From contig JAQSCO010000009.1 in the NCBI GenBank assembly GCA_029945445.1, forward strand, positions 124,001 to 188,000: a DNA stretch of 64,000 nt. The letters run 5' to 3'. Below, piece after piece: positions 1 to 64,000 of this stretch. Below the pieces are notes generated by a model. It did not search any database. It was not told the origin of the DNA and worked only from the letters and a program-made list of their open reading frames with translations. Positions within the stretch are counted from its first letter, which is position 1, and the number at the start of each line of letters is the position of its first letter. A program made the position numbers and the translations under genes. Source of the DNA: Lacunisphaera sp. GTDB lineage: Bacteria > Verrucomicrobiota > Verrucomicrobiia > Opitutales > Opitutaceae.

Positions 1-897
1 GGCCACCGCGACACCGAAGGTCTCGCCCTTTTCCGCCAGGCTGGGGTAGCAAAAGATATCGATGCGCCGGTAGACGCCGGCGAGGGTGCGGTCGTTGAAC
101 TGCGGGTCGAGCAGGTTGAAATGGCTCGAGGGCATCGCCGCGGAGAGTTTGTTCAACAGCTGCCCACGGAACACCGCGCCGGAGCCGCCGCGCGCGATGT
201 CCTCCGGGCCGCACAGCAGCAGGCGGAACGGCGGCAGGCCGGGCGCGTCCTTGAGGAGTTTGATGGCGTCCGCCAGCAGCAGGAGGCCCTTCTCGCGGTG
301 GATGCGCCCGACATAACCGATGACCACCTCGCCGGATTGCGCCGCCGGCAGGGTGGGCGGGGCCGAATCCCCGTCGTGGCTGAGCAGCTGCCAGTCGATG
401 GGATAGCCGCTGACGCGCATCACCGGGCCGAGCGCGGGATTTTCCTCCAGCACGCGGTCGCGGACGTAGGTGCTCGCGGCCAGCACGCGTGCGACCTGCC
501 GGTAGCGGCGATACTGGCCCTTCGGCATGCGACCGGTCATGATGACGACGCGGCCGGCGCGGGGCTTGAGCCAGCCGAGCCAGGCCGGCAGGGCGACGGT
601 GTTGACCACCACGATGTCGGCGGCCGGCAGGGCAAAGAACACGCGCCAGCTCCAGAGGAAATCCAGGAGCAGGTTGCGCCAGAGCTGGCGCCGGTGGTCC
701 GCGCCGCGGAGCCGCACGTGGCGGATGCCCTCGCTCGTTTCCTCATTGGGGAACCCGCGCCAGCGCCGGGAGAACATCGTGACCTCATGGCCGCGCGCCG
801 CGAACTCGCGGCCCAGGCGATACCAGGATTTCTCCGTGGAGCCGCCGCTGATGGGCGGCACAGGCAGGAAGAAGCCGTTGACGATGGTGAGGCGCAT
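1..897 (-). CDS. GT-B glycosyltransferase, family 4-like (3' end beyond window)
   Basis: The reading frame is open from an ATG at 897 to the left edge, so the C-terminus is missing. The protein starts MRLTIVNGFFLPVPPISGGSTEKS, the glycine-rich N-terminal loop usual for GT4 enzymes, where the donor and acceptor domains meet. A later stretch, GEVVIGYVGRIHREKGLLLL, is the family's typical start of the C-terminal nucleotide-sugar domain. The start lies 3 bases beyond the stop of the upstream glycosyltransferase, so it is the last operon gene visible. It probably adds one sugar to the locus glycan in the cytoplasm; donor and linkage cannot be read from sequence. Confidence 0.85.
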   Translation of the reverse strand, partial: MRLTIVNGFFLPVPPISGGSTEKSWYRLGREFAARGHEVTMFSRRWRGFPNEETSEGIRHVRLRGADHRRQLWRNLLLDFLWSWRVFFALPAADIVVVNTVALPAWLGWLKPRAGRVVIMTGRMPKGQYRRYRQVARVLAASTYVRDRVLEENPALGPVMRVSGYPIDWQLLSHDGDSAPPTLPAAQSGEVVIGYVGRIHREKGLLLLADAIKLLKDAPGLPPFRLLLCGPEDIARGGSGAVFRGQLLNKLSAAMPSSHFNLLDPQFNDRTLAGVYRRIDIFCYPSLAEKGETFGVAVA

Positions 898-900
898 GGA

Positions 901-2076
901 TCAGGCCGGGGGCAGGGAGGCGAGGGCCGCCAGCAGGCCGGTGCTGGCCTGCTCATACGTGTAGCCGGAGATCGTGGCGAGGGCATTGCGGCCGAGGCGC
1001 GCCAGTTCCGCCGGCGGCGTGCGGAGCGCGGCCGACAGGGTCGCGGCCAGCGCGCCGCGGCTCTCCGCGGAAAACACCCAGCCGGTCTCGCCCGGCCGGA
1101 CGAGGTCGCGCTGGCAGCCGACGAGGTCGGAGACGAGGCAGGGAACGCCGAGATGCATGGCCTCGTTGACCGCCAGGCCCCACGTCTCGTAGCTGCCGCG
1201 CGAAGGCAGGGCAAAAATATCCGCCAGCAGGTAGCGCCCGGGCATCTCCGTCTGGTTGGCGAATGGCAGGAACCGCACGCAGGCGGCCGGATGGGCGGCG
1301 GCGAGCGCCGTGAGGCGGGCCTTCTCGGCGCCGTCGCCGACGAAGACCAGCGCATCGGCCGGCGTGGCCACGGAGATGAAGGCGGCCAGCAGCTCGCCGG
1401 GCTGCTTGGCGGGGGTGAATTTTCCGGCGAAAAGCACGACGCGCTTGCCGGTGAGGCCGAGCCCGGCGCGCAACTCCGCCGCTACCGCGCGCGCTGGGGC
1501 ATCAGCGGGATCAAAGTGCGCGGCATTCACCGCGTGGGGGGCGAGGAAGAGTTTGCGGTCCGGCACGCCGAGCGCACGGAAATAGTCGCGGTTGGCGGCC
1601 CCGACGCAGGCGAAGGCGGCGAAGCGGGCGTAGACAAATTTCAGCAGGAGCCGGCGGAGCAGCGGGAGCTGCGCGCGGCCGAGCAGGTGGGAGTCCCCGC
1701 GGAAAAGCAGGGGCACGCCGCGCCGCCACGCCCACCAGAGGGCGCGCTGGTGCGAGAGCCAGTTGTAGCCGAAGAGCAGCACGGCGTCCGGCCGCCAGGC
1801 GGCGAGCCGGGCGGTGAGCGCCGGGTTGTCGAGCCCGCGGAAATGGTGCGTGCCGGGGTCGCGCGCGACATTGGGGACGAACTCCGACTCGTAGCCGGCG
1901 AGCAGGTCGACGTCCCACTGGAACGTGGCGCCGAACTGCGGGTCGCGCTGGGCGGTGACGCCGAATTCCCAGAGATAGAACACGCGGAATTCGAGCGGCG
2001 TGTGCGCGCGCAGCCAGCGAAACCACGGGCTGTAATACTGCACGGGGTGGGAGAGGACGATGGCGAGGCGGCGCAT
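901..2076 (-). CDS. GT-B glycosyltransferase, family 4-like
   Basis: A 391-residue protein beginning MRRLAIVLSHPVQYYSPWFRWL, which resembles the N-terminus of family 4 glycosyltransferases. The C-terminal half carries VVLFAGKFTPAKQPGELLAAF (donor-domain entry) and then FALPSRGSYETWGLAVNEAM, which occupies the position of the E-x7-E nucleotide-sugar motif. The length is normal and there is no signal peptide or membrane segment, so it is cytosolic. It sits tightly between the Wzy-like membrane gene upstream and another glycosyltransferase downstream. It is expected to extend the surface glycan; its specificity is unknown. Confidence 0.88.
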   Translation of the reverse strand: MRRLAIVLSHPVQYYSPWFRWLRAHTPLEFRVFYLWEFGVTAQRDPQFGATFQWDVDLLAGYESEFVPNVARDPGTHHFRGLDNPALTARLAAWRPDAVLLFGYNWLSHQRALWWAWRRGVPLLFRGDSHLLGRAQLPLLRRLLLKFVYARFAAFACVGAANRDYFRALGVPDRKLFLAPHAVNAAHFDPADAPARAVAAELRAGLGLTGKRVVLFAGKFTPAKQPGELLAAFISVATPADALVFVGDGAEKARLTALAAAHPAACVRFLPFANQTEMPGRYLLADIFALPSRGSYETWGLAVNEAMHLGVPCLVSDLVGCQRDLVRPGETGWVFSAESRGALAATLSAALRTPPAELARLGRNALATISGYTYEQASTGLLAALASLPPA

Positions 2077-2085
2077 GGCCGGGGA

Positions 2086-3537
2086 TCAGAGACCGAACAT
2101 GCTGCGGAGGACCATCGGCACGCCGAGCACGACGACGACCGCCTGCTCGAGGGACGATACCCACGCCGCCATGGTCAGCTCGGCGTTGAAGGACCAGGCG
2201 GTCAGCAAGACCATGAGCAGGCCGGCAAAGGAGAACATCGGGCTGAAGGTCGACCAGATCTGCAGTTTTTTCAGCCAGAAGCCCCAGAATATTCCAAGCA
2301 TGACGGCCCCGATGAGGCCGAAGTTGGCGTAGGCTTCGGTGAGCAACCCGAAGGCGATGGTCGTGGTGTTGGTGGCCTCCTCGTCCTGCAGCCCATAGTA
2401 GATGCCCAGCTCGTAGGTGGCGATGTGCGAGCGCGGCTTGTCGGGCCAGAACAGGCGCGGGATCAGCTGGGGCAGAACATAGGTGTAGGTCTTGCCGTAA
2501 AGATAATCCTGCCGCGCGGGGGTGTAGTCGACAATGAGGCAGAGGATGTGCATGAGCGAGGTGCGCTCGAGCATCTTCTGGCTGACCGTCTTGCCGCCGC
2601 TGGTGGGCACGAGCCCGTATTCGAACCACTCGGCAAAGTAGGCTGGCAATTCGGTGACCGTCGGCGAGGGCAGGTGCCCGTCCCAGTATTTCGTGCGCAT
2701 CTGGGTCTTGCCCGTGTGCAGCACTGCGATGATGGCAAAGGTCCCGCCCAGGACCAGCCACGGGATGCGCTTGCCGCCCGAGAGGTAGCCGAGCAGCCCG
2801 ATGCCGATGAGGCTGATCGCGCCGATCAGGATCAGGCTGACACTCATGAAAATCAGCTGCGGGACCAAGGTGCAGATCAGCACCGCCTTGTCCGCCTGGC
2901 TCAGTTCGCCGCGGCCCCAGCGCTGCGTGCTCACGAAGGTGCAGAGGATGCCCACGCCGTAGAAGACCGCGCGCAGGATGCTGATCAGGTCGGATGGCAG
3001 CCACGTGGTGAAGTTCTCCATCCAGATGTAGGTAGTGGACGCGAGCATACCGTAGACCATCAGTTTCTCAATCTGGCTCGTGATGAGCGATTCGCGCCAG
3101 AAGCGGGCGCGGCCCGGCACGCCCTTGACCGCGAGGTAGGTGATGATGGCGCTGAGCTGGTAGAGGATCACGGCCAGGCTGGCGCGCGTGATCACGTCGG
3201 CCGAGTAGGCTGACAGCTGCTCGCGCTCGTTGAGCACGGGCATGGCGTAGGCGTTGGCCGTGAGAATGAGGATGGTTTCGAAGACCGGGAAGCGGCTGCC
3301 CCCGCCGCGGGCCCACAGCAGCGACGGGACCGCCGACAACGCGAACATGACCAGGCCCAGGTAAAGGTGGGTGACGTCGCTGACATTGGCCGTGTAGGCG
3401 AGATAGGCGAGGGTGGCGGCGAGGATCACCGCGGCTGTGAGGAACAGCCGGCGGCCGCGCTCGGCATGGGCTCCGCCGAGGATCGAGTAATCCATGACGG
3501 TCTCATCGGGCTGCGGCTGGGCGTTGACGAATTCCAT
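2086..3537 (-). CDS. Wzy-like polysaccharide polymerase (multi-pass membrane protein)
   Basis: A 483-residue, strongly hydrophobic protein with roughly ten or more predicted membrane segments. Large polar loops in the second half contain KTYTYVLPQLIPRLFWPDKP and an acidic GLQDEEATNTTTIAFGLLTEAY stretch. This layout, with a conserved R-x-x-x-P-x-K-P-type loop followed by a G-x-x-x-E-A-Y segment, matches O-antigen or oligosaccharide repeat-unit polymerases of the Wzy/EpsG kind. It would join repeat units on the periplasmic face. A Wzy-type polymerase inside a locus with a Wzm/Wzt exporter is unusual. No Wzx flippase is visible in the window. Weak primary conservation makes the family call moderate. 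Confidence 0.72.
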   Translation of the reverse strand: MEFVNAQPQPDETVMDYSILGGAHAERGRRLFLTAAVILAATLAYLAYTANVSDVTHLYLGLVMFALSAVPSLLWARGGGSRFPVFETILILTANAYAMPVLNEREQLSAYSADVITRASLAVILYQLSAIITYLAVKGVPGRARFWRESLITSQIEKLMVYGMLASTTYIWMENFTTWLPSDLISILRAVFYGVGILCTFVSTQRWGRGELSQADKAVLICTLVPQLIFMSVSLILIGAISLIGIGLLGYLSGGKRIPWLVLGGTFAIIAVLHTGKTQMRTKYWDGHLPSPTVTELPAYFAEWFEYGLVPTSGGKTVSQKMLERTSLMHILCLIVDYTPARQDYLYGKTYTYVLPQLIPRLFWPDKPRSHIATYELGIYYGLQDEEATNTTTIAFGLLTEAYANFGLIGAVMLGIFWGFWLKKLQIWSTFSPMFSFAGLLMVLLTAWSFNAELTMAAWVSSLEQAVVVVLGVPMVLRSMFGL

Positions 3538-3548
3538 GCGAAGTCGGG

Positions 3549-4871
3549 TCAGCCGCCGCCCTCGCGGGGGCCGAGCACCTGGTCGAAAAATTCACACTGG
3601 CGGCGCGCGCCGGCCTCCGCGAGCAAATGCTGCCGGAACCACGGCTCGTCGCGCGCCGGCTGGCCGGCGGCGGCGTGGCCCTGCGCGGCGGCGCCGAGGA
3701 TTTTCGCCACCGCGTGGGCCGGCTGCATCTCTTCCCCGGGCTTGAGCAGGGTCACGAGCTGCGCGCAGTTCAACCGGGTCAGCAGGTCGGCCAGCAGACT
3801 GCCGTGATGCGCGAGCGCGAGGATGGGGCGGCCCGTCATGTAATTCGGGTAAATCTTCGAGGGCGAATACGCCAGGTCGTCCGAGCCGAGCAGGAGCAGC
3901 CCGTCGGCGTCCTGCATGAGCCGGAGCGAGTCGAGGTAGCCGATGCGCGGCGGGGACTCGGTGACGAGGTCGCCGACGCCGTAGGCCTCGGCGATCGGCT
4001 TGGCGGCGAGCGGGGCCTGGTCCGGCGGCGCGTAGCTGGTGCCGACAAAATGCAGCCGCAACCGCGCGGCAAGCGCCGGGTCCTGCACGCGCAGCCGCTT
4101 CAGGCCGGCGAACAGCACGCGCAGCGCGTGGCCGAAGGCGGGCCCGAGGCTGCCAGCGGCGACCCAGTGCTGGCAGCCGGCGGGTCCCAGCCGCACCGGG
4201 CTGGGGGCCGGGTGGGCGCGCAGATGGTCGAAGTCCGCCTGCGGTCCGCCGAACGGGATGACCGCCTGCGGCCGCGCGGCAAACCACGGGTAGCGCTGCG
4301 CCAGTTCCCGGAAGTAATGGTGCGACACGCTGATGAAACCCGCGGCGCCCCGGAAGGCCCGCTCCTCAAACAGCCAGGCCGTGAGGCGGGCGAACTGGTA
4401 TTTCCAGCCGCCGGGCGGCCGGGGCGCGCCGGGTTGCTCGTAATAATCGCTACGCCACGGATCCTGCAGGTCGATGACGTAGGGCACACCAGTGTCGCGG
4501 AGCCACACCGGCCCGAGCGGCGTGACGAGGTATTGCGTCGTGCTGAAGAACACCAGGTCGAACTGCTCGCGCAGCAGGAGCGCCACGCCGGTGCGGCTGA
4601 TGAACGGCACGCAGCGCAGGCCGAGGTTGTGGATGCCGAACCAGCGCGTGAAGCCGAGCGGCAGGGCCTCGCAGTAATGCACCGGCACATCGTCCGGCAG
4701 GCTCGCGGACAGCGACTCGTCGCGCCAGTCGGGCCGGTGGCGTGGATGCACGGCCAGCACGACCGGGTCCCAGCCGAACCGCCGGTAGTAGGGCAGGCTC
4801 ATGCGCACGCGGTGGCAGTCCGGCGCGTTGACCGGCGGAAAGTGCGGGCTGATGATGAGGACGCGTTTCAC
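3549..4871 (-). CDS. GT-B glycosyltransferase, family 4-like (paralogue A)
   Basis: A 440-residue protein starting MKRVLIISPHFPPVNAPDCH. It has the motif YVIDLQDPWRSDYYEQPGAP near residue 140 and a C-terminal GSDDLAYSPSKIYPNYMTGR segment that forms the sugar-nucleotide end. The same three signatures recur in the gene at 6,241-7,602, so the two are paralogues separated by only a methyltransferase and a deacetylase. Its start overlaps the methyltransferase stop by 4 bases. It is probably cytosolic and transfers a sugar to the growing chain; its substrate is unknown. Confidence 0.87.
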   Translation of the reverse strand: MKRVLIISPHFPPVNAPDCHRVRMSLPYYRRFGWDPVVLAVHPRHRPDWRDESLSASLPDDVPVHYCEALPLGFTRWFGIHNLGLRCVPFISRTGVALLLREQFDLVFFSTTQYLVTPLGPVWLRDTGVPYVIDLQDPWRSDYYEQPGAPRPPGGWKYQFARLTAWLFEERAFRGAAGFISVSHHYFRELAQRYPWFAARPQAVIPFGGPQADFDHLRAHPAPSPVRLGPAGCQHWVAAGSLGPAFGHALRVLFAGLKRLRVQDPALAARLRLHFVGTSYAPPDQAPLAAKPIAEAYGVGDLVTESPPRIGYLDSLRLMQDADGLLLLGSDDLAYSPSKIYPNYMTGRPILALAHHGSLLADLLTRLNCAQLVTLLKPGEEMQPAHAVAKILGAAAQGHAAAGQPARDEPWFRQHLLAEAGARRQCEFFDQVLGPREGGG

Positions 4872-5491
4872 TGGCGGGCGCGGAGGACCTTGAGGTCCCA
4901 GATTCTTTCCCCGCTGTCATCGGTGACGCTGGCGGCCTCGACCGTGTCGCAAACCGTGGCCATGCGGCGCCACTGCGCCGCATGGCTGCCGAAGCGGAAA
5001 TGCGAGAGAAAGAAAAGCCCGCCCGGCCGCAGGTGGGGGCGGAACGCCGCCAGCGTCGCCGCGGGGTCGCGCGCGTAGCCGATACACTCGTTGAAAGCGA
5101 TGGCGTCGAACGCGCCGTCGGGCCGCCAGGTCTCGTAGTTTCCCTCAATGAATTCCATGCGGGGCAACACCAGCGCGCGGGCGCGGGTGACGCCCTCGGA
5201 GGAAACGTCGACGCCGAGGTAGCGGCTGAACGGATAGCGCTGGAACACCGTGCCGAGCCGGCCGCTGCCGCAGCCGAGGTCGAGCACCGCCGGCGTGCCC
5301 GGGAAGAAATGGTTGATGGCGCCCGCGAGCACCAAGTTGCGCGGCAGCTCCGCGAACGAGAAGAAATGGTCCCAGTGCCCGCTCGCGTATTCCCGGTCGA
5401 GCGCGGCCGGCGGCACGGGCCGGCCGTAGCCGGCCGGGTCGCGGACGAATTTCTGGAGCAGGCGGTCCTTGAGCTGGGCGAGAAACGACAT
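4868..5491 (-). CDS. Class I SAM-dependent methyltransferase
   Basis: A 207-residue protein with the SAM-binding motif I VLDLGCGSGRLGTVF at about residues 69-83. It is followed by the acidic LGVDVSSEGVTRA (motif post-I) and DAIAFNECIGYARDP, which is usual for Rossmann-fold methyltransferases of the Methyltransf_11/12 type. It overlaps the downstream glycosyltransferase by 4 bases and lies 6 bases after the deacetylase. In this context it probably methylates a sugar or a lipid-linked intermediate. The methylated atom cannot be inferred. Confidence 0.85.
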   Translation of the reverse strand: MSFLAQLKDRLLQKFVRDPAGYGRPVPPAALDREYASGHWDHFFSFAELPRNLVLAGAINHFFPGTPAVLDLGCGSGRLGTVFQRYPFSRYLGVDVSSEGVTRARALVLPRMEFIEGNYETWRPDGAFDAIAFNECIGYARDPAATLAAFRPHLRPGGLFFLSHFRFGSHAAQWRRMATVCDTVEAASVTDDSGERIWDLKVLRARQ

Positions 5492-5497
5492 GGCGGG

Positions 5498-6244
5498 TCA
5501 GGGTTGGCGGTGGAAATAAAACTCGGCGGGCCCGGTGCAGAGTGCGGCGAGGACGGGCGGCAGCGGGGGTTCGCCGGCGGGCGGTTGCGGTTCCAGCTGG
5601 CTCCGGTGGCAGGCGAGGGCCGCCTGCTTGCGGTCCCGCAGGCCGGCAAGTTTCAGGTGAAAGTTTTCGGCGGGCCGCTGCAGTTGGCCGGCCAGCCGGC
5701 GCGGATCCCACCACGCCCACACCGGGTATTCCCAGACGCGCGGCCGGATGCCACTGGTGGCGAGGGCGGCCTGGGCCAGGTCCACGGTCGCATCGTGCTC
5801 GGTGCTGCCGCCGCCAAAATAAGGTACAAAAATTTCGGCTGGCTTAAATTTCTCCAGCAAGGCCGTCAGCGCGGTGTGCACGCGGGCAGTCTCGGCGGGC
5901 GTGAGCCGGTTGAGCCGTCCGTCCGCGGCCTCGAGGAAATGAATATCCGCGGGCGGAATGCCCAGCACATCCAGCGCGGCCAGCGCCTCGGCGCGGCGGC
6001 GGGCCGCGAGACTGGCGGACGTGCCAGACTCCGGGGCGCCGGCGCTGTCGCTGACAAACACCACCTGCACCGCGTCCCCGCGCGCCCGCTTGGCCGCCAG
6101 CAGTCCGCCGCAGCCGAGCGTCTCGTCGTCGGCGTGCGGCGCGAGCACGAGCGCTCCGCCGGCGGGAAAAGGATAAGTTTGGCTGCGGAGCACGAGCAGG
6201 CGGGCCAGCGTCCGGCCGAGCAGGCGGCGGAGGAGGTTCTTCAT
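5498..6244 (-). CDS. PIG-L/LmbE-family N-deacetylase
   Basis: A 248-residue protein with LAPHADDETLGCGG at residues 35-48 (H37, D39/D40, E41), the zinc and catalytic motif of PIG-L deacetylases. A third zinc ligand candidate is H150 in GGGSTEHDATVDLA. The family removes acetyl groups from N-acetylated sugars, for example GlcNAc-PI, mycothiol precursors or glycopeptide sugars. Here it would expose a free amino group on a HexNAc of the surface glycan. The ATG at 6,244 was chosen because it overlaps the upstream glycosyltransferase stop by 4 bases (ATGA). An open frame extends much further upstream but only through the neighbouring gene. Confidence 0.88.
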   Translation of the reverse strand: MKNLLRRLLGRTLARLLVLRSQTYPFPAGGALVLAPHADDETLGCGGLLAAKRARGDAVQVVFVSDSAGAPESGTSASLAARRRAEALAALDVLGIPPADIHFLEAADGRLNRLTPAETARVHTALTALLEKFKPAEIFVPYFGGGSTEHDATVDLAQAALATSGIRPRVWEYPVWAWWDPRRLAGQLQRPAENFHLKLAGLRDRKQAALACHRSQLEPQPPAGEPPLPPVLAALCTGPAEFYFHRQP

Positions 6245-7602
6245 GCCGAGGGGGGCCGCGCGGGCCAGTATTCGCTGGCGCCCGGCGGCGGCGGGGCGAT
6301 GCGGGCGCGGGTGATGAGAATGTTGAACACCTCGAGCTGGCGGCGCGCGATGGCAGCCGCGGAATACTCGCGTTCGATCAGCCCGAGGCTGGGCACGGAG
6401 CCCAGCGGGGCGGCGGGCCGCGCGGCGAACGCCGTGAGCACCTCGTGCAGCTGCTGCGCGCTGGTGGCGGCGCCGGCGCCAGCCGGGTCGAAGGTCACGA
6501 GCGCGGCGCCGCCGAGCTCGTGGATCTTGCCCTCGAGCACGCTGTCCGTCGGCGCGACCGCCAGCGTGGGCTTGCCGGCCAGCAGCGTGGGGTAGACTTT
6601 CGAGGGGGAATACGCCTGGTCCTCCGAACCGAGCAACAGGGCGAGGTCGGTCTCCAGCATGATGCGGAGCGATGCGATGTAGCCGATACGCGCGGGCTTT
6701 TCGTGGACGAGGTGGCTGATGCCATGGTGGGCGGCGAGTTCGGTGGTGGTGGCCACGCCCTCGCCGGCCGGGGCGTAGGAGGTGCCGAAGAAAAACAGCT
6801 CGAAGGGCCGGGGCGCATCCTTGAACCGCGCGATGGCGGCGAAAAGCGTGTCGAGGGCCGGCCGCATGTCCGGGCCAAGCCGGCCGGCGTAGCCGATGCG
6901 GAGGCTGCGCGTGGCCGGCAGTAGGGGCGCCGCCGCGGCGAGCTGGTGGCGGGCGACGAGGAAGTCCGCATCCGGGGCGCCGAAGGTCAGCACCGAGCCG
7001 GCCGACTCGCCGAACCACGGGTAGCGCTCGCGCAGGGTGGTGAGATAGTGGCCCGAGACGCTGAGCACATGCACGGCGCGCCGCAGCGTCCAGCCCTCGA
7101 GCACGCGGGCCAGGCCGTGGGCGAAGCGGTATTTCCAGCCGCCGGGCGGCCGCGGCGCGCCGGGCAGCTCGTAGTAGTTGCTCAGCCACGGATCCTGCAG
7201 GTCGATGACGTAGGGCGTGTCGAACTCCGCCCGCCAGGCGCGGCCGAGCGCGCAGAGCACAAACTGCGTGGTGGAGAAGTAGACGAGGTCGAACGCCTCC
7301 GTCGCCAGCAGGCGCCGGCCGGCGGCATACATGTAGGGCAGCGTGCGCAGCCCGAGGTTGTTCAGGCCGAGGTAGCGCGACCAGTTGCGCGAGAAGACCG
7401 GCGCGCGCACCACGCGCACCGGCCCGGGGATGGTCGCCAGCAAGTCCGGCTCCACGGGCGCGAGCGGCTCGTTGTCCTGCACGGTCAGGATGACGATTTC
7501 CCACCCGGCGTCGACGAAGTGCGGCAGGCTCATGCGCACACGTTGCATGTCCGGCGCGTTGACCGGCGGGAAATGCGGGGAGATGATCAGCAGGCGCGGC
7601 AT
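6241..7602 (-). CDS. GT-B glycosyltransferase, family 4-like (paralogue B)
   Basis: A 453-residue protein, MPRLLIISPHFPPVNAPDMQ, clearly paralogous to the gene at 3,549-4,871. They share the N-terminal block, YVIDLQDPWLSNYYELPGAP and PPGGWKYRFA, and the late GSEDQAYSPSKVYPTLLAGK. The C-terminal extension SLGLIEREYSAAAIARRQLEVF resembles the tail of GT4 proteins. The ATG at 7,602 lies 2 bases before the upstream gene's stop region and matches the family N-terminus. Duplication followed by divergence suggests two related but distinct linkages. Confidence 0.87.
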   Translation of the reverse strand: MPRLLIISPHFPPVNAPDMQRVRMSLPHFVDAGWEIVILTVQDNEPLAPVEPDLLATIPGPVRVVRAPVFSRNWSRYLGLNNLGLRTLPYMYAAGRRLLATEAFDLVYFSTTQFVLCALGRAWRAEFDTPYVIDLQDPWLSNYYELPGAPRPPGGWKYRFAHGLARVLEGWTLRRAVHVLSVSGHYLTTLRERYPWFGESAGSVLTFGAPDADFLVARHQLAAAAPLLPATRSLRIGYAGRLGPDMRPALDTLFAAIARFKDAPRPFELFFFGTSYAPAGEGVATTTELAAHHGISHLVHEKPARIGYIASLRIMLETDLALLLGSEDQAYSPSKVYPTLLAGKPTLAVAPTDSVLEGKIHELGGAALVTFDPAGAGAATSAQQLHEVLTAFAARPAAPLGSVPSLGLIEREYSAAAIARRQLEVFNILITRARIAPPPPGASEYWPARPPSA

Positions 7603-7604
7603 GG

Positions 7605-8639
7605 TCAGGGCTGCAACGAGCGGTAAAGCGCCAGGTATTGCGGGGCGCAAACCGGCAGGCTGAAACGCTCCTCGGCTGCGCGCCGGCAGGCGGCGCGGTC
7701 GAGTTCCCCGAGCCGGCGCACCGCGGCGACGCCGTCGGCGAGTCCCTCGATGAAGAATCCCGTGCGCCCGGGCGCGATGATCTCGGGCAGCGCGCCGCGC
7801 GCGCAGGTGATCACCGGCGTGCCGCAGGCGAGCGCCTCGGGAAAGACGATGCCGAACGGCTCGTTCCAGCGGATCGGCACCAGCATCGCCGCCGCGCCGC
7901 CGAGCAGCCGGGCCTTCGCCTCGTCGCCAACCTCGCCGGCCCACTCGATGCCGTCGCGGCCGATCCAGGGCTTGATCTCCCTGTCGAAGAAGGCGCGTTG
8001 CGGGCCGTCGGCCGCGTGGTTGCCCGCGAGGATCAGGCGCCGGCCGCTCGCGCGCGCGATCGCGATGGCGAGGTCGGGGCCCTTGATGTCGTCGAGCCGG
8101 CTGAGGAACACCAGCGGGGCGTCCGCGGGCACGGCCGGCAAGAAGGGCAGCTTCTCCAGCTCGACGAAATTCGGCACCGCGGTCCACCGCCCGCCCTGCG
8201 GCCGGCCCATGCCGCAGATGAATTCGCTGCAGCCCGTGAACTGCAGCGTGCGGCCGCCGAGGCGCGCGGCGAGGGCCAGCTGCCGGCCGCCGGTGTGGCG
8301 CTGGTAGGACATCACGACGGGTTGCCGGGTGGGCAGCAGCGGCAGCAGATACGCGAGACGCGAGAAGCTGTGCACGACGTCGGGCGCGAAGGCCCGCACC
8401 GCGCGGCGGAGGGCGAGGCCGTTGCGCAGTGTCGCGACGGCACCGCTCACGCGCAGGTCCGGCCAGTGGTAGCCCGCGTCGACGGGCACGCTCGAATCGG
8501 GGTGTGCGAGCAGGCACACCTGGTGTCCGGCGGCGCGGTAATGACGGATCAGCGCGTCGATGATCCGCTCGATGCCGCCATAGCCGGTGGGCGGCACGGG
8601 AATGATCGGATCGGCGGTGAAGAGAATGCGCATGGTCAT
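7605..8639 (-). CDS. GT-B glycosyltransferase, family 4-like
   Basis: A 344-residue protein beginning MTMRILFTADPIIPVPPTGYGGIERII. The GG(I/V)E element is the hallmark acceptor loop of GT4 enzymes of the WcaI/BshA style. The donor domain contains LVFLSRLDDIKGPDLAIAIA and FGIVFPEALACGTPVI, the E-x7-E-like motif. The ATG at 8,639 overlaps the methyltransferase stop by 4 bases. A second in-frame ATG at 8,633 (MRILFT) is an equally possible start. The cytosolic enzyme probably extends the glycan. Confidence 0.88.
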   Translation of the reverse strand: MTMRILFTADPIIPVPPTGYGGIERIIDALIRHYRAAGHQVCLLAHPDSSVPVDAGYHWPDLRVSGAVATLRNGLALRRAVRAFAPDVVHSFSRLAYLLPLLPTRQPVVMSYQRHTGGRQLALAARLGGRTLQFTGCSEFICGMGRPQGGRWTAVPNFVELEKLPFLPAVPADAPLVFLSRLDDIKGPDLAIAIARASGRRLILAGNHAADGPQRAFFDREIKPWIGRDGIEWAGEVGDEAKARLLGGAAAMLVPIRWNEPFGIVFPEALACGTPVITCARGALPEIIAPGRTGFFIEGLADGVAAVRRLGELDRAACRRAAEERFSLPVCAPQYLALYRSLQP

Positions 8640-9355
8640 TTCACGGCGTCCACGTAGAGGGAATAGGGCGCATGGTTTTCCTGGTCGATGGCGAGCGCGG
8701 GATCGACCGAGCGGCCGAAGGCCTGCCGCGTCACCGAGACGAAGCCGGCCTTCAGCAGCGCCGTCCGCATCGCGGCGAAGTCCCAGCCGAAGCAGTGTTC
8801 GCCGCCCTGGTGGAAGACATGGTTGAGCATCTCGATGGGATTTTCCATGCCGGCCGGGAGCCCGCCGGTAAAGCCGAGCCGGATCCACGGCGCCGGGCCC
8901 GCCTCCCCGTAGGCCGCGATGAAGCGCTCGGTGTCGGGTACGATGATGCGGACGGCGCCGCCGGGCTCGAGCACGCGGCGGAATTCGACGAGCACGCGGG
9001 GCACGTCGTCGTGGAAATCCAGGTGCTCGATCACATGCTCGGCGAAGACGCGCCGCACGCTGCCGTCGGCCAAGGGCAGCGGCCGCCGCAGGTCGTGCGT
9101 GCAGGTGATGTCGGCATGGCGCGGTGAGACGTCGAGGTTGATCCAGTCCGCCCGCCCGCGGCCGCCGCTGCCGACATTCAACGAGACACCGCGGAGGCTG
9201 CGCAGCCGGGCGATCTTGAGCCGGCGCCACGGCAGCAGGGCGTTCAGCCAGCGCTGGCGCGCAATACGGAACTCGAAGCGGAGGAGGTCGAACGTCCGCC
9301 GGCTGACGGGCAAGTGGGCGTAGACCAGGCGGCCGATGTCCTGTTTCAGGCTCAT
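8636..9355 (-). CDS. SAM-dependent methyltransferase (Methyltransf_11-like)
   Basis: A 239-residue protein with VSLNVGSGGRGRADWINLDV (SAM motif I and the ribose-binding acidic residue). VFAEHVIEHLDFHDDVPRVL and RVLEPGGAVRIIVPDTERF follow, an order typical of class I methyltransferases acting in polysaccharide or lipid loci. The N-terminal ~45 basic residues lack a signal peptide. The gene overlaps both neighbours by 4 bases, so it is translationally tied to two glycosyltransferases and probably methylates their product. Confidence 0.84.
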   Translation of the reverse strand: MSLKQDIGRLVYAHLPVSRRTFDLLRFEFRIARQRWLNALLPWRRLKIARLRSLRGVSLNVGSGGRGRADWINLDVSPRHADITCTHDLRRPLPLADGSVRRVFAEHVIEHLDFHDDVPRVLVEFRRVLEPGGAVRIIVPDTERFIAAYGEAGPAPWIRLGFTGGLPAGMENPIEMLNHVFHQGGEHCFGWDFAAMRTALLKAGFVSVTRQAFGRSVDPALAIDQENHAPYSLYVDAVK

Positions 9356-10593
9356 GGGGCGGTGGTGCGGCGGACGGAGGCGAGGAATTTTTCCTGCTCC
9401 ACGTCCCAGCAATATTTCTCCTGCCCGATTTGCCAGGCCGCCTGCCGAGCGGCGCGCCGGTGCGCGGGGTCGGCGAAATACGCGTCGAGCCGCCGCGCGG
9501 TTTCCTCCGGGTCGGCCAGGTCCGCCAGCAGCGCGGCGGCGCCCAACTCGGGCGCGAGTGCGCGCTGGGCCGAGGTGGACGAGAGCAACTGCGGGAGGCC
9601 CGCGAGCAGGTAGACGAAGATCTTGTTGGTGAGGCAGAGGTCGCGGTTGAGCGGCGACGATTCCTCGGTGGAAAGCCCGAGGTCCGCACCGGCGGCGAGG
9701 CGGACCATCTCGGCGGCCGGACCCGGCGGGAGGAATTGCACGGGACGCTGCATGCCGGCGCGCGCCGCCAGGGAGTTGAGCTGCGCAGCATAGCCCGGCG
9801 CCGCGAATCCGCGCAGGTGCAGTTCGACCGGCGTGCGCATGCGGCCCATGGCGGCCACCACCGCCTCCAGTCCGCGGCCGGGGCCGATCGTCTGGGAGAA
9901 CCAGTAGAGTCGCGCCGGCCGTTCGGCGCTCACGGGGCCGGGGTCGGACGGAACGGCGGGGGCCTGGGCGCGGGGAAAAACATTGAGCACGACGAAGGGC
10001 TTCATGCCGTAGACCTCGGCGTATTGCCGGGCGATCAGCGGTGAAGACGCGGTGAGATGCTGGCAGCCGGGGAGAAGTTGTTCCTGCAGGATCCGGGCGG
10101 CGGCGACATCCGCCGGATCTGCGAGGGCGCTGTCGGTCTCGGCATCGTGGAAATCCTCCGCATCGAAACCGTAGGCCGTGCCGCGCGACTTCGCCGCGAG
10201 CGCGGCGGCGGGCAGGCCGGCGAGGCAGTGGCCGATGTAGAGGTCGGCCGGCACGCGCGCGGCGGCGGCGGCGAGGCGCAGTGACTCCGCGTGGTGGGCC
10301 CGGGCGGCGATCCGCACCGTGGCGAACGGCGGCATGGTCACGAGCGCGCGCGCGATGCGCCGAAGGAGCTTCCGGGCAAACACCCCGGCGCCGCCGCGGT
10401 AGTCGACGCGCGTGCAGGTCCACTGCGCGGCGGCCAGCACGCCCTGGTCGAGCGGTTCCACCGGCGCGTAATGCTGCCCTGCGACGACGTGCACGCGGTA
10501 ACCGGCGGCGAGCAGCGCGTCGACCTCCTTGAGCAGGCGCGGCGTCGAGGCGAGGTGGCCCGGCGTGATGAGGCAGATGAGCGGGGCGGCCAT
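9352..10593 (-). CDS. GT-B glycosyltransferase, family 4-like
   Basis: A 413-residue protein, MAAPLICLITPGHLASTPRLLKEVDAL, whose N-terminus matches the GHxxxxPRxxKE pattern of GT4-type enzymes. The donor domain has RLYWFSQTIGPGRGLEAVVAAM and GLSTEESSPLNRDLCLTNKIFVYLLAGLP, placing the acidic pair at the usual spot. The ATG at 10,593 is preferred over one 24 bases upstream because it sits directly beside the upstream stop (10,595) and begins at the conserved beta-strand. Confidence 0.85.
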   Translation of the reverse strand: MAAPLICLITPGHLASTPRLLKEVDALLAAGYRVHVVAGQHYAPVEPLDQGVLAAAQWTCTRVDYRGGAGVFARKLLRRIARALVTMPPFATVRIAARAHHAESLRLAAAAARVPADLYIGHCLAGLPAAALAAKSRGTAYGFDAEDFHDAETDSALADPADVAAARILQEQLLPGCQHLTASSPLIARQYAEVYGMKPFVVLNVFPRAQAPAVPSDPGPVSAERPARLYWFSQTIGPGRGLEAVVAAMGRMRTPVELHLRGFAAPGYAAQLNSLAARAGMQRPVQFLPPGPAAEMVRLAAGADLGLSTEESSPLNRDLCLTNKIFVYLLAGLPQLLSSTSAQRALAPELGAAALLADLADPEETARRLDAYFADPAHRRAARQAAWQIGQEKYCWDVEQEKFLASVRRTTAP

Positions 10594-10594
10594 G

Positions 10595-11860
10595 TTACTT
10601 GGAGAACAACCCGGCATCGCGCAGGGCGGCGGCGAGCGCGCGCCGGTAATCGGCCCATTGCCAGCCGGCGGCGGTGGCGGCGGCGGCCCGGCGCATGGCG
10701 CGCAATTCGGCGCGGTGCGCGAGGCCCCACTCGATCGCCCCGGTGATGGCGGCCGCGTGGCCGGCGCGGATCACGAGGCCGTTGTCGCCGGGCTTGAGCA
10801 GGTCGGCAGCGCCGGCGCAGTCGGTGGTGATGACCGGCAGCCCGCGCGACCACGCCTCGGTGGCCACCATGCCGAAGCCGTCACACAGGGTGGGGAACAG
10901 CAGCGCGTCGCTGCGCTGGTATTGGGCCATCAGTTCCTCGCGCGGGACCGACCCGCAGAATTCCACGCCGGCCGGCAGCGGCGACACGAGCCGCTCGGGC
11001 AGGCCGTTCGTGCCGTAGATGCGCAGCCGGGCGTGCCGGCCGAAGTCGCCCTGCCGCCACGCATCGAGCAGGTAGTGCGCGCCCTTGCGGATGCTGAACG
11101 TGCCGGCCCAGAGCAGTTGCAACGGCCCGCCGGCGGGCGAGCCGCCGGCCGCCGCGGCCTCGGCGCTGACTGCGGGCGGGGCGCCGAGCGGGATGAGCCG
11201 CACCCGGCTGACGTCGAGACCGGCGCGGGCGTAGCTGTTCGTCGTGAAATGCGAGGCCGCGATGATCACGTCGGCGCTGGCCCACTCGGCGCGGCGACGC
11301 GCGATCCGGGCCTCCTCGCGCACCGCCGTGTAGTCGTGGTAAGGCGTGCGCAGCTCGGGGAATTTCGCGGTCTCCGCGTCGATGATGTCCTGCACGTAGC
11401 GCGGCTCGGGCGCCGGCATCTCGTAGCCGACGCGCAGGCCAAGGGTCTTCGCCCTGCGGAAGGTGGCGAGCGAACTGTATTCGAAGCCGTAGACCCCGGT
11501 CAGGCCGCGGTGCAGCCGGCGGGCCACGAGTTCGTCGAAGCCGAACTCCGTGCGCTCCCACACGAAATCGCTGAGGCGCTTGTCGGGATCGAGCCGCGCC
11601 ACGGCGACGCGCAGCAGTTCGCCCCACGGGTGCGACTCGACGCGGTCGGGCGGCAGGTCACGGATCGTGCGGCGCCCGAATTCCCGGGAGAGATCAAGCC
11701 CGCCGAGCCGGCCGAGCGCGGTGAGCAGCCGCTGGCGTAGGCTGGCGGGCTCGTCGCGCACGCTCGTGATGAAGCGGTCGAGCTGCCCGGCCTCCTGCAG
11801 CGCGCGCGCGGCCTGCTGCACGTGCGGGGCGACCATCGAGTGGAAAATCAGCACGCTCAT
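10595..11860 (-). CDS. GT-B glycosyltransferase, family 4-like
   Basis: A 421-residue protein, MSVLIFHSMVAPHVQQAARALQEAG, with the donor-domain entry LQLLWAGTFSIRKGAHYLLDAW. It is followed by FPTLCDGFGMVATEAWSRGLPVITT, a classic E-x7-E-type nucleotide-sugar site. The GTFSxRKG motif is common in GT4 enzymes of exopolysaccharide loci. The ATG at 11,860 overlaps the acyltransferase stop by 4 bases. It is cytosolic and probably transfers one sugar. Confidence 0.88.
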   Translation of the reverse strand: MSVLIFHSMVAPHVQQAARALQEAGQLDRFITSVRDEPASLRQRLLTALGRLGGLDLSREFGRRTIRDLPPDRVESHPWGELLRVAVARLDPDKRLSDFVWERTEFGFDELVARRLHRGLTGVYGFEYSSLATFRRAKTLGLRVGYEMPAPEPRYVQDIIDAETAKFPELRTPYHDYTAVREEARIARRRAEWASADVIIAASHFTTNSYARAGLDVSRVRLIPLGAPPAVSAEAAAAGGSPAGGPLQLLWAGTFSIRKGAHYLLDAWRQGDFGRHARLRIYGTNGLPERLVSPLPAGVEFCGSVPREELMAQYQRSDALLFPTLCDGFGMVATEAWSRGLPVITTDCAGAADLLKPGDNGLVIRAGHAAAITGAIEWGLAHRAELRAMRRAAAATAAGWQWADYRRALAAALRDAGLFSK

Positions 11861-12924
11861 GCGGTGGACGGAGAGGGTGCGCCGCGCCGGTGCCGCCAGC
11901 GCTCGAGCGGGCCCTCGACGCAGCGGTAAAAGGCCCACGCGCCGACGAGCGCGAGCGCCAGGCTGGCCAGCCAGACGGCGAGGAAGGCGGCGGAATCCGG
12001 GGGCACCCAGCGGCCGGCGAGATTTTGCGCCCGGGACAGCAGCGGCACATGCACGAGGTAAAGCGAGTAGGACCAGACGCCCATGGTGCCCAACCATCGC
12101 AAGGCCGGCAGGGCCGTCAACCGCCCGTCGAGCGGGTGCAGTGCCACCAGCAGCACCGCGGTCGCGACCGCGGCGAAATGAATTTCCCCGAGCGCGCCGC
12201 CCGGCGACCAGGCCACCAGCGCCGCGCTGCCCGTCAGCAGCGCCAGGCCCGTCCCGCGCCGGCGCGCGGCGAGCGCCGCGTAGGCGGCGAGGCCGAGCCA
12301 GAATTCCGGCCAGTAGGTCAGTACCAGGTTGCGGCCGGCCACACCGGGCAGCACGCAGGCGAGCATCAGGATCGTGCCGACGAGCAGGGCGCCGCCGAAG
12401 CCGCCGACGCGGGGCCACAGGAAGAGGAGGCCTGCGACGATGAGATAAAAGCCGGCCTCGCAGGCCAGCGTCCAGCTCACCAGCAAGAGGCCCGGCGTGC
12501 CGAGGGCCGGATGAAGCAGCAGGACATCGCCCGCGACGGCCTGCCAGTCCGGCGGCAGCGCCGAGCGCCAGCCGAGGTGGTTGAAGGACGCGGCGAGCAC
12601 GCCGAGCAACACGAGACCGATCAGCGTCAGCCAATACGGCGGCACGATCCGCCAGAAGCGGTCCAGCAGGAAATCCCCGGCGCCGCGGCCGCGCAGGGCG
12701 AGCGCGGACATTTTTTCCGCGAGGCAGTAGCCGCTCAGCACAAAAAAAATGTGCACGCCCAGCCAGCCGTGCCCGGCCAGCTGGCGCACGGGTTCCAGCG
12801 GCGCCCAGACGGCCTGGTTCTCGTAGGCGCCGAAACTGTGGAAGAGCGTCACGGCGAGAGCGGCTGTGCCGCGGAGGTGGCTGATGAGGCCGTAGCGGCC
12901 GGGCCGTTGGAACACGATACTCAT
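11857..12924 (-). CDS. Acyltransferase 3 family membrane protein
   Basis: A 355-residue polytopic protein with about ten hydrophobic segments. Near the N-terminus, LRGTAALAVTLFHSFGAYEN gives the R-x10-H arrangement of acyltransferase-3 (OafA-like) proteins, and GWLGVHIFFVLSGYCLAEKM is the family's second signature. Such proteins move acetyl or other acyl groups onto glycans at the membrane. There is no C-terminal SGNH domain. It overlaps both neighbours by 4 bases. The acceptor sugar is unknown. Confidence 0.9.
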   Translation of the reverse strand: MSIVFQRPGRYGLISHLRGTAALAVTLFHSFGAYENQAVWAPLEPVRQLAGHGWLGVHIFFVLSGYCLAEKMSALALRGRGAGDFLLDRFWRIVPPYWLTLIGLVLLGVLAASFNHLGWRSALPPDWQAVAGDVLLLHPALGTPGLLLVSWTLACEAGFYLIVAGLLFLWPRVGGFGGALLVGTILMLACVLPGVAGRNLVLTYWPEFWLGLAAYAALAARRRGTGLALLTGSAALVAWSPGGALGEIHFAAVATAVLLVALHPLDGRLTALPALRWLGTMGVWSYSLYLVHVPLLSRAQNLAGRWVPPDSAAFLAVWLASLALALVGAWAFYRCVEGPLERWRHRRGAPSPSTA

Positions 12925-14090
12925 GCGGGGGCCGCGAGCCCGAGTTGGCGGATGATTTTGCCGATGGTCGCGGCGATGCTGTGATCCTGCAGCGCGCGCC
13001 GCTGCGCCGAGGAGCGCATCGCCGCGCGCCGCGCCGGGTCGGCGAGGAGCCGGCCGGCCGCGTCGGCCAGTCCGGCCGCATCGCGGTAGGTCGCGATTTC
13101 ACGGTCCAAGTCGTAGAGCCGGTTGAGCCCCGGGGCCCATTCGGTGAGGTAACAGGCGCCGAGCATCGGCGCCTCGATGTCGCGCAGCCGGGAATAGACG
13201 GCGATCTCGCCGGGCCGGAGCCGCGGCGACTCGTAGCGGTTGATGCCGAGCGTCACGGCCGCTTCGCGCGTGAGCCGCAGGTATTCGTCGCGCGGCACGG
13301 GGCCGCCGCACCAGTCGGCCGGCGGGTTGGCATAGACCGGGGCCGGGGTGCGGGAGAATTTGCGGAGCCACGCCGCGAGGCCGTGCTGGTTGATGAAAGC
13401 ACATTGGTGCCGCAGCCGGCCGGCGTAGTCACGGGCCACAAACCCGGCCGGCGTGGGATCGCGTTGCTGCCAGCCTTTGCCGCGGATCTGCACGCGAACG
13501 CCGTGCGGGGCGAGTTCCGCGAGGAAACCCGCCCGCTGGGGATCGTAGGTGCCGAGGAAGCAGACGGTCGCCGCGTCCTCCTGCGCCGCCACGCTGCGGA
13601 ATCCGGGCGGAATCCACAACGGCATCGGGGCATGCAGGTGCGGCAGGCCGGCTTGCACATAGAGCGGGAGCGCCGCCCATTCCGGGACCCAGTGCAGGTC
13701 GAAGTCGCGGAAGGCTGTGGGCACGTGCCGGAATTCTCGGACGTTGTCGCAGAAGAAATTCACGATGGGGATCCCGCGGCGCCGGATCTCGGCGACGGCC
13801 GCGGGCTCGATCTGGTGGGGGAAAAAATAGGCGAGGAAAAAATCCACGCCGCCGGCGGCGCGCCATTGCTCAAGCTGCTGGAGGGCCAGCGACCAGCTCC
13901 GGTCGCGCCAGGCCCGGAGCGCCGCGCCGTCGCCGGGACACATGCCGGCGGCCCAGTCGATGTCGGCGAACTCCAGCACCTCGTGCCCGGCCTCCTGCAG
14001 CGCGGCGCGCATCATGTCCGACCAGAAGCCGTAGTTGGCGGCGTTGCCGCCGCGGGCCTGGGTCTGGAAAAACGCGAGGGCGATGCGCAT
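12921..14090 (-). CDS. CgeB-like glycosyltransferase
   Basis: A 389-residue protein with FFCDNVREFRHVPTAFRDFDLHWVPEWAALPLY in the first half. This resembles the CgeB/DUF3880 group of GT-B enzymes, in which a D-W-V-P-E segment precedes the donor half. The second half has VCFLGTYDPQRAGFLAEL and RLRDIEAPMLGACYLTEWAPGL, where an acidic residue contacts the nucleotide sugar in this group. It overlaps the acyltransferase by 4 bases and follows an FkbM methyltransferase by 2 bases. It is likely a glycosyltransferase of the locus, less typical than its neighbours. Confidence 0.75.
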   Translation of the reverse strand: MRIALAFFQTQARGGNAANYGFWSDMMRAALQEAGHEVLEFADIDWAAGMCPGDGAALRAWRDRSWSLALQQLEQWRAAGGVDFFLAYFFPHQIEPAAVAEIRRRGIPIVNFFCDNVREFRHVPTAFRDFDLHWVPEWAALPLYVQAGLPHLHAPMPLWIPPGFRSVAAQEDAATVCFLGTYDPQRAGFLAELAPHGVRVQIRGKGWQQRDPTPAGFVARDYAGRLRHQCAFINQHGLAAWLRKFSRTPAPVYANPPADWCGGPVPRDEYLRLTREAAVTLGINRYESPRLRPGEIAVYSRLRDIEAPMLGACYLTEWAPGLNRLYDLDREIATYRDAAGLADAAGRLLADPARRAAMRSSAQRRALQDHSIAATIGKIIRQLGLAAPA

Positions 14091-14092
14091 GC

Positions 14093-14842
14093 TCAGGGGA
14101 TCCGGAGAAAGAGCGCGTCGGCCTGCTCGAGCGGGCGGCCGGCGGGCAGGTCGGGGGAGAAGGCGGCGAGACGGAAATCCGCCTGCTCAAGGAACGCAAT
14201 GAGTGCCCCGGGCGGCGGCTGGCCGGCGTAGTATTCGCGGAACGACAACTCGAGCACGACGGCCCGCGCGTGGTGCAGGCAGTCGGGCGCGCCGCGGAGC
14301 GCGTTCAACTCGTAGCCCTGGAGGTCGAGCTTCAGGAGGTCGGGCGGCGGCAGCCGGTGCGAGGCGACCCAGTCGTCGAGGCGGACGACCGGCACGCGGA
14401 CCTTGCGGCCGGGACGCACATCGTAGGTCTCGGCCATGGTGGCGGTCGGCGCGAGCAGGCTGGCGGAATCGGAGAAGGTCGTGAGGTCCATCTCCAGCTC
14501 GGCCGCGGCATCGCCGAGTGCGACGGCGTGCAGGTGGACGTTGGCGAGCGCCTTGGTCTGCGCGGCGTAGTCGGCGCAGTGTTCGGGCAGCGGCTCGAAG
14601 GCGTGGATTTCCATCGCGGGGAAAATGCTTTTCGCCAGCACGGTCCACTGGCCGCGGTTGCCGCCGAGATCGTACGCGACGCGCGGCGGGTGGTCGCGCA
14701 ACTGCAGCAGCAGCTCGTAGGTGTCGAAGGCGGCGGTGCCGGCCGCCGGCGTGCCCCGCACGGCCCGCGTGCGCGCGCGGCGGCGCAGGCGGAAGGCGAG
14801 CGACTCGCACGCGCGCAGGAGAAGTTGGGAGAGGGAAGCCAT
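14093..14842 (-). CDS. FkbM-family SAM-dependent methyltransferase
   Basis: A 249-residue protein with AYDLGGNRGQWTVLAKSIFP (SAM motif I of the FkbM group), IHAFEPLPEHCADY and LLKLDLQGYELNALRGAP. The K-x-D-x-x-G-x-E signature is diagnostic for Methyltransf_21. The family makes methyl ethers, often on sugar hydroxyls. It is one of three FkbM genes in this operon (with 16,041-16,871 and 18,955-19,755). It ends 2 bases before the CgeB-like gene starts. Confidence 0.9.
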   Translation of the reverse strand: MASLSQLLLRACESLAFRLRRRARTRAVRGTPAAGTAAFDTYELLLQLRDHPPRVAYDLGGNRGQWTVLAKSIFPAMEIHAFEPLPEHCADYAAQTKALANVHLHAVALGDAAAELEMDLTTFSDSASLLAPTATMAETYDVRPGRKVRVPVVRLDDWVASHRLPPPDLLKLDLQGYELNALRGAPDCLHHARAVVLELSFREYYAGQPPPGALIAFLEQADFRLAAFSPDLPAGRPLEQADALFLRIP

Positions 14843-14847
14843 GGAAT

Positions 14848-16044
14848 TCAGCGCCGCACCGCGGCGTTCAGGTGGGCAAGGAATTGCGCGCAGATGGCCG
14901 CGGGGTCGAAGTCGCGCTGGCCGGCCGCCCAGCCGCGCTCCGCGAGCTGGCGGCGCGCGGCGTGATCGGTCGCGAGCGTTTGGAAGAGTGCGGTCATTTC
15001 CGCTTGGTCCGCGCCGGAGGCGACGACCACGGCCGCGGCGTTGGCGCGGGCCCAGCGCACGCCGGTCGCGTAGTCGGGTCCGGTGACAATGACCGGCATC
15101 CCCAGCGCCAGATACTCGGGGAGCTTGCTCGGAAAATGATGGCGGTAGAGGCGCTCCATGCTTCCCGCCGGATTCGGGTAGGGCAGCCAGACCGCGTCGC
15201 AGTCACGCTGGATGCCGGCCCACGCGGCGGCGGAAGGCACGAAGCCGCGGAACTCGCAGCAGTCCGTCGCGGCGGCAAGGGCAGCGAGCTCCGGCCCGGG
15301 CGCGCGGCCGTAGAGCACGAGCCGGACACCGGCGCCGCGGATCGCGGGCAGCAGCAGGCTGAGCGCCTCGCCGTAGCCGTAGTTGAGATTGCCCCCGAAC
15401 CCGACGGTCAGCCGGCCGGGCGAACGCAGCGTGCCGGCGTCGGCGAGCGGCCGCGGTGCGAGTTCCTCGCTGCGGTTCGGGTAAAGGACCGAGCCGTCGG
15501 CTCCGAAGCGGGCGGCACACAGGCGCTCCATCTCGGGGCTGATGCAGAGTCGCACCACGGCGAAACGGTAGAACGCGCCGTCGCGCCGGCGGGCGGCCTC
15601 GCGCGCCCAGCCATAGACCGGCTCAAACTCGTCGTTCACGTCGTGCACGGCGACGACGAGCGGCAGACCGCGCGCGGCGGCGAAGCGGTGCGCGGTGTCA
15701 TAGTATTGCGCATGCTGCATGACACAGAAGACCACCTCCGGCGCGAATCCCTCGAGCAGGGCGTCCAGCGCGGCGAGCGGCGCCGGCGGCACGAGGCCCC
15801 AGGCGCGGAGCGAGCGCTTGAGCCGATGGAAGCGCGAACCCTCGAAGCGGTGCCACGGCGGAAGCAGCTTGCGGCAGGTGACGCCCGGCAACCCGTCGCC
15901 GATGGTCGGCACATGCCGCGCGAGCACGCGCAGCCGGCCGGCCGGGCAGCCGCGGAAGAGCCGGTGCAGCAGCAGGCCGCCGGCGGTGCCGGTCTGCGGC
16001 CCTTCGTCGGACAGGATCAGGACCCGGGGCCAGGCGTCGCTCAT
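14848..16044 (-). CDS. GT-B glycosyltransferase, family 4-like
   Basis: A 398-residue protein, MSDAWPRVLILSDEGPQTGTAGGLLLHRLF, with the N-terminal glycine-rich loop and RLTVGFGGNLNYGYGEALSLL at the start of the donor half. VWLPYPNPAGSMERLYRHHFPSKLPEYLALGMPVIVT is the late conserved stretch. The ATG at 16,044 was chosen from a longer open frame because it makes a 4-base overlap with the upstream FkbM stop and starts at the first beta-strand. It probably adds one sugar in the cytosol. Confidence 0.87.
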   Translation of the reverse strand: MSDAWPRVLILSDEGPQTGTAGGLLLHRLFRGCPAGRLRVLARHVPTIGDGLPGVTCRKLLPPWHRFEGSRFHRLKRSLRAWGLVPPAPLAALDALLEGFAPEVVFCVMQHAQYYDTAHRFAAARGLPLVVAVHDVNDEFEPVYGWAREAARRRDGAFYRFAVVRLCISPEMERLCAARFGADGSVLYPNRSEELAPRPLADAGTLRSPGRLTVGFGGNLNYGYGEALSLLLPAIRGAGVRLVLYGRAPGPELAALAAATDCCEFRGFVPSAAAWAGIQRDCDAVWLPYPNPAGSMERLYRHHFPSKLPEYLALGMPVIVTGPDYATGVRWARANAAAVVVASGADQAEMTALFQTLATDHAARRQLAERGWAAGQRDFDPAAICAQFLAHLNAAVRR

Positions 16045-16871
16045 GCGCGTTGGAGCACCCATTCGATGTAGTCGAAGCCGCCGGCGGGCCGTCGGCGGAT
16101 TTCGCGGAGCGAGAAACCCGCGTCCCGATACGGCGCGAGCAGCGCGGCACAAATGCCGTCGGGATGGTGGGTCTCGAGGAAAATCACGGTCGGCCGCGGC
16201 AGGAAGCCCAGGCACGCGGGGAGCAGTTCCTTTTCCGCCCCCTCGACGTCCAGCTTCCAGACGAAGCGCTGCGGCGCGCGGTCATGCAGCCACCGGGGAA
16301 AATCGAGGCTGGGAATGGTGCGGGCGCCGGCCGTATCCGCGCCGGTGACGGCGCCGCCGACGCCGGCGCCGCTGAAGGTGATGGTGCCGTCGTGGAGGAA
16401 GACGGCGGCCGGGTGCAGCTCCACCGGCCGGCTGAGCGCGGCGAGCTGGGCGCGCAACATGGGGAGGTTGTCGGGATTCGCTTCAAAGCAGTGGAGGGCG
16501 GCGGCGGGAAAAAATCCCGCGGCCATCGTGGAGAAATAGCCGCAGTAGCCGCCGCAGTCGGCCACGAGGTCGGGGGCGAAACCCACCGCGGCCAGATCAT
16601 AGATGCCCTCGAAGAAGAGTTCGTTGAAGCAGTCGATCTGGCCGGAGTGGTCGAGCTCGACGCGCACGCGTTCACCGCGGGTGGCCGCCAGGCGGGGCGC
16701 GATGTCGCGGCCGGTGGTGGTGAAGCGCGCAGCGAATGCCGGGCTGAGCACACGGTTGTGCACGAGGCCGAGCAGCCAGAGGTCGCGACGGTCGGCCGGG
16801 CCGGCGGCGAGCGCGGGAAAGCGGCGCACGTCGCGCGCTTTGCGTTGCAGACGGCTGAGCAGGCTAAGCAT
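16041..16871 (-). CDS. FkbM-family SAM-dependent methyltransferase
   Basis: A 276-residue protein with DLVADCGGYCGYFSTMAAGFFP (a cysteine-containing version of SAM motif I), LHCFEANPDNLPML and FVWKLDVEGAEKELLPACL. The K-x-D-V-E-G-x-E motif is the FkbM hallmark. The N-terminus is a basic ~30-residue stretch without a signal peptide. It overlaps the downstream glycosyltransferase by 4 bases and the upstream hypothetical gene by 8 bases. It probably O-methylates a sugar of the locus glycan. Confidence 0.88.
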   Translation of the reverse strand: MLSLLSRLQRKARDVRRFPALAAGPADRRDLWLLGLVHNRVLSPAFAARFTTTGRDIAPRLAATRGERVRVELDHSGQIDCFNELFFEGIYDLAAVGFAPDLVADCGGYCGYFSTMAAGFFPAAALHCFEANPDNLPMLRAQLAALSRPVELHPAAVFLHDGTITFSGAGVGGAVTGADTAGARTIPSLDFPRWLHDRAPQRFVWKLDVEGAEKELLPACLGFLPRPTVIFLETHHPDGICAALLAPYRDAGFSLREIRRRPAGGFDYIEWVLQRA

Positions 16872-18033
16872 GAGGCGGCGGGGGCGGGACGGGGAAGCCG
16901 AGGTCGCGCAGGAAGCGCGCGGTGAGCGGGGCGGGGGCGTAGTTGGCCAGCGCCCACTCGCGGCCCTCGCGGGCGATGCGCTCGAGGCAGCCGGGGTCGT
17001 CGGCGATCCGCGCGGCGGCGGGCGCGGGGTTGGCGAGGTCGACGCCGATGTAGTGGCGCCAGTTCTCCGGCATCAGGGGCAGCATCACGCCGTAGCGCTC
17101 GAGGTCGAGGTTGAAGGCGACGCAGCCGGCGGCGAGCGATTCCCAGAAACGCCAGCTGTCCCATTGGACGATGCGCTCGGGGCGCGGGTCGAGGCGGCCG
17201 AGCAGGTTGAAAAGCTTCATCTTCAATTTCGCCTTGCCGCCATGGAGCAGGAGCTGGTTGGGATCGCGCCACGGCATCGGGGGGATGAGCGCGCCGCAAA
17301 AGCATGAGACGGCCTGGCTGTGCTTGAGGCGCTCGTAGTAGGCGCGGCTGTGGCGGCGGTTGGTCTGCTCCCACATCAGCCGGTCGTAGGGATCGGCGGG
17401 CGGGACGGAGAGATCATCGCGCGTCGAGTTGAGCGCGAAGATTTTCTCAAGAGAGGGATTGAACCGCTCGTTGGCGCGGATCCGGGCGGTGTGGGGATAA
17501 TTGTGCGAGGCGCCGAAGTTCACCAGCACGGTGCGCTCGCGGTTCGCGAAGGGCGGGGCGCCGGCCGTCATACGCAGCATGCGGTTCGAGAGCGCGAGAG
17601 CCCACGGGCGGAGGTTGGCCGGATGCCACATGCGGCGGTTGAGCTTGGTGCGGAGGATGACGTCGAACTGCCGGAACTCCGGCTCCCACGAGACGGTGCG
17701 CAGGCCGTCGTTGGTGTCCATGTAGACGGTCCGGTAGCGGCGGCCGGGCTTGAAGAGTCCGTCGGGAAACGGGCGGCGGATCGGCGCGGGCAGGCCGAGC
17801 AGCACCCAGTTGAACCAGGTGTAGGGCAGCACGACGAGGTCGCAGTCATCCGGCGATACGTCGGGCGTGTGGCGGAAAAGATAATCGCCCGGCTCGGTCG
17901 ACTGCAGCCAGTAGTTGGCGCTGGCGTAGTAGGGAATACCCAGCGCGCGCAGCCCCTCGGCGAGGATGATGATGTCGTCCTGGAGATTGTCGGGCTCCGG
18001 GCAGCAGTAGAAATAGACTTTCGGCAGACTCAT
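16864..18033 (-). CDS. Uncharacterised protein, possible glycosyltransferase
   Basis: A 389-residue soluble protein, MSLPKVYFYCCPEPDNLQDD, not assigned to a named family with confidence. The C-terminal third reads IVQWDSWRFWESLAAGCVAFNLDLERYGVMLP, reminiscent of the E-x7-E region of GT-B or exostosin-like enzymes. REGREWALANYAPAPLTARFL is a typical glycosyltransferase tail. It lacks the usual N-terminal glycine loop. The ATG at 18,033 overlaps the GT2 gene stop by 4 bases. Its place in an unbroken run of sugar-transfer genes supports a role in the same glycan, but this is inference. Confidence 0.65.
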   Translation of the reverse strand: MSLPKVYFYCCPEPDNLQDDIIILAEGLRALGIPYYASANYWLQSTEPGDYLFRHTPDVSPDDCDLVVLPYTWFNWVLLGLPAPIRRPFPDGLFKPGRRYRTVYMDTNDGLRTVSWEPEFRQFDVILRTKLNRRMWHPANLRPWALALSNRMLRMTAGAPPFANRERTVLVNFGASHNYPHTARIRANERFNPSLEKIFALNSTRDDLSVPPADPYDRLMWEQTNRRHSRAYYERLKHSQAVSCFCGALIPPMPWRDPNQLLLHGGKAKLKMKLFNLLGRLDPRPERIVQWDSWRFWESLAAGCVAFNLDLERYGVMLPLMPENWRHYIGVDLANPAPAAARIADDPGCLERIAREGREWALANYAPAPLTARFLRDLGFPVPPPPPHA

Positions 18034-18944
18034 GGTTTGGCGGCGAGTTCGCGAGTGGCGCGGGCGTGGCCCGCCGCGCGGGCGCGCGCCGCGGCGCGGG
18101 TGTCGGCATCGCTCAGGAGCATGAGACGCACGAAACGCTTGAGCCGCCGGACCGGGCTGGCGTCGTCGCGCGGCACGACCTTGTGCAGGACCCAGTGGTG
18201 CAGCCACTCGGAGTAGGCGTGGCCCTCGATGACGCGCAGGAGGTAGGCGCGCTCGCAGCGGTTGGGCGGGATGAGGTGAAGCACGTGCAGTTGCGGGAAG
18301 ACGCCCTTGCTCATCCCGAGCGAGCAGCCGAAGTAGGCGATGTCGGTGTCGCCGCCATAGACCAGCTGCGCGCCGCTGAGGTCGAGGCGGTGCAGGTCGG
18401 GATTCTCGAGACTGCGGCGGCGATAGGCGGCGGCCAGCGACTGGCGCACGCACATGCCGGCGCCCCACGGCGTGGAGTCGTTGTGGCCGGGATCGGTGGA
18501 CACGGCGGCCTGCCGGCAGACGCGCTCGGTGAGATAAGAGCGCCACGCCACGGGCGGCGGCGTGACGCCGGGCTCGAACACGAGCTCGACGTTGCCGCTC
18601 CAGGCCCCGAGCGTCGGATGATCGCGCGCGATCTGGGCGGCGGCGGTGAGGTAGTCGGGCGCCAGCACGTTGTCGTCGTCCACCAGCACGACCACCTCGC
18701 CGCGGGCGGCGGCGAAGCCCGCGAGCCGCGCGGCGGTGAGGCCGAGGCGTTCCTCGCGGATGACGCGGCCGGCGGGATGCCACGCGAGGTCCACCTGGCT
18801 GGCGACGGCGACCTGGGAGGCGTTGTCGACGATGAGCAGCTCCCACTCGACGAGCGGCAGCTGCTGCAGGCGCAGGGCGTCCAGCACGCGCCGCAGATAA
18901 TCGATCCGCGGATTATGGGTGGGAATAACAACGGAGACTTGCAT
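18030..18944 (-). CDS. Glycosyltransferase family 2 (GT-A fold)
   Basis: A 304-residue protein, MQVSVVIPTHNPRIDYLRRVLDALRLQ, with WELLIVDNAS and GEVVVLVDDDNVLAPDYL, the D-x-D metal site of GT2 enzymes. WSGNVELVF and YGGDTDIAYFG follow in the acceptor region. It is the only clear GT-A enzyme in the operon. The ATG at 18,944 was preferred to an extended frame because it begins at the conserved VSVVIPT strand and lies 10 bases after the upstream stop. It is cytosolic or peripherally membrane-bound. Confidence 0.92.
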   Translation of the reverse strand: MQVSVVIPTHNPRIDYLRRVLDALRLQQLPLVEWELLIVDNASQVAVASQVDLAWHPAGRVIREERLGLTAARLAGFAAARGEVVVLVDDDNVLAPDYLTAAAQIARDHPTLGAWSGNVELVFEPGVTPPPVAWRSYLTERVCRQAAVSTDPGHNDSTPWGAGMCVRQSLAAAYRRRSLENPDLHRLDLSGAQLVYGGDTDIAYFGCSLGMSKGVFPQLHVLHLIPPNRCERAYLLRVIEGHAYSEWLHHWVLHKVVPRDDASPVRRLKRFVRLMLLSDADTRAAARARAAGHARATRELAAKP

Positions 18945-18954
18945 GGGGCGGCAC

Positions 18955-19755
18955 TCAGCCGGCGAGCCGGGGATCGAGCGCGTAGACGTCGGCGAAATCG
19001 TTGGCGCCTTCCGCCAGCTGGTCGAGCCTGCGTTGCAGGGCGCCGGCGTCGAGCCACGCGTCGCCAAGTTCCATGGACTCGCCGGCCGAGAGCTGAAAAC
19101 GGCGGTAACCGAGCGCGGCGAGGCGTTGCAGGCACACGGCGGCCGCCGCGGGCAGCTCGGGTGTGACCTCGTAGGAAAGCGTGCCAGCGGGCTGCGCGAG
19201 CCCGGCCAGGACCTCGGCCTCGTAGCCCTCGACGTCGATCTTGGTGAACGCCGGCCGGCCGTGCTCGGCGATGAGCTGGTCGAGCGTCACGCACGGCACG
19301 GTGACCTCGCGCACGGGACACAGCTCGCCGAAACGGCCGCTCTGCCGCGCGGCGGCGATCCAGTCGGGATTCATGCTGCTGAGCACATCGGTTTCGAATT
19401 GCACGATCCGCTGCGGTGTGTTGTCGCGGCCGGCGGCCGCGGGCACGATCCGGACCCGGCGCTGGAAGAGGAACTGCCAGCGCAGCGCGGCGCGGCAATG
19501 CGCCTGCGGCTCCACCGCGACCACGCGGGCGCCGAGGCCGGCGAAGACGCGGGTGCGGTTGCCGAGGTTCGCGCCGATGTCGAGGACCAGGTCGCCCGGT
19601 CCGACCCAGCGCCGGTAGAGCGCGGCGCGACGGGCGTCGTCCGCCTGTTCGGTCAGCCGGTTGAGGCGCGCCTGCCGGATGGCGTGCAACGCGGCGTAGT
19701 TTTCCACGCCGAGCAGGGCGGCGGTCGGGCGGCGCCAGTTGAAGGCGGCGGTCAT
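18955..19755 (-). CDS. FkbM-family SAM-dependent methyltransferase
   Basis: A 266-residue protein with LVLDIGANLGNRTRVFAGLGARVVAVEP (SAM motifs I and II) and AFTKIDVEGYEAEVLAGLA, the K-I-D-V-E-G-x-E core of FkbM methyltransferases. The ATG at 19,755 overlaps the upstream glycosyltransferase stop by 4 bases. It is more canonical in motif I than the other two FkbM genes here. It probably makes a sugar methyl ether on the surface glycan, possibly a chain-end cap (inference). Confidence 0.9.
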   Translation of the reverse strand: MTAAFNWRRPTAALLGVENYAALHAIRQARLNRLTEQADDARRAALYRRWVGPGDLVLDIGANLGNRTRVFAGLGARVVAVEPQAHCRAALRWQFLFQRRVRIVPAAAGRDNTPQRIVQFETDVLSSMNPDWIAAARQSGRFGELCPVREVTVPCVTLDQLIAEHGRPAFTKIDVEGYEAEVLAGLAQPAGTLSYEVTPELPAAAAVCLQRLAALGYRRFQLSAGESMELGDAWLDAGALQRRLDQLAEGANDFADVYALDPRLAG

Positions 19756-20951
19756 GCGGCCACGGGGTTGGCTGCGTGCAGCGTGGCGGTGAAGGTGCCG
19801 AACACCCGCTCGACGGAGAAGCATTCGCGTCCAGCCGCCAGCGCGGCACAGCCCAGCCGTTGCCAAAGGGCGGCATCCGTCATGAGCGAGCGCACCGCCT
19901 CGCACAGGGCGGCGGCGTCCTCGGTTTCGACTGCGAGGGCGGTGCCGGGCCGTCCGGCCAGCCAGTGCGCGATGGAACTGTAGGCCGGCGCCCGGACGAG
20001 GATGGGCAGGCCGGGCATGGTGTAATCCACGAGCTTGCTTGGGAAACAGACTTCCATGTTGCGGCGGTCGGAGGCGGTGAAGCTCATCGGCAGGTAGAGT
20101 GCGTCAACCGCTTGGCGCAGGTGACGGTGCAACTCGAGCGCGGGCAGGAACGTCTGGATCTCGACATTGTCCGTGCGCAGGTCGGCGGCGCGGAGCGAAT
20201 CCAGGCTGATCGTTTGGTAGACCCGCACGCGCGCGCCCAGGGGCGCGACGGCATGCGCGAGCGCTACGACCGCGTCCTTCGCCCACTGGCCGTCCATGCC
20301 GCCAGCATACGCGATGACGAAGGGCCGGTCCGCGGCGGGGCGTTCCGGCGGAGCGCCGTGCAGTTCCGCGCTGGCCAGCTGGCTGGGATAAAGCAGCGTG
20401 GCCGGCGCGGCACCGTAGCGGGATTGATATTTCCGGGCCATGGTCTCGGATACGAGCAGACGGGAGGTGGCCCCGCGGTAGACCGCTGCGAAACGTTTTT
20501 CCGCGAAGCCGCCGGTCCAGCGGTGGGCGTCGTAACTGTCCCGCCAGTGGTCATGCACGATGAGGTGAAACGGCAGGCCGAGCCGTCGGGCGGCCAGCCA
20601 CGCCGGCCACCAGACCGTGCCATGCGCCACCGTCAGCACGGCTTCCGCGCGGAACGCGCGCAGGCGGCGCACCAGCGGGCCGGTCAGGAAGACGGACTGG
20701 AACAGCAGGACGAGCGTGCCGTGCCAGCGGCCGAAGCGGGAGCGTTGCAGGCGGCGCCAGCCGAAGTGCAGCCCGGCCCGTTCCACGCCCTCGAGTTCGC
20801 GCCCGGGCCAGCGCGGCTCGGCCTGGTCGAGGCAGAGGAGCAGGCGGTCGGCCGGGTAGGGTTTCAGCAGGCGATAGAGCACGGCGGGACCCGCGGACAA
20901 GTTGACCGGTGGCACTTCGGTGATGCAGGCGAGGCGGGGAAGTTCGCGCAT
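19752..20951 (-). CDS. GT-B glycosyltransferase, family 4-like
   Basis: A 399-residue protein, MRELPRLACITEVPPVNLSAGPAVLYRLL. The donor half has FVIAYAGGMDGQWAKDAVVALAHAV, and VCFPSKLVDYTMPGLPILVRAPAYSS is the nucleotide-sugar stretch. The S-K-L-V-D-Y pattern is common in GT4-like enzymes that follow this N-terminal type. It starts 2 bases before the stop of the second acyltransferase-3 gene and overlaps the FkbM gene by 4 bases. Confidence 0.86.
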   Translation of the reverse strand: MRELPRLACITEVPPVNLSAGPAVLYRLLKPYPADRLLLCLDQAEPRWPGRELEGVERAGLHFGWRRLQRSRFGRWHGTLVLLFQSVFLTGPLVRRLRAFRAEAVLTVAHGTVWWPAWLAARRLGLPFHLIVHDHWRDSYDAHRWTGGFAEKRFAAVYRGATSRLLVSETMARKYQSRYGAAPATLLYPSQLASAELHGAPPERPAADRPFVIAYAGGMDGQWAKDAVVALAHAVAPLGARVRVYQTISLDSLRAADLRTDNVEIQTFLPALELHRHLRQAVDALYLPMSFTASDRRNMEVCFPSKLVDYTMPGLPILVRAPAYSSIAHWLAGRPGTALAVETEDAAALCEAVRSLMTDAALWQRLGCAALAAGRECFSVERVFGTFTATLHAANPVAA

Positions 20952-20953
20952 GG

Positions 20954-22075
20954 TCAGTAGCGCAGGCGGTGGCCCAGGGCGATCAGAGGCGATTCAAACC
21001 AGCGCCACGACACGATCGCGGCGGCCCAGGTCGCGCCGATGCCCGCGGTGACAATCAGCAGCCCGCGCGGCGTGCTGACCAGCAGCGTCTCGCCGCCGAG
21101 CCAGTTGATCAGTGGCAGGCCGATCAGCATGTGGCCGAGGTAGACAAAGTAGGAATGGCGCCCGAGGTGCACCAGCGGGGCCGCGGCGAGGGCGCGGCAG
21201 AGCACCGGCGGGCGGGCGCCGGCCACCAGCAGGACGACGAGGCCGAAGCACGCAGTGATCAGCGCATACCCGAACCAGATCAGCTGGGGCGAACCGAGCG
21301 GCGGGCGGTTGGCGGCGAGTCCGAAGAGTAGCGCGAAGGCCGTCGCCAGCCAGAGGACCCAGGTTTGCCGCAGGCGCGCGAAGAGGGCGGCCGACTGGCC
21401 GGAGCGCACGGCCCAGGCGATGAGCGCGCCGGTCGCGAGCAGGTCCATGCGCAGCGGCATTAACATGTGCTCGGCCATCCAGTGGCCCGGCCAGAGCAGG
21501 TGCACGCCGATACGCAACCCGATGGCGGCCACGATGAGCCCGCCGAGCAGCAGCGGCACGCGGCGCGCCGGGATCCAGCGCACCACCCACGGGGCGGTGA
21601 GGTAGAACTGTTCCTCGACGGCGATCGACCAGAGCGGGGACAGCATGGGCGCATCCCAGATGCTGCCGGCAGCCAGGGCGAAGTTTGTCAGGAACAGCAG
21701 GTAGGTCCAGGCCGGGTATTCCGCGTGAATCCAACCGAGGGCCACGCCGGCGGCGCAGACCGCGAGGGTGGCGTAGTACAGCGGCAGGATGCGCAGCGCC
21801 CGGCGGGCGTAGAAGACCCGGGCGAGGCGGGGGGAATCGCGCCGGTCGAGCAGGATGCCGCCGATGAAATAGCCGGAGAGCACAAAGAACAGGTCGACGC
21901 CGCACCAGGCCATGTCGCCAATCGCACGGAGCCACGCGAGCGGGTGGCCGAACCCGAGCGGCAGGAAGGGATTCACGAGGTGGCACCACAGCACGAGGGC
22001 GATGGCGATGCCGCGGAGCCCGTCGAGTTCGGGGACGCGGCTTTCGGCGGGAGACTGGGGCGGGGCGGGGGACAA
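20954..22075 (-). CDS. Acyltransferase 3 family membrane protein
   Basis: A 373-residue polytopic protein. VPELDGLRGIAIALVLWCHLVNP gives the D-G-L-R-G-I-A and R-x10-H signatures, and MAWCGVDLFFVLSGYFIGGILLDRRD is the second hallmark (G-V-D-L-F-F-V-L-S-G-Y). About ten membrane helices are evident. It probably O-acylates a glycan using a cytosolic acyl donor. It lies just after the carbamoyltransferase region and before a glycosyltransferase. It is the second gene of this family in the operon, so two different acylations are likely. Confidence 0.92.
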   Translation of the reverse strand: MSPAPPQSPAESRVPELDGLRGIAIALVLWCHLVNPFLPLGFGHPLAWLRAIGDMAWCGVDLFFVLSGYFIGGILLDRRDSPRLARVFYARRALRILPLYYATLAVCAAGVALGWIHAEYPAWTYLLFLTNFALAAGSIWDAPMLSPLWSIAVEEQFYLTAPWVVRWIPARRVPLLLGGLIVAAIGLRIGVHLLWPGHWMAEHMLMPLRMDLLATGALIAWAVRSGQSAALFARLRQTWVLWLATAFALLFGLAANRPPLGSPQLIWFGYALITACFGLVVLLVAGARPPVLCRALAAAPLVHLGRHSYFVYLGHMLIGLPLINWLGGETLLVSTPRGLLIVTAGIGATWAAAIVSWRWFESPLIALGHRLRY

Positions 22076-22093
22076 GCGGGTTGCGGCGCGGGG

Positions 22094-22216
22094 TTACTTG
22101 CCGCGCAGCGAAGTGGGCCGGGTGCTGCGGCTCCAGCCGGCCGGGCCCGGCCGCGAGAAGGGGCGCAGCAGTCCGGCGAGGATCTTCAGGCAGACTTGGC
22201 GAATTGTCCGAGCCAT
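22094..22216 (-). CDS. Small basic protein of unknown function (40 aa, tentative)
   Basis: A 40-codon frame, MARTIRQVCLKILAGLLRPF and a basic proline/serine tail, fills the only large gap in this part of the operon. It overlaps the carbamoyltransferase 3' end by 31 bases and stops 18 bases before the acyltransferase start. Third codon positions are almost all G or C, like the flanking genes, which supports translation. Some carbamoyltransferase clusters carry a tiny membrane protein at this place, but this sequence does not resemble one. It may be non-coding. Confidence 0.4.
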   Translation of the reverse strand: MARTIRQVCLKILAGLLRPFSRPGPAGWSRSTRPTSLRGK

Positions 22217-23973
22217 GTCAGTTTTTCCTCGCGCGTTTTCACGCCAGGGTTGCGGAAGACCTGGTCGTTCAGCACGAGCAGGTCGATGTCGGTGTTGAGG
22301 AAACATTCCCAGCCCTCGGCCGCCGTGCGCACGATGGGCTGACCGGAAACGTTGTAGCTGGTGTTGATCAGGATCGGGATGCCGGTGCGCCGCTTGAAGG
22401 CCGTGAGGAGCCGGTGCATGTCGCCGTGGATTTCCGGACGGATAGTCTGGAGGCGCGCCGAGTAGTCGACGTGAATGACGCTGCCGATCTCGCTGCGCGG
22501 AAAATCCAGCCGCTCCCGCAGGGACGCGAATTGCGCGGGCTGCGCCGTGCGGCGCTCGGCGACGAGGCCGGCAGTATACTGCATGTAGTCGCTGGGCTCG
22601 GAATTGTCGAACCACTCGGCGCAATCCTCGGCGAGCACGAGCGGAGCGAAGGGCCGGAAGGACTCGCGGAACTTCACCGCGAGGTTCAGGCGCGACTGCA
22701 TGCCGGGCTGGCGCGCGTCGGCGAGGATTGAGCGCGCGCCCAGCGCGCGGGCGCCGAGTTCCATGCGGCCCCGGACCCAGGCCACGATGCGGCCTTCGGA
22801 CAATTGACCGGCCACAAAGTCAAAGAGGTCGCCCTCCGCTGGCACCCGCCACGCGGCGGCCGCGGCGGGAATCTCGCCCGGCTCGCTGCCGAGATAGAAG
22901 CCCTGCGCGTCGACCGACAGCGGTGCACCGTCCGCCTGCTCGCGGGCGAGCAGGAGCGCCGCCCCGAGACCGCTGCCCATGTCGCCGCCGACGGGGGAAT
23001 TGAAAACGCGGCGGAAAATCCCGGCGTCGCGCAACCGGCCCGCGCTTACGCAATTTTGGGCGCAGCCGCCGCAGAAGACCAGGTTCTCCTCGCCCGTCTC
23101 GCGTTGCGCCCGCCGCGCCATCTTCAGGACCTCGTCCTCGAAGATCTGCTGCAGCGAGGCCGCGATGTCGATGTGTTCGGTGGTGAGCGCCGCACCGTCC
23201 GTCCGCACCGGGACGCCGGTGGCCTCGGCCACGCGCGGCAGGGCGGCGACGAGCGAGGCGTCAGTGAAGCGCGGCACGGCGCGCAGCCGCAGGCCGCCGT
23301 CCCCATCGGTGGTGAACAGGCGAGCCAGCCGGTCGGCGTAGACGGGACGGCCATACGGCGCGAGGCCCATCACCTTGTATTCGGAGCCGAAGGAATGGAA
23401 GCCGAGGTAATAGGTGACCAGCGTGTAGAGCATGCCGAGTCCGTTCTCGTAGCGCTGTTCCCGGAGGAGACGCAGGCCGTGCTGATCGATGACCCCGAGG
23501 CTGGCGCTGTAATCCTCGCCCTTGCCGTCGACGCAGAGGAACGCGGCCCGCCCGAACGGCGAGGTGTGGAACGCGCCCGCGACATGGGTCAGGTGATGCC
23601 ACGCGTAATGGAAGCGCGCCCGGGGAAAAAGTTCGCGGGCCGGCCGGGTGTAGTAGCCGCCCCAGGCTTCCGGCAGACACCGGCCCAGCGTGCGGGTCAG
23701 CCTGTTGCCGGGCCGGCCGGTCAGGTCGAACAGCAGGGTCTGCAGCGGTTTCTCCGCGAAGACCACGTCGGTCACGGCCGCGGCCGTCGTGCCGCCGAGT
23801 TGCAAGCAGTCGGCCAGGGCGAGGCGCGGGAAGGCGCCGTCGTGCTTGCGGCGGGAGTAGCGTTCTTCCTGCGCGGCGGCCACCAGCCGGCCGTTAACGA
23901 GCAGCGCAGCATTCGCATCGTGCCCCAGAAGGCCACCGATCCCGATAATGGCGCTGGCGGGGTGCTCGATCAA
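22186..23973 (-). CDS. NodU/CmcH-family carbamoyltransferase
   Basis: A 595-residue protein with the N-terminal ASKHA-like domain of the family (GIGGLLGHDANAALLVNG, VAAAQEERYSRRKHDGAFP) and LVFCGGCAQNCVSAGRLRD. The C-terminal domain contains GRMELGARALGARSILADAR. These enzymes use carbamoyl phosphate and ATP to place a carbamoyl group on a sugar hydroxyl. No ATG is in frame near the expected N-terminus. A TTG at 23,973 forms a TTGA 4-base overlap with the wzt stop, mirroring the ATGA junctions elsewhere. The product probably decorates a terminal or internal sugar before export by the adjacent Wzt/Wzm pair. Confidence 0.9.
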   Translation of the reverse strand: MIEHPASAIIGIGGLLGHDANAALLVNGRLVAAAQEERYSRRKHDGAFPRLALADCLQLGGTTAAAVTDVVFAEKPLQTLLFDLTGRPGNRLTRTLGRCLPEAWGGYYTRPARELFPRARFHYAWHHLTHVAGAFHTSPFGRAAFLCVDGKGEDYSASLGVIDQHGLRLLREQRYENGLGMLYTLVTYYLGFHSFGSEYKVMGLAPYGRPVYADRLARLFTTDGDGGLRLRAVPRFTDASLVAALPRVAEATGVPVRTDGAALTTEHIDIAASLQQIFEDEVLKMARRAQRETGEENLVFCGGCAQNCVSAGRLRDAGIFRRVFNSPVGGDMGSGLGAALLLAREQADGAPLSVDAQGFYLGSEPGEIPAAAAAWRVPAEGDLFDFVAGQLSEGRIVAWVRGRMELGARALGARSILADARQPGMQSRLNLAVKFRESFRPFAPLVLAEDCAEWFDNSEPSDYMQYTAGLVAERRTAQPAQFASLRERLDFPRSEIGSVIHVDYSARLQTIRPEIHGDMHRLLTAFKRRTGIPILINTSYNVSGQPIVRTAAEGWECFLNTDIDLLVLNDQVFRNPGVKTREEKLTWLGQFAKSA

Positions 23974-25187
23974 TTGGTCGGACGCATGGTCCAACGGCAG
24001 GGCAGGTCGACCGGGCCGATCACGTGGAGCGGCGGCCGGTTCGGATAGTGGCGCGGCGAGACGAAGGTGAAGGATACGGCCTCGAGTTTGGCGTCGTAGT
24101 CCTGGCCCTTGTCGCCCAGCCAGGCGGAGACGGTGAAGTTGCCGGAGTGCACCGCGAGCTGCGGGAACTCCAGCGTGCACACGCCGGCGCGGCCCGGGAG
24201 CGCCTCCGCGGGCGGATGCGTGCGCATGTTCGCGCCGAACAGCGGGCGGCCGTCGAAACTCGAGACCACGATGCCGGCGATCGCGGGCCGCAGCGGCTCG
24301 GGCGACTGGTAACTCACGTGGATGACGAGGTCCCCGGCGGCGAGGCGCACCGGGTCGATGGCGATGCGGGTGATGGCCGGCTTGTCCGCGGCCGGGTAGT
24401 CGATGGTGAGTTCGGACAGCGGCGAATGGTATTGGGTGATGACATCCTGGATCGGCCCGGTGGCTTTGATCCGGCCCGACTCCAGCAGCACTCCAGTCTG
24501 GCAGATAGCGCGCAGCGCCTCGAGGTTGTGACTGACAAAGAGGATGGTGCGGCCGGACTCGCGCGTGACTTCGCTCATCTTGCCGAGACACTTTTTCTGG
24601 AACTGCGCGTCGCCGACGGCGAGCACCTCGTCGACGATGAGGATCTCGGGCTCAAGGTGGGCGGCGACCGAGAAGGCCAGCCGCACATACATGCCGCTCG
24701 AGTAGTGCTTCACCTGCGTGTCGAGGAAGCGCTCGACCTCGGCGAAGGCCACGATCTCGTCGAACTTCCGCGTAATCTCTGCGCGCGACATGCCGAGGAT
24801 GGCACCGTTGAGAAAGATGTTCTCCCGGCCCGACAGCTCGGGGTGGAAGCCGGTGCCGACCTCGAGCAGGCTGGCGACGCGGCCGCGGATGGTGGCCCGG
24901 CCGGTGGTGGGCTCGGTGATGCGCGAGAGGATCTTGAGCAGGGTGGACTTGCCGGCGCCGTTGCGGCCGATGATGCCGATGACGTCGCCCTGGTGCACGT
25001 CAAAGGAGACATCCCGCAGCGCCCAGAACTCTTCGCCCTCGGGTGCGGTCGCGGCGGAGCCCGTGACGCGCCGCCAGAGCCCACGGGCACGGTGGGTGAG
25101 CGAGTCGCGCAGCGTGTCAGAGCGCTGCTGGTGGGAGAGGTAGTAGCGCTTGCCGAGGCCGCGCACGCTGATGACGGGGGTGGACAT
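23970..25187 (-). CDS. wzt: ABC transporter ATP-binding protein, polysaccharide export (Wzt-like)
   Basis: A 405-residue protein with Walker A GRNGAGKST at residues 74-82, an ABC signature in HYSSGMYVRLAF and Walker B EILIVDEVLAVGD with its catalytic Glu. The first ~250 residues match the KpsT/Wzt exporters. Residues ~270-405 form an extra beta-rich domain comparable to Wzt C-terminal domains, which in known systems bind the modified non-reducing end of the chain. The partner permease gene lies upstream at 25,734, separated by the four-helix-bundle gene. Its stop is shared with the carbamoyltransferase start. Confidence 0.92.
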   Translation of the reverse strand: MSTPVISVRGLGKRYYLSHQQRSDTLRDSLTHRARGLWRRVTGSAATAPEGEEFWALRDVSFDVHQGDVIGIIGRNGAGKSTLLKILSRITEPTTGRATIRGRVASLLEVGTGFHPELSGRENIFLNGAILGMSRAEITRKFDEIVAFAEVERFLDTQVKHYSSGMYVRLAFSVAAHLEPEILIVDEVLAVGDAQFQKKCLGKMSEVTRESGRTILFVSHNLEALRAICQTGVLLESGRIKATGPIQDVITQYHSPLSELTIDYPAADKPAITRIAIDPVRLAAGDLVIHVSYQSPEPLRPAIAGIVVSSFDGRPLFGANMRTHPPAEALPGRAGVCTLEFPQLAVHSGNFTVSAWLGDKGQDYDAKLEAVSFTFVSPRHYPNRPPLHVIGPVDLPCRWTMRPTN

Positions 25188-25197
25188 GAGGGATGAA

Positions 25198-25227
25198 GGA
25201 CTACTGACTACGGACCACTGACCACGG
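25198..25227. repeat. Stuttering repeat, left arm beside four-helix-bundle gene
   Basis: Short words of the type GACTACGG / GACCACTG repeat about four times on the + strand. The arm lies just outside the wzt start and covers the last codons and stop of the four-helix-bundle gene (stop at 25,208-25,210). The complementary, longer arm is at 25,656-25,736, so the gene sits between inverted arms. Confidence 0.8.
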
Positions 25228-25582
25228 TCTCCCTCTCGACTGCACGAATGAGGCCGTGCAGGCAGGCGAAGGCACTCTTGGTTTGCTGGTGGAGTTGGTT
25301 GATGAGCGGGTCCTGCAAGTAGCCAAGCCGGCTGGAGAGATGGATGAAGTATTGGGCTTCGGACAGTGAACCGCGGGCGATGTGTAGAAAATGCAGGCAG
25401 TCCTTCCGGGTGCCCCGCGCCGAGCCCTCTGCGATATTGGCCGGGACGGAACTGGATGCTCTGCGCAACTGGCTCGTCAGCCCATATAATTCGTCGCGCG
25501 GGAAACCCTTCGTTGCCTCATAGACCGCGACAGTGAGGTCGTCCGCGAGCCGCCAGGCATCGATCTTGGTGTAGTCTCTCAT
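25208..25582 (-). CDS. Four-helix-bundle protein (23S rRNA-IVS / Avd-like family)
   Basis: A 124-residue helical protein, MRDYTKIDAWRLADDLTVAVYEATKGFP, with ELYGLTSQLRRASSSVPANIAEGSARGT and a late FIHLSSRLGYL. L-x-x-Q-x-R-R-A-x-x-S-(V/I)-P-x-N-I-A-E-G is the signature of the family found in 23S rRNA intervening sequences and related to Avd of diversity-generating retroelements. Its molecular role outside those settings is unknown. It interrupts the wzm-wzt pair, is flanked by inverted stuttering repeats, and its stop codon lies within one arm. This suggests a later insertion. No reverse transcriptase or rRNA is nearby. Confidence 0.92.
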   Translation of the reverse strand: MRDYTKIDAWRLADDLTVAVYEATKGFPRDELYGLTSQLRRASSSVPANIAEGSARGTRKDCLHFLHIARGSLSEAQYFIHLSSRLGYLQDPLINQLHQQTKSAFACLHGLIRAVERETVVSGP

Positions 25583-25655
25583 TTTCAGTCATCCTTTGGC
25601 CCGGTAGTTTGTTTTGCCATGATCAGTGGCGCTGTGGCCCGAGGTGAAAGCTGGC

Positions 25656-25736
25656 AGTCCATGTAGTCTGTGGTCCGTAGTCCCGTGGTCTGATGTTCAA
25701 GTTCTGTAGTCCGTAGTCAGTGGTCCCGTTGTCTCA
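25656..25736. repeat. Stuttering repeat, right arm beside four-helix-bundle gene
   Basis: About six imperfect copies of a GTAGTC / GTGGTCCGTAGTC word fill the gap between the four-helix-bundle gene and wzm. Read on the - strand they match the + strand of the left arm at 25,198-25,227. The arm reaches the wzm stop codon at 25,734-25,736. The remaining gap from 25,583 to 25,655 shows no gene. Confidence 0.8.
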
Positions 25737-26570
25737 GATAATGTCGGCAAACGTCCGCTCGGTGCGGCGGAAATACCAGAGGCCCGTGGCGAGCAGCAGC
25801 AGCGCCATGCCGGCCGAGGTGGCGAGATTGACGGGATCGAGCGCCGGCTCGCCGTGCAGCAGGCACCAGCGGAAGCCGTCGATGGCTCCGACCATCGGGT
25901 TGAGCGAATAGATGAACCGCCAGTTGGGGAGGTTGGTGGAGCTGAACCCTACCGGGGAAAGGAACAAGCCGACCTGCAGGAGGAACGGCACGACGAAGCG
26001 GAAGTCGCGGTATTTGACCGTCAGCGCGGTGAGCCAGAGCCCGGTGCCGATCGCGGTGACCAGGGTCAGCACGACGAACAGCGGCAGGAACACGATCCGC
26101 CAATCGGGCGCGAACTGCCACCAGAGGCACATCAGCGCGAGCAGCACCAGCACGACGGCGAAGTCGATCAGCGCCACGGCCACCGACGAGAGCGGCACGA
26201 TCAGGCGCGGGAAATAGACCTTGGAGATGAGGTGGGTGTTGGCCACGAGGCTGCCGCTGGCGTTGGAGAAGGCGGCGGCGAACAGTTGCCACGGCAGCAG
26301 GCCGCACAGCACGAGCAGCGGGTAGGGCGCGTGGCCCGCGGGCATGCCGGCGAGCTTGCCGAAGATGAAGGTGAACACCGCGAGCGTGACGGCCGGCTGG
26401 ATGAGCGCCCAGAGCACGCCGAGCGTGGTCTGCTTGTAGCGCACCTTGATGTCGCGCCACGCGAGGAAGCCCAGCAGCTCGCGGAAACGCCAGAGATCAG
26501 CCCAGTAATGCCGGCTGGCGCGGCCGGCCTCGAGGATCAGTTCGGAATTTTCGTTTTTGGCGGTGCTCAC
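25734..26570 (-). CDS. wzm: ABC-2 type polysaccharide export permease (Wzm-like)
   Basis: A 278-residue membrane protein with six hydrophobic segments. It carries FRELLGFLAWRDIKVRYKQTTLGVLWALIQP, the conserved amphipathic lead-in and first helix of Wzm/KpsM permeases. FRFVVPFLLQVGLFLSPVGFSS and LNPMVGAIDGFRWCLL are conserved downstream segments. With Wzt it would move the finished, capped chain on its lipid carrier across the inner membrane. It overlaps the upstream glycosyltransferase by 4 bases. Confidence 0.95.
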   Translation of the reverse strand: MSTAKNENSELILEAGRASRHYWADLWRFRELLGFLAWRDIKVRYKQTTLGVLWALIQPAVTLAVFTFIFGKLAGMPAGHAPYPLLVLCGLLPWQLFAAAFSNASGSLVANTHLISKVYFPRLIVPLSSVAVALIDFAVVLVLLALMCLWWQFAPDWRIVFLPLFVVLTLVTAIGTGLWLTALTVKYRDFRFVVPFLLQVGLFLSPVGFSSTNLPNWRFIYSLNPMVGAIDGFRWCLLHGEPALDPVNLATSAGMALLLLATGLWYFRRTERTFADII

Positions 26571-27646
26571 GAGAGGGCGGCGGCGAGGCGCCGCGTGAAG
26601 GCCGGGAAAGCAAAGGAGTCGGCGTGCCGGCGCACAACCTCCGAATCGCGCGGATGCCGCACCAGGTCGGCCACGGCGGCGGCGAGGTCGGGGATGTTGC
26701 CGTATTCGACCAGCATGCCGACGGTGTCGTTGATGACCTCGGGCGCGCCGCCCGCGCGGGCGGCCAGGCAGGGCTTGCCGTAGGTCATCGCCTCGAGGAA
26801 CACCAGGCCGAAGCCCTCCTTGCGGCTCGGCAGGGCGAAGAGGTCGCAGGCCGCGTATTCGGCGCGCAACCCCTCGTCGCTCAGCGCGCCGAGGAAATCC
26901 ACGGCGCCGGTGACGCCGAGCCGGGCGGCCAGGGCCTGCAGGCGGGGCACGTCATCGCCCGTGCCGACCACGCGCAGGCGGGCGAGCGGGAATTCGCGGC
27001 GGACAAACGGCATCGCCTCGATCAGCGTGTCGACGCCCTTGTAGGTGTCGGTCGACAGCAGCCGCGAGACGGTGAGCAGGCGCGGCGCGGCGAACGGCGT
27101 GGCGGTGGGCACGACGTTTTCCCGCGCCGCGAAATACGGATCGAGGGTGTTGGGCACGACCACGACCCTTGCCGGGGCCAGCGCCGGGTGGAAGCGCAGG
27201 ATCTGGTGCCGCGTGTATTTGCTGACGCACAGGATGCGGCGCGCCCCGGACATGGCGCTCTTTTCGAGGAGGGTGTAGGGCCGCCACACCTCGATGCCGT
27301 GCGCGACGAGGTAGTATTCCAGCCGAGGGTTGAGCACCTTGGCCAGGCGCGCGATGACGAGATGGTGCAGGTGGCCGCAGACCAGCAGGTCGGCGTGGCG
27401 GCCGAGGCGGATGGTCTGCCAGATGAACGCGAGCTTCGCGCGATTGCAGCCGAGGTGCTCGCCGAGACGCGCATTGGCATAACGGCCGAGCCGCTCGTCG
27501 CGGCCGGGCCGGTCGTTGAGGACCAGCGAGTCGACGCGGCCAGCGGGCCCCACGATCTCGCACAGCGCCTTGAGGTAGAGGCGCATGATGCGCGCGATAC
27601 CGCCCTCGGCGAGGAACAGTTCCGGGGAAAGGAGCAGGGCCCTCAT
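26567..27646 (-). CDS. GT-B glycosyltransferase, family 4
   Basis: A 359-residue protein, MRALLLSPELFLAEGGIARIMRLYLKAL, with an acceptor glycine loop and HGIEVWRPYTLLEKSAMSGARRILCVSKYTR in the middle. The donor domain has LLTVSRLLSTDTYKGVDTLIEAM and FALPSRKEGFGLVFLEAMTYGKPCLA, a textbook E-x7-E motif. It is the second gene of the operon after asnB. The ATG at 27,646 was taken because it overlaps the asnB stop by 4 bases. It is a confident retaining GT4 with unknown donor. Confidence 0.93.
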   Translation of the reverse strand: MRALLLSPELFLAEGGIARIMRLYLKALCEIVGPAGRVDSLVLNDRPGRDERLGRYANARLGEHLGCNRAKLAFIWQTIRLGRHADLLVCGHLHHLVIARLAKVLNPRLEYYLVAHGIEVWRPYTLLEKSAMSGARRILCVSKYTRHQILRFHPALAPARVVVVPNTLDPYFAARENVVPTATPFAAPRLLTVSRLLSTDTYKGVDTLIEAMPFVRREFPLARLRVVGTGDDVPRLQALAARLGVTGAVDFLGALSDEGLRAEYAACDLFALPSRKEGFGLVFLEAMTYGKPCLAARAGGAPEVINDTVGMLVEYGNIPDLAAAVADLVRHPRDSEVVRRHADSFAFPAFTRRLAAALS

Positions 27647-29541
27647 GGCGTGGGCCGGCGGTTGGCGAAATTGATCAGCACGGCGAGAGTCCAGACGCGC
27701 GACCAGGCTCGCGGGTCGCGGCCGACCTTGTAGGCCTGCCACAGGGCCGCGGCCTCGGCCGGTTGCAGCCACGGGCAGCCCGAGAGCGAGACGGGCGAAA
27801 AGGTTTCCTCGAGGAACGGCTGCAGGTCGCCGAGCATCCACCGGGCGAACGGCAGCGCGAAGCCCTGCTTGCGCCGCTGCCGGATGGCGGCCGGCACGAG
27901 GTCGGCCGTCGCGTCGGCCAGGGCGCGCTTCTGCTGGCGCGGGTCGTATTTGAACCATGCCGGCTGCGGCCACAGCCACTCGAGCAGCACGCGGTCGACG
28001 AAGGGCACGCGCAGTTCCAGCGAGTGCGCCATGCTGAAGACGTCGCTGTCCCGCAGCAGCACGTCGGCCATGTAGGTGCGCAGTTCCCACGCGCTGATGA
28101 TCTGGAACGGGTCGGCGCCGATCAGCTCAAAGGCGAAGTCCTCCAGCATCGGGTGGTTGGGCCCGAGGCGCTGCGTCTGCGCGCGGACGTCGGGGGAGAG
28201 CAGGGGCAGGCGCGCGGACTCGGACAGCACGCGGCGTTGCAGCGACGCCAGTTCGTGCAGGTCGCGCGCGTGGGCGAGGAAGTCCGCAAGCTTGCGCGAC
28301 CGTGCGTCGGGGCGTTCGCGCAGGTAGGCGACGACCCGGCCGCGCAGGCCGGCGGGCACGCGGCGCCACAGGGGCAGCAGCCGGTTCATCCGGGGCAAGT
28401 CGCGGAAGGACGGGTAGCCGCCGAAGAGTTCGTCGCCGCCCAGTCCCGAGAGCGCCACGGTCACGCCGCCCTGCCGCGCGGTCTGGCTGGCGTAATACGT
28501 GTTGATGCCGTCGCCCGTGGGCTGGTCGAAGCTGGCGAGGATGCGCGGCAGGTCCGCGGCGACCCGTGCACCCGTGACCAGTTCCTCGTGGTGCTCCGTG
28601 CCGAACGTTGCCGCGGCCAGCCGGGCGCTGGCTTGTTCCGAGAAACCGGTCTCGCCGAAAATCAGCGAGAAAGTTTTCAGGCGCGTGGCGCCGGTTTTCG
28701 CCATCAGGCCGACGACCGCCGTCGAATCCATGCCGCCCGAGAGGAACGCGCCGACGGGCACGTCCGCCACGCGGTGCGCGCGGATGGAATTCTCCAGTTG
28801 GTGCCGCAGGCCGTGGACGAAGTCGTGATAGTTTGTCGTGACACGGCCCGGAGCGGTGGGCGCGGGCAGGTGCCACCACGCGGCGGTCTTGGTCCAGCCC
28901 GCGGCGTCGACGGTGAGGCAGTGGCCGGGCGGCAGGTTGGAAATGCCGTGGTAGATCGTGCGCGGCGCCGGCACGCTGAACCACGCAAGGTATTCGCCGA
29001 CCGAGGTCGGATCGATCTCGCGGGCCACCTGCCCGCTCGCGAGGAGCGCGTTCAACTCGGAGGCAAAGACCACGCCGCCGTCCGGAAGGCGGGCGTAGTA
29101 GAGCGGCTTGATGCCGAGCGGGTCGCGCGCGGCGAAAAGTTTTTGTTCCGTCGCATCCCAGATGGCGAACGCGAACATCCCGCGCAGCCGCTCGAGGCAG
29201 GCCGGGCCGTGCAGGGCAAAGGCGGCGAGCAGCACCTCGGTGTCGCAGTTGGTCTTGAAATGCCAGCCGCCGAGTGCGAGTTCGGTCTGCAGTTCGCGGT
29301 AGTTGTAGATCGCGCCGTTGAAGATGAGGCTGAAGCGGCCGTCCGGGCTCACCATCGGCTGGTGGCCGTTGGCCGGGTCGATGATCGCGAGCCGGCACAT
29401 GCCGAGCGTCACGGGTCCATTCGAGCCCAGGCCGCTGTCGTCGGGGCCGCGATGGCGCTCGCGTTTGACCATGCGCGCCACCGCATCCTCGCGCGCGGCG
29501 GGATTAAGTTTGGGCGAGAGGAGACCGGCTATGCCGCACAT
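27643..29541 (-). CDS. asnB: Asparagine synthase (glutamine-hydrolysing) homologue
   Basis: A 632-residue protein starting MCGIAGLLSP, so Cys2 is the glutaminase nucleophile of a class II amidotransferase. FNGAIYNYRELQ follows in the same domain. The synthetase domain has AFLSGGMDSTAVVGL near residue 267, the P-loop-like S-G-G-x-D-S motif for ATP pyrophosphatase activity. AsnB-type genes in polysaccharide loci are thought to amidate uronic acids or amino-acid substituents, or to supply asparagine. It is the first gene of the long leftward operon, so the promoter is expected within 29,542-29,704, where no clear -35/-10 pair stands out. Confidence 0.93.
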   Translation of the reverse strand: MCGIAGLLSPKLNPAAREDAVARMVKRERHRGPDDSGLGSNGPVTLGMCRLAIIDPANGHQPMVSPDGRFSLIFNGAIYNYRELQTELALGGWHFKTNCDTEVLLAAFALHGPACLERLRGMFAFAIWDATEQKLFAARDPLGIKPLYYARLPDGGVVFASELNALLASGQVAREIDPTSVGEYLAWFSVPAPRTIYHGISNLPPGHCLTVDAAGWTKTAAWWHLPAPTAPGRVTTNYHDFVHGLRHQLENSIRAHRVADVPVGAFLSGGMDSTAVVGLMAKTGATRLKTFSLIFGETGFSEQASARLAAATFGTEHHEELVTGARVAADLPRILASFDQPTGDGINTYYASQTARQGGVTVALSGLGGDELFGGYPSFRDLPRMNRLLPLWRRVPAGLRGRVVAYLRERPDARSRKLADFLAHARDLHELASLQRRVLSESARLPLLSPDVRAQTQRLGPNHPMLEDFAFELIGADPFQIISAWELRTYMADVLLRDSDVFSMAHSLELRVPFVDRVLLEWLWPQPAWFKYDPRQQKRALADATADLVPAAIRQRRKQGFALPFARWMLGDLQPFLEETFSPVSLSGCPWLQPAEAAALWQAYKVGRDPRAWSRVWTLAVLINFANRRPTP

Positions 29542-29704
29542 GGGGTAAAAACACTAAGAACAGCTTCGCCCCGTCGCTTCCCTGTCACGGAGGCGGCGAG
29601 GCCCGAAACAACTACGCTAATTCGCAAACCAATGGGGCCATTTGGACCCGGTCCCATCAAATGGACGACCCGCCTGCGTGGCAATGCCGTTTTCCCGCAA
29701 AGCC

Positions 29705-30244
29705 TTAGAGGCAAATGGCTTTGCTTATTTCCGCGGATTTGGCCGGTGACACCAGCAACGCCACCAGATGCAGGCCGAATTCCACTGCCGTGCCCGCGCC
29801 GCGCGAGGTCGTGATCTGGCCGTCGGTGACGATCCGTTCGGCCGCGAGAATGGCGGGCAGTTCGCTGGCGACCGAGAAATGGGCGGTGTAGCGCTTGCCG
29901 GCGAGCAGGCCGTAATCATTCAGCACGGTCGGCGCCGCGCAGATGGCTGCGAGCCAGCGGCCGGCGGCGTGGTGTTGCAGGACAATCTCGCGCACGCGCG
30001 GGTCGGCGCGGAGATTTTTCACGCCGGCGCCGCCAGGCAGGAACACCAAATCGAAGGTTTTGCCCAGCACGGCGGACAACGCGACGTCGGCATGCGCCGT
30101 GATGCCGCTGCGACCGGTCGCGTGACGGTTGTCGTTGAGCGACGCGACCGTGACCTCGACCTCGCCGCGCCGCAGGAGGTCGACGGGCGCGAACGCCTCC
30201 AATTCCTCGAAACCATCGGCAAGAATCACGAGCACGCTGGGCAT
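29705..30244 (-). CDS. DJ-1/PfpI family protein (ThiJ/YajL-like)
   Basis: A 179-residue protein, MPSVLVILADGFEELEAFAPVDLLRRG, with the conserved Glu in G-F-E-E-L-E and the nucleophile-elbow cysteine C102 in LAAICAAPTVL. This pattern fits the YajL/DJ-1 branch, which is linked to oxidative or glycation damage handling. No signal peptide is present. The ATG at 30,244 was chosen over an upstream extension because it begins at the first beta-strand. It diverges from the SDR gene at 30,418 across 173 bases. The last codons overlap an 8-bp inverted repeat (29,697-29,724). Confidence 0.9.
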   Translation of the reverse strand: MPSVLVILADGFEELEAFAPVDLLRRGEVEVTVASLNDNRHATGRSGITAHADVALSAVLGKTFDLVFLPGGAGVKNLRADPRVREIVLQHHAAGRWLAAICAAPTVLNDYGLLAGKRYTAHFSVASELPAILAAERIVTDGQITTSRGAGTAVEFGLHLVALLVSPAKSAEISKAICL

Positions 30245-30334
30245 AAAGGGGAAAGTAGTGGGCCCGATTCGCCAAGGCACCCAAAATCTTCGATATTGCC
30301 CTGCTGGGTGACGAGCGGACGGGGCTGGCGAAGG

Positions 30335-30417
30335 AGCAAGTATCAAGGGACAAGTATCGGCAGCGATCGCTGCATCTCCTTCTTGTTACTTGTCACTCGG
30401 TCCGTGATACTTTCACG
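30335..30417. repeat. Stuttering inverted repeat before SDR gene
   Basis: The left arm (30,335-30,358) repeats an AAGTATC / GGGACAAG word. The right arm (30,383-30,412) contains the complement (TTACTTGTC, GTGATACTT). Between them is a perfect 14-bp palindrome GCAGCGATCGCTGC at 30,360-30,373. The right arm ends just before the GTG start codon at 30,418, so no conventional ribosome-binding site is visible. Confidence 0.7.
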
Positions 30418-31317
30418 GTGGCTTCCATCGCGAACAAACGTCTCGTCATCTTCGGCTGCGGCTACATCGGCTCGGCGGTCGCGCAGGCGGCGCTGACTGC
30501 GGGAGCACGCGTCGAGGCGCTGACGCGCAATCCCGAAAAAGCCGCCGCACTTCGCGCGCTGGGCCTGGCGAAGGTCGTCGTGGCCGACTTGGCCGCGTCC
30601 GACTGGCACGGGCAGATCGCGGGGGGCCCTGATTTTGTGGTGAATTGCGTCAGCGCCGGCGGCGGGCCGGACGGCTACCGGCAATCCTATGTCGCCGGCA
30701 TGCAGTCGATCCTCGCCTGGGCGGGCGGAAGCGCGGCGCCGGTCGGCACCTTGGTCTACACCAGCAGCACCTCGGTTTATCCGCAGGGGGCCGGGGCGCT
30801 GGTCGACGAATCCGCTTCGGCGGATGGTGGCACGCCAAATGGCCGTATCATCCGCGACTCGGAGTTGCTGCTGCAAAACGCCCCGGTCGGCGCCGTGCGT
30901 CGCAGCTTCATCCTGCGGTTGGCCGGCATTTACGGGCCGGACCGGCATCATCTGCTCGACCAGCTTCGCACGGACGCCACTACGCTCGGCGGGTCCGGCG
31001 CGCATCGGCTGAATCTCGCCCATCGCGATGACATCGTCGCCGCGATTCTTGCCTGTCTGGGCGCTTCGCCGGCCGTGGCGAATGAGATATTCAACGTCGT
31101 GGACACCGCGCCGGCGATGCGGGAGGAAGTTGTCCGCTGGCTGGCGGCGAAGCTGGGGCGTCCGATGCCGGCGTTCGACGGCGGCACGACCGCCCGCCGC
31201 GGCGGGGCGCCGATGCCCGACCGGGTGATCAGCAGCGCCAAAATCCAGCGCGCGCTCGGCTGGCGGCCGCAATACCCCGACTACCGCACCGGCTTCGAAA
31301 AATTGTTGTCGCGTTAG
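30418..31317 (+). CDS. NAD(P)-dependent SDR-type epimerase/reductase (YeeZ-like)
   Basis: A 299-residue protein, MASIANKRLVIFGCGYIGSAVAQAALTAG, with the G-x-G-x-x-G dinucleotide site at residues 13-18. LVYTSSTSVYPQGAGALVDESASAD follows, and FILRLAGIYGPDR is a typical extended-SDR segment. The pattern is close to YeeZ-type proteins annotated as NAD-dependent epimerases with unknown substrate. The start is GTG, directly after a stuttering repeat. A classical YxxxK pair is not obvious (the expected site reads NGRII), so the catalytic step is uncertain. Confidence 0.85.
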   Translation: MASIANKRLVIFGCGYIGSAVAQAALTAGARVEALTRNPEKAAALRALGLAKVVVADLAASDWHGQIAGGPDFVVNCVSAGGGPDGYRQSYVAGMQSILAWAGGSAAPVGTLVYTSSTSVYPQGAGALVDESASADGGTPNGRIIRDSELLLQNAPVGAVRRSFILRLAGIYGPDRHHLLDQLRTDATTLGGSGAHRLNLAHRDDIVAAILACLGASPAVANEIFNVVDTAPAMREEVVRWLAAKLGRPMPAFDGGTTARRGGAPMPDRVISSAKIQRALGWRPQYPDYRTGFEKLLSR

Positions 31318-31435
31318 CATTTTCCCTCTCTCAACTCTTTTGCCTCAGTTTCGCGTCAGCGAGAACTGAGGACAAACACCGGGCGGCGAGCACGCCGCAA
31401 CGGTGCAAACGCTCAACCCTCAACTTTTCCCTCCC

Positions 31436-31744
31436 ATGGCCGGCGTAGGCAAACTCCTCAAACAAGCCCAGAAAATGCAGAAGCAGATCGAGACGATGCA
31501 GGCATCGCTCGGGACGCAGGTGATCGACGTGTCGAGCGGCGGCGGTGCCGTGCAGATCAAGATCAACGGCGCGGGCAAGTTCCTCGCGTTCAAGCTCGAC
31601 CCCGAGTTTCTCAAGGAGGCGCCGTCGCTTATCGAGGAGACGGTGCTCAACGCCGTGTCGGAGGCCACGCAGAAGGCGAAGGACCTCAACGAGTCCGAGA
31701 TGCAGAAAATCTCCTCGGCCTTCCAGATGCCGGGGATGTTCTAG
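31436..31744 (+). CDS. ybaB: YbaB/EbfC nucleoid-associated DNA-binding protein
   Basis: A 102-residue protein, MAGVGKLLKQAQKMQKQIETMQASLGTQVI, with GGGAVQIKINGAGKFLAFKLDPEFL and a C-terminal helix rich in Glu/Lys. Length and the N-terminal coiled helix match YbaB/EbfC, a dimeric DNA-binding protein usually encoded next to recR, as it is here. ATG at 31,436 gives the family N-terminus. An in-frame GTG at 31,403 would add an unconserved 11-residue leader. Its stop codon is immediately followed by the stuttering repeat that separates it from recR. Confidence 0.95.
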   Translation: MAGVGKLLKQAQKMQKQIETMQASLGTQVIDVSSGGGAVQIKINGAGKFLAFKLDPEFLKEAPSLIEETVLNAVSEATQKAKDLNESEMQKISSAFQMPGMF

Positions 31745-31833
31745 GATTTTGGATTCTGGATTCTCGATTTTGGATCGGCCGTCCCGAAGCCGGTTTCTGA
31801 AATCGAAAAGCAAGAATCGAAACTTAAAAATCC
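31743..31833. repeat. Stuttering inverted repeat between ybaB and recR
   Basis: The left arm (31,743-31,775) repeats GGATTTT / GGATTCT four times. The right arm (31,800-31,833) carries the complementary AATCGAAA / AAAAATCC words. The 24-base loop is GC-rich. The element begins inside the ybaB stop codon and ends one base before the recR ATG at 31,835, so it fills the whole junction. Confidence 0.8.
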
Positions 31834-31834
31834 C

Positions 31835-32428
31835 ATGACTCCCGCGCTCGAAAACCTGCAGAAGCAGCTGAAGCAGCTGCCGGGGATCGGCTATCGCTCG
31901 GCGGAACGCATCGCGTTGCACCTGCTGGTTGAGAAGCCCGGTCGCCTGCCGGAGCTGGTCGCGGCGCTGGAATCGGCGGCGCAGAAGGTCCGGCGCTGCA
32001 CGATGTGCGGCAACCTGTCCGAGGAGGAACTTTGTCCGATCTGCGGGGACGAGAAGCGCCGCAGCGGCCAGGTGTGTGTCGTGGAATACGTACCCGACCT
32101 CGCCGCCATCGAGCGCTCCGGCGCCTACCGCGGCTGCTACCATGTGCTGCACGGCAAGCTCTCGCCGATCCGCGGCGTCGCGCCGGAGGACCTGAACCTC
32201 AGCTCGCTGCTGGCGCGCATCAATGCCGGGGAGATCACCGAGCTCATCCTCGCGCTGTCCAACGACGTCGAGGGCGAGGCGACCTGCCATTACCTGCTGG
32301 AGCGGCTCCCCAAGACCGGCGTGAAGGTGACGCGCATCGGCTTCGGCCTGCCGAGCGGCAGCGGCGTGCTTTACGCCGACGCCGTCACGCTGAAAAGCGC
32401 CCTTGAGGCCCGGCGGGATTATTCATGA
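31835..32428 (+). CDS. recR: Recombination mediator protein RecR
   Basis: A 197-residue protein of normal RecR length. The helix-hairpin-helix LKQLPGIGYRSAERIALHLL is followed by a four-cysteine zinc finger (C55, C58, C67, C70) and the Toprim core VCVVEYVPDLAAIE. A Walker-like C-terminal part (LALSNDVEGEATCHYLLERL, GLPSGSGVLYADAVTL) completes it. RecR with RecO loads RecA at gaps during recombinational repair. The ybaB-recR pairing is widely conserved. All diagnostic residues are present. Confidence 0.97.
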   Translation: MTPALENLQKQLKQLPGIGYRSAERIALHLLVEKPGRLPELVAALESAAQKVRRCTMCGNLSEEELCPICGDEKRRSGQVCVVEYVPDLAAIERSGAYRGCYHVLHGKLSPIRGVAPEDLNLSSLLARINAGEITELILALSNDVEGEATCHYLLERLPKTGVKVTRIGFGLPSGSGVLYADAVTLKSALEARRDYS

Positions 32429-32474
32429 CTTGCCGCCGGCCCCCGGGCCGCTTTTAGTCCGTTTCCTGTTCTTT

Positions 32475-32548
32475 GCGGGCGTAGTATATCGGTATTATAT
32501 GTGCTTCCCAAGCATGAGAGGAGGGTTCGACTCCCTCCGCCCGCACCA
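32475..32548 (+). tRNA. tRNA-Gly (anticodon CCC)
   Basis: The acceptor stem GCGGGCG (32,475-32,481) pairs with CGCCCGC (32,538-32,544), followed by discriminator A and an encoded CCA (32,546-32,548). The T arm GAGGG-TTCGACT-CCCTC is perfect. The anticodon loop TTCCCAA gives anticodon CCC with U33 and A37, reading GGG codons. The D stem and the outer anticodon stem are weak (mismatch and G-U pairs). A73 differs from the U73 usual in bacterial tRNA-Gly such as E. coli. It lies between recR and the Cys-rich gene on the same strand. Confidence 0.92.
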
Positions 32549-32582
32549 CTTTTGTCCCCCGAATAGCTGAACCCCATCCCCC

Positions 32583-32819
32583 ATGAAAAACATCCGATTC
32601 CTCCTCGCGCTGGCTCTGGCCAGCTTTGTCACCGCCGCCCTGGTCAACGCCGAAGAGCCCAAGAAGGAAGAGGCCAAGAAGCCCGCCGGCACCGAGGCCA
32701 AGTGCTGCATGAAGTCCGAAAAGAATCACGAAAAGTGCGCCCACGAGTGCTGCGTTGCCGCGGCCAAGGAAGGCAAGAATTGCGAGAAATGCGGTGGCAC
32801 GAACGAGGTTAAGAAATAA
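32583..32819 (+). CDS. Small secreted cysteine-rich protein of unknown function
   Basis: A 78-residue protein with a clear signal peptide (MKNIRFLLALALASFVTAAL, cleavage likely after VNA at 25) followed by a Lys/Glu-rich linker. The mature part has seven cysteines: CCMKSEKNHEKCAHECCVAA and later NCEKCGG. The C-C, C-x3-CC, C-x2-C spacing with nearby His suggests metal binding (copper or zinc) or disulphides in the periplasm; this is inference. No family is recognised. It starts 34 bases after the tRNA and ends before a strong terminator, so it may be co-transcribed with the tRNA or have its own promoter. Confidence 0.8.
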   Translation: MKNIRFLLALALASFVTAALVNAEEPKKEEAKKPAGTEAKCCMKSEKNHEKCAHECCVAAAKEGKNCEKCGGTNEVKK

Positions 32820-32847
32820 GCCGCGTTCCCCGCGTAATTCTCCCCGC

Positions 32848-32873
32848 AGCCGCGCCCTCGGGCGCGGCTTTTT
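32848..32873 (+). terminator. Rho-independent terminator after Cys-rich gene
   Basis: A perfect 9-bp GC-rich stem AGCCGCGCC / GGCGCGGCT with a CTCG tetraloop is followed by TTTTATTT. It sits 28 bases after the stop at 32,817-32,819. Its T-tract overlaps the stop codon of the convergent dxs gene. Confidence 0.9.
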
Positions 32874-34806
32874 ATTTGGCTTCAGCCTCGACCGCCGCCT
32901 CGCCGAGCCGCTTGTAGCGGTCCTTGATGCGGCGGGTGATGTCGTCGGTTGAGAGACCGTAGGTGGCGCGGAGGATGTCCACGTTGCTGCCGTGCTCGAC
33001 GAACCGGTCGGGCCAGCCGACGCGCTCGACCGGCGTCGGGCAGTCGGCGTCCTGCAGCGCCTCGAGCACCGCGCTGCCGAAGCCGCCGGCGAGGACGTGG
33101 TCCTCCATCGTGACGATGAGCGGCACCACCGTGGCCTGGCTGAGCAGCAGCGTGCGGTCGAGCGGCTTGACGAAGCGCGCGTTGACGACCCCGACGGAGA
33201 TTCCCTCCTCCTGCGCCAGCCGCGCGGCGATCTTCAGCGCCTCCTGCACCATCGGGCCCAGCGCCCAGATCATGATGTTGGAACCCTCGCGCAGCAGCTC
33301 GGCCGAGCCGACGGTGAGCGCGACGGGCTCGGCCTTGATCTTCGCCCCGGGGCCGGTGCCGCGCGGATAGCGGATGAAGCCCGGGCCGGGCAGCTGCAGC
33401 GAGGTGTGCAGCATGTCCACCAGCTCGTCTTCGTCCTTGGGCTGCATGACGGTGGCGTTGGGCACGCAGCGGAGGTAGGCGAGATCGAACAGGCCGTGGT
33501 GCGTCGGGCCGTCGTTGGGCGACAAGCCGGCGCGGTCCAGGCAGAAGGTCACGGGCAGGTTCTGCAGCGCGACGTCGTGGATGACCATGTCGTAGGCGCG
33601 CTGGAGGAAGGTGGAGTAGATGGCGCACACCGGCCGGAAGCCCTTCGTCGCAAGGCCGGCGGCGAACAGCACGGCGTGTTCCTCCGCGATGCCGACGTCG
33701 AAAAACTGCCCGGGCACTTCCCGGGCCAGCACCGACAGGCCGGTGCCGGCAGGCATGGCGGCGGTGATGCCGAGCACCTGCGGATTTTGTTTCGCGAAAC
33801 GCGTGATCGCGGCGCCAAAGACATCCTGGTAATTCGGCAGCGCCCCGGGCGTGGCCTGCAGGCTTTCGCCGGTCTCGGGATCGAACGGGCTGGCCCCGTG
33901 GAATTTCTCCGGCGAGTTGACGGCGGCCTCGAGGCCCTTGCCCTTCTTGGTGAGCACGTGGATGAGCACGGGCACGTCGCAGTGCCGGGCGAACTCGAGG
34001 TTCTTGATCAGCGCGTCGACGTTGTGGCCGTCGACGGGGCCGAGGTAGCGCAGGCCGAATTTCTCGAAGAGCGATGACTCGACGAAGAAGTCCTTCGTCT
34101 CGCGTTTCCACTTGTGGTAAACCTTGTTCATCTCGACGCCGGTCGGGAAGCTCTTGAAGAACGCCTCCACGTCGTGGTGCAGCTTGTTGTAGGTCGGGCT
34201 CGTGCTGAGGCGGTTGAGGTAGCTGGCGATGGCCCCGACGTTCTTGGCGATGGACCACTCGTTGTCGTTGAGGATGACGATGAGCCGCTTGGTCGAGCTG
34301 ACGACGTTGTTGAGCGCCTCGAGCGTCACGCCGCAGGTGAACGCCGCGTCGCCGCACACCGCGACCACGTGTTCGCCGGTGCCGCGCAGGTCGCGCGCCG
34401 TGGCCATGCCGAGTGCCGCGGAAAGGGCGGTGCCCGCGTGGCCGGCGCCGAAGGCGTCGTGCGGGCTCTCGGAGCGGTAGAGGAAACCGGAGGCGCCGCC
34501 GGACTTGCGGAGCTTGGCGAAGAATTCGCCCTGCCGGCCGGTGAGCAGCTTGTGCACGTAGCCTTGGTGGGCGACGTCGAAGACGATCTGGTCCGTCGGC
34601 GTGTGGAACACGCGGTGCAGCGCGATGGTCAGCTCGACCACGCCGAGGTTCGGGCCGACGTGGCCGCCGTTCTTGGCGGTAACCTCGATCAGCTCGTCGC
34701 GGATTTCCTGCGCGAGCTGCGGGAGCTGGGCGGGGGCGAGGGCCTGGACGTCGGCCGGGCCGGCGATGCGGGAGAGGAGGGTGGGGACGGACGGAGAAGA
34801 GCTCAT
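32872..34806 (-). CDS. dxs: 1-deoxy-D-xylulose-5-phosphate synthase
   Basis: A 644-residue thiamine diphosphate enzyme of full length. It condenses pyruvate and glyceraldehyde 3-phosphate, the first step of the MEP isoprenoid pathway. Visible motifs include GHVGPNLGVVELTIALHRVF, the ThDP/Mg site CGDAAFTCGVTLEALNNV with downstream NDNEWSIAKNVGAI, and the transketolase pyrimidine domain with GITAAMPAGTGL and AEEHAVLFAAGLA. It lies 22 bases after xseB on the same strand, matching the xseB-dxs linkage of many bacteria (without ispA here). Confidence 0.97.
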   Translation of the reverse strand: MSSSPSVPTLLSRIAGPADVQALAPAQLPQLAQEIRDELIEVTAKNGGHVGPNLGVVELTIALHRVFHTPTDQIVFDVAHQGYVHKLLTGRQGEFFAKLRKSGGASGFLYRSESPHDAFGAGHAGTALSAALGMATARDLRGTGEHVVAVCGDAAFTCGVTLEALNNVVSSTKRLIVILNDNEWSIAKNVGAIASYLNRLSTSPTYNKLHHDVEAFFKSFPTGVEMNKVYHKWKRETKDFFVESSLFEKFGLRYLGPVDGHNVDALIKNLEFARHCDVPVLIHVLTKKGKGLEAAVNSPEKFHGASPFDPETGESLQATPGALPNYQDVFGAAITRFAKQNPQVLGITAAMPAGTGLSVLAREVPGQFFDVGIAEEHAVLFAAGLATKGFRPVCAIYSTFLQRAYDMVIHDVALQNLPVTFCLDRAGLSPNDGPTHHGLFDLAYLRCVPNATVMQPKDEDELVDMLHTSLQLPGPGFIRYPRGTGPGAKIKAEPVALTVGSAELLREGSNIMIWALGPMVQEALKIAARLAQEEGISVGVVNARFVKPLDRTLLLSQATVVPLIVTMEDHVLAGGFGSAVLEALQDADCPTPVERVGWPDRFVEHGSNVDILRATYGLSTDDITRRIKDRYKRLGEAAVEAEAK

Positions 34807-34828
34807 CAGGGGACGCGCGGGCCGGCGG

Positions 34829-35077
34829 TCATTCCGCGCGGGTGGATTCGAACGGCTCGAAGGCGGCGCTGCCGTCCTTGGCTTTCTTGAGTTTCTCGAT
34901 CTTCAGCTCGGCGTCCTTGAGGCGGGCCTCGCAGGCCTTGAGGAGCTTGGTGCCCTCCTCGTATTTGGCCAGCAGGTCGGCCAGCGGCACCTCGCCCGAT
35001 TCCATCGAGTCAACGATGGCTTCAAGCTTGGTCAGGGCCGTTTCGAAGCTGAGTTTGGCGGTCTTGTCTGAATCCAC
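34829..35077 (-). CDS. xseB: Exodeoxyribonuclease VII small subunit
   Basis: An 82-residue protein with LSFETALTKLEAIVDSMESGEVPLADLLAKYEEGTKLLKACEARL, the helical XseB signature (F-E-x-A-L-x-x-L-E-x-I-V and Y-E-x-G). The C-terminus has a lysine-rich tail and unconserved residues. It forms the small subunit of exonuclease VII with XseA. xseA is not in the window. It is transcribed leftward into dxs. The upstream gap 35,078-35,286 holds the stuttering repeat and the divergent M48 gene start. Confidence 0.93.
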   Translation of the reverse strand: MDSDKTAKLSFETALTKLEAIVDSMESGEVPLADLLAKYEEGTKLLKACEARLKDAELKIEKLKKAKDGSAAFEPFESTRAE

Positions 35078-35124
35078 GGGGCCAACATGCGCCCGGGGGG
35101 CGGGATTTCAATCAAACTTTGGCC

Positions 35125-35245
35125 GTTGAAACGGAGGGAAGAGCTTGCGGAAGCGCGAAAGAGCGGAAACGCGGAAAACACTGGAGCGGATTGCTTTCGC
35201 GTTTCCGGCCTCCCGCGCTTCCGCGATCTCTGGTTCCGGCTCTTC
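35125..35245. repeat. Stuttering inverted repeat between xseB and M48 gene
   Basis: The left arm (35,125-35,180) repeats a GCGGAAGCGCGAAAG / GCGGAAACGCGG word. The right arm (35,192-35,245) repeats the complement (GCGTTTCCGG, GCGCTTCCGC). The loop is about 11 bases. It lies in a divergent gap, 42 bases before the M48 start, unlike most other elements here, which touch a start codon. Confidence 0.75.
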
Positions 35246-35286
35246 TGGCTGGCGTAGGACTGTGAATCTGTTCTCCATTCCGCTCC

Positions 35287-36528
35287 ATGGCATGGTTTCC
35301 CCTGTTGGTCGTGGCGTTGATAATTCTGCGGCTGGTGGCGCAGCTGGCGCTCGAGGCCCTCAATCGCGCCGAGTCGCGGCGCAACGCTGCGGAGCGTCCG
35401 GCCGCGGTCGCCGAGGTCATGGACGAGCCGACCTACGCCAAGTCCGTGGACTACACGCAGGCAAAAAGCCGGTTCGCGTCGGTGGAATATGTCTACGACG
35501 TCACCATCCTGCTGGCCCTGCTTTTCAGCGGCGCGTTGCCGTGGCTGTGGCGGCACTTCGACGCGCTCGCGCCGGGCGCGGCGTGGAGCGGGGCGCTGTT
35601 CCTCGTGGTCACGATGATCCTGCTCGGCCTGCCGGGCCTGCCGCTGGCGTGGTGGTCGCAGTTCCGGCTCGAGGCGCGTTTCGGTTTCAACAAGAGCACG
35701 CTCGGCCTGTGGACCACCGACCAGGTGAAGTCCACGCTGCTGGGCCTCGCCATCGGTTTTCCGCTGGCGTGGGGGCTGCTCGCGCTCGTCGGCCGCGTCG
35801 GGCCGTGGTGGTGGGTGTGGGGCTTTGCGCTGCTGTTTGGCTTCCAGCTCCTGATGATGGTGCTCTACCCGAAGCTCATCCTGCCGCTTTTCAACCAGCT
35901 CACGCCGCTCCCCGACGGCGACGCACGCGCGCGACTGCTGGCGCTGGCCGACCGCACGGGTTTCCAGGCGAAGACGATCGAGGTGATGGACGGCAGCAAG
36001 CGCTCGGGCCACTCCAACGCCTTCTTCACGGGCTTCGGCCGCTTCCGCCGCATCGTGCTCTTCGACACGCTCATGGCGCAGCTGACGCAGGAGGAACTTG
36101 AGGCCGTGCTCGCGCACGAGATCGGCCACTACAAGTGTGGCCACATCCCGAAGGGACTCGCGCTCGTCGCGGTGCTGCAATTCGCCGCGTTCGGCATCGT
36201 GGCCTGGCTGGCCAACGCCCCGTGGTTCAACGCCACCTTCGGCCTGCCGTCGGGCGTGCTGGCGCCGACCTTCCTGCTCTTCGCGCTGCTCGGCGGGCTT
36301 GTGACGTTCTGGTTCACCTTCCTCGGCAACCGGCTGTCGCGAAAGAACGAATACGAGGCAGACGCCTTCGCCAAGCAGGCGATGAACTCCGCCGCCCCGA
36401 TCATCGGCGCGCTGCGCAAGCTCTCGCAGAAAAATCTGTCGAACCTCACGCCGCACCCGCTCTATAGCGCGGTGTATTACTCGCACCCGACGCTGGTGGA
36501 GCGCGAGCGGTCGGTGAACCAAGCCTGA
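35287..36528 (+). CDS. M48 family zinc metallopeptidase (Ste24-like)
   Basis: A 413-residue integral membrane protease with several helices before and after the active site. VLAHEIGHYKCGHI gives the H-E-x-x-H zinc motif (H277, E278, H281), and NEYEADAFAKQAM provides the third ligand Glu. N-terminal blocks such as YTQAKSRFASVEYVYDVTILL and RLEARFGFNKSTLGLWTTDQVK match the CAAX prenyl protease 1/Ste24 group. In bacteria it probably degrades misfolded membrane proteins or processes peptides. The start is ATG just after a stuttering repeat region. Confidence 0.94.
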   Translation: MAWFPLLVVALIILRLVAQLALEALNRAESRRNAAERPAAVAEVMDEPTYAKSVDYTQAKSRFASVEYVYDVTILLALLFSGALPWLWRHFDALAPGAAWSGALFLVVTMILLGLPGLPLAWWSQFRLEARFGFNKSTLGLWTTDQVKSTLLGLAIGFPLAWGLLALVGRVGPWWWVWGFALLFGFQLLMMVLYPKLILPLFNQLTPLPDGDARARLLALADRTGFQAKTIEVMDGSKRSGHSNAFFTGFGRFRRIVLFDTLMAQLTQEELEAVLAHEIGHYKCGHIPKGLALVAVLQFAAFGIVAWLANAPWFNATFGLPSGVLAPTFLLFALLGGLVTFWFTFLGNRLSRKNEYEADAFAKQAMNSAAPIIGALRKLSQKNLSNLTPHPLYSAVYYSHPTLVERERSVNQA

Positions 36529-36533
36529 GGTGT

Positions 36534-36650
36534 GCTCACGAAACACACGAAACGACACGAAATGAAGATCACGGAGGCATGTCATTCTGAGCGCAGCAAG
36601 GAATCCAGTTCTGGCTTTGATTCGTGTCGTTTCGTGTCCTTTCGTGGGCA
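36534..36650. repeat. Stuttering inverted repeat between M48 and EEP genes
   Basis: The left arm (36,534-36,562) repeats CACGAAAC three times. The right arm (36,621-36,650) repeats TTCGTGTC three times. The loop holds a second repeat, 36,579-36,607 (GTCATTCTGAGCGCAGCAAG core), a palindromic sequence whose spurious translation reads CHSERSKES. The element begins 6 bases after the M48 stop and extends into the 5' end of the next frame. Confidence 0.8.
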
Positions 36651-37536
36651 AACCGCCTTGGTTGGATTCCTTTTCTTCAGCTCGGTGGTCGCAGTCCACG
36701 CGCTCACCGTGGCCGCCTATAACGTCGAGAACTACACCATCGCCGACCGCATGGTGGACGGCTTCTACCGCGCGGCCTACCCGAAGCCTGAGAAAGAAAA
36801 GGCCGCGCTGCGGTCGGTCATCACCGGCCTCGCGCCCGACATCCTCGCGGTCGAGGAGATGGGGCCGCCGGCGTTCCTCGACGACTTCCGGCAGGAACTG
36901 AAGCAGGCCGGCCAGGATTTTCCCTTCACCGCCCTGCTCGAGGCGGTCGACCAGGACCGGCATGTCGCCGTGCTCTCCAAGATTCCGTTCAAGGAGGTGA
37001 AGCGGCACGCCGCGGTGCCCATCACCTATTTCGGCCGGAAGGAGAACGTGAAGCGTGGCGTGCTCGAGGTGGTCTTCGCGACGGCCGAGGGCGATTTCTC
37101 GGTCTTCGTCGTGCACCTGAAGAGCAAATACACCGAGCGCAAGGACGACCCCGAGTCGGCGTTGCAGCGCGCACTCGAAGCCGAGGCCGTGCGCGACCTC
37201 GTGCTGTCGCGCCATCCCGACCCGGCGAAGGCGAAGTTCATCATCTGCGGCGACTGGAACGACACGCGCGGCACGCGGCCGGTGAAGGCCATGCAGAAGC
37301 GCGGCGACACCGAGATCGGGGAGATCCTGCACGCCGCCGATTCGCGCGGCGAGACCTGGACGCACCACTACCGCAAGGAGGACAGCTACAGCCGCATCGA
37401 CTACCTGCTGGTTTCTCCCGCGCTGAAACCCTTCGTGGCCGGCGGCCAGGCGACGATCGGGGACGGCCCCGGCGTCGCCGACGCCAGCGACCACCGCCCG
37501 GTCTTCCTGTCGCTGAAGCTCAACCCGGTGAAGTGA
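36634..37536 (+). CDS. Endonuclease/exonuclease/phosphatase family protein (secreted)
   Basis: A protein of about 300 residues with LTVAAYNVENYTIADRM at the start of the mature fold. It also has DILAVEEMGPPAFLDDF, the FIICGDWNDTRGTRPVKAM metal site and DASDHRPVFLSLKL with the late catalytic His. These are EEP (DNase I/exonuclease III-like) signatures. The frame is open upstream to 36,532, but that part is the repeat (translating as CHSERSKES). The start given is an in-frame GTG at 36,634 that yields a signal peptide ending VAVHA; TTG 36,658 or GTG 36,532 are alternatives. It probably acts outside the cytoplasm on nucleic acids or phospholipids. Confidence 0.85.
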   Translation: MSFRGQTALVGFLFFSSVVAVHALTVAAYNVENYTIADRMVDGFYRAAYPKPEKEKAALRSVITGLAPDILAVEEMGPPAFLDDFRQELKQAGQDFPFTALLEAVDQDRHVAVLSKIPFKEVKRHAAVPITYFGRKENVKRGVLEVVFATAEGDFSVFVVHLKSKYTERKDDPESALQRALEAEAVRDLVLSRHPDPAKAKFIICGDWNDTRGTRPVKAMQKRGDTEIGEILHAADSRGETWTHHYRKEDSYSRIDYLLVSPALKPFVAGGQATIGDGPGVADASDHRPVFLSLKLNPVK

Positions 37537-37683
37537 CCGGGAACTTTGATTCTAATCGCGCCAGGGCAGAAGTGGTCGTCGCCGGTTTCCCGCTCGGCGA
37601 CTGGACTTCGACAAGGCTACGGCGCGCAAGCCGGCGTCGGGGTGAAATCAGAACAGAAGCCAGGCCGAGTATCTTGCCGTTTC

Positions 37684-38601
37684 TTACTTCGCCGTGACCG
37701 TCACGGACACCGAGCTCTCGCCCGCGCTGCTGCGGAAGAAGAGGGAGCCGGCGCCGGGTTTGCCGCCCTGGATCGGGATCGTGACGCTCATTGAGCCGGC
37801 GGGCACCATCACCTCGGGCATGATGACGCTCTGGGCGATGTCGGTGGTGACGTCGATCAGCATGCCGCCGGCGGGGGCGGGCTGCGGGATCGTGAAAGTC
37901 AGCGCCTGCTGCTCACCGGTGCGGAGCACGACGGCGGCGGGCGTCACCTGAAAGCTGATGGCGTCGACGCGGAACGAGCCGACGTCGAGCGACCCGGCGG
38001 GGCCGTTGACCGTGAGCTTGTAGCTCTGGCCCGGGGCGACCGGCGGGACGAAGAAGCTGAGCGAACTCGGCGACTCGAAGACGGTGCGGGTGGGGGTGGC
38101 GCTGAAGTAGACGATGTCGGCCGTGCTGAAGCCGGCGCCGAGGACGCTGACGCGCGAGCCGACCGGGGCGCGCGTGGCCTCGGAGCGGATGACGTAGCGG
38201 CCGGCGATCTTCATCGTCTGCAGCTCCGAGTAGACCTCGGTGGTGCGGCCGTCGGTCTGGCCCTCGATCCGGTAGTTGCAGATGAAGTAGTAGGAAGCGC
38301 GGTCGCGGCCGGCGGGCAGCTGGTAGTCGAACTCCCAGATGTCGCCGTTCACGTTGCTCTTGGACATCGGGTAGCTGCGGCCGTCGATGATGATGCGCGG
38401 CGTGATGCTGGCGGTCTCGACCCGGCCGGATTCCGGGTGGAAGCTCGCCGTGATCGTGTAGATCTGCGAAGGATTCTGCGGGACGGTGTCCGGCGTCAGG
38501 TTCGTGATCGTGAAATTGCAGCCGGCGAGCAGCAGCATGGCGGCCGCGGCGAAGATCGCCGGGAAAATTCTGCTCGCGTGAAGGAAGGGAGTCTTATGCA
38601 T
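37684..38601 (-). CDS. Lipoprotein with IPT/TIG-like domain, function unknown
   Basis: A 305-residue protein with a signal peptide and lipobox LLLAGC (lipidated Cys28). Two immunoglobulin-like regions follow. One (VIRSEATRAPVGSRVSVLGAGFSTADIVYFSATPT) resembles IPT/TIG domains, and the last part is a calx-like beta region (VTPAAVVLRTGEQQALTFTI). It should sit on the outer or inner membrane facing the periplasm. No enzyme motif is present. It is flanked by convergent and divergent genes, so it is probably a single-gene unit. The gap at 37,537-37,683 holds a GC-rich palindrome (GTCGCCG / CGGCGAC, 37,578-37,601) and no gene. Confidence 0.85.
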   Translation of the reverse strand: MHKTPFLHASRIFPAIFAAAAMLLLAGCNFTITNLTPDTVPQNPSQIYTITASFHPESGRVETASITPRIIIDGRSYPMSKSNVNGDIWEFDYQLPAGRDRASYYFICNYRIEGQTDGRTTEVYSELQTMKIAGRYVIRSEATRAPVGSRVSVLGAGFSTADIVYFSATPTRTVFESPSSLSFFVPPVAPGQSYKLTVNGPAGSLDVGSFRVDAISFQVTPAAVVLRTGEQQALTFTIPQPAPAGGMLIDVTTDIAQSVIMPEVMVPAGSMSVTIPIQGGKPGAGSLFFRSSAGESSVSVTVTAK

Positions 38602-38666
38602 TTGGGTTTGTGGACCGCTTCCGGCCGCGTAGGCCGTTGGCAGATCGTAAATTGACTCGTTTCATA

Positions 38667-39878
38667 ATGGCCGGATTCCCCTCAGGGCAAGAAAAAGCGC
38701 AGGAGATGCCAGTGACGCCGCCCGCGTCGCCGCTGGGCGTCTATGTCCATGTGCCGTTCTGCGCGACCACCTGCGATTTCTGCGCGTTCTACCAAACGGT
38801 CCCCAAGGGCGACGCTGTGAGGCAGTATCTCGATGGAGTGGAGTCGGAAGCAGGCCTCGTCAGCTGGGACGGGCGCCCGGTGGCGACCGCGTTCTGGGGT
38901 GGCGGCACGCCGGGGCTGCTCAAGGCCGCGGAGATCGAGCGCCTCGGCCGCACGATGCTGCTCTATTGCGGCGGGCAGCCGGCCGAGTGGTCGGTCGAGC
39001 TGGCGCCCGCGACTGTCACCGACGAGCGGCTGGCGGTGTTGAAGCAGCTCGGTGTGACCCGCATCTCGATGGGCGTGCAGAGCTTTAATGAGCCCTTGCT
39101 CGACGCGCTCGGCCGGCAGCACACTTCCCACCAGGTCTACCGCGCCTACGACCTGATCCGCGCGCAGGGCTTTGCCAGCGTGAACATTGACCTGATGTTC
39201 GCCCTGCCCGGGCAGACCGAGGCACAATGGCGGGCGGACCTTGACGAGGCGATGCGCCTGGCGCCCGACCACCTCTCGACCTACTGCCTGACCTTCGAGG
39301 AGGACACGGCGCTGTGGGTGAAGCTCTCGCAGGGCAAGGTGAAGCTCGACGCGGACAAGGAGGCGGTTTTCTATCAGCGCACCTGGGACTATCTCCGCGC
39401 GGCGGGTTTCGCGCAGTATGAGGTCTCGAATTACACGCGTCCCGGCCACGCCTGCCGGCACAACCTCAATACCTGGCACATGCACGAATGGGTCGGGCTC
39501 GGGCCCTCGGCCGCGTCGCAGCACGCCGGCTGGCGCAGCAGCAACCCGGCCGATCTCGGGCTGTGGCTGGCGGATGTCGCCGCCGGGCGCCGCGCCACGA
39601 CCGACCGCACGCCGCTGACCAACGACTTGCTCGCGTCCGACGCCGTCATCTTCGGCCTGCGCATGAACGACGGCGTGTCGCTCCCGCGGCTGCGCAAGCG
39701 CTTCCCGACGCCTCACTGGAAGGGTTTGGAGGAACTGCTGCCGAAGCTCCTGTTCGGCGGATTGCTGACCGCGACGATCGAGGGCCGCATCAGCCTGACC
39801 GACCGCGGCCGGTTGGTGGCGGACGCGATCGGCGCGGAAATCCTTGAGGCTTTCGAATCCGCGGTAAAGGTGGAGTGA
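38667..39878 (+). CDS. hemW: HemW-like radical SAM heme chaperone
   Basis: A 403-residue protein with the radical-SAM cluster C32-x3-C36-x2-C39 in VHVPFCATTCDFCAF, followed by AFWGGGTPGLL. ISMGVQSFNEPLLDALGR and QYEVSNYTRPGHACRHN are HemW hallmarks. HemW is a heme-binding chaperone related to HemN but lacking coproporphyrinogen oxidase activity. ATG at 38,667 is used. ATG 38,706 has an AGGAG touching it, too close for a normal site, and the frame is open to a GTG at 38,610. The next lipoprotein starts 1 base after its stop. Confidence 0.92.
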   Translation: MAGFPSGQEKAQEMPVTPPASPLGVYVHVPFCATTCDFCAFYQTVPKGDAVRQYLDGVESEAGLVSWDGRPVATAFWGGGTPGLLKAAEIERLGRTMLLYCGGQPAEWSVELAPATVTDERLAVLKQLGVTRISMGVQSFNEPLLDALGRQHTSHQVYRAYDLIRAQGFASVNIDLMFALPGQTEAQWRADLDEAMRLAPDHLSTYCLTFEEDTALWVKLSQGKVKLDADKEAVFYQRTWDYLRAAGFAQYEVSNYTRPGHACRHNLNTWHMHEWVGLGPSAASQHAGWRSSNPADLGLWLADVAAGRRATTDRTPLTNDLLASDAVIFGLRMNDGVSLPRLRKRFPTPHWKGLEELLPKLLFGGLLTATIEGRISLTDRGRLVADAIGAEILEAFESAVKVE

Positions 39879-39879
39879 C

Positions 39880-40365
39880 ATGATCCGCTCCTTCCTGCCT
39901 GTCGTCCTGCTCGCCGCCCTGTTCTCCGCCGGGTGCCACTCGGCCCGGGTGGATCCGCTGACCGAGCCGCTGGTCGCACGTTTCTACCTCGAGTCCCGGC
40001 CGGGCGAGGCCGGCCTCTCGGTGCGGCTGCCGATCAGCAACGTCCAGATCACCGTCAACCCCAAGCCCGTGTTCGTCGAGACCGACATCGTGGACGCCGA
40101 CCTCATCCGCGTGAAGCTCGGCTGGTGCATGATGGTGAAGTTCACGCCCGCGGCCGGCCGCGACCTCTACCGGCTGTCCGCGGCCAGCATGGGCCGGCGC
40201 CTAGTCCTGTCGCTCAACGACAACGCGGCCGGTGCCCGGCGCATCGACGAGGTCATGGGGCAGGGGGGCTTGCTGACCTTTGTCGAGGTGGATGATGTCA
40301 ACCTGCCGCCGCTCGTGGAGCGGCTGAAGCGCACCTCGGCCGACATCGCCAAGCGGAATCACTGA
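39880..40365 (+). CDS. Lipoprotein with SecD P1-like domain
   Basis: A 161-residue protein with lipobox LFSAGC (Cys19). The core reads VKFTPAAGRDLYRLSAASMGRRLVLSLNDNAAGARRIDEVMGQGGLL. This resembles the first periplasmic domain of SecD/SecF (F-x-x-x-x-G-x-x-x-x-x-L-T-x-x-x-x-G-x-x-L-A-I-x-L-D-G) without the membrane helices. It may be a stand-alone relative acting at the outer face of the inner or outer membrane; no function is established. It is tightly spaced after hemW and 5 bases before the M23 peptidase gene. Confidence 0.75.
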   Translation: MIRSFLPVVLLAALFSAGCHSARVDPLTEPLVARFYLESRPGEAGLSVRLPISNVQITVNPKPVFVETDIVDADLIRVKLGWCMMVKFTPAAGRDLYRLSAASMGRRLVLSLNDNAAGARRIDEVMGQGGLLTFVEVDDVNLPPLVERLKRTSADIAKRNH

Positions 40366-40370
40366 GCGTC

Positions 40371-41384
40371 GTGCAACTGGTCAGAGGTGCCATCTTCAGC
40401 CTGTGCCTCACGGGCTTCGCCTCCGCCCAGCGGATCGAGTTCAGCTGGCCGACGCCCAACCGCGCGTGGGAGCAGGGCAAGTCCTTCGAGGCCTGGGTGC
40501 AGCCGACCGTATCGGGCGATCCCGAGTCGGGGCTGTTCGGCTGCGTGCGCAGCGGCGGCACGCAATTCCACGAAGGCCTCGACATCCGCGCGGTCTCAAG
40601 GGACTCCCGCGGCGAGCCGGCCGACAAGATCACCGCGGCCATGGAAGGCGTCGTGCGCCACGTGAACAGTTCCCCGGGCAACAGCAACTACGGCCGCTAC
40701 ATCGTGCTCGAGCATCCCGGTGTCGAGCCGGCGGTCTACACGCTCTACGCGCACCTCGCGAAAATCGAGCCGGGCATCGCGCCGGGTGTGACCGTGACGC
40801 GCGGGCAAGTCATCGGCCTGATGGGTCGCAGCGAGGGCAGCAGCGCCATTCCGAAGGACCGCGCGCACATGCATTTCGAGATCGGGCTGGTGCTGACGAA
40901 GGATTTTTCGTCGTGGTATCAGTGGAAGAAATTCGGCAGCCCCAACGAGCACGGCCCCTGGAACGGCATGAACCTGCTGGGCATCGACGCGAATGACTTC
41001 CTGCGCGAATGGCGGCAGCGCAAGGTGGACAACTTCCAGCAATACTTCGACCGCATGCGCAGCGTCGTGAAGGTGCGCGTCGCGACGAGCCACGTGCCGG
41101 ATTTCATCACCCGTTACCCCGCGCTCCTGCGCACGCCGAGGCCCGCCGGCCTCGTGGCGGGGTGGGAGATCGAGTGCAACTCGACCGGCCTGCCGTTCGC
41201 GTGGACCCCGCTCAGCCCGACCGACGTCATGGGCATGCGCCCAAACTCGGCGCAGATCGTCTCGGCGGACGCCGCCATTCTTCGCGCCTACCGCTGCAAG
41301 TCCCTCGCCAAGCCGCGCGGCTCCGGCTCCGTGCCCGGCAGCGACCTCACGACGATGCTGCAGCAGGTGTTCGGGCTGCGGTAG
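40371..41384 (+). CDS. M23 family metallopeptidase (LytM-like), secreted
   Basis: A 337-residue protein starting GTG (MQLVRGAIFSLCLTGFASAQ) with a short signal peptide. The zinc site is complete: H67 and D71 in FHEGLDIRA, with H128 (YAHL) and H166-x-H168 (HMHFEIG). The fold continues with GVTVTRGQVIGLMGRSEG. Such LytM-type enzymes cleave peptidoglycan cross-links, or act as inactive activators of amidases when residues are lost, which is not the case here. The second half (~200-337) has no recognised domain. It ends before a hairpin at 41,401. Confidence 0.88.
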   Translation: MQLVRGAIFSLCLTGFASAQRIEFSWPTPNRAWEQGKSFEAWVQPTVSGDPESGLFGCVRSGGTQFHEGLDIRAVSRDSRGEPADKITAAMEGVVRHVNSSPGNSNYGRYIVLEHPGVEPAVYTLYAHLAKIEPGIAPGVTVTRGQVIGLMGRSEGSSAIPKDRAHMHFEIGLVLTKDFSSWYQWKKFGSPNEHGPWNGMNLLGIDANDFLREWRQRKVDNFQQYFDRMRSVVKVRVATSHVPDFITRYPALLRTPRPAGLVAGWEIECNSTGLPFAWTPLSPTDVMGMRPNSAQIVSADAAILRAYRCKSLAKPRGSGSVPGSDLTTMLQQVFGLR

Positions 41385-41400
41385 GGCCCAATCGGTGGAA

Positions 41401-41430
41401 GGCCCGCGTCCCGGCGGGCCGGTTTCGTTT
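41401..41430 (+). terminator. Possible terminator after M23 peptidase gene
   Basis: A perfect 7-bp stem GGCCCGC / GCGGGCC with a 6-base loop is followed by GGTTTCGTTT. It lies 17 bases after the stop codon. The T-tract is interrupted, so the call is moderate. Confidence 0.5.
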
Positions 41431-41478
41431 CTCCCGGATGGGCCGCCCGGCCAATCGCCGGCGCGGCGCCCGTCGGTC

Positions 41479-41547
41479 CAATGTCAACTAATAGTATACT
41501 ACACGCCCGGCGCCGCCCGATCTTTAGTATACTATTAGTTGACATTG
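41479..41547. repeat. AT-rich palindromic element, copy 1
   Basis: Inverted arms share TGTCAACTAATAGTATACTA, perfect over 23 bp here (41,479-41,501 and 41,525-41,547), around a 23-base GC-rich spacer. Each arm contains the small palindrome AGTATACT. It lies between the convergent M23 and membrane-protein genes. A second copy with identical core arms and an unrelated spacer is at 57,526-57,591. Confidence 0.95.
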
Positions 41548-41583
41548 CCTTGGCGGCCAGCGCGCCTCGCCTGGCCCGGCTTG

Positions 41584-41964
41584 TCACTCCCGCAGCCAGC
41601 GAAGATAGAGCGCGGCCAGACCGAGGTCCGTCAGCGCCAGCGCGCTGGCTTGGACGGGGAAGCGGCCGGACGCGACGCCGCCGAGAACCAGGAGGCCGAA
41701 GGTGATCTTGCACGCGGCGCCCACGGCGAGCGTCGGGCGGTTCAGTTTTCCCGCCAGCGCCATGGCGAGGTAGCCGAGGCCGAGGATGAGGATCCAACTC
41801 GCCACCAACCAGAGGTAGAACGCCGGGGCCTCGGGCAAGCCGAAGAGCGTGCGCAACGGCGCGAGGGGCGGGAGAAAGAAAAGCATGCCCGTGACGTTGA
41901 TCAGGAAACTGGCCCACAACAGCCGCGTCTGGCCGGGGCGGAGCGGTTGCAGGGTGATGGACAT
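41584..41964 (-). CDS. Uncharacterised four-helix membrane protein
   Basis: A 126-residue hydrophobic protein with four predicted membrane segments (around 15-35, 47-70, 78-97 and 100-120) and a basic C-terminal end, YLRWLRE. No signal peptide or catalytic motif is visible and no family is recognised. It is transcribed leftward in the same direction as the TPR and Fur-like genes upstream, 13 bases after the TPR gene stop, so it may be the third gene of that small unit. Confidence 0.7.
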   Translation of the reverse strand: MSITLQPLRPGQTRLLWASFLINVTGMLFFLPPLAPLRTLFGLPEAPAFYLWLVASWILILGLGYLAMALAGKLNRPTLAVGAACKITFGLLVLGGVASGRFPVQASALALTDLGLAALYLRWLRE

Positions 41965-41977
41965 GGCCGGCTTGCGC

Positions 41978-42352
41978 TCAGCTCTGTGGCTTCAGGTGCC
42001 GGAGGAGCTTCAGGAACTCGGGATCGTTCTTGAGGATCTCGAGGTCGGGGTCCTGCTGCATCCAGTCGAGGTCGTCGTAGCCCAGCGAGAGCGCCTTGCG
42101 GAGCGAGCGGAGGGCGTCGGGGCGCTTGCGGCACAGCGCGAGGCTGCAGGCCAGGTTGTAGTGCGCCGTGGGATTCTTGGGGTCGAGGCGCACGAGCTTG
42201 CGGTCCATTTTCAGCCCGTCGGCGATGCGGCCGACCTTGGTGTAGAGCCCGCCGAGCAGGCCGACGACGTCCACATAGTCGGGGCAGCGGCGGTGGACCG
42301 CCTCGAAAAACTCGATTTCAAATTGGGGATCGGGCTTGGACGTCTTGGCCAT
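41978..42352 (-). CDS. Tetratricopeptide repeat protein
   Basis: A 124-residue helical protein, MAKTSKPDPQFEIEFFEAVHRRCPDYVDVV. Two or so TPR-like units run from about residue 25 to 90 (GLYTKVGRIADGLKMDRKLVRLDPKNPTAHYNLACSLAL, with the usual A-x-x-x-x-P spacing). A short C-terminal helix follows (DLEILKNDPEFLKLLRHL). It is likely a small protein-protein adaptor. It starts 2 bases after the Fur-like gene ends, so the two are co-expressed. ATG at 42,352 was chosen over a longer frame running back through the Fur gene. Confidence 0.85.
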   Translation of the reverse strand: MAKTSKPDPQFEIEFFEAVHRRCPDYVDVVGLLGGLYTKVGRIADGLKMDRKLVRLDPKNPTAHYNLACSLALCRKRPDALRSLRKALSLGYDDLDWMQQDPDLEILKNDPEFLKLLRHLKPQS

Positions 42353-42354
42353 GG

Positions 42355-42822
42355 CTACTTCTTCAGGCGGTTCGGGCAGCGGCCGGCGGAACGGAAGGCG
42401 ATGCACTGGGCGCTGACCTGCAGGCGCTGGGAGACGGGCTTGAGGCCGAGCTTGAGCGAGACGGTGCTGCCATACCATTCCATGAACGGGGCGCTGATTT
42501 CGAAAATCTTGTCGCAGTCCACGCAGACGACCTGCGCGACCTGGGTGCCGCCGGTGCCGGCGGGCATGTAGAATTTCTCGCCGGAGCCGATGTCCACCTC
42601 GCGCAGGATGTTGCTCCCGGTCATCAGCGGCAGCGTGCGGTAGACCGTGGCTCGCGACACGGAATCGTCGATGGCGCGGGCCCGGGTGAGCAGCTGCTCG
42701 GCGGTGAAATGCTCCTTCTGGGCGAAGGCCGCGTCGAAAATCGCCAGGCGCTGGTTGGTCACGCGCAGGCCTTGCTGGGCCAGATAGGCTTGGAACTTTT
42801 CGCGGGCGGTGTCGACACTCAC
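42355..42822 (-). CDS. Fur-family transcriptional regulator, atypical metal site
   Basis: A 155-residue protein with the Fur winged-helix core [32 protein letters not shown] and [32 protein letters not shown] gives one C-x2-C pair (C100, C103). The usual histidine-rich metal site just before it (H-H-H-H/H-x-H) is replaced by a His-free stretch (GTGGTQVAQ). The second cysteine pair is spaced C-x8-C near the end. The only His is H38. It may sense something other than iron or zinc, or use a structural zinc only. It diverges from priA and leads a short operon. Confidence 0.88.
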
Positions 42823-42986
42823 TGAGAGGAATGTCGGCGCGGGGGCCGCGGGCTGTCAAAATGAAACTGGTGCCATGGGCATGGAGGGCCCAACTCCCGC
42901 TGGGCCGCGGCGCAACAGGAGCTGAGCCCTCCCGCCTGAGTCGGAAACACGTTGCCACGCCGCGGGGCCCGTTCTCTCTTGGGCAG

Positions 42987-45218
42987 ATGATCGTGGGCGT
43001 CCAGCCGCTGGCGGGGTTCGACAAGCTCCTGCACTACTCGGTGCCGGAGACGCTCCGCGCCGCCCTGCGGGCCGGCTCGCTGGTGCGCGTGCCGATCATG
43101 AACCGCTCGCACCTCGCCCTTGTGCTGGAGACAAACGCCGTGCCGGACGTGCCGGTCGCGAAGCTCAAGGCCGTCAGCGCGGTGCTGCACGATTTCCCGG
43201 CCCTGACGCCCGACCTGCTCGAGCTCGCGCGCTGGATGTCCGGCTACTACGCCGCCCGCATGGAGGGCGTGCTGGAGGCGATGATCCCCGCCGCGGTCCG
43301 CGGCGAGGCGCAGCTCAAGTCCGAGAAATACCTGAGCCTCGTCGACCCGGTCGCACCTGAGCGGCTCGTCGCGCTGCGCAAGAAGGCCCCGCAGCAGGCG
43401 CGGCTCCTCGAGTTTCTCCAGCAGCAGTTCCGGCCGGTGAAGAAATCCCTCGTGCTGTCGCGGCTCGACGCCACCGCCGCCGTCGTGAGCGCGCTGCTCA
43501 AGCGCGGCCTCGTGCGCGAGGAGGTGCGGCACGTCGAACGCGTCGCTTACCCGGACAACTGGACGGGCGGCGAGGTCGTGACCGGTCTGCCGCCGAAGCT
43601 CATGGACGAGCAGGCCGCCGTCGTGAAATCCGTCGGCGAAAGCCTGACGAAAGGGAAATTTGCCGTGCACCTGCTGCATGGCGTCACCGGCTCGGGCAAG
43701 ACCGAGGTCTATCTCCGTGCCGTCGAGCAGGTGCTGGCCGCGGGCGGCAGCGCCATCTACCTCGTGCCGGAGGTCGCGCTGACGCCCCAGACCGTGGCGC
43801 GGCTGCGCGGGCGCTTTGAGTCGGCCGGCCACCAGACGGTCGTCTGGCACAGCCACCTGAGCGAGGGCGAGCGGCTCGACGGCTGGACCGCGCTGGCGAC
43901 AGGCAAGGCGAGGGTGGTCGTCGGCGCGCGCTCCGCGGTGTTCGCCCCGGTGCGCGACCTGCGGCTCATCGTCGTGGACGAAGAACACGAGCCGGCCTAC
44001 AAGCAGGACGAGACGCCGCGCTACCACGGGCGCGACGTGGCGGTTTACCGGGCCAAGCTCGCGAGTGCCGTCTGCCTGCTCGGCTCGGCGACGCCCTCGC
44101 TGGAGTCCTTCGCCAACGTCCGCGCCGGCAAATACCAACTCGACCTACTGCTGAAGCGCGTCGACGACAAGAAACTCCCCGACATCCACATCGTGGACAT
44201 GCGCATCGAGGTGATGCGCCAGCGCGGGCTCGTGACCCTCTCGCGGGTGCTGGTGGACCACATGCACCAGCGCTTCGCGCGGAAGGAGCAGATCATTCTC
44301 TTCATCAACCGCCGCGGCTACTCGTCGAGCATGCAATGTCGCAAGTGCGGCCACGTGGAGGAGTGCCCGCATTGCAGCGTGGCGATGACCTACCACCGGG
44401 CGGACGAGACCTTGAAGTGCCACCTGTGCGGCCACCAGCGCGGTGCGCCGGCGGTGTGCCCGAGCTGCGCGGCGCCCGACATTCGCTGGCGCGGGCTCGG
44501 CACGCAGCGCGTCGAGGAGGCGGTGCGGCGCGTGCTGCCGCGCGCGCGGCTCGAGCGCATGGACACGGACACCATGGCGAAGAAACACCGGTTCCGGCAG
44601 ATCCTCGGTGATTTCCGCGCCGGCAAGATCGACGTGCTCATCGGCACGCAGATGATCGGCAAGGGGCTGGATTTCCCGAATGTCACGCTCGTCGGCCTCG
44701 TCGACGCCGACCTCTCGATGCACGTGCCGGACTTCCGCGCGAACGAGCGCACCTTCCAGCTCATTGTGCAGGTGGCCGGCCGGGCCGGACGCGGCGATCG
44801 CGCGGGCGAGGTCATCGTGCAGACCTTCACGCCGAAGGCCGACGCCATCCAGTTTGCGAAGCGGTCGGACTTCGACGGATTTGCCGAGGCCGAGCTGGCC
44901 GTGCGCAAGAAGTTCAACTATCCGCCCTACCGGCACCTGATCCATCACCTGTTCCGCGGGCCGAATCCGGAGAAGATCCGGTTCTTCGCCGAGCACTGGG
45001 TGAAGCAGGTCGAGAAGACGCTCGGCGGCGCCGTGGAGATCCGCGGCCCGGTCCCGTCGCCGATCGAGAAGGTGAAGGACGAGTATCGTTTCCAGATCTG
45101 GTATTTCTGCGCGCGCGCCACGAAGGTCGTGCCGGAGCTCGTAAAGCTGCAAGCCACGGTCAAATGGCCGGCCGACGTCACGCAGGTGCTCGACGTTGAC
45201 CCGATGAGCCTGATGTGA
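42987..45218 (+). CDS. priA: Primosomal protein N' (replication restart helicase PriA)
   Basis: A 743-residue protein. The N-terminal 3'-DNA-binding domain (MIVGVQPLAGFDKLLHYSVP) is followed by Walker A GVTGSGKTEVYLR near residue 235, DEEH in VVDEEHEPAYKQ near 330 and late helicase motifs. The eight-cysteine zinc region spans ~450-500 (CRKCGHVEECPHC, CHLCGHQRGAPAVCPSC). It reloads DnaB at stalled forks. ATG at 42,987 gives the conserved N-terminus. The frame is open upstream to 42,831, but those 52 residues are basic and unconserved. Confidence 0.95.
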   Translation: MIVGVQPLAGFDKLLHYSVPETLRAALRAGSLVRVPIMNRSHLALVLETNAVPDVPVAKLKAVSAVLHDFPALTPDLLELARWMSGYYAARMEGVLEAMIPAAVRGEAQLKSEKYLSLVDPVAPERLVALRKKAPQQARLLEFLQQQFRPVKKSLVLSRLDATAAVVSALLKRGLVREEVRHVERVAYPDNWTGGEVVTGLPPKLMDEQAAVVKSVGESLTKGKFAVHLLHGVTGSGKTEVYLRAVEQVLAAGGSAIYLVPEVALTPQTVARLRGRFESAGHQTVVWHSHLSEGERLDGWTALATGKARVVVGARSAVFAPVRDLRLIVVDEEHEPAYKQDETPRYHGRDVAVYRAKLASAVCLLGSATPSLESFANVRAGKYQLDLLLKRVDDKKLPDIHIVDMRIEVMRQRGLVTLSRVLVDHMHQRFARKEQIILFINRRGYSSSMQCRKCGHVEECPHCSVAMTYHRADETLKCHLCGHQRGAPAVCPSCAAPDIRWRGLGTQRVEEAVRRVLPRARLERMDTDTMAKKHRFRQILGDFRAGKIDVLIGTQMIGKGLDFPNVTLVGLVDADLSMHVPDFRANERTFQLIVQVAGRAGRGDRAGEVIVQTFTPKADAIQFAKRSDFDGFAEAELAVRKKFNYPPYRHLIHHLFRGPNPEKIRFFAEHWVKQVEKTLGGAVEIRGPVPSPIEKVKDEYRFQIWYFCARATKVVPELVKLQATVKWPADVTQVLDVDPMSLM

Positions 45219-45231
45219 CCAATATACGCCA

Positions 45232-46656
45232 ATGCGGATCTACTTCATGGGCATTTGCGGGACGGCGATGGGCAACGCCGCGTTGCTGGCGCGTGCCGCC
45301 GGCCATGAGGTCTCCGGCGCCGACCAGGGTGTCTACCCGCCGATGAGCACGGTGCTCGCCGCGGCGGGCATCACCTTGCACGAGGGCTACGACCCGGCGC
45401 GGCTGGAAAAACTCGCGCCCGAGCTCGTGGTCGTCGGCAACGCCATGTCGCGCGGCAACCCCGAGGTCGAGTGGCTACTCGACACCCGCGCCATCCGCTA
45501 CACGTCGCTGCCCGCGCTGCTTTACGACTCGGTGCTCTCGGTGCGCCGCAACATCGTCGTCGCTGGCACGCACGGCAAGACGACCACGACGGCGCTTACG
45601 GCCTTCCTGCTGCGCGAGAACGGCCGCGACCCGGGTTTCCTGATCGGCGGCGTGCCGCTCGACCCCCCGGTCGGCAGCGAGCTCGGCACGCTGGCGGATC
45701 CGTTTGTCATCGAGGGCGACGAATACGACAGCGCGTTCTTCGACAAGCGCAGCAAATTCATCCACTATGCGCCGCATATCGCGGTGCTGAACAACCTCGA
45801 ATTCGACCACGCCGACATTTTCCGCGACCTCGCCGACGTGCAGCGCACCTTCTTCCACCTGACCCGCATCGTGCCGCGCAATGGCTGGATCGTGCTCAAC
45901 GGCGACGACACCAACCTCGCCGCGCTCGGGCCGCTGCGGTGGACGCGGGTGGTGCGCGTCGGCACGGGGGAGAAGAACGACCTGCGGATCGTAGGCTTCA
46001 CCGAGACGGCGGACGGCGCCAGCTTCAAGCTCCGCTGGTGGGGCGAGCCCTGGGCGGACGTGCGCTGGACGCAGCCGGGCCTCTTCAATGCGCGCAACGC
46101 CGCCATGGCCGCCTGCGCCGCCGGCCTCGCACTGCACGCGGGCAACCCGATGAAATTGAAACTGGACGCGCTCGCGCGCTTCCGCGGCGTGAGGCGTCGG
46201 CAGGAACTGCTGATGAACACGCCGCAGCTGAAGGTCGTTGAGGATTTCGGCCACCACCCGACGGCGCTGGCGGAGACACTGCAGTCGTTCCGCGCGCGTT
46301 TCCCGGGGCACGTCATCCACGCGGCGTTCGAGCCGCGCAGTAACACGTCGCGGAAGCGAATCCTGCAGGCGGCCTTCATGCGCGCGCTGGCGCTGGCCGA
46401 CGAAGTCTACCTCGGCGCCGTGGCCCGCCCGGAGCTGCTGAAGGACGAGGAGCGCTTCGACATCGAGGCCGTCATCCAGCACCTCGCCACGCAGGGGGTC
46501 AACGCCTACACGGCGCCGACGCACGCGGCGCTGCTCGAGATTCTCCGGAAGAACACGGCGGAAATCACCGACCGGCCTCAGCTCGTGGTGTTCTTCACCA
46601 ACGGATCGTTCGACGGGATCATCGGGAAGTTTGTCGCCGCGAACAAGGCGACCTGA
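45232..46656 (+). CDS. mpl: UDP-MurNAc:L-Ala-gamma-D-Glu-meso-DAP ligase
   Basis: A 474-residue Mur ligase family protein: MRIYFMGICGTAMGNAALLARAAGHEVSGADQGVY, AGTHGKTTTT at residues 111-120 (ATP site), EGDEYDSAFFDKRSKFIHY and LEFDHADIF. The E-x-D-E-Y-D-x-A-F-F-D-K-R-S-K-F block is specific for Mpl rather than MurC. It recycles the murein tripeptide by attaching it to UDP-MurNAc in the cytoplasm. It starts 13 bases after priA and ends directly against the rimO stop (46,656/46,657) with no spacer. Confidence 0.96.
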   Translation: MRIYFMGICGTAMGNAALLARAAGHEVSGADQGVYPPMSTVLAAAGITLHEGYDPARLEKLAPELVVVGNAMSRGNPEVEWLLDTRAIRYTSLPALLYDSVLSVRRNIVVAGTHGKTTTTALTAFLLRENGRDPGFLIGGVPLDPPVGSELGTLADPFVIEGDEYDSAFFDKRSKFIHYAPHIAVLNNLEFDHADIFRDLADVQRTFFHLTRIVPRNGWIVLNGDDTNLAALGPLRWTRVVRVGTGEKNDLRIVGFTETADGASFKLRWWGEPWADVRWTQPGLFNARNAAMAACAAGLALHAGNPMKLKLDALARFRGVRRRQELLMNTPQLKVVEDFGHHPTALAETLQSFRARFPGHVIHAAFEPRSNTSRKRILQAAFMRALALADEVYLGAVARPELLKDEERFDIEAVIQHLATQGVNAYTAPTHAALLEILRKNTAEITDRPQLVVFFTNGSFDGIIGKFVAANKAT

Positions 46657-48081
46657 TCACTGCGCCTGCTTGGCGACCTTGAATTCCGCGGGCTGCTCGC
46701 CCTTGGGCAACGCGAGCAGGTCGTAGTCCTGGTAGCCGGTGATCTTCACGTCGACGAATTCGCCGACGGGCAGCTCGCGCGGCACATAGACGCGGCCGTC
46801 GATGTCGGGGGCGTCGGCTTCGCCGCGGGCGACGCCGGGTTCCTCGACGAGGACCTTCAGAGTTTGGCCGACGTAGCTCTTGCTGACTTGACCGGCAATT
46901 TCCTGCTGCAGGGCCATGAGCTTGTGCCAGCGGGCTTCCTTCACCTTGGGCGCGATCTGATCGGGCATCTTGGCGCCGCGGGTGCCTTCCTCCTGCGAGT
47001 AACGGAACACGCCGAGGCGCTCGAACTTCGTCGCCTTGATGAACTCGCAGAGCTCGGCGACGTCGGCGTCGGTCTCGCCGGGGAAACCGACGATGAAAGT
47101 GGTGCGGACCGCGATGCCCGGGATCCCGGCGCGGATGCGCTTGATGAGGTCACGGATGTAGTCGCCGCTCGTCTCGCGCTGCATGCGCGCGAGCATGTTG
47201 TCGCTGATGTGCTGGAGCGGGATGTCGATGTAGCGGGCGACCTTCGGGCATTCGGCGATGGTCTTGATCAGCTCGTCGCTCCAGTGGGCCGGGTGCGTAT
47301 AGAGCAGGCGGATCCAGAAGTCGCCCTCGATGGCGTTGAGCTCGCGGAGGAGGGTGGTGAGGGCGGTGCCGCGGGAAGAATCGACCGGCGTGCGCGGGTT
47401 CGGGCGCTGCTCCCAGGTGTCCATGCCGAAGAAGGTCGTGTCCTGGGAGATCAGGTTGAGCTCCTTCACGCCTTCGCGCACGAGCTGGCGGGCCTCCTGG
47501 ACGACGCTGTCCACGGTGCGGCTGCGGTGGCGGCCGCGGATCTGCGGGATGATGCAGAAGGTGCACGGGTGGTTGCAGCCCTCGGCGATCTTGACGTAGG
47601 CAAAATGAGCCGGCGTGAGCCGGAAGCGCGGCGTGTCGTAGTCCGGGATGTAGGTGGACTTGCCCTCGATGAAATTGACCGGCGCCTCCTTCGGCCCGTT
47701 TTTCCCGCGCTCCTTGGCGTAGATGGCCTCGATGATCGGCGCGACCTTGGTGACCTGGTCGAGGCCGATGAAGGCGTCGACCTCGTCGTGCAGCGAGTTC
47801 GAGAGATCCTTTGAGAAGCGCTGGGCCATGCAGCCGGCGACAATGAGCTTCTGCTCCTTGCGGCGTTTCTTCATGCCCTTGTTCTGGTGGACCTCGAGGA
47901 TGTGGCCGATCGACTCCTCCTTGGACGAGTCGATGAACGAGCAGGTGTTGACGATCACGACGTCCGCCAGCTCGGCCTCGGGGATGACCTTCATGCCGGC
48001 CTGGTGGAGATGGCCGACCATGATCTCGCTATCGACGAGGTTTTTCGCGCACCCGAGGGAGATGAGGCTGACTTTGATCAT
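46657..48081 (-). CDS. rimO: Ribosomal protein S12 methylthiotransferase RimO
   Basis: A 474-residue radical SAM methylthiotransferase: MIKVSLISLGCAKNLVDSEIM and NTCSFIDSSKEESI (UPF0004 domain cysteines). The C-x3-C-x2-C cluster lies in EGCNHPCTFCIIPQIRGRHRSR at about residues 163-185, and a TRAM domain closes the protein. It methylthiolates Asp89 of ribosomal protein uS12. The long insertion KGMKKRRKEQKL between the first two domains is mildly unusual. It lies downstream of a tiny basic-protein gene, with a terminator between them. Confidence 0.96.
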   Translation of the reverse strand: MIKVSLISLGCAKNLVDSEIMVGHLHQAGMKVIPEAELADVVIVNTCSFIDSSKEESIGHILEVHQNKGMKKRRKEQKLIVAGCMAQRFSKDLSNSLHDEVDAFIGLDQVTKVAPIIEAIYAKERGKNGPKEAPVNFIEGKSTYIPDYDTPRFRLTPAHFAYVKIAEGCNHPCTFCIIPQIRGRHRSRTVDSVVQEARQLVREGVKELNLISQDTTFFGMDTWEQRPNPRTPVDSSRGTALTTLLRELNAIEGDFWIRLLYTHPAHWSDELIKTIAECPKVARYIDIPLQHISDNMLARMQRETSGDYIRDLIKRIRAGIPGIAVRTTFIVGFPGETDADVAELCEFIKATKFERLGVFRYSQEEGTRGAKMPDQIAPKVKEARWHKLMALQQEIAGQVSKSYVGQTLKVLVEEPGVARGEADAPDIDGRVYVPRELPVGEFVDVKITGYQDYDLLALPKGEQPAEFKVAKQAQ

Positions 48082-48093
48082 GTGCTATAAAGC

Positions 48094-48119
48094 AAAAAGG
48101 CGCGCCACGAGGGGCGCGC
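48094..48119 (-). terminator. Rho-independent terminator after the small basic gene
   Basis: On the - strand, a perfect 7-bp stem GCGCGCC / GGCGCGC with a 6-base loop is followed by CTTTTTG. It lies 28 bases after the small basic gene stop and 13 bases before the rimO start, so the two genes are probably separated transcriptionally. Confidence 0.85.
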
Positions 48120-48146
48120 GCTGGGGAGCGAAAAGCGGCCCGCGGC

Positions 48147-48251
48147 TTACTTCTTGGCCTTGCTGATGGCGGCCTTGAGGCGGGCATTGCGGCGCTTATG
48201 ATAGGCGACGCGGCGTTTCTTCTTGATGTGCTTGTTGAGTTGTTGACCCAT
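48147..48251 (-). CDS. Very small basic protein (34 aa), possibly ribosome-associated
   Basis: A 34-residue protein, MGQQLNKHIKKKRRVAYHKR followed by RNARLKAAISKAKK, nearly half Lys/Arg, with an Ala-rich helical end. Size and composition resemble small ribosomal or ribosome-bound proteins (bS21/bTHX-like), but it matches none with certainty. It has its own terminator, a 57-base leader before the rhodanese gene, and lies beside rimO, itself a ribosome-modifying gene. It was found by reading this gap directly. It could be a lineage-specific ribosomal protein. Confidence 0.75.
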   Translation of the reverse strand: MGQQLNKHIKKKRRVAYHKRRNARLKAAISKAKK

Positions 48252-48308
48252 GGATTGTTGGTGTGAGGGGAAACTTGTGCCTGAAAAGCCGCGCGTTAGT
48301 CAAGCGCC

Positions 48309-48629
48309 TCAATAACGCGCCAAACCAAGGTCGATTTGCTCCGCCCAGGCGTTGATGCCGCCGGCCACATTGGTGGCGTTGGCGAACCCGTTGGCGCGCA
48401 GGAACTGGGTCACCCGCTGGCTGCGGGTGCCGTGATGGCAAAAGACCAGGATTGGCCGGTCGCGGGGGAGGTCATCGAGGTTTTCCGGGATCTGCCGCAT
48501 GGGCATGTGCCGGCTGCCCGCCACGGCGCAGATCGCCACCTCGAACGGCTCGCGCACATCGAGCAGCAGGGCGCCGTCGCGGAGCAATTGCGCGGCGGTG
48601 GCAACGTCGACTTCGAGCGGCAGATCCAT
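48309..48629 (-). CDS. Rhodanese-like domain protein
   Basis: A 106-residue single-domain rhodanese, MDLPLEVDVATAAQLLRDGALLLDVREPFE. The active-site loop VFCHHGTRS has Cys64, and NVAGGINAWAEQID is the C-terminal signature. The family moves sulphane sulphur between thiols. An extended start at 48,671 (MLSRSALACC) is possible but would add an unconserved leader. It is transcribed away from manC; the gap between them holds a single-arm stuttering repeat. Confidence 0.92.
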   Translation of the reverse strand: MDLPLEVDVATAAQLLRDGALLLDVREPFEVAICAVAGSRHMPMRQIPENLDDLPRDRPILVFCHHGTRSQRVTQFLRANGFANATNVAGGINAWAEQIDLGLARY

Positions 48630-48702
48630 GGGCAGGGCCGTGCAACATGCGAGCGCGGACCGGGAAAGCAAACCCAGTTCTCGGTTGACCCCCCGCGAGC
48701 CT

Positions 48703-48733
48703 GATAAGACCTATAGGACGTATAAGCCCTATG
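48703..48733. repeat. Single-arm stuttering repeat at manC start
   Basis: A word of the type TATAAGACC / TATAGGACG / TATAAGCCC repeats three times and ends with CCTATG, which supplies the manC ATG at 48,731. No complementary arm was found nearby, unlike most other elements. It resembles the stuttering style, not the exact words, of the others. Confidence 0.65.
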
Positions 48734-49819
48734 CCCGAGAGATTTGTAGTCATCATGGCCGGCGGCCGCGGCGAGCGGTTCTGGCCCCAAAGCCGCGAGG
48801 CCACCCCCAAGCACCTGCTGCCCATCGTCGGCGACAAGCCGATGCTGGCCCAGACCGTCGACCGGGTGGCGGGCGTTGTGCCGCGGGAGAACGTCTTTGT
48901 CATCACGACCCAGGCCCAGCTCGCGGGCTGCCGGGGCGCCTGCCCGGACCTGCCGCCGGCCAACATCGTCGCCGAGCCCATGGGCCGCGACACCGCCGCC
49001 GCCACCGGCCTCGCCATGCTGCTGGTCAAGCAGCGCAACCCGACGGCGGCCTTCGCCATGCTGCCGGCCGACCATGTCATCAAGGACACGGTCGAATACG
49101 CCAAGCTGCTCAGCATCGCGTTCGAGTCCGCCGAGTCGGCCGATGTGCTCGTGACGCTCGGCATCAAGCCCGCGGCGCCCGAGACGGGCTTCGGCTACAT
49201 CCACCAGGCCGGCCTGTGGCGCAAGGTCGGCGGACATGACGTGATGGCCGTGAAGCGCTTCGTCGAGAAACCCGACCTCGAGACGGCCCAGGGTTACCTG
49301 GCCTCGGGCGAATATTTCTGGAACGCCGGCATGTTCGTCTGGCGCGTGCCGGTCGTGGAGGCCGCGTTCAAGGCGCATGCCGCCGAGCTTTACGCCGGGC
49401 TGGCCAAGCTCGAGGCCGCGGCGAAGTCCGCCGGCGGCTGGGCCAAGGCGCTCGCCGAGGTTTATCCGACACTGAAGAAAGTCTCCGTGGACTACGCGCT
49501 GATGGAAAAGTCCACCAACGTGGTCGTGGTGCCGGCGACGTTTGACTGGGACGACGTTGGCGCGTGGCCGGCGATCGCCAAGCATTTCACGCCGGACGCG
49601 CACGGCAATGTCCTGCGCGGCCACGCGATGGTCGAGGGCGGCACCCACAACATCGTTGTCTCGACCGACGGCCACTTGGTCGGCGTGATCGGCGTGAGCG
49701 ATCTCGTCGTGGTGCACACGCCCGAGGCGACGCTCGTTTGCCCCAAGGACAAGGCGCAGGAAATCAAGACGCTGCTCGAGCGGTTGAAGCAGGATCCCGC
49801 GAAGACGAAGTTTTTGTGA
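48731..49819 (+). CDS. manC: Mannose-1-phosphate guanylyltransferase
   Basis: A 362-residue nucleotidyltransferase: VVIMAGGRGERFWPQSREATPKHLLPIVGDKPML (G-G-x-G-x-R-x-W-P-x-S-R-x-x-x-P-K loop), PADHVIKD, and FVEKPDLETAQGYL at about residue 176. WNAGMFVWRV and TFDWDDVGAW follow, hallmarks of ManC/RfbM without the isomerase domain. It makes GDP-mannose, a donor that the polysaccharide locus could use. The start ATG comes from the end of the stuttering repeat. RuvX follows after 5 bases. Confidence 0.95.
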   Translation: MPERFVVIMAGGRGERFWPQSREATPKHLLPIVGDKPMLAQTVDRVAGVVPRENVFVITTQAQLAGCRGACPDLPPANIVAEPMGRDTAAATGLAMLLVKQRNPTAAFAMLPADHVIKDTVEYAKLLSIAFESAESADVLVTLGIKPAAPETGFGYIHQAGLWRKVGGHDVMAVKRFVEKPDLETAQGYLASGEYFWNAGMFVWRVPVVEAAFKAHAAELYAGLAKLEAAAKSAGGWAKALAEVYPTLKKVSVDYALMEKSTNVVVVPATFDWDDVGAWPAIAKHFTPDAHGNVLRGHAMVEGGTHNIVVSTDGHLVGVIGVSDLVVVHTPEATLVCPKDKAQEIKTLLERLKQDPAKTKFL

Positions 49820-49824
49820 GCGCC

Positions 49825-50253
49825 ATGCGCTGCCTGGGCATCGATTACGGCACGAAGCGCGTCGGTCTCGCCCACGGCGACGAGATCGGGGTGGCCACAC
49901 CGCTGCCGGCGCTCATTGACGCCGACGAGTCGGTGCGCTGGCAGAAGCTCGGCGAGCTCATCAAGGTGCGGCGCATCACCGACCTCGTGCTGGGTTATCC
50001 CTACAACATGGACGGCTCGGTCGGATTCAAGGCGAAGGAAGTCGACGCCTTCGCCGCCCGGCTGAAGGCGGCGTCCGGCCTGCCGGTGCACTTGGTGGAC
50101 GAGACGCTCACCAGCAACGAGGCGGAGTCCTCGATCGCGAAGAAGGACCGGCGCCACGTGCGCGCCAGCGGCCTCGTCGACTCACGGGCGGCCTGTTTGA
50201 TTTTGCAGGACTACCTCGACCAACACCTGCCCCCGGTGCCGCCTGCGGAGTGA
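49825..50253 (+). CDS. ruvX: Holliday junction resolvase-like RuvX (YqgF)
   Basis: A 142-residue RNase H-fold protein: MRCLGIDYGTKRVGLAHGDEIG with the first acidic residue, VLGYPYNMDGSVGFKAKEV, LVDETLTSNEAES and the late SRAACLILQDYLD. This is the YqgF/RuvX family, implicated in pre-16S rRNA 5' end processing and proposed as a resolvase. Length is typical. It lies 5 bases after manC, so the two are co-transcribed. ATG at 49,825 gives the conserved beta-strand start. Confidence 0.95.
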   Translation: MRCLGIDYGTKRVGLAHGDEIGVATPLPALIDADESVRWQKLGELIKVRRITDLVLGYPYNMDGSVGFKAKEVDAFAARLKAASGLPVHLVDETLTSNEAESSIAKKDRRHVRASGLVDSRAACLILQDYLDQHLPPVPPAE

Positions 50254-50273
50254 GCGGCACCGGACTCCCGGGC

Positions 50274-50936
<663 letters not shown>

Positions 50937-51045
50937 GGAGCGCCAGACTGCCGGCCGGCGGCGGTTTCGCTCAACTCTTTTCCGTTTAGGTCGCCGCGGC
51001 ATCTCCGGCTTGCCGCGGAGCGCCGCTCCGCCCAGTTTGCAGCGG

Positions 51046-51804
51046 ATGAACAAGCGCCCCCCCGCCTTCCTGTCGCGCTGGAAATGCACCTGTGCCTACG
51101 ACGGCACGCACTTCAACGGCTTCCAGAGCCAGGAGGGCGGCAACACCGTCCAGGACCTCGTCGAGCGGCAGCTGGCAAAGACCTTCGGCGCGAAAATCCG
51201 GATCCATGGCAGCGGCCGCACGGATTCCGGCGTGCACGCGCGGGCGCAGGTGTTCCATTTCGACGCCGCATGGAAGCACGGCGCCGACAAACTGCGCGTG
51301 GCGCTGCAGACCGGGCTGCCGAAGTCCATTCGACTGACCACGCTGCGCAAGGCGTCGCCGAAATTCCACGCCCGCTTTGACGCGAAGGGGAAGGTCTACC
51401 GCTACCACATCTACCTCGGCATGGCGGACCCGTTCACGACGGCGTGGTGCTGGTCGGTGCCGCGCGAGCTGGACTGGAAGGCGGTCGAGGCCGCGGCGAA
51501 GGTCCTTCGCGGCCTGCACGACTTCTGGGCCTTCTCCGGTGAGAACGATCGCACCTACGAGACGACCGTGCGCGACCTGCGCCGGCTCGACATTAGGCGG
51601 CGCGGGCGGAACGTCACGTTCACCTTCGAGGCCGACGGGTTTCTCTACAAGATGGTGCGCAGTCTGACCGGCGCACTGGTGAATGTCGGCCTCGGCAAGC
51701 TCACCGCGGCTGAGATCACGGAGCTGCTGAAAACGCGCAAGCGCATCCCGGCCGTGCAGACGGCCCCGCCGCAGGGGCTGTTTCTGGAGAAAGTGATCTA
51801 CTGA
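51046..51804 (+). CDS. truA: tRNA pseudouridine synthase A
   Basis: A 252-residue protein with the catalytic aspartate D60 in GSGRTDSGVHARAQVFHF and YDGTHFNGFQSQEGGNTVQ. FHARFDAKGKVYRYHIY and FLYKMVRSLTGALVNVGLGKL are TruA-specific blocks. It makes pseudouridine at positions 38-40 of tRNA anticodon stems. ATG at 51,046 starts just before the conserved core. The upstream in-frame ATG at 51,010 would add a short unconserved leader. Confidence 0.96.
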   Translation: MNKRPPAFLSRWKCTCAYDGTHFNGFQSQEGGNTVQDLVERQLAKTFGAKIRIHGSGRTDSGVHARAQVFHFDAAWKHGADKLRVALQTGLPKSIRLTTLRKASPKFHARFDAKGKVYRYHIYLGMADPFTTAWCWSVPRELDWKAVEAAAKVLRGLHDFWAFSGENDRTYETTVRDLRRLDIRRRGRNVTFTFEADGFLYKMVRSLTGALVNVGLGKLTAAEITELLKTRKRIPAVQTAPPQGLFLEKVIY

Positions 51805-51815
51805 ACAATGCATCG

Positions 51816-51876
51816 CACAGGAGGTAACGGAGCAAACAGAGGTTTCCTTTCTCCGTTCACTCTGTTTCCTCCTGTG
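51816..51876. repeat. Stuttering inverted repeat between truA and comF-like gene
   Basis: The left arm (51,816-51,841) reads CACAGGAGG-AACGGAG-AAACAGAG with small variations. The right arm (51,851-51,876) is the imperfect complement, around a 9-base loop. It begins 11 bases after the truA stop and ends 8 bases before the comF-like ATG. The same word is used inside the elements at 53,569 and 55,084. Confidence 0.85.
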
Positions 51877-51884
51877 ACGTCCCG

Positions 51885-52619
51885 ATGAATCCGGCGGTCA
51901 AACAACTCTGGCGCGACAAGCTTGATGTGGTTTTCCCGCGGAGCTGCGTGCATTGCGGCGGGGTGGTGGAGGGCGGGCGGCTGCGGCACTTGTGCCCGGC
52001 GTGCGAGCGGCAGCTGTTTGTCGTCGAGGCGCCGCATTGCACGACGTGCGGTCATCCCTTCTACGGCGAAACGGAGGTCAACCGCCTCTGCGAGCACTGC
52101 GAGGCGCTCGTGCCGGAGTTCGGCGAGGGCAAGACGGCGATCCTGTTGAAAGGCCCGGGCCGTTCCCTCGTGCATGCGCTCAAATACCACCATGGCCTGC
52201 ATGTGCTGGAGGACATCGCGGCCATCATGGCGGCGACACCGGGCTATGCGGCCTACCTGCGCGGGGCAGTGCTGGTGCCGGTGCCTTTGCATCCGCGAAA
52301 ATTGCGCGAGCGGCGCTACAACCAGAGCCTTTTCCTGGCCGAGTGCGCGATGCAGGCGACGGCGGGGGAGGCCCGCGTGGAGGAATTGCTTTGCCGGGCG
52401 GTGGATACGGTATCGCAGACGCATTACGACCGCGAGGCGCGCCAGAAGAACCTGAAAAATGCCTTTGCTTTGGCTCCGGGCGCCACCATTAATCCGGCCC
52501 AGCGTTACGTGCTGGTCGATGATGTTTTTACAACCGGTTCCACTCTCAATGCCTGCGCCACGGTCCTTCGCCGGGGCGGTGCGCTGAACCTCGACGTCGT
52601 CACCTTCGGGCACGGTTAA
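51885..52619 (+). CDS. ComF-family phosphoribosyltransferase-like protein
   Basis: A 244-residue protein. The N-terminal zinc ribbon has C-x2-C pairs (CVHCGG, CPAC) and further cysteines ([13 protein letters not shown]). The PRTase domain carries [21 protein letters not shown] and [18 protein letters not shown]. ComF proteins support natural transformation in some bacteria, acting after DNA uptake, but are also found where competence is unknown. No other competence gene is nearby. The start follows a stuttering repeat. Confidence 0.9.
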
Positions 52620-52630
52620 GCTATCTCCGC

Positions 52631-53560
52631 ATGACACATTTCGCGAAACCCAAACTGCCGTCGGCCCCGTCCGCCTCGGCCGGCCAAAAGACCAGGAAGA
52701 AAAAGGTCAACACCGAGGGCCTGTGGACCAAGTGCCCGGTCTCGGGGGAAATCGTCTTCAACAAGGACCTGGAGGCCAACCTCATGGTCGTGCCGAAGAG
52801 CGGCTATCATTTCCCGATCGGCTGCCGCGAGCGCATCAAGAGCATGGTGGACGAGGGGACCTTCGTGGAGTTCGACGCCGGCGTGAAGTCGGCCGACCCG
52901 CTGAAGTTCGTCGACTCGGCCGCGTATCCCGACCGCATCAAGCGCTACGAGAAGGACAGCGGCCTGCCCGAGGCGGTCATCTGCGGCCTCGGCAAGATCG
53001 ACGGCATGGAGGTGTCGCTCGCCGTGATGGATTTCCGGTTCTGCGGCGGCGCCATGGGCGCGGCGGTCGGCGAAAAGATCACCCGCGCCATCGAGCGCGC
53101 GATCAAGCAGAAGGCGCCGTGCATCATCGTCAGCTCGTCCGGCGGCGCGCGCATGCAGGAGGGCATTTTTTCGCTGATGCAGATGGCCAAGACCAGCGCC
53201 GCGCTCGGCCGGCTCGCCGAGAAGAAGCTGCCGTTCATTTCCATCCTGACCTACCCGACGACCGGTGGCGTGACCGCCAGCTTCGCGACCTTGGGCGACG
53301 TCATCCTCGCCGAGCCGGGCGCGCTGATCGGCTTTGCCGGCGCGCGCGTCATCAAGGAGACCACCAAGCAGACGCTGCCGCCGGGTTTCCAGACCGCGGA
53401 ATTCCTGCTCAAGCACGGCCTGGTGGACCAGATTGTCAGCCGCCTCGAGCTGCGTGACCGCCTGATCAGCCTGCTGCAGGCGTTGCACACGCGCAAATAC
53501 CACCCCCACAAGGTGCCGACGGCCTCGCCGTTCCCGTCCCAACTCGTGGTCACGAGCTGA
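52631..53560 (+). CDS. accD: Acetyl-CoA carboxylase carboxyltransferase subunit beta, zinc-site variant
   Basis: A 309-residue protein with the full crotonase-like core: [48 protein letters not shown] and [15 protein letters not shown]. The family's N-terminal zinc ribbon is normally C-x2-C-x15-C-x2-C. Here C35 remains, but the other three are Ser38, Val54 and Ser57 (KCPVSG and VVPKSG), so the ribbon should not bind zinc. It forms malonyl-CoA together with AccA, BC and BCCP, which are not in this window. The spacing after the comF-like gene is 11 bases. Confidence 0.94.
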
Positions 53561-53568
53561 GTGCTTGG

Positions 53569-53727
53569 CCACGAATTACACTGATCTACACGGATACGGA
53601 CTTCACAGGAGGAAGCGGAGGGAACAGGGAGTTTCAATCCCTCGGCCTCCGTGTCCTCCGTTGCCTCCTGTTAATATGGTTTGGTTGAATTTGCCTTGAT
53701 CCGTGATCATCCGTGAAATCCGTGGTT
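53569..53727. repeat. Nested stuttering inverted repeats between accD and folC
   Basis: The outer arms are CACGAATTACAC-GATCTACACGGAT-type words (53,569-53,600) and GATCCGTGATCATCCGTGAA-type words (53,694-53,727). The inner arms use the GGAGGAAGCGGAGGGAACAG word (53,604-53,630 and 53,648-53,672). The outer right arm contains the folC GTG start at 53,713. The element fills the gap from 9 bases after the accD stop. Confidence 0.85.
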
Positions 53728-55074
53728 AACAAACTTTCCGACTACGCGGCGGTGACGGACTATCTTTATGCGCTCAAGGCGGGCGGCGTGAAGTTCGGCA
53801 TCGACCGCATGCGGCGGCTTGCGGCCGCGCTGGGTCATCCGGAACGGAGCTACCCCGTGATCCATGTCGCCGGCACCAACGGCAAGGGCTCGGTCGCGGC
53901 GATGCTGGAGTCCATCCTGCGCGCCGCCGGTCGCCGCACCGGGCTCTACACTTCGCCGCATCTGGTGAAACTCGGCGAGCGCGTGCAGGTCGACCGCCAG
54001 CTGCTGACCGAGGCGGAGATCGTCGCCTACACCAATGAGTTGATGCCCGTCGCGCAGACCGCCGCGGCGCTGGCCGCCGACGAGCATGCGACGTTCTTTG
54101 AGTTCATGACGGCGATGGCCTTCCTGCAATTTCAGCGGAAACGCGTGGACGTCGCCATCATCGAGGTCGGCCTCGGCGGCCGGCTCGACGCCACCAATGT
54201 CGTGGAGCCGGCGGTGACGGTAATCACTTCCATCGGGCTGGACCATGTCGCCGAACTCGGCGGCACGATCGCGCAGATCGCCCGGGAGAAGGCGGGTATC
54301 ATCAAGCCCGGCCGGCCGGTCGTCATGGGCCGCCTGCCGCCCGAGGCGGAGCATGTGGTGCGGGAGGTCGCCGCCGCGCAGGGCGCGCCGCTGCATTCGG
54401 TGCGCGAGATTTACGGGGAGAACATTGCGGGTTATCCGGCAACTAATCTGGAAGGTGACTACCAGCGCTGGAACGCCGCCACGGCGACGCTTGCGGCGCG
54501 GCTGCTGGATCAGGACTGTAGGGCTGCCGCTTGTCGGCAGGCCGGCCCGGCGACAAGCGCCGGCCCTACATTGCTAGATGAAGCCACCATCGCGCGTGGT
54601 CTGGCCCACGTCAACTGGCCGGGCCGCTGGCAGCGCACGAGCATCGGCGGGCATCCGCTCATCCTCGACGCCTCGCACAATCCCGAAGGGGTGCAGATGC
54701 TGGAACAGGGTCTCCAGAAACTCATCGCGGCGACCGGCCGCAAGCCGGTGATCGTCGCCGCGGCCCTCGGCGAGTTCCGGGCGCGGGCGTTGCTCGGAGT
54801 CGTGCTGCGCTACGCCAGCGAGGTGCATCTCGTCACGCCGCGGCAGGCCCGGGCATGCACGTTCGAGGAGCTGGCGGCGCTGGTGCCGGTGGAGTCGCGG
54901 CCACTGCTGCGCCGCGGGACAGTCGAGGGCATCTTCCCGGATGCGCGCACCTGCACCGTGGGCGGCAAGGATGACACGGTGGTCGTCACCGGCTCGATCT
55001 ATTTGCTCGGCGAGGTGCTCGAGCGCATCGAGCCCGCCCGCGGCGCGGGCGAGGGGGAACTCCAGGATTTTTAG
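53713..55074 (+). CDS. folC: Bifunctional folylpolyglutamate/dihydrofolate synthase
   Basis: A 453-residue Mur ligase-type protein: VIHVAGTNGKGSVAAMLESIL (ATP loop near 51-61), RTGLYTSPHLVKLGERVQV, FFEFMTAMAFLQFQ, EVGLGGRLDATNVV and LDASHNPEGV. It attaches glutamates to folates. The start GTG lies inside the repeat upstream; a second in-frame GTG is at 53,722. Residues 269-286 are encoded by a 54-nt palindrome (54,517-54,570), an apparent in-frame insertion. Otherwise the length and motifs are normal. Confidence 0.94.
   Translation: MKSVVNKLSDYAAVTDYLYALKAGGVKFGIDRMRRLAAALGHPERSYPVIHVAGTNGKGSVAAMLESILRAAGRRTGLYTSPHLVKLGERVQVDRQLLTEAEIVAYTNELMPVAQTAAALAADEHATFFEFMTAMAFLQFQRKRVDVAIIEVGLGGRLDATNVVEPAVTVITSIGLDHVAELGGTIAQIAREKAGIIKPGRPVVMGRLPPEAEHVVREVAAAQGAPLHSVREIYGENIAGYPATNLEGDYQRWNAATATLAARLLDQDCRAAACRQAGPATSAGPTLLDEATIARGLAHVNWPGRWQRTSIGGHPLILDASHNPEGVQMLEQGLQKLIAATGRKPVIVAAALGEFRARALLGVVLRYASEVHLVTPRQARACTFEELAALVPVESRPLLRRGTVEGIFPDARTCTVGGKDDTVVVTGSIYLLGEVLERIEPARGAGEGELQDF
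54517..54570. repeat. 54-nt palindromic element inserted in frame within folC
   Basis: The arms (54,517-54,536 and 54,551-54,570) are complementary at 18 of 20 positions, with a 14-base loop. The edges TGTAGGGC and GCCCTACA are REP-like. It covers exactly 18 codons (CRAAACRQAGPATSAGPT) starting at a codon boundary. Confidence 0.85.
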
Positions 55075-55083
55075 GGCAGAACT

Positions 55084-55236
55084 TTCACCACAGAACACAC
55101 GGAATACACAGAATATGATTTCACCGGAGCCAACGGAGGAAACAGAGACGATCTTTGGGTCCAGACTTCGTGCCCTCTGTTGCCTCCTGTGAGTGATTGA
55201 TTCTGCTTCTGTGTGTTCCGTGTCTTCGGTGGTAAA
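55084..55236. repeat. Nested stuttering inverted repeats between folC and SDR gene
   Basis: The outer arms are CACAGAACACACGGAATACA-type words (55,084-55,116) and TTCTGTGTGTTCCGTGTCTT-type words (55,200-55,236). The inner arms use the same AACGGAGGAAACAGAG word as the elements at 51,816 and 53,569 (55,123-55,147 and 55,173-55,193). It starts 10 bases after the folC stop and ends 76 bases before the SDR start. Confidence 0.85.
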
Positions 55237-55311
55237 TTTCCTCAGGACATCTCCAAGCTGCACTGTGCGCTTGTTTCCCGCAGATTCCGCTGCAAACCTG
55301 CTGCTCCACTG

Positions 55312-56313
55312 ATGCAACCCCGCCCGTCATTCGCGAACGCCTTCAAGGGGAAGCGCGTGCTCATCACCGGCGGGCTCGGGTTCATCGGCTCGAACCTGGC
55401 CCGCACACTCGTCGCGCTCGGTGCGAAGGTTACCATCCTCGACAGCCTCATTCCCGAATACGGCGGCAACCGCCGCAATGTCCACGGGCTGGAGCGCAAG
55501 CTGGCCGTCAACCTGTCCGACGTGCGCGACCGGCACAGTCTGCCCGAGTTTTTGCGCGGCCAGCATTTCCTGTTCAACCTCGCCGGCCAGACGAGCCACA
55601 TGGACTCGATGACCGATCCCGAGACCGACCTCGAGATCAACTGCCGCGCGCAGCTCACGCTGCTCGAGGCGTGCCGGAAGCATAATCCCAAGCTGCGTGT
55701 CGTCTTCGCCAGCACGCGCCAGATCTACGGCCGGCCCGATTACCTGCCGGTTGACGAGCAGCACCCGCTGCGGCCGGTGGATGTGAACGGCATCAACAAG
55801 CTCGCGGGCGAGGAATATCACCTGCTCTACAGCGAGGTGCACGGCGTGCCGGCGACCGTCCTGCGCCTGACCAACACCATCGGCCCGTGCATGCGCATCA
55901 AGGACGCGCGGCAGACTTTCGTCGGGATCTGGATCCGCCAGATTCTCGAGGGCAAACCCATCGAGGTGTGGGGCGGCGGGCAATTGCGCGACTTCACCTA
56001 CGTGGACGACGCCGTGGAGGCCTTCCTCCTCGCGGCCACGCACCCCAAGGCCGTGGGCGGCGTGTTCAACCTCGGCGGCGTCGGCCGCGTCAGCCTGCGC
56101 GAACTCGCCGAGACCCTGGTCAGCGTCGCGGGGCAGGGGAGTTTCTCGGTCCGCGCGTTTCCCGCCGACCGCAAGAAGATCGATATCGGCGACTACTATT
56201 CCGACTGCCGGCTCATCGGCAAAAAGCTCGGCTGGAAACCGCGCACCACGATCCGCCAGGCGCTGGCGCAGACCCTCGCGTATTACCGCAAGGAGCTGCC
56301 GCACTACCTCTGA
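55312..56313 (+). CDS. Extended SDR: NAD-dependent epimerase/dehydratase
   Basis: A 333-residue protein with the NAD site ITGGLGFIGSNLARTL (G20-G26), VVFASTRQIYGRPDYLPVDE and FTYVDDAVEAFLLA. The catalytic YxxxK reads N159-G-I-N-K163 (VNGINKLAGEEYHLLY), so the usual Tyr is Asn. A nearby Tyr (residue ~168) might substitute. It is probably a nucleotide-sugar epimerase or dehydratase acting with the DegT aminotransferase that follows 96 bases later, but the altered site makes the reaction uncertain. ATG at 55,312 is used. Confidence 0.9.
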   Translation: MQPRPSFANAFKGKRVLITGGLGFIGSNLARTLVALGAKVTILDSLIPEYGGNRRNVHGLERKLAVNLSDVRDRHSLPEFLRGQHFLFNLAGQTSHMDSMTDPETDLEINCRAQLTLLEACRKHNPKLRVVFASTRQIYGRPDYLPVDEQHPLRPVDVNGINKLAGEEYHLLYSEVHGVPATVLRLTNTIGPCMRIKDARQTFVGIWIRQILEGKPIEVWGGGQLRDFTYVDDAVEAFLLAATHPKAVGGVFNLGGVGRVSLRELAETLVSVAGQGSFSVRAFPADRKKIDIGDYYSDCRLIGKKLGWKPRTTIRQALAQTLAYYRKELPHYL

Positions 56314-56318
56314 TGCAA

Positions 56319-56406
56319 TTTTTCAATGTTCATCGTTCAGTGTTCAATTTTCATTTGGAAAAAGACGCCTTCCAATGAACGGTGAACAATGAACGTTGAA
56401 AAATGA
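56319..56406. repeat. Stuttering inverted repeat between SDR and DegT genes
   Basis: The left arm (56,319-56,360) repeats TGTTCA / CGTTCAG-type words four times. The right arm (56,370-56,406) repeats TGAACG / TGAACAA. The loop is 9 bases. It begins 5 bases after the SDR stop and ends 3 bases before the DegT ATG at 56,410. Confidence 0.85.
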
Positions 56407-56409
56407 CCG

Positions 56410-57513
56410 ATGAAGATCCTCCCCGCCGACCCCAGGGCCACCTACCTCGCCGCGCAGGCCGAGATCGACGCCGCCATCAAGCGCGTGCTGCTGAGCGGCC
56501 ATTACATCCTCGGCCCCGAGCTCGATGCCTTTGAGAAGGAATTCTCCGCGTGGTTCGGCACCGCGGGCACGGTTGGCGTGGGCAATGGCACCGACGCCAT
56601 CGAACTGGCCCTGCTCGCCGCGGGCATCGGGCCCGGCGACAAGGTCGTCACGGTGGCCAACACCGTCACGGCCACCGTCGCGGCGATCGTCGCGACCGGC
56701 GCGAAGCCGGTATTCGTCGACGTCGAGCCCGGCACGATGCTGCTGGATGTGGCCGCCCTCGAGGCGATGCTCGCCAAGCTGCGCGATCCGAAGATCAAGG
56801 CGGTCGTGCCCGTGCATCTCTACGGCCTGGCCGCCGACATGCCGCGGCTCATGGAAGTGGCGGTCCGGCACAACCTGTTTGTGATGGAAGACTGCGCGCA
56901 GGCGCACGGCTCATTGGTCGGCGGAAAAAAGGCCGGCACGTGGGGGCAGCTCGCCTCGTTCAGTTTCTATCCCACCAAGAACCTCGGCGCGCTCGGCGAC
57001 GCCGGCGCCGTGACCGGGCGCGACGCCGCCCTGCTCGAGAAGGTGCGATTGCTGCGGCAATACGGCTGGCGCAAGCGCTACGTGAGCGACCTACACGGCC
57101 GCAACAGCCGGCTCGATGAACTGCAGGCGGCGATCCTCCGCGTGCGGCTGACGCGGCTGGATGCCGAGAATCAACGCCGCGGCGAGATCGCGAAACTTTA
57201 CCTGGCCGCGCTCAAGGGGGCGCCGCTCGCGCTGCCACTCGTGCCCGAGGGGCGGACGCATACGTGGCACCAGTTCGTGGTGCGCACGCCGAAGCGCGAC
57301 GAACTCCGGGCGCATCTGGAAAAGAAGGACATCTTTTGCGGGGTGCTTTATCCCATGCCGATCCACCGTCAGCCCGCGTATCATGACGCGAGCCTCGCGC
57401 TGCCGCAGACGGAGCAGGCCTGTGCTGAGGTCTTGTCGCTGCCGCTGCACCCTGGCCTGTCCAACGACGATCTCGCGCGGGTGACCGCTGGGGTGAAGCA
57501 ATTCTTTGCCTGA
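56410..57513 (+). CDS. DegT/DnrJ/EryC1 family PLP-dependent aminotransferase
   Basis: A 367-residue protein with the PLP lysine K190 in FSFYPTKNLGALGDAGAV. VGVGNGTDAIELALLAAGIGPGDKV, VEDCAQ-type MEDCAQAHGS and LHGRNSRLDELQAAILRVRL follow. These enzymes aminate keto-sugars of nucleotide sugars. With the SDR upstream it probably makes an amino sugar, perhaps for the surface glycan at the left of the window (inference). It ends before the AT-rich palindrome and the convergent purA gene. Confidence 0.93.
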   Translation: MKILPADPRATYLAAQAEIDAAIKRVLLSGHYILGPELDAFEKEFSAWFGTAGTVGVGNGTDAIELALLAAGIGPGDKVVTVANTVTATVAAIVATGAKPVFVDVEPGTMLLDVAALEAMLAKLRDPKIKAVVPVHLYGLAADMPRLMEVAVRHNLFVMEDCAQAHGSLVGGKKAGTWGQLASFSFYPTKNLGALGDAGAVTGRDAALLEKVRLLRQYGWRKRYVSDLHGRNSRLDELQAAILRVRLTRLDAENQRRGEIAKLYLAALKGAPLALPLVPEGRTHTWHQFVVRTPKRDELRAHLEKKDIFCGVLYPMPIHRQPAYHDASLALPQTEQACAEVLSLPLHPGLSNDDLARVTAGVKQFFA

Positions 57514-57525
57514 AGCCACTCGGCG

Positions 57526-57591
57526 GATGTCAACTAATAGTATACTATGCGCCTGTAGTCCCGGGCGCGTAGTATACTATTAGTTGACATC
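57526..57591. repeat. AT-rich palindromic element, copy 2
   Basis: The arms TGTCAACTAATAGTATACTA (perfect over 22 bp, 57,526-57,547 and 57,570-57,591) enclose a 22-base GC-rich spacer. The spacer partly continues the stem (GCGCC / GGCGC). It sits between the convergent degT-family and purA genes, 13 bases after the first stop. The arms are identical to copy 1 at 41,479 over the 21-bp core. Confidence 0.95.
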
Positions 57592-57607
57592 GCGTGGGGG
57601 TATGAGG

Positions 57608-57634
57608 CCCGGGCCGGTCGGAGACCGGTCCTAC
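57608..57634. repeat. REP-like hairpin at the purA 3' end
   Basis: A hairpin CCGGTC-GGA-GACCGG is flanked by GG and CC. On the purA strand it reads GTAGGACCGG-TCTCCGACCGG, similar in style to the folC insert (GTAGGGC). The purA TAG stop codon (57,631-57,633) is part of its GTAGG edge. Confidence 0.7.
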
Positions 57635-59154
57635 TGTAAGCCAATCAGCTGGGCCGTCGCCGGGACATCCTTGATGATCTGCGAGGGGAGCGGGCCGACG
57701 CCGAGATAGCGGAGATTGGGGAGCACCGCTGGCAGTTTGTCGGGGTAGGCGACCTGAACCAGCGAGCGGACCATCGCGGCGGTGTAGTGCTGGGCGTTCT
57801 TCGGCAGGTCGGCAAATTTGCGGATACCGGTCAGGTCCTCGGTCCAGCCGGGGTGTTTGGTGTAGACGGCCTTTAGGGCGCGGCGGATGGCCTCGTTGCG
57901 CGGGACGTGGTGGTAGCGGCGGCCGTTGTCGTCCACGTAGGCGGTGCAGATCAACAGCTCGGTGGCGCCGGTGAGGGCGTCGATTTTGTTGATCATCAGA
58001 TCCTGGTAGCCGCCGTAGCGGAGGGCGTCGCCCTTTTCCACGGCGTCATACCAGCCGACCATGCGCTGGCGGCCGGTGACGGTGCCAAACTCGATCTGCT
58101 TGAGCTTCTGCGTGAGCGGCAGGGCGTCGTCCATCTCCGTGAGAAACGTGTGCGTGCCGACCTTGGTGTCGTAGGCCTTGGCGACGGCGAAGGTGTGGAT
58201 GGCCTGCACGGGGATGCCCGCGCTCTCGAAGAACTCGGGCGTGAACGTGTGCGAGGCGGTGACGTTCGGCGGGTAGCCGTGGCGCTTGTCGAGCCAGTAG
58301 GCCTGGCCGAATTCGCCGACGATCGAGCGGCCGGCGGCGAGTTCGCGCAGCACCAACTCGCGCACCTCGCCGATGTTCTTTTTCAGCTGCTGGCCGGCAT
58401 CCCAGTAAACTTGCGTGAGCTTATCCAGGTTCAACGTGAACGGCGCCGCACCCTTGAACTGCGTGAGGTCGAACTCCGCCTTCGTGAACAGGCCCAGCTC
58501 GATCGCCTCGGCGTTGGCCTTCTGCTCGGCGGTGGTGAGCTTTTCGAAGAACGCGTCCCAGTTTTTCGGGCTGACCTGGCAGACGTGCTGGATGGTGCGC
58601 ATCGCGCGGTCGGCGCGCTGGGCGAGTTTTCTCGCAAAGAAGTTCGGACCGCCCAGGAAGTCGGCGAAGGTGATCTGCCACTGGCCGGTCTCGTCCTGGT
58701 AGGCCGGCGTGATGCCGCGGCCGGTGGAGCCGCGTGGTTCTTCCTTCAGCACGTTGGCGCGGTAATCCTCCCACGCGAGGTCGAGCAGGCGGTGCGAGAG
58801 GTCGGAGACCATCGTGCGCTCGTCGACGACGAGCCGGGAGAAGATGGCGTAGCCTTTCGACTCGAGCGGGCGGCCCTCCCAGAGGATCTTGCGCGGATCG
58901 GCAACGACGCCGGCGCCGATGGCGAGGTGCGGCACGGCTTTCTCCACGACGCCGGCGGGCAGGAGGTTGAGCTTGATGCCACCGGCGGTGTGGCCGGAGT
59001 TGGAGCCGCCGTTGACCTTGAAGACCACCGTGACGGCGGCGGGCGTGCCGCTGAGTTCCGCGATGACCTCGGGGATGAGGCGGCCCTTGCCCTCGTCACC
59101 GAAGGAAATGCCGACGTCGGCGATCAGCTGGCTGGCAAAGGGGAGGAGGGACAT
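57631..59154 (-). CDS. purA: Adenylosuccinate synthetase, long divergent form
   Basis: A 507-residue protein with [20 protein letters not shown] (the catalytic Asp in GDEGKG), [22 protein letters not shown] (His in G-H-T), [14 protein letters not shown] and [17 protein letters not shown]. These are PurA blocks. It converts IMP and aspartate to adenylosuccinate using GTP. At 507 residues it is about 70-80 longer than the usual ~430, with extra sequence in the middle (residues ~180-290). ATG at 59,154 was chosen over 59,196 because it starts at the conserved part. Confidence 0.88.
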
Positions 59155-59320
59155 GGGGCGAAGGCGGGAGGAGCAATACGAGAGGCTTGAGGACATTCTT
59201 CCACGTTCCGGCGGGCAACGTCAAATAACGGCATAACATTTCCGCCGGGGTGCAGAGGAAACTTGCCAACCGAGCGGGTCGGCCCGACTTTTCAGCCCGC
59301 CCTTGCGGGATTTCGCCATA

Positions 59321-61669
59321 ATGCCGCCTATTCCTTCATCGTCCTCGCCCGGCCGCGCCGCTCTTTCCGCCTGGGGCAAGCGGTTTCTGCTCCTGCTGGG
59401 CGCGCCGCTGGTATTTTTCGGCCTGCTGGAAGGCGGGCTGCGGCTCGTGGGCGTCGGCAGGCCGATGGATTTCTTCATCCCGGACGAAATGCCCGGATAC
59501 TATTGCGCCAATCCGGCTTTCACCGCGCTGTTCATGCCGGCGCAGTTCGGCATCCGTCCGCTGAATTTCCGCCTTCGGCAGCACAAGGAGGCGGGCGGCC
59601 TCCGGGTCTTCGTGCTCGGCGAGTCCGCCGCGCAGGGCACGCCCGAGCCCGCCTTCGGGTTTGCTGCGCAATTGCAGGCGCAGTTGGCGGCGCATTATCC
59701 CGGCCGGAAGGTCGAGGTCTGCAACCTGGGCATCACCGCGATCAACTCACATGTGGTCTACGAGGTGGCGCGGCAGCTCCCCGCGTTCGAGCCCGACCTG
59801 TTTGTCGTCTACATGGGCAACAACGAGGTCATCGGGCCCTACGGCCCGGGCTCGGCCTATCTGGCGACGACGCCCCCGCTGTGGGCGATCCGGGCCAGCG
59901 TGTGGGTGCGCCACCTGCGCACCGGGCAGGTGCTCATGGATCTCATGAAGCGGTTCGGACGGAGTCCCGCGAAGGCGATGGAATGGCGCGGCATGGAAAC
60001 CTTCGCCCAAAGCACGGTGCGCGGCAACGACCCGCGGCTGGAGGCGGTCTACGGGAATTTCGAGAACAACCTGCGCGACATCATCGGAGTGGCGAAGGCC
60101 GCCGGGGCGCGGACGGTGGTGGCGACGCTCGTCGCCAATCTCCGGGACAGCTCGCCGTTCGTCTCGTTGCACCGTGAAAACCTCACGGCCTCCGAGCGGG
60201 CGAACTGGCAAACGGCGTTTGATGCCGGGATGCGGGCGTGGCAGCTCGACCAAGCCGACGCGGCACGGGAGCGTTTCACTGTCGCAGTGCAGATCGATCA
60301 GGAGCATGCCGACACGCACTTCCTGCTCGGCCGGCTAGCGGAACAGCGCGGCGACAGTGCAGCGGCGCGCCGGCACTACGTTGATGCGCTGCAGTGGGAC
60401 GCACTGCGCTTCCGGCCGGTTCCCCGCGTGAACGAAATCATCCGCCGTGTGGCGCGCGAGCCCGGCGCCGGCGTGCAGCTGGTCGATGCCGCGCTGGAGT
60501 TGGGCGCTGATCCCGCGTCCCCCGGCGTGCCCGCCGGCCGGGAACTGTTGTTCGAGCACGTGCATTTCAACTGGGAAGGCAACGCGCGGCTCGCGCGGAT
60601 GCTGGCGGAGGCCTGCGCCGGCCGTCTCGGTGGCCCCGGCGCGGCGGCCGGTGGGTGGCTGGACGCCGCGCAATGCGCGGACGCCCTGGGCCTCACCGAC
60701 TACGGCCGCCTGACGATGCTGAAGACCATCACGCAGCTGACGGGCAAGCCGCCGTTCACCAGCCAACTCACCTACCCGGAGGCCCAGACGCAGTTCAAGG
60801 CGGAGTTCATGAGGCTCAACCGCGCGGCCGGCACGGCGGCGGGACTCCAGGCGGCGGCGGACAAGGTCGAAACGGCGCTCCAGGGCAACCCGTTGAATCC
60901 CGCCATTGCGGTGCAGCTCGAGAACATTGTCTTCGACCAGCGCAATTTCGACCGGGCGCTGGCCCTGGTGGAGCAGGCGATGGCGCTGCAGCCGCGGTCG
61001 GCCGTCCTGCTGACGCAGAAGGCCAACCTCCTGCAGATTTTCAAACGCTACAACGAGGCCGAGGAACTGGCCGCCAAATCCACCCGCGATGATCCCTATT
61101 ATTATCCCGCCTGGCAGGTGCGGGTGGACATCTGGTCCAAGACCGGGCAGTTCGCCCTGGGCCGGGAGGAGTTGGAGAGCCGGCTCGCGCAGATGCCCGG
61201 CAATAATTATCTGCGCTCGGCTTATGCGACCCTGCTGCTCCGGGCCGGGGAAACCGGCGCGGCAGAAAGCCAGTGGCGCAGCGTGCTTGAGACCGATCCC
61301 ACCAACACGTCGGCCTTGGAGCAGCTCATCACCCTCTATCAGCGGGCGGGCCGCGCGGAGGACGGCCTGGCCCTGATGGCCGAGGCCAGCCGGGCGCAGC
61401 CGAGAAACTACACGAACAATTCCCGGCTGGCCCAGATCTACGCGACGAAGGGCGACACGCCGCAGATGGTGCGTTACCTGCTCGCCCTGACGGAAAGCGG
61501 CCCGGCGGACGCCTCGCTTTACCTCGAACTCGCCCAGCGGCTGGTGGATCTCGGCCGCGTCCCGGAAGCGGAGGTATACGCCTACCAGGGCCGCAAGGCG
61601 GCGCTCGCGGAGGGCAATGCCACGTTGATCCGCGCGGCGGAGGATTTGCTGGCGCGGTTGAGGCGCTGA
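59321..61669 (+). CDS. SGNH-hydrolase-like protein with TPR region
   Basis: A 782-residue protein: an N-terminal membrane anchor (RFLLLLGAPLVFFGLLEGGL), then an SGNH-type domain. LGESAAQG gives S102, YMGNNEVIGP carries the G-x-N block, and FEHVHFNWEGNARLA is the late E/D-x-x-H position. Several TPR-like units (~280-360 and 510-760) bracket or follow it, the later ones including LIRRAEDL-type helices. It probably hydrolyses or transfers esters on a periplasmic glycan. ATG 59,321 was preferred to 59,303. It diverges from purA over 166 bases in which no clear promoter was seen. Confidence 0.8.
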   Translation: MPPIPSSSSPGRAALSAWGKRFLLLLGAPLVFFGLLEGGLRLVGVGRPMDFFIPDEMPGYYCANPAFTALFMPAQFGIRPLNFRLRQHKEAGGLRVFVLGESAAQGTPEPAFGFAAQLQAQLAAHYPGRKVEVCNLGITAINSHVVYEVARQLPAFEPDLFVVYMGNNEVIGPYGPGSAYLATTPPLWAIRASVWVRHLRTGQVLMDLMKRFGRSPAKAMEWRGMETFAQSTVRGNDPRLEAVYGNFENNLRDIIGVAKAAGARTVVATLVANLRDSSPFVSLHRENLTASERANWQTAFDAGMRAWQLDQADAARERFTVAVQIDQEHADTHFLLGRLAEQRGDSAAARRHYVDALQWDALRFRPVPRVNEIIRRVAREPGAGVQLVDAALELGADPASPGVPAGRELLFEHVHFNWEGNARLARMLAEACAGRLGGPGAAAGGWLDAAQCADALGLTDYGRLTMLKTITQLTGKPPFTSQLTYPEAQTQFKAEFMRLNRAAGTAAGLQAAADKVETALQGNPLNPAIAVQLENIVFDQRNFDRALALVEQAMALQPRSAVLLTQKANLLQIFKRYNEAEELAAKSTRDDPYYYPAWQVRVDIWSKTGQFALGREELESRLAQMPGNNYLRSAYATLLLRAGETGAAESQWRSVLETDPTNTSALEQLITLYQRAGRAEDGLALMAEASRAQPRNYTNNSRLAQIYATKGDTPQMVRYLLALTESGPADASLYLELAQRLVDLGRVPEAEVYAYQGRKAALAEGNATLIRAAEDLLARLRR

Positions 61670-61683
61670 CGGGCGCCGCCGCG

Positions 61684-62961
61684 TCAACGGGCCCGGCTTG
61701 CGCTCAGCGACTGGTAGAAAACGGTGCTGAATCTCGGGAACAGCCCGAATTCATCGTAGGGGAAATGCTGCGCGAAAACCAGGGCAACGGTGCCCTCGAC
61801 CGGGTCGATGTTGCAATAGGTCGTGGCGGCGCCAGTCCAGCCGAACCGTCCCGCTGATCCGAGTGAATCGCTGCCGTTGCCGGCCGACCACACCCCGACG
61901 CCGAGGCCGTAGCTGCCGCCCGGGCCCATGAAGCTGGTGGGGGTCTTGATTTCCTTGAGATGGTCGGCCGTCATCAGGGCGACGGTCTTGGGCGCGAGGA
62001 GGCGCGCGCCGTCGAGTTCCCCGCGGTTCAGCAGCATCTGGGCAAAGCGCGCGTAGTCGTCCGCCGTGGAAATGAGCCCGCCGCTGCCGCTCGGGAAAAC
62101 CGCGCGCTCGCCGGTGGCTGGCAGCACGAGCGTGCCGGGATTGGCGACGATCTCCAAGTGCCCGTCCTTCCCGCGTTGGTGGATCTTGGCAAGGCGGCTG
62201 CGCTTTTCGGGCGGCACGACGAAGGAGGTGTCGTTCATCTTCAGCGGCGCGAACACGCGCTCGCGCATCGCGGTCTCGAGCGGCTGGCCGGTGATTTTCT
62301 CGATCAGATAGCCGAGCACGTCGTAGCCCGCGCCGTAGAGGAAAGCGTCGCCGGGCTGGTGGTTGAGCGGGATCTGCGCGATGGCCTGGGCAAAGGCGGG
62401 CAGGGTGGGAAAATTGAAGATGTCCGTGCGCTGGTAATAGGGCCGCACCGCCGGCGTCGCGTTCCAGTCGTAGGAGAATCCCGCCGTGTGGTTGAGCAGG
62501 TGGCGGATGGTGATCGGGCGCGCGGCGGACAGTTCGGGCTTTTCCGGCGTGCCGCCGGTGACCGCCTGCATGTGCTGGAACTCGGGCAGGTAGGTGGCGA
62601 CGGGGTCGTCGAGATTGAAGCGGCCTTCCTCCCACAGCGAGAGCGTGGTGACGGCGATCGCGACCTTGGTGAGCGAGAAAATGTAGGTGAGCGTGTCGCG
62701 CTCCATCGGGAGCTTCGCGGCGATGTCGCGGTAGCCGTAGGTGCCGACATCCACGATGCGGCCGTCGCGCGCGATGAGGGTGATGGCACCGGCGCACTTG
62801 CCCTCATTCACATAGCCCTGCACCAGGGCATGCACGCGCGCCAGCCGCTCGGTTGAAAAGCCGGCTTGGGCCGCGTCGCCGGCGGGCAGGGGCGCGGCCG
62901 GCAGCTGGCCGAAGGCGAAAAGAAACGGGCAGAGGAGCGCGGCGAGCGGGCGGCGTTTCAT
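61684..62961 (-). CDS. Serine hydrolase, beta-lactamase/class C-like family
   Basis: A 425-residue secreted protein (signal peptide PLAALLCPFLFAFGQLPAAP) with the S96-L-T-K99 catalytic motif in YIFSLTKVAI. TIRHLLNHTAGFSYDWN and FLYGAGYDVLGYLIEKITG place the second motif (YGAGY in place of Y-x-N). The family includes esterases, peptidases and rarely beta-lactamases; the substrate is unknown. It follows the GH1 gene on the same strand with 4 bases between stop and start, so the two are co-transcribed and may act on carbohydrate esters. Confidence 0.9.
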   Translation of the reverse strand: MKRRPLAALLCPFLFAFGQLPAAPLPAGDAAQAGFSTERLARVHALVQGYVNEGKCAGAITLIARDGRIVDVGTYGYRDIAAKLPMERDTLTYIFSLTKVAIAVTTLSLWEEGRFNLDDPVATYLPEFQHMQAVTGGTPEKPELSAARPITIRHLLNHTAGFSYDWNATPAVRPYYQRTDIFNFPTLPAFAQAIAQIPLNHQPGDAFLYGAGYDVLGYLIEKITGQPLETAMRERVFAPLKMNDTSFVVPPEKRSRLAKIHQRGKDGHLEIVANPGTLVLPATGERAVFPSGSGGLISTADDYARFAQMLLNRGELDGARLLAPKTVALMTADHLKEIKTPTSFMGPGGSYGLGVGVWSAGNGSDSLGSAGRFGWTGAATTYCNIDPVEGTVALVFAQHFPYDEFGLFPRFSTVFYQSLSASRAR

Positions 62962-62965
62962 GGGA

Positions 62966-64000
62966 TTACAGCACGCGGTTGGCGGCCATCACGTCGCGAT
63001 ACCAGCGGGCGCTGAGCTTGGGGGTGCGGCGCTGGGTCTTGAAATCCACGTGCACCAGGCCGAAGCGCCGCGCGTAGCCGTCGGTCCACTCGAAGTTATC
63101 GAGGATGGACCAGAGGAAGTAGCCGCGCACGGGCACACCGTCGCGAATGGCCCGGACCAGTTCCCTCAGATAACTCCGCAGGAATTCCACACGGTGCAGG
63201 TCGTGGCATTCGCCCCTGGTGACGGTGTCGTCATCGTAGCCGCAGCCGTTCTCCGTGATGTAGATGTTCTTCTCGCCATAGACCTCGGCGGCAAAGCGCG
63301 GGCCCCAGTAGAGCGCACGCGGCGTATGCTTGAGCCACTCGCTGTCGGCCCGAGGGTAGTGCGGAGGGGTGGGGATTTTTTCCGGCCGGCCGCCGGCGCC
63401 GCGCCGGGCAAACTGGGCGGAGTAGATGTTCAGGCCGAGGAAATCGGCGGGCTGGCTGATGAGCGCGAAGTCCCCGCGCGCCACCCGGGGCCGGGCGGAG
63501 CCGCATTGCCGCAAATACGCCGGCGCGTAGCCGCCGCGATAGATGGGGTCGAGGATCGCGAGGTTGGCGCGGACGAAGCAGGCCTGCGCCGCCGCCACGT
63601 CCGCCGCGGACTCAGTGACGGGGATGAAGACGTCGCAGTTGTCGGTCAGCCCGCAACGGGCGCCGCGGCCGCCGTGCTCGCGCACGGCGCGGACGGCGTG
63701 GCCGTGCGCGAGCAGCGCGTGATGGATGGTCTGGTTCACGACGGCGGGGGGCTCGATCACGCCGGGTGCCTTGCCCGTTGCGCCGTAGGCCATGCTGGTG
63801 AAGCACCGGATTTCGTTGAGTGTGATCCAGTTTTTCACGCGGTCACCGTAGGCGCGCACGATGGTGTCGGCGTAGGTGGCGAAAGCCTCGGGCACGACGC
63901 GTGACCGCCAGCCCCCACGATCCTCGAGGGCCTGGGGCAGGTCCCAATGGAACATGGTCACCCACGGGGTGAGGCCGTGCGCCAGCAGGGAGTCGATGAG
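62966..64000 (-). CDS. Beta-glucosidase, glycoside hydrolase family 1 (5' end beyond window)
   Basis: An open frame from the right edge encodes the C-terminal ~345 residues of a GH1 enzyme. WVTMFHWDLPQAL is followed by WITLNEIRCF (acid/base Glu) and YITENGCGYDDD (nucleophile Glu). GYFLWSILDNFEWTDGYARRFGLVHVDF and TPKLSARWYRDV complete the fold. It hydrolyses beta-linked glucosides or galactosides. The start is outside the window. The serine hydrolase gene begins 4 bases after its stop. Confidence 0.95.
   Translation of the reverse strand, partial: LIDSLLAHGLTPWVTMFHWDLPQALEDRGGWRSRVVPEAFATYADTIVRAYGDRVKNWITLNEIRCFTSMAYGATGKAPGVIEPPAVVNQTIHHALLAHGHAVRAVREHGGRGARCGLTDNCDVFIPVTESAADVAAAQACFVRANLAILDPIYRGGYAPAYLRQCGSARPRVARGDFALISQPADFLGLNIYSAQFARRGAGGRPEKIPTPPHYPRADSEWLKHTPRALYWGPRFAAEVYGEKNIYITENGCGYDDDTVTRGECHDLHRVEFLRSYLRELVRAIRDGVPVRGYFLWSILDNFEWTDGYARRFGLVHVDFKTQRRTPKLSARWYRDVMAANRVL

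Follow-up and report, generated by a model that had tools for sequence, protein, structure and literature searches.

Four-helix-bundle genes between inverted heptad arrays, a candidate class of single-gene elements resembling 23S rRNA intervening sequences

In the window, the whole stretch of 64,000 nucleotides analyzed here, a small four-helix-bundle gene and the inverted repeat arms on both of its sides occupy ~540 nt between the stop codon of wzm and the start codon of wzt. With moderate confidence, we propose that gene and arms together are a single-gene mobile element similar to the intervening sequences (IVS) of 23S rRNA, and that the encoded protein would bind the heptads of its own element. 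Such an element would be minimal and probably selfish, and its class may include the rRNA intervening sequences as a special case. PF05635 proteins are widespread, and we know of no job for them outside of rRNA intervening sequences and Avd relatives.

The Window Gene and Its Arms

The gene, its arms and the flanking genes are arranged as follows.

23970-25187, minus strand: wzt-like flanking gene, ABC transporter ATPase (profile match; Wzt_C match below cut-off)
25198-25227: arm downstream of the four-helix gene, an inverted copy of the upstream-arm word that holds the stop codon of the gene
25208-25582, minus strand: four-helix-bundle gene, 124 aa, ATG start, PF05635/TIGR02436
25662-25734: arm upstream of the four-helix gene, two heptad blocks (25662-25691 and 25705-25734)
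25734-26570, minus strand: wzm-like flanking gene, ABC-2 type permease (profile match)

The gene scored 113.3 bits against PF05635 (cut-off 33.8, E 8e-33) and 111.9 bits against TIGR02436 (cut-off 24, E 1.7e-32). Together with the Avd fold described below, this bears out an earlier note, which had placed the gene in the 23S rRNA-IVS/Avd-type family from the letters alone. Between the arms, it is the sole recognizable protein gene according to the ORF list and the profile search. The two arms pair in inverted orientation over 24 nt at 88%, 20 nt at 90% and 19 nt at 89%; the earlier description of a gene enclosed by inverted arms therefore stands, except that the right arm starts at ~25662 and not at 25656. 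The left arm (25198-25227) has the sequence GGACTACTGACTACGGACCACTGACCACGG and does, as had been claimed, include the stop codon of the gene, which reads CTA on the plus strand (25208-25210). On the sense strand of the gene, the upstream-arm word is GACYAC followed by G or T, and the same word runs in the opposite orientation in the downstream arm. The two blocks of the right arm are 83% alike. Matches to the KGACYACKGACYAC pattern numbered 13 in the 4.17 Mb genome, six of them within the two window arms, and the reversed control of this pattern gave no match in the same 4.17 Mb.

Close homologues of the window gene were found among the genus genomes in G000, G007 and G009 only, and arm length varies among the orthologues. 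The inverted-repeat score of the window copy was 18.0, a value that 13/295 control ORFs reach, and the orthologues in G007 and G009 scored 14.0 and 17.5 (both below 18), with words visible by eye. Since the window copy alone lies at the edge of the control distribution, the weight rests on the family-wide comparison.

Fold and Chemistry of the Protein

The AlphaFold model of the window protein (pLDDT 95.1) has four helices. The closest solved structure was 2gsc (TM-score 0.91 normalized by query, rmsd 0.8, E 6e-9), followed in our comparison by 2rld (TM 0.74-0.79), by Avd of diversity-generating retroelements (DGR; 4dwl, TM 0.76-0.78, Foldseek E 0.02-0.14, probability 1.00) and by chains of the DGR RNP (8ub7/8ube, TM 0.74-0.80, E >0.01). 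The sequence identity between the window protein and Avd is 8-9%. The profile matches and the predicted structure make the window protein a relative of the 23S rRNA intervening-sequence protein with the same fold as Avd. S23p, the protein of these intervening sequences, we take to be of the PF05635 family, which fits the Pfam name. The pI of 78 relatives has a median of 8.9, with 17/78 below 7, which is compatible with nucleic-acid binding and not diagnostic of it. 2gsc and 2rld comprise five chains each, and the title of a reference describes 2gsc as five four-helix bundles.

Four-Helix Genes Carry Arms in Many Bacterial Groups

In all sets, arms were defined as an inverted-repeat score of at least 18, or as lag-7 arrays (score of at least 10) on both sides. 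The earlier note had suggested scoring the flanks of homologous genes for inverted short-word repeats, and arms were indeed usual: by this definition, they were found at 72/97 four-helix genes of the genus, at 11/17 order-level genes (duplicate removed) and at 58/75 worldwide genes taken from the best 80 of at least 570, compared to 0-4% of the controls (13/295 and 8/216 ordinary ORFs, and 0/27 ParE toxin genes of the same genus). One-sided heptad arrays were seen near 7/295 and 22/216 ordinary ORFs, the latter from worldwide loci. About a quarter of the four-helix genes lack arms by the definition, including both wzm-wzt orthologues of the window gene.

The worldwide sample consisted of the best 80 of at least 570 confirmed stretches in named genomes, five of which had short flanks (n = 75). 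For the genus, 98 of 103 over-cutoff matches in 21 genomes were fetched and one had a short flank (n = 97); for ParE, three of 30 fetched loci had short flanks (n = 27). Five loci (L130, L131, L134, L143 and L154) were excluded as duplicates or as a second match on one contig. L132 and L177 are one gene; the order-level figure is 11/17 without L132 and 11/18 with it.

The flanks were also compared with a null distribution built from mismatched flanks. Worldwide, 39/75 loci (best 80 of at least 570) lay above its 99% point in inverted orientation and 9/75 in direct orientation. In the genus, where the null contains orthologues, 68/97 loci lay above the 95% point and 31 above the 99% point, compared to 8 and 2 in the direct control. 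The period of seven, with its harmonic 14, dominated worldwide (lag 7 in 29/75 left and 25/75 right flanks from the best 80 of at least 570), while lags 3-6 and 8-13 were seen in 0-3/75 flanks (0-2/75 left flanks); control windows gave 3/319. Period scores of at least 10 were obtained in the genus for lag 7 at 62/97 loci, for lag 6 at 17/97 and for lag 8 at 14/97, and a word length of 6 or 8 nt is thus possible for some loci. An 8-nt arm word, AGCGAGTC repeated, occurs at a locus of Granulicella mallensis (L127).

The 58 arm-positive worldwide loci (from the best 80 of at least 570) include Bacteroidota, Chloroflexota, Planctomycetota, Acidobacteriota, Pseudomonadota, Verrucomicrobiota, Bacillota, Nitrospinota, Elusimicrobiota, Campylobacterota and Actinomycetota, and additionally Poribacteria, Patescibacteria-type candidates, WOR-3 and one archaeal MAG, with contamination of MAGs possible; some of these phylum assignments are our assumption. 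This shows that the architecture of gene plus arms recurs across some dozen phylum-level groups or more.

Within the 4.17 Mb genome of the window, the PF05635 profile search returned eight places, seven of them above cut-off. By eye, each of these seven is flanked on both sides by stuttered words in inverted orientation, and no two of them have the same word. Lag-7 arrays (score of at least 10) were detected on at least one side of 7/7 copies and on both sides of 2/7, and the combined definition of arms applied to 5/7. In-frame stops lie inside 2/7 of the PF05635 matches. The eighth place (L008) was left out as sub-cutoff; by eye, it has possible CCTATAGG arms. The arms of L003 reach into the beginning of the gene downstream, and at L006 the trpB-like gene upstream takes its stop codon from the arms, so that the end of the neighbor is altered.

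Architecture and Polarity of the Arms

The elements follow the general plan 5'-(RGNNNTN)n - four-helix-bundle ORF - (complement of the same word)n-3', in which each element uses a single word. A fit that was free in strand and phase learned RGNNNTN from 161 arrays at 135 loci, and in 144/161 arrays the consensus read along the sense strand (upstream arrays) or the antisense strand (downstream arrays). In upstream flanks, the sense strand had more RG pairs seven apart than the antisense strand at 63 loci vs 9 with the reverse, and in downstream flanks the antisense strand was ahead in 66 vs 5 (n = 77 worldwide for both, with ties; best of at least 570). The full set of 212 arrays, which counts one gene twice (L132 = L177), showed a weaker orientation split (168 vs 44), and its RG consensus reached 3.07 bits vs at most 2.51 in 20 word-permuted nulls. 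The word of the window itself is an exception, as it fits RGNNNTN on the opposite strand only. Variability by position within arrays gave a modest signal. The median distance from arm to HMM match was 34-37 nt. An array holds a median of 4.6 heptads, a value bounded by the detection threshold, so that a match to five subunits is not proved.

Gene and Arms Are Present or Absent Together at Operon Junctions

The earlier note had also proposed looking for an empty wzm-wzt site in close relatives, and such sites exist. We read 16 wzm-wzt loci by eye, 13 of which were readable and three not. Six of the 13 readable junctions are empty, with 2-3 nt from the wzm stop to the next ATG, and three have the gene with arms. 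One further locus (L240 in G003) is a remnant that has kept some arm sequence as well as the 5' part of the gene, its middle being a GC-rich palindrome. The last three (L236 in G015, L241 in G012 and L243 in G013) hold another gene, armless on the wzm side, whose residues read as those of a putative nucleotidyltransferase-like protein.

Two further junctions were read by eye. Between trpB and yicC (19 loci), three junctions are empty with overlapping ATGA, eight are filled by two word/protein lineages, one is an apparent gene-less remnant, and seven are other spacers without a gene. At the junction before a uap-like gene (16/21 loci read), two are filled, nine are geneless with a spacer of at most ~75 nt, and 5/16 have longer spacers of other sequence. 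At all three operon junctions, relatives are empty where the genome of the window has gene and arms. Across orthologous junctions, the whole unit of gene and arms is thus either there or missing, and its insertion as a unit is well supported.

As arms are usual in homologues and the wzm-wzt site is empty in relatives, gene and repeats form one unit. The idea put forward in the earlier note, that such genes are cargo of the repeats or help to spread them, is partly supported, in so far as the two belong together. No target-site duplication was recognized by eye, the empty junctions consisting of 2-3 nt or of overlapping ATGA. Filled sites are common to several species, which indicates that the insertions are not recent; the flanks of L002, L019 and L132 align at 74-86%, and recent jumping was not seen among these old filled sites.

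The Word Follows the Protein More Than the Site

For the comparison of words, the upstream arm of one locus was compared with the downstream arm of a second locus after the latter had been reverse-complemented, by which homology of gene ends is avoided. Relatedness of sites was assessed by blastn of the 1-kb outer flanks only. Pairs with fewer than 60 aligned residues, two of them with a false 100% identity, and the duplicate L132 were removed (645 of 18,329 pairs). The pairs are non-independent, and Fisher values were set aside.

At homologous sites, the word was shared in 94/114 pairs with a protein identity of at least 60% (direct-orientation control 3/114) and in 3/66 pairs with an identity below 50% (control 0/66). 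At unrelated sites, the word was shared in 39/108 pairs with an identity of at least 60% (control 8/108; the matching pairs involve 40 distinct loci) and in 406/16,370 pairs below 50% (control 209/16,370); most similar-protein pairs at unrelated sites fail the word match. Two protein lineages with different words occupy the same trpB-yicC junction, being 53-59% identical over 71-93 residues (two and four members compared). Further, L010 (G005) and L012 (G018) lie at the same site with ~96% identical upstream flanks and have clearly different genes and words, which suggests that the whole element was replaced or has changed very fast. As these comparisons show, inheritance ties the word more closely to the protein than to the site. 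The covariation of word and protein can be plain co-inheritance of the parts of one element.

Gene-Less Copies of the Arms

The window contains one inverted heptad pair without a gene.

56322-56414: gene-less inverted heptad pair with the word CAATGAA, which is the word of the four-helix gene L003 in the same genome

In the genome of the window, the CAATGAA pattern had 108 matches vs 4 for its control, and 79 of the 100 places listed fall in three neighborhoods (on contigs C49, C35 and C60). We extracted 21 gene-less inverted pairs from the stretches analyzed. By eye, most of the 13 pairs on C49 have a like loop, and C35 and C60 have two pairs each with shared loops that differ from those of C49. 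Given these like loops, the arms-only derivatives look copied as units. A part of C49 (G000:C49:39500-68000; L215 and L216) is dense in gene-less CAATGAA palindromes of ~65-80 nt in successive intergenic regions, which suggests local spreading. We rejected an integron reading of this cluster: unlike in an integron cassette array, the C49 repeats lie between ORFs on both strands and not on the same strand.

In the other genomes of the genus, G009 had 10 CAATGAA matches (control 1), seven of which lie within ~3 kb of the gene copy in G009, including three in the arm of that copy. G019 had 22 matches (control 1) with the cognate gene absent, its four PF05635 genes being at most 34% identical to the CAATGAA-type protein. 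The remaining 18 genomes gave 0-13 matches, mostly near controls. Arms-only GACYAC arrays were likewise found in genomes in which the window gene was not found (six matches in G001, four in G016, four in G019 and two in G011). Arms-only arrays in genomes in which the cognate gene was not found indicate that a resident gene is either not strictly needed or was lost, and they weaken a strict one-gene-one-word mobilization in trans.

Comparison with Known Systems

According to excerpts of PMC4990558, the 23S rRNA IVS of Coxiella consists of an S23p ORF within terminal inverted repeats that form a stem, is termed a selfish genetic element and has tandem heptamers, GACAGAT, just upstream of the S23p ORF. 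In the register AGATGAC, we read these as RG-heptads on the sense strand, like those of the elements described here. The window element likewise has an IVP ORF between complementary ends. Unlike a 23S IVS, it is located outside of rRNA, between wzm and wzt, and 0/192 loci were matched by E. coli rrlB (23S rRNA) at 1e-10. Unlike the Coxiella IVS as excerpted, the elements here have heptad arms on both sides, element-specific words and arms-only relatives. A relation of Avd to PF05635 is noted in an excerpt of PMC10053308; unlike a DGR, the window element has no recognizable reverse transcriptase or TR/VR pair between its arms, and its neighbors are wzm and wzt.

Heptamer arrays without a known partner are described in excerpts on Geobacter metallireducens (PMC2700814) and on Beggiatoaceae (PMC4679880). 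The former are multicopy arrays of four or five tandem heptanucleotides, some of them paired, which the excerpt of PMC2700814 interprets as sites of IHF/HU or of a global regulator; the other strand of their word, MTYCTGA, would be an AG-heptad akin to the RG-heptads here. The latter are arrays of TAACTGA upstream of start codons (PMC4679880, excerpt), whose complement in the register AGTTATC would fit RGNNNTN and which, unlike the arms here, are almost all direct and not inverted. The terms "four-helix" and "S23" are both absent from the main text of PMC2700814, as are "four helix" and "S23" from the text of PMC4679880. Among the open-access papers listed in our searches, none was found that ties heptamer arrays to free-standing four-helix genes.

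REP elements with RAYT are intergenic palindromes that have spread in many copies; unlike these, the element here has no Y1 gene. It also differs from DDE or Y1 insertion sequences, as PF05635 is the only match within its inverted ends and a recognizable transposase is lacking there.

A Proposed Mechanism and Its Alternatives

We propose that the unit of gene and arms was inserted between the wzm stop and the wzt start. The four-helix protein, which is related to pentameric rings (to 2gsc, and to Avd by its fold), would bind the heptads of its own element on RNA or DNA in single-stranded form, with each subunit perhaps taking one heptad. Such reading of the heptads by a ring might serve the copying or the tolerance of the element. 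Binding of this kind would explain that there is one word per element and that the word changes together with the protein. By analogy with the RNase III-cut stem of the 23S IVS, foldable inverted arms might make insertion near operon genes tolerable. The element has no recognizable enzyme for cutting, copying or joining, for which a host or trans-acting machine is presumed. The link between PF05635 and heptamers provides a likely target for the protein and a likely source for the repeats. It also makes the old questions about the nature of IVS elements and the role of S23p in mobility testable with a defined word and a defined protein.

In a wider form, held tentatively and on balance doubted by us, the proposal would describe pan-bacterial minimal elements in which a pentameric four-helix ring reads its own heptad array at one heptad per subunit, protein and word co-evolve, and arms-only derivatives spread in a MITE-like manner; the 23S IVS and the orphan heptamers of Geobacter, Beggiatoaceae and others would be offshoots. 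If such a pentamer-heptad code holds, it would constitute a protein-word recognition system with many natural variants.

Alternatively, the repeats could be the mobile part, as REP/MITE-like hairpins moved by Y1/RAYT or another transposase, and the four-helix gene a captured passenger. We consider this unlikely. The CAATGAA word does occur in more gene-less than gene-bearing inverted arrays, and arms-only arrays are present where the cognate gene was not found, but a passenger would not stand out so clearly from ParE (0/27) and ordinary ORFs (13/295 and 8/216), and the word tracks the protein lineage. Similarly, Y1_Tnp genes are present in 16/21 genus genomes, yet no Y1_Tnp match was obtained in G006 (eight PF05635 matches, seven over cut-off; 91% complete) or in G018 (one; 99% complete). 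RAYT as a required mover is unsupported, as G004, G005, G006 and G018 all have PF05635 genes without a Y1_Tnp match. That the word tracks the protein and that the gene is the sole recognizable one between the arms argues for an active role of the gene.

The arms could also be regulatory, with the pentamer binding RG-heptads in its own mRNA leader, the downstream arm acting as terminator or RNase III site and the gene being an accessory gene moved by recombination. TRAP-like autoregulation is a comparison for binding of this type to an mRNA leader. The polarity of the arms relative to the gene and their closeness to it (median 34-37 nt from the HMM match) would be expected, and paired heptanucleotides of Geobacter are taken as regulator sites in the excerpt of PMC2700814, but this reading does not explain why the downstream arm repeats the word in inverted form, why gene-less copies have like loops and why gene and arms are present or absent at operon junctions, which makes it quite unlikely. 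Very improbable, and already contradicted by the controls, is a slippage artefact in which DNA beside small foreign genes decays to heptamer stutters and is inverted by template switching, with neither mobility nor recognition: heptamer slippage in bacteria is discussed in the excerpt of PMC4679880 and arm length differs between orthologues, but two-sided arms are at background for other small genes, the arms have a polarity and an RG consensus of 3.07 bits vs at most 2.51 in permuted nulls, and the same word occurs in relatives at unrelated sites. We therefore retain the single-gene mobile element as the favored explanation.

Other Stuttering Repeats

Two further stutters were located in the window.

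31744-31775: single heptad array with a GGATTCT-type word, the array list giving no second array nearby
36537-36646: gene-less inverted stuttering pair with a word of ~10 nt, CACGAAACGA / TTCGTGTCCT

The other stutters of the window had been described as short-looped, which is true for 36537-36646 and 56322-56414 and does not apply to the single array at 31744-31775. Gene-less inverted stutters with longer words, of the ATCCGTG-containing/CACGAAACGA type, were also observed at the trpB-yicC junction in three genomes (L284 in G019, L289 in G006 and L292 in G003). Together with the pair at 36537-36646, they apparently form a separate class of repeats at junctions of this kind.
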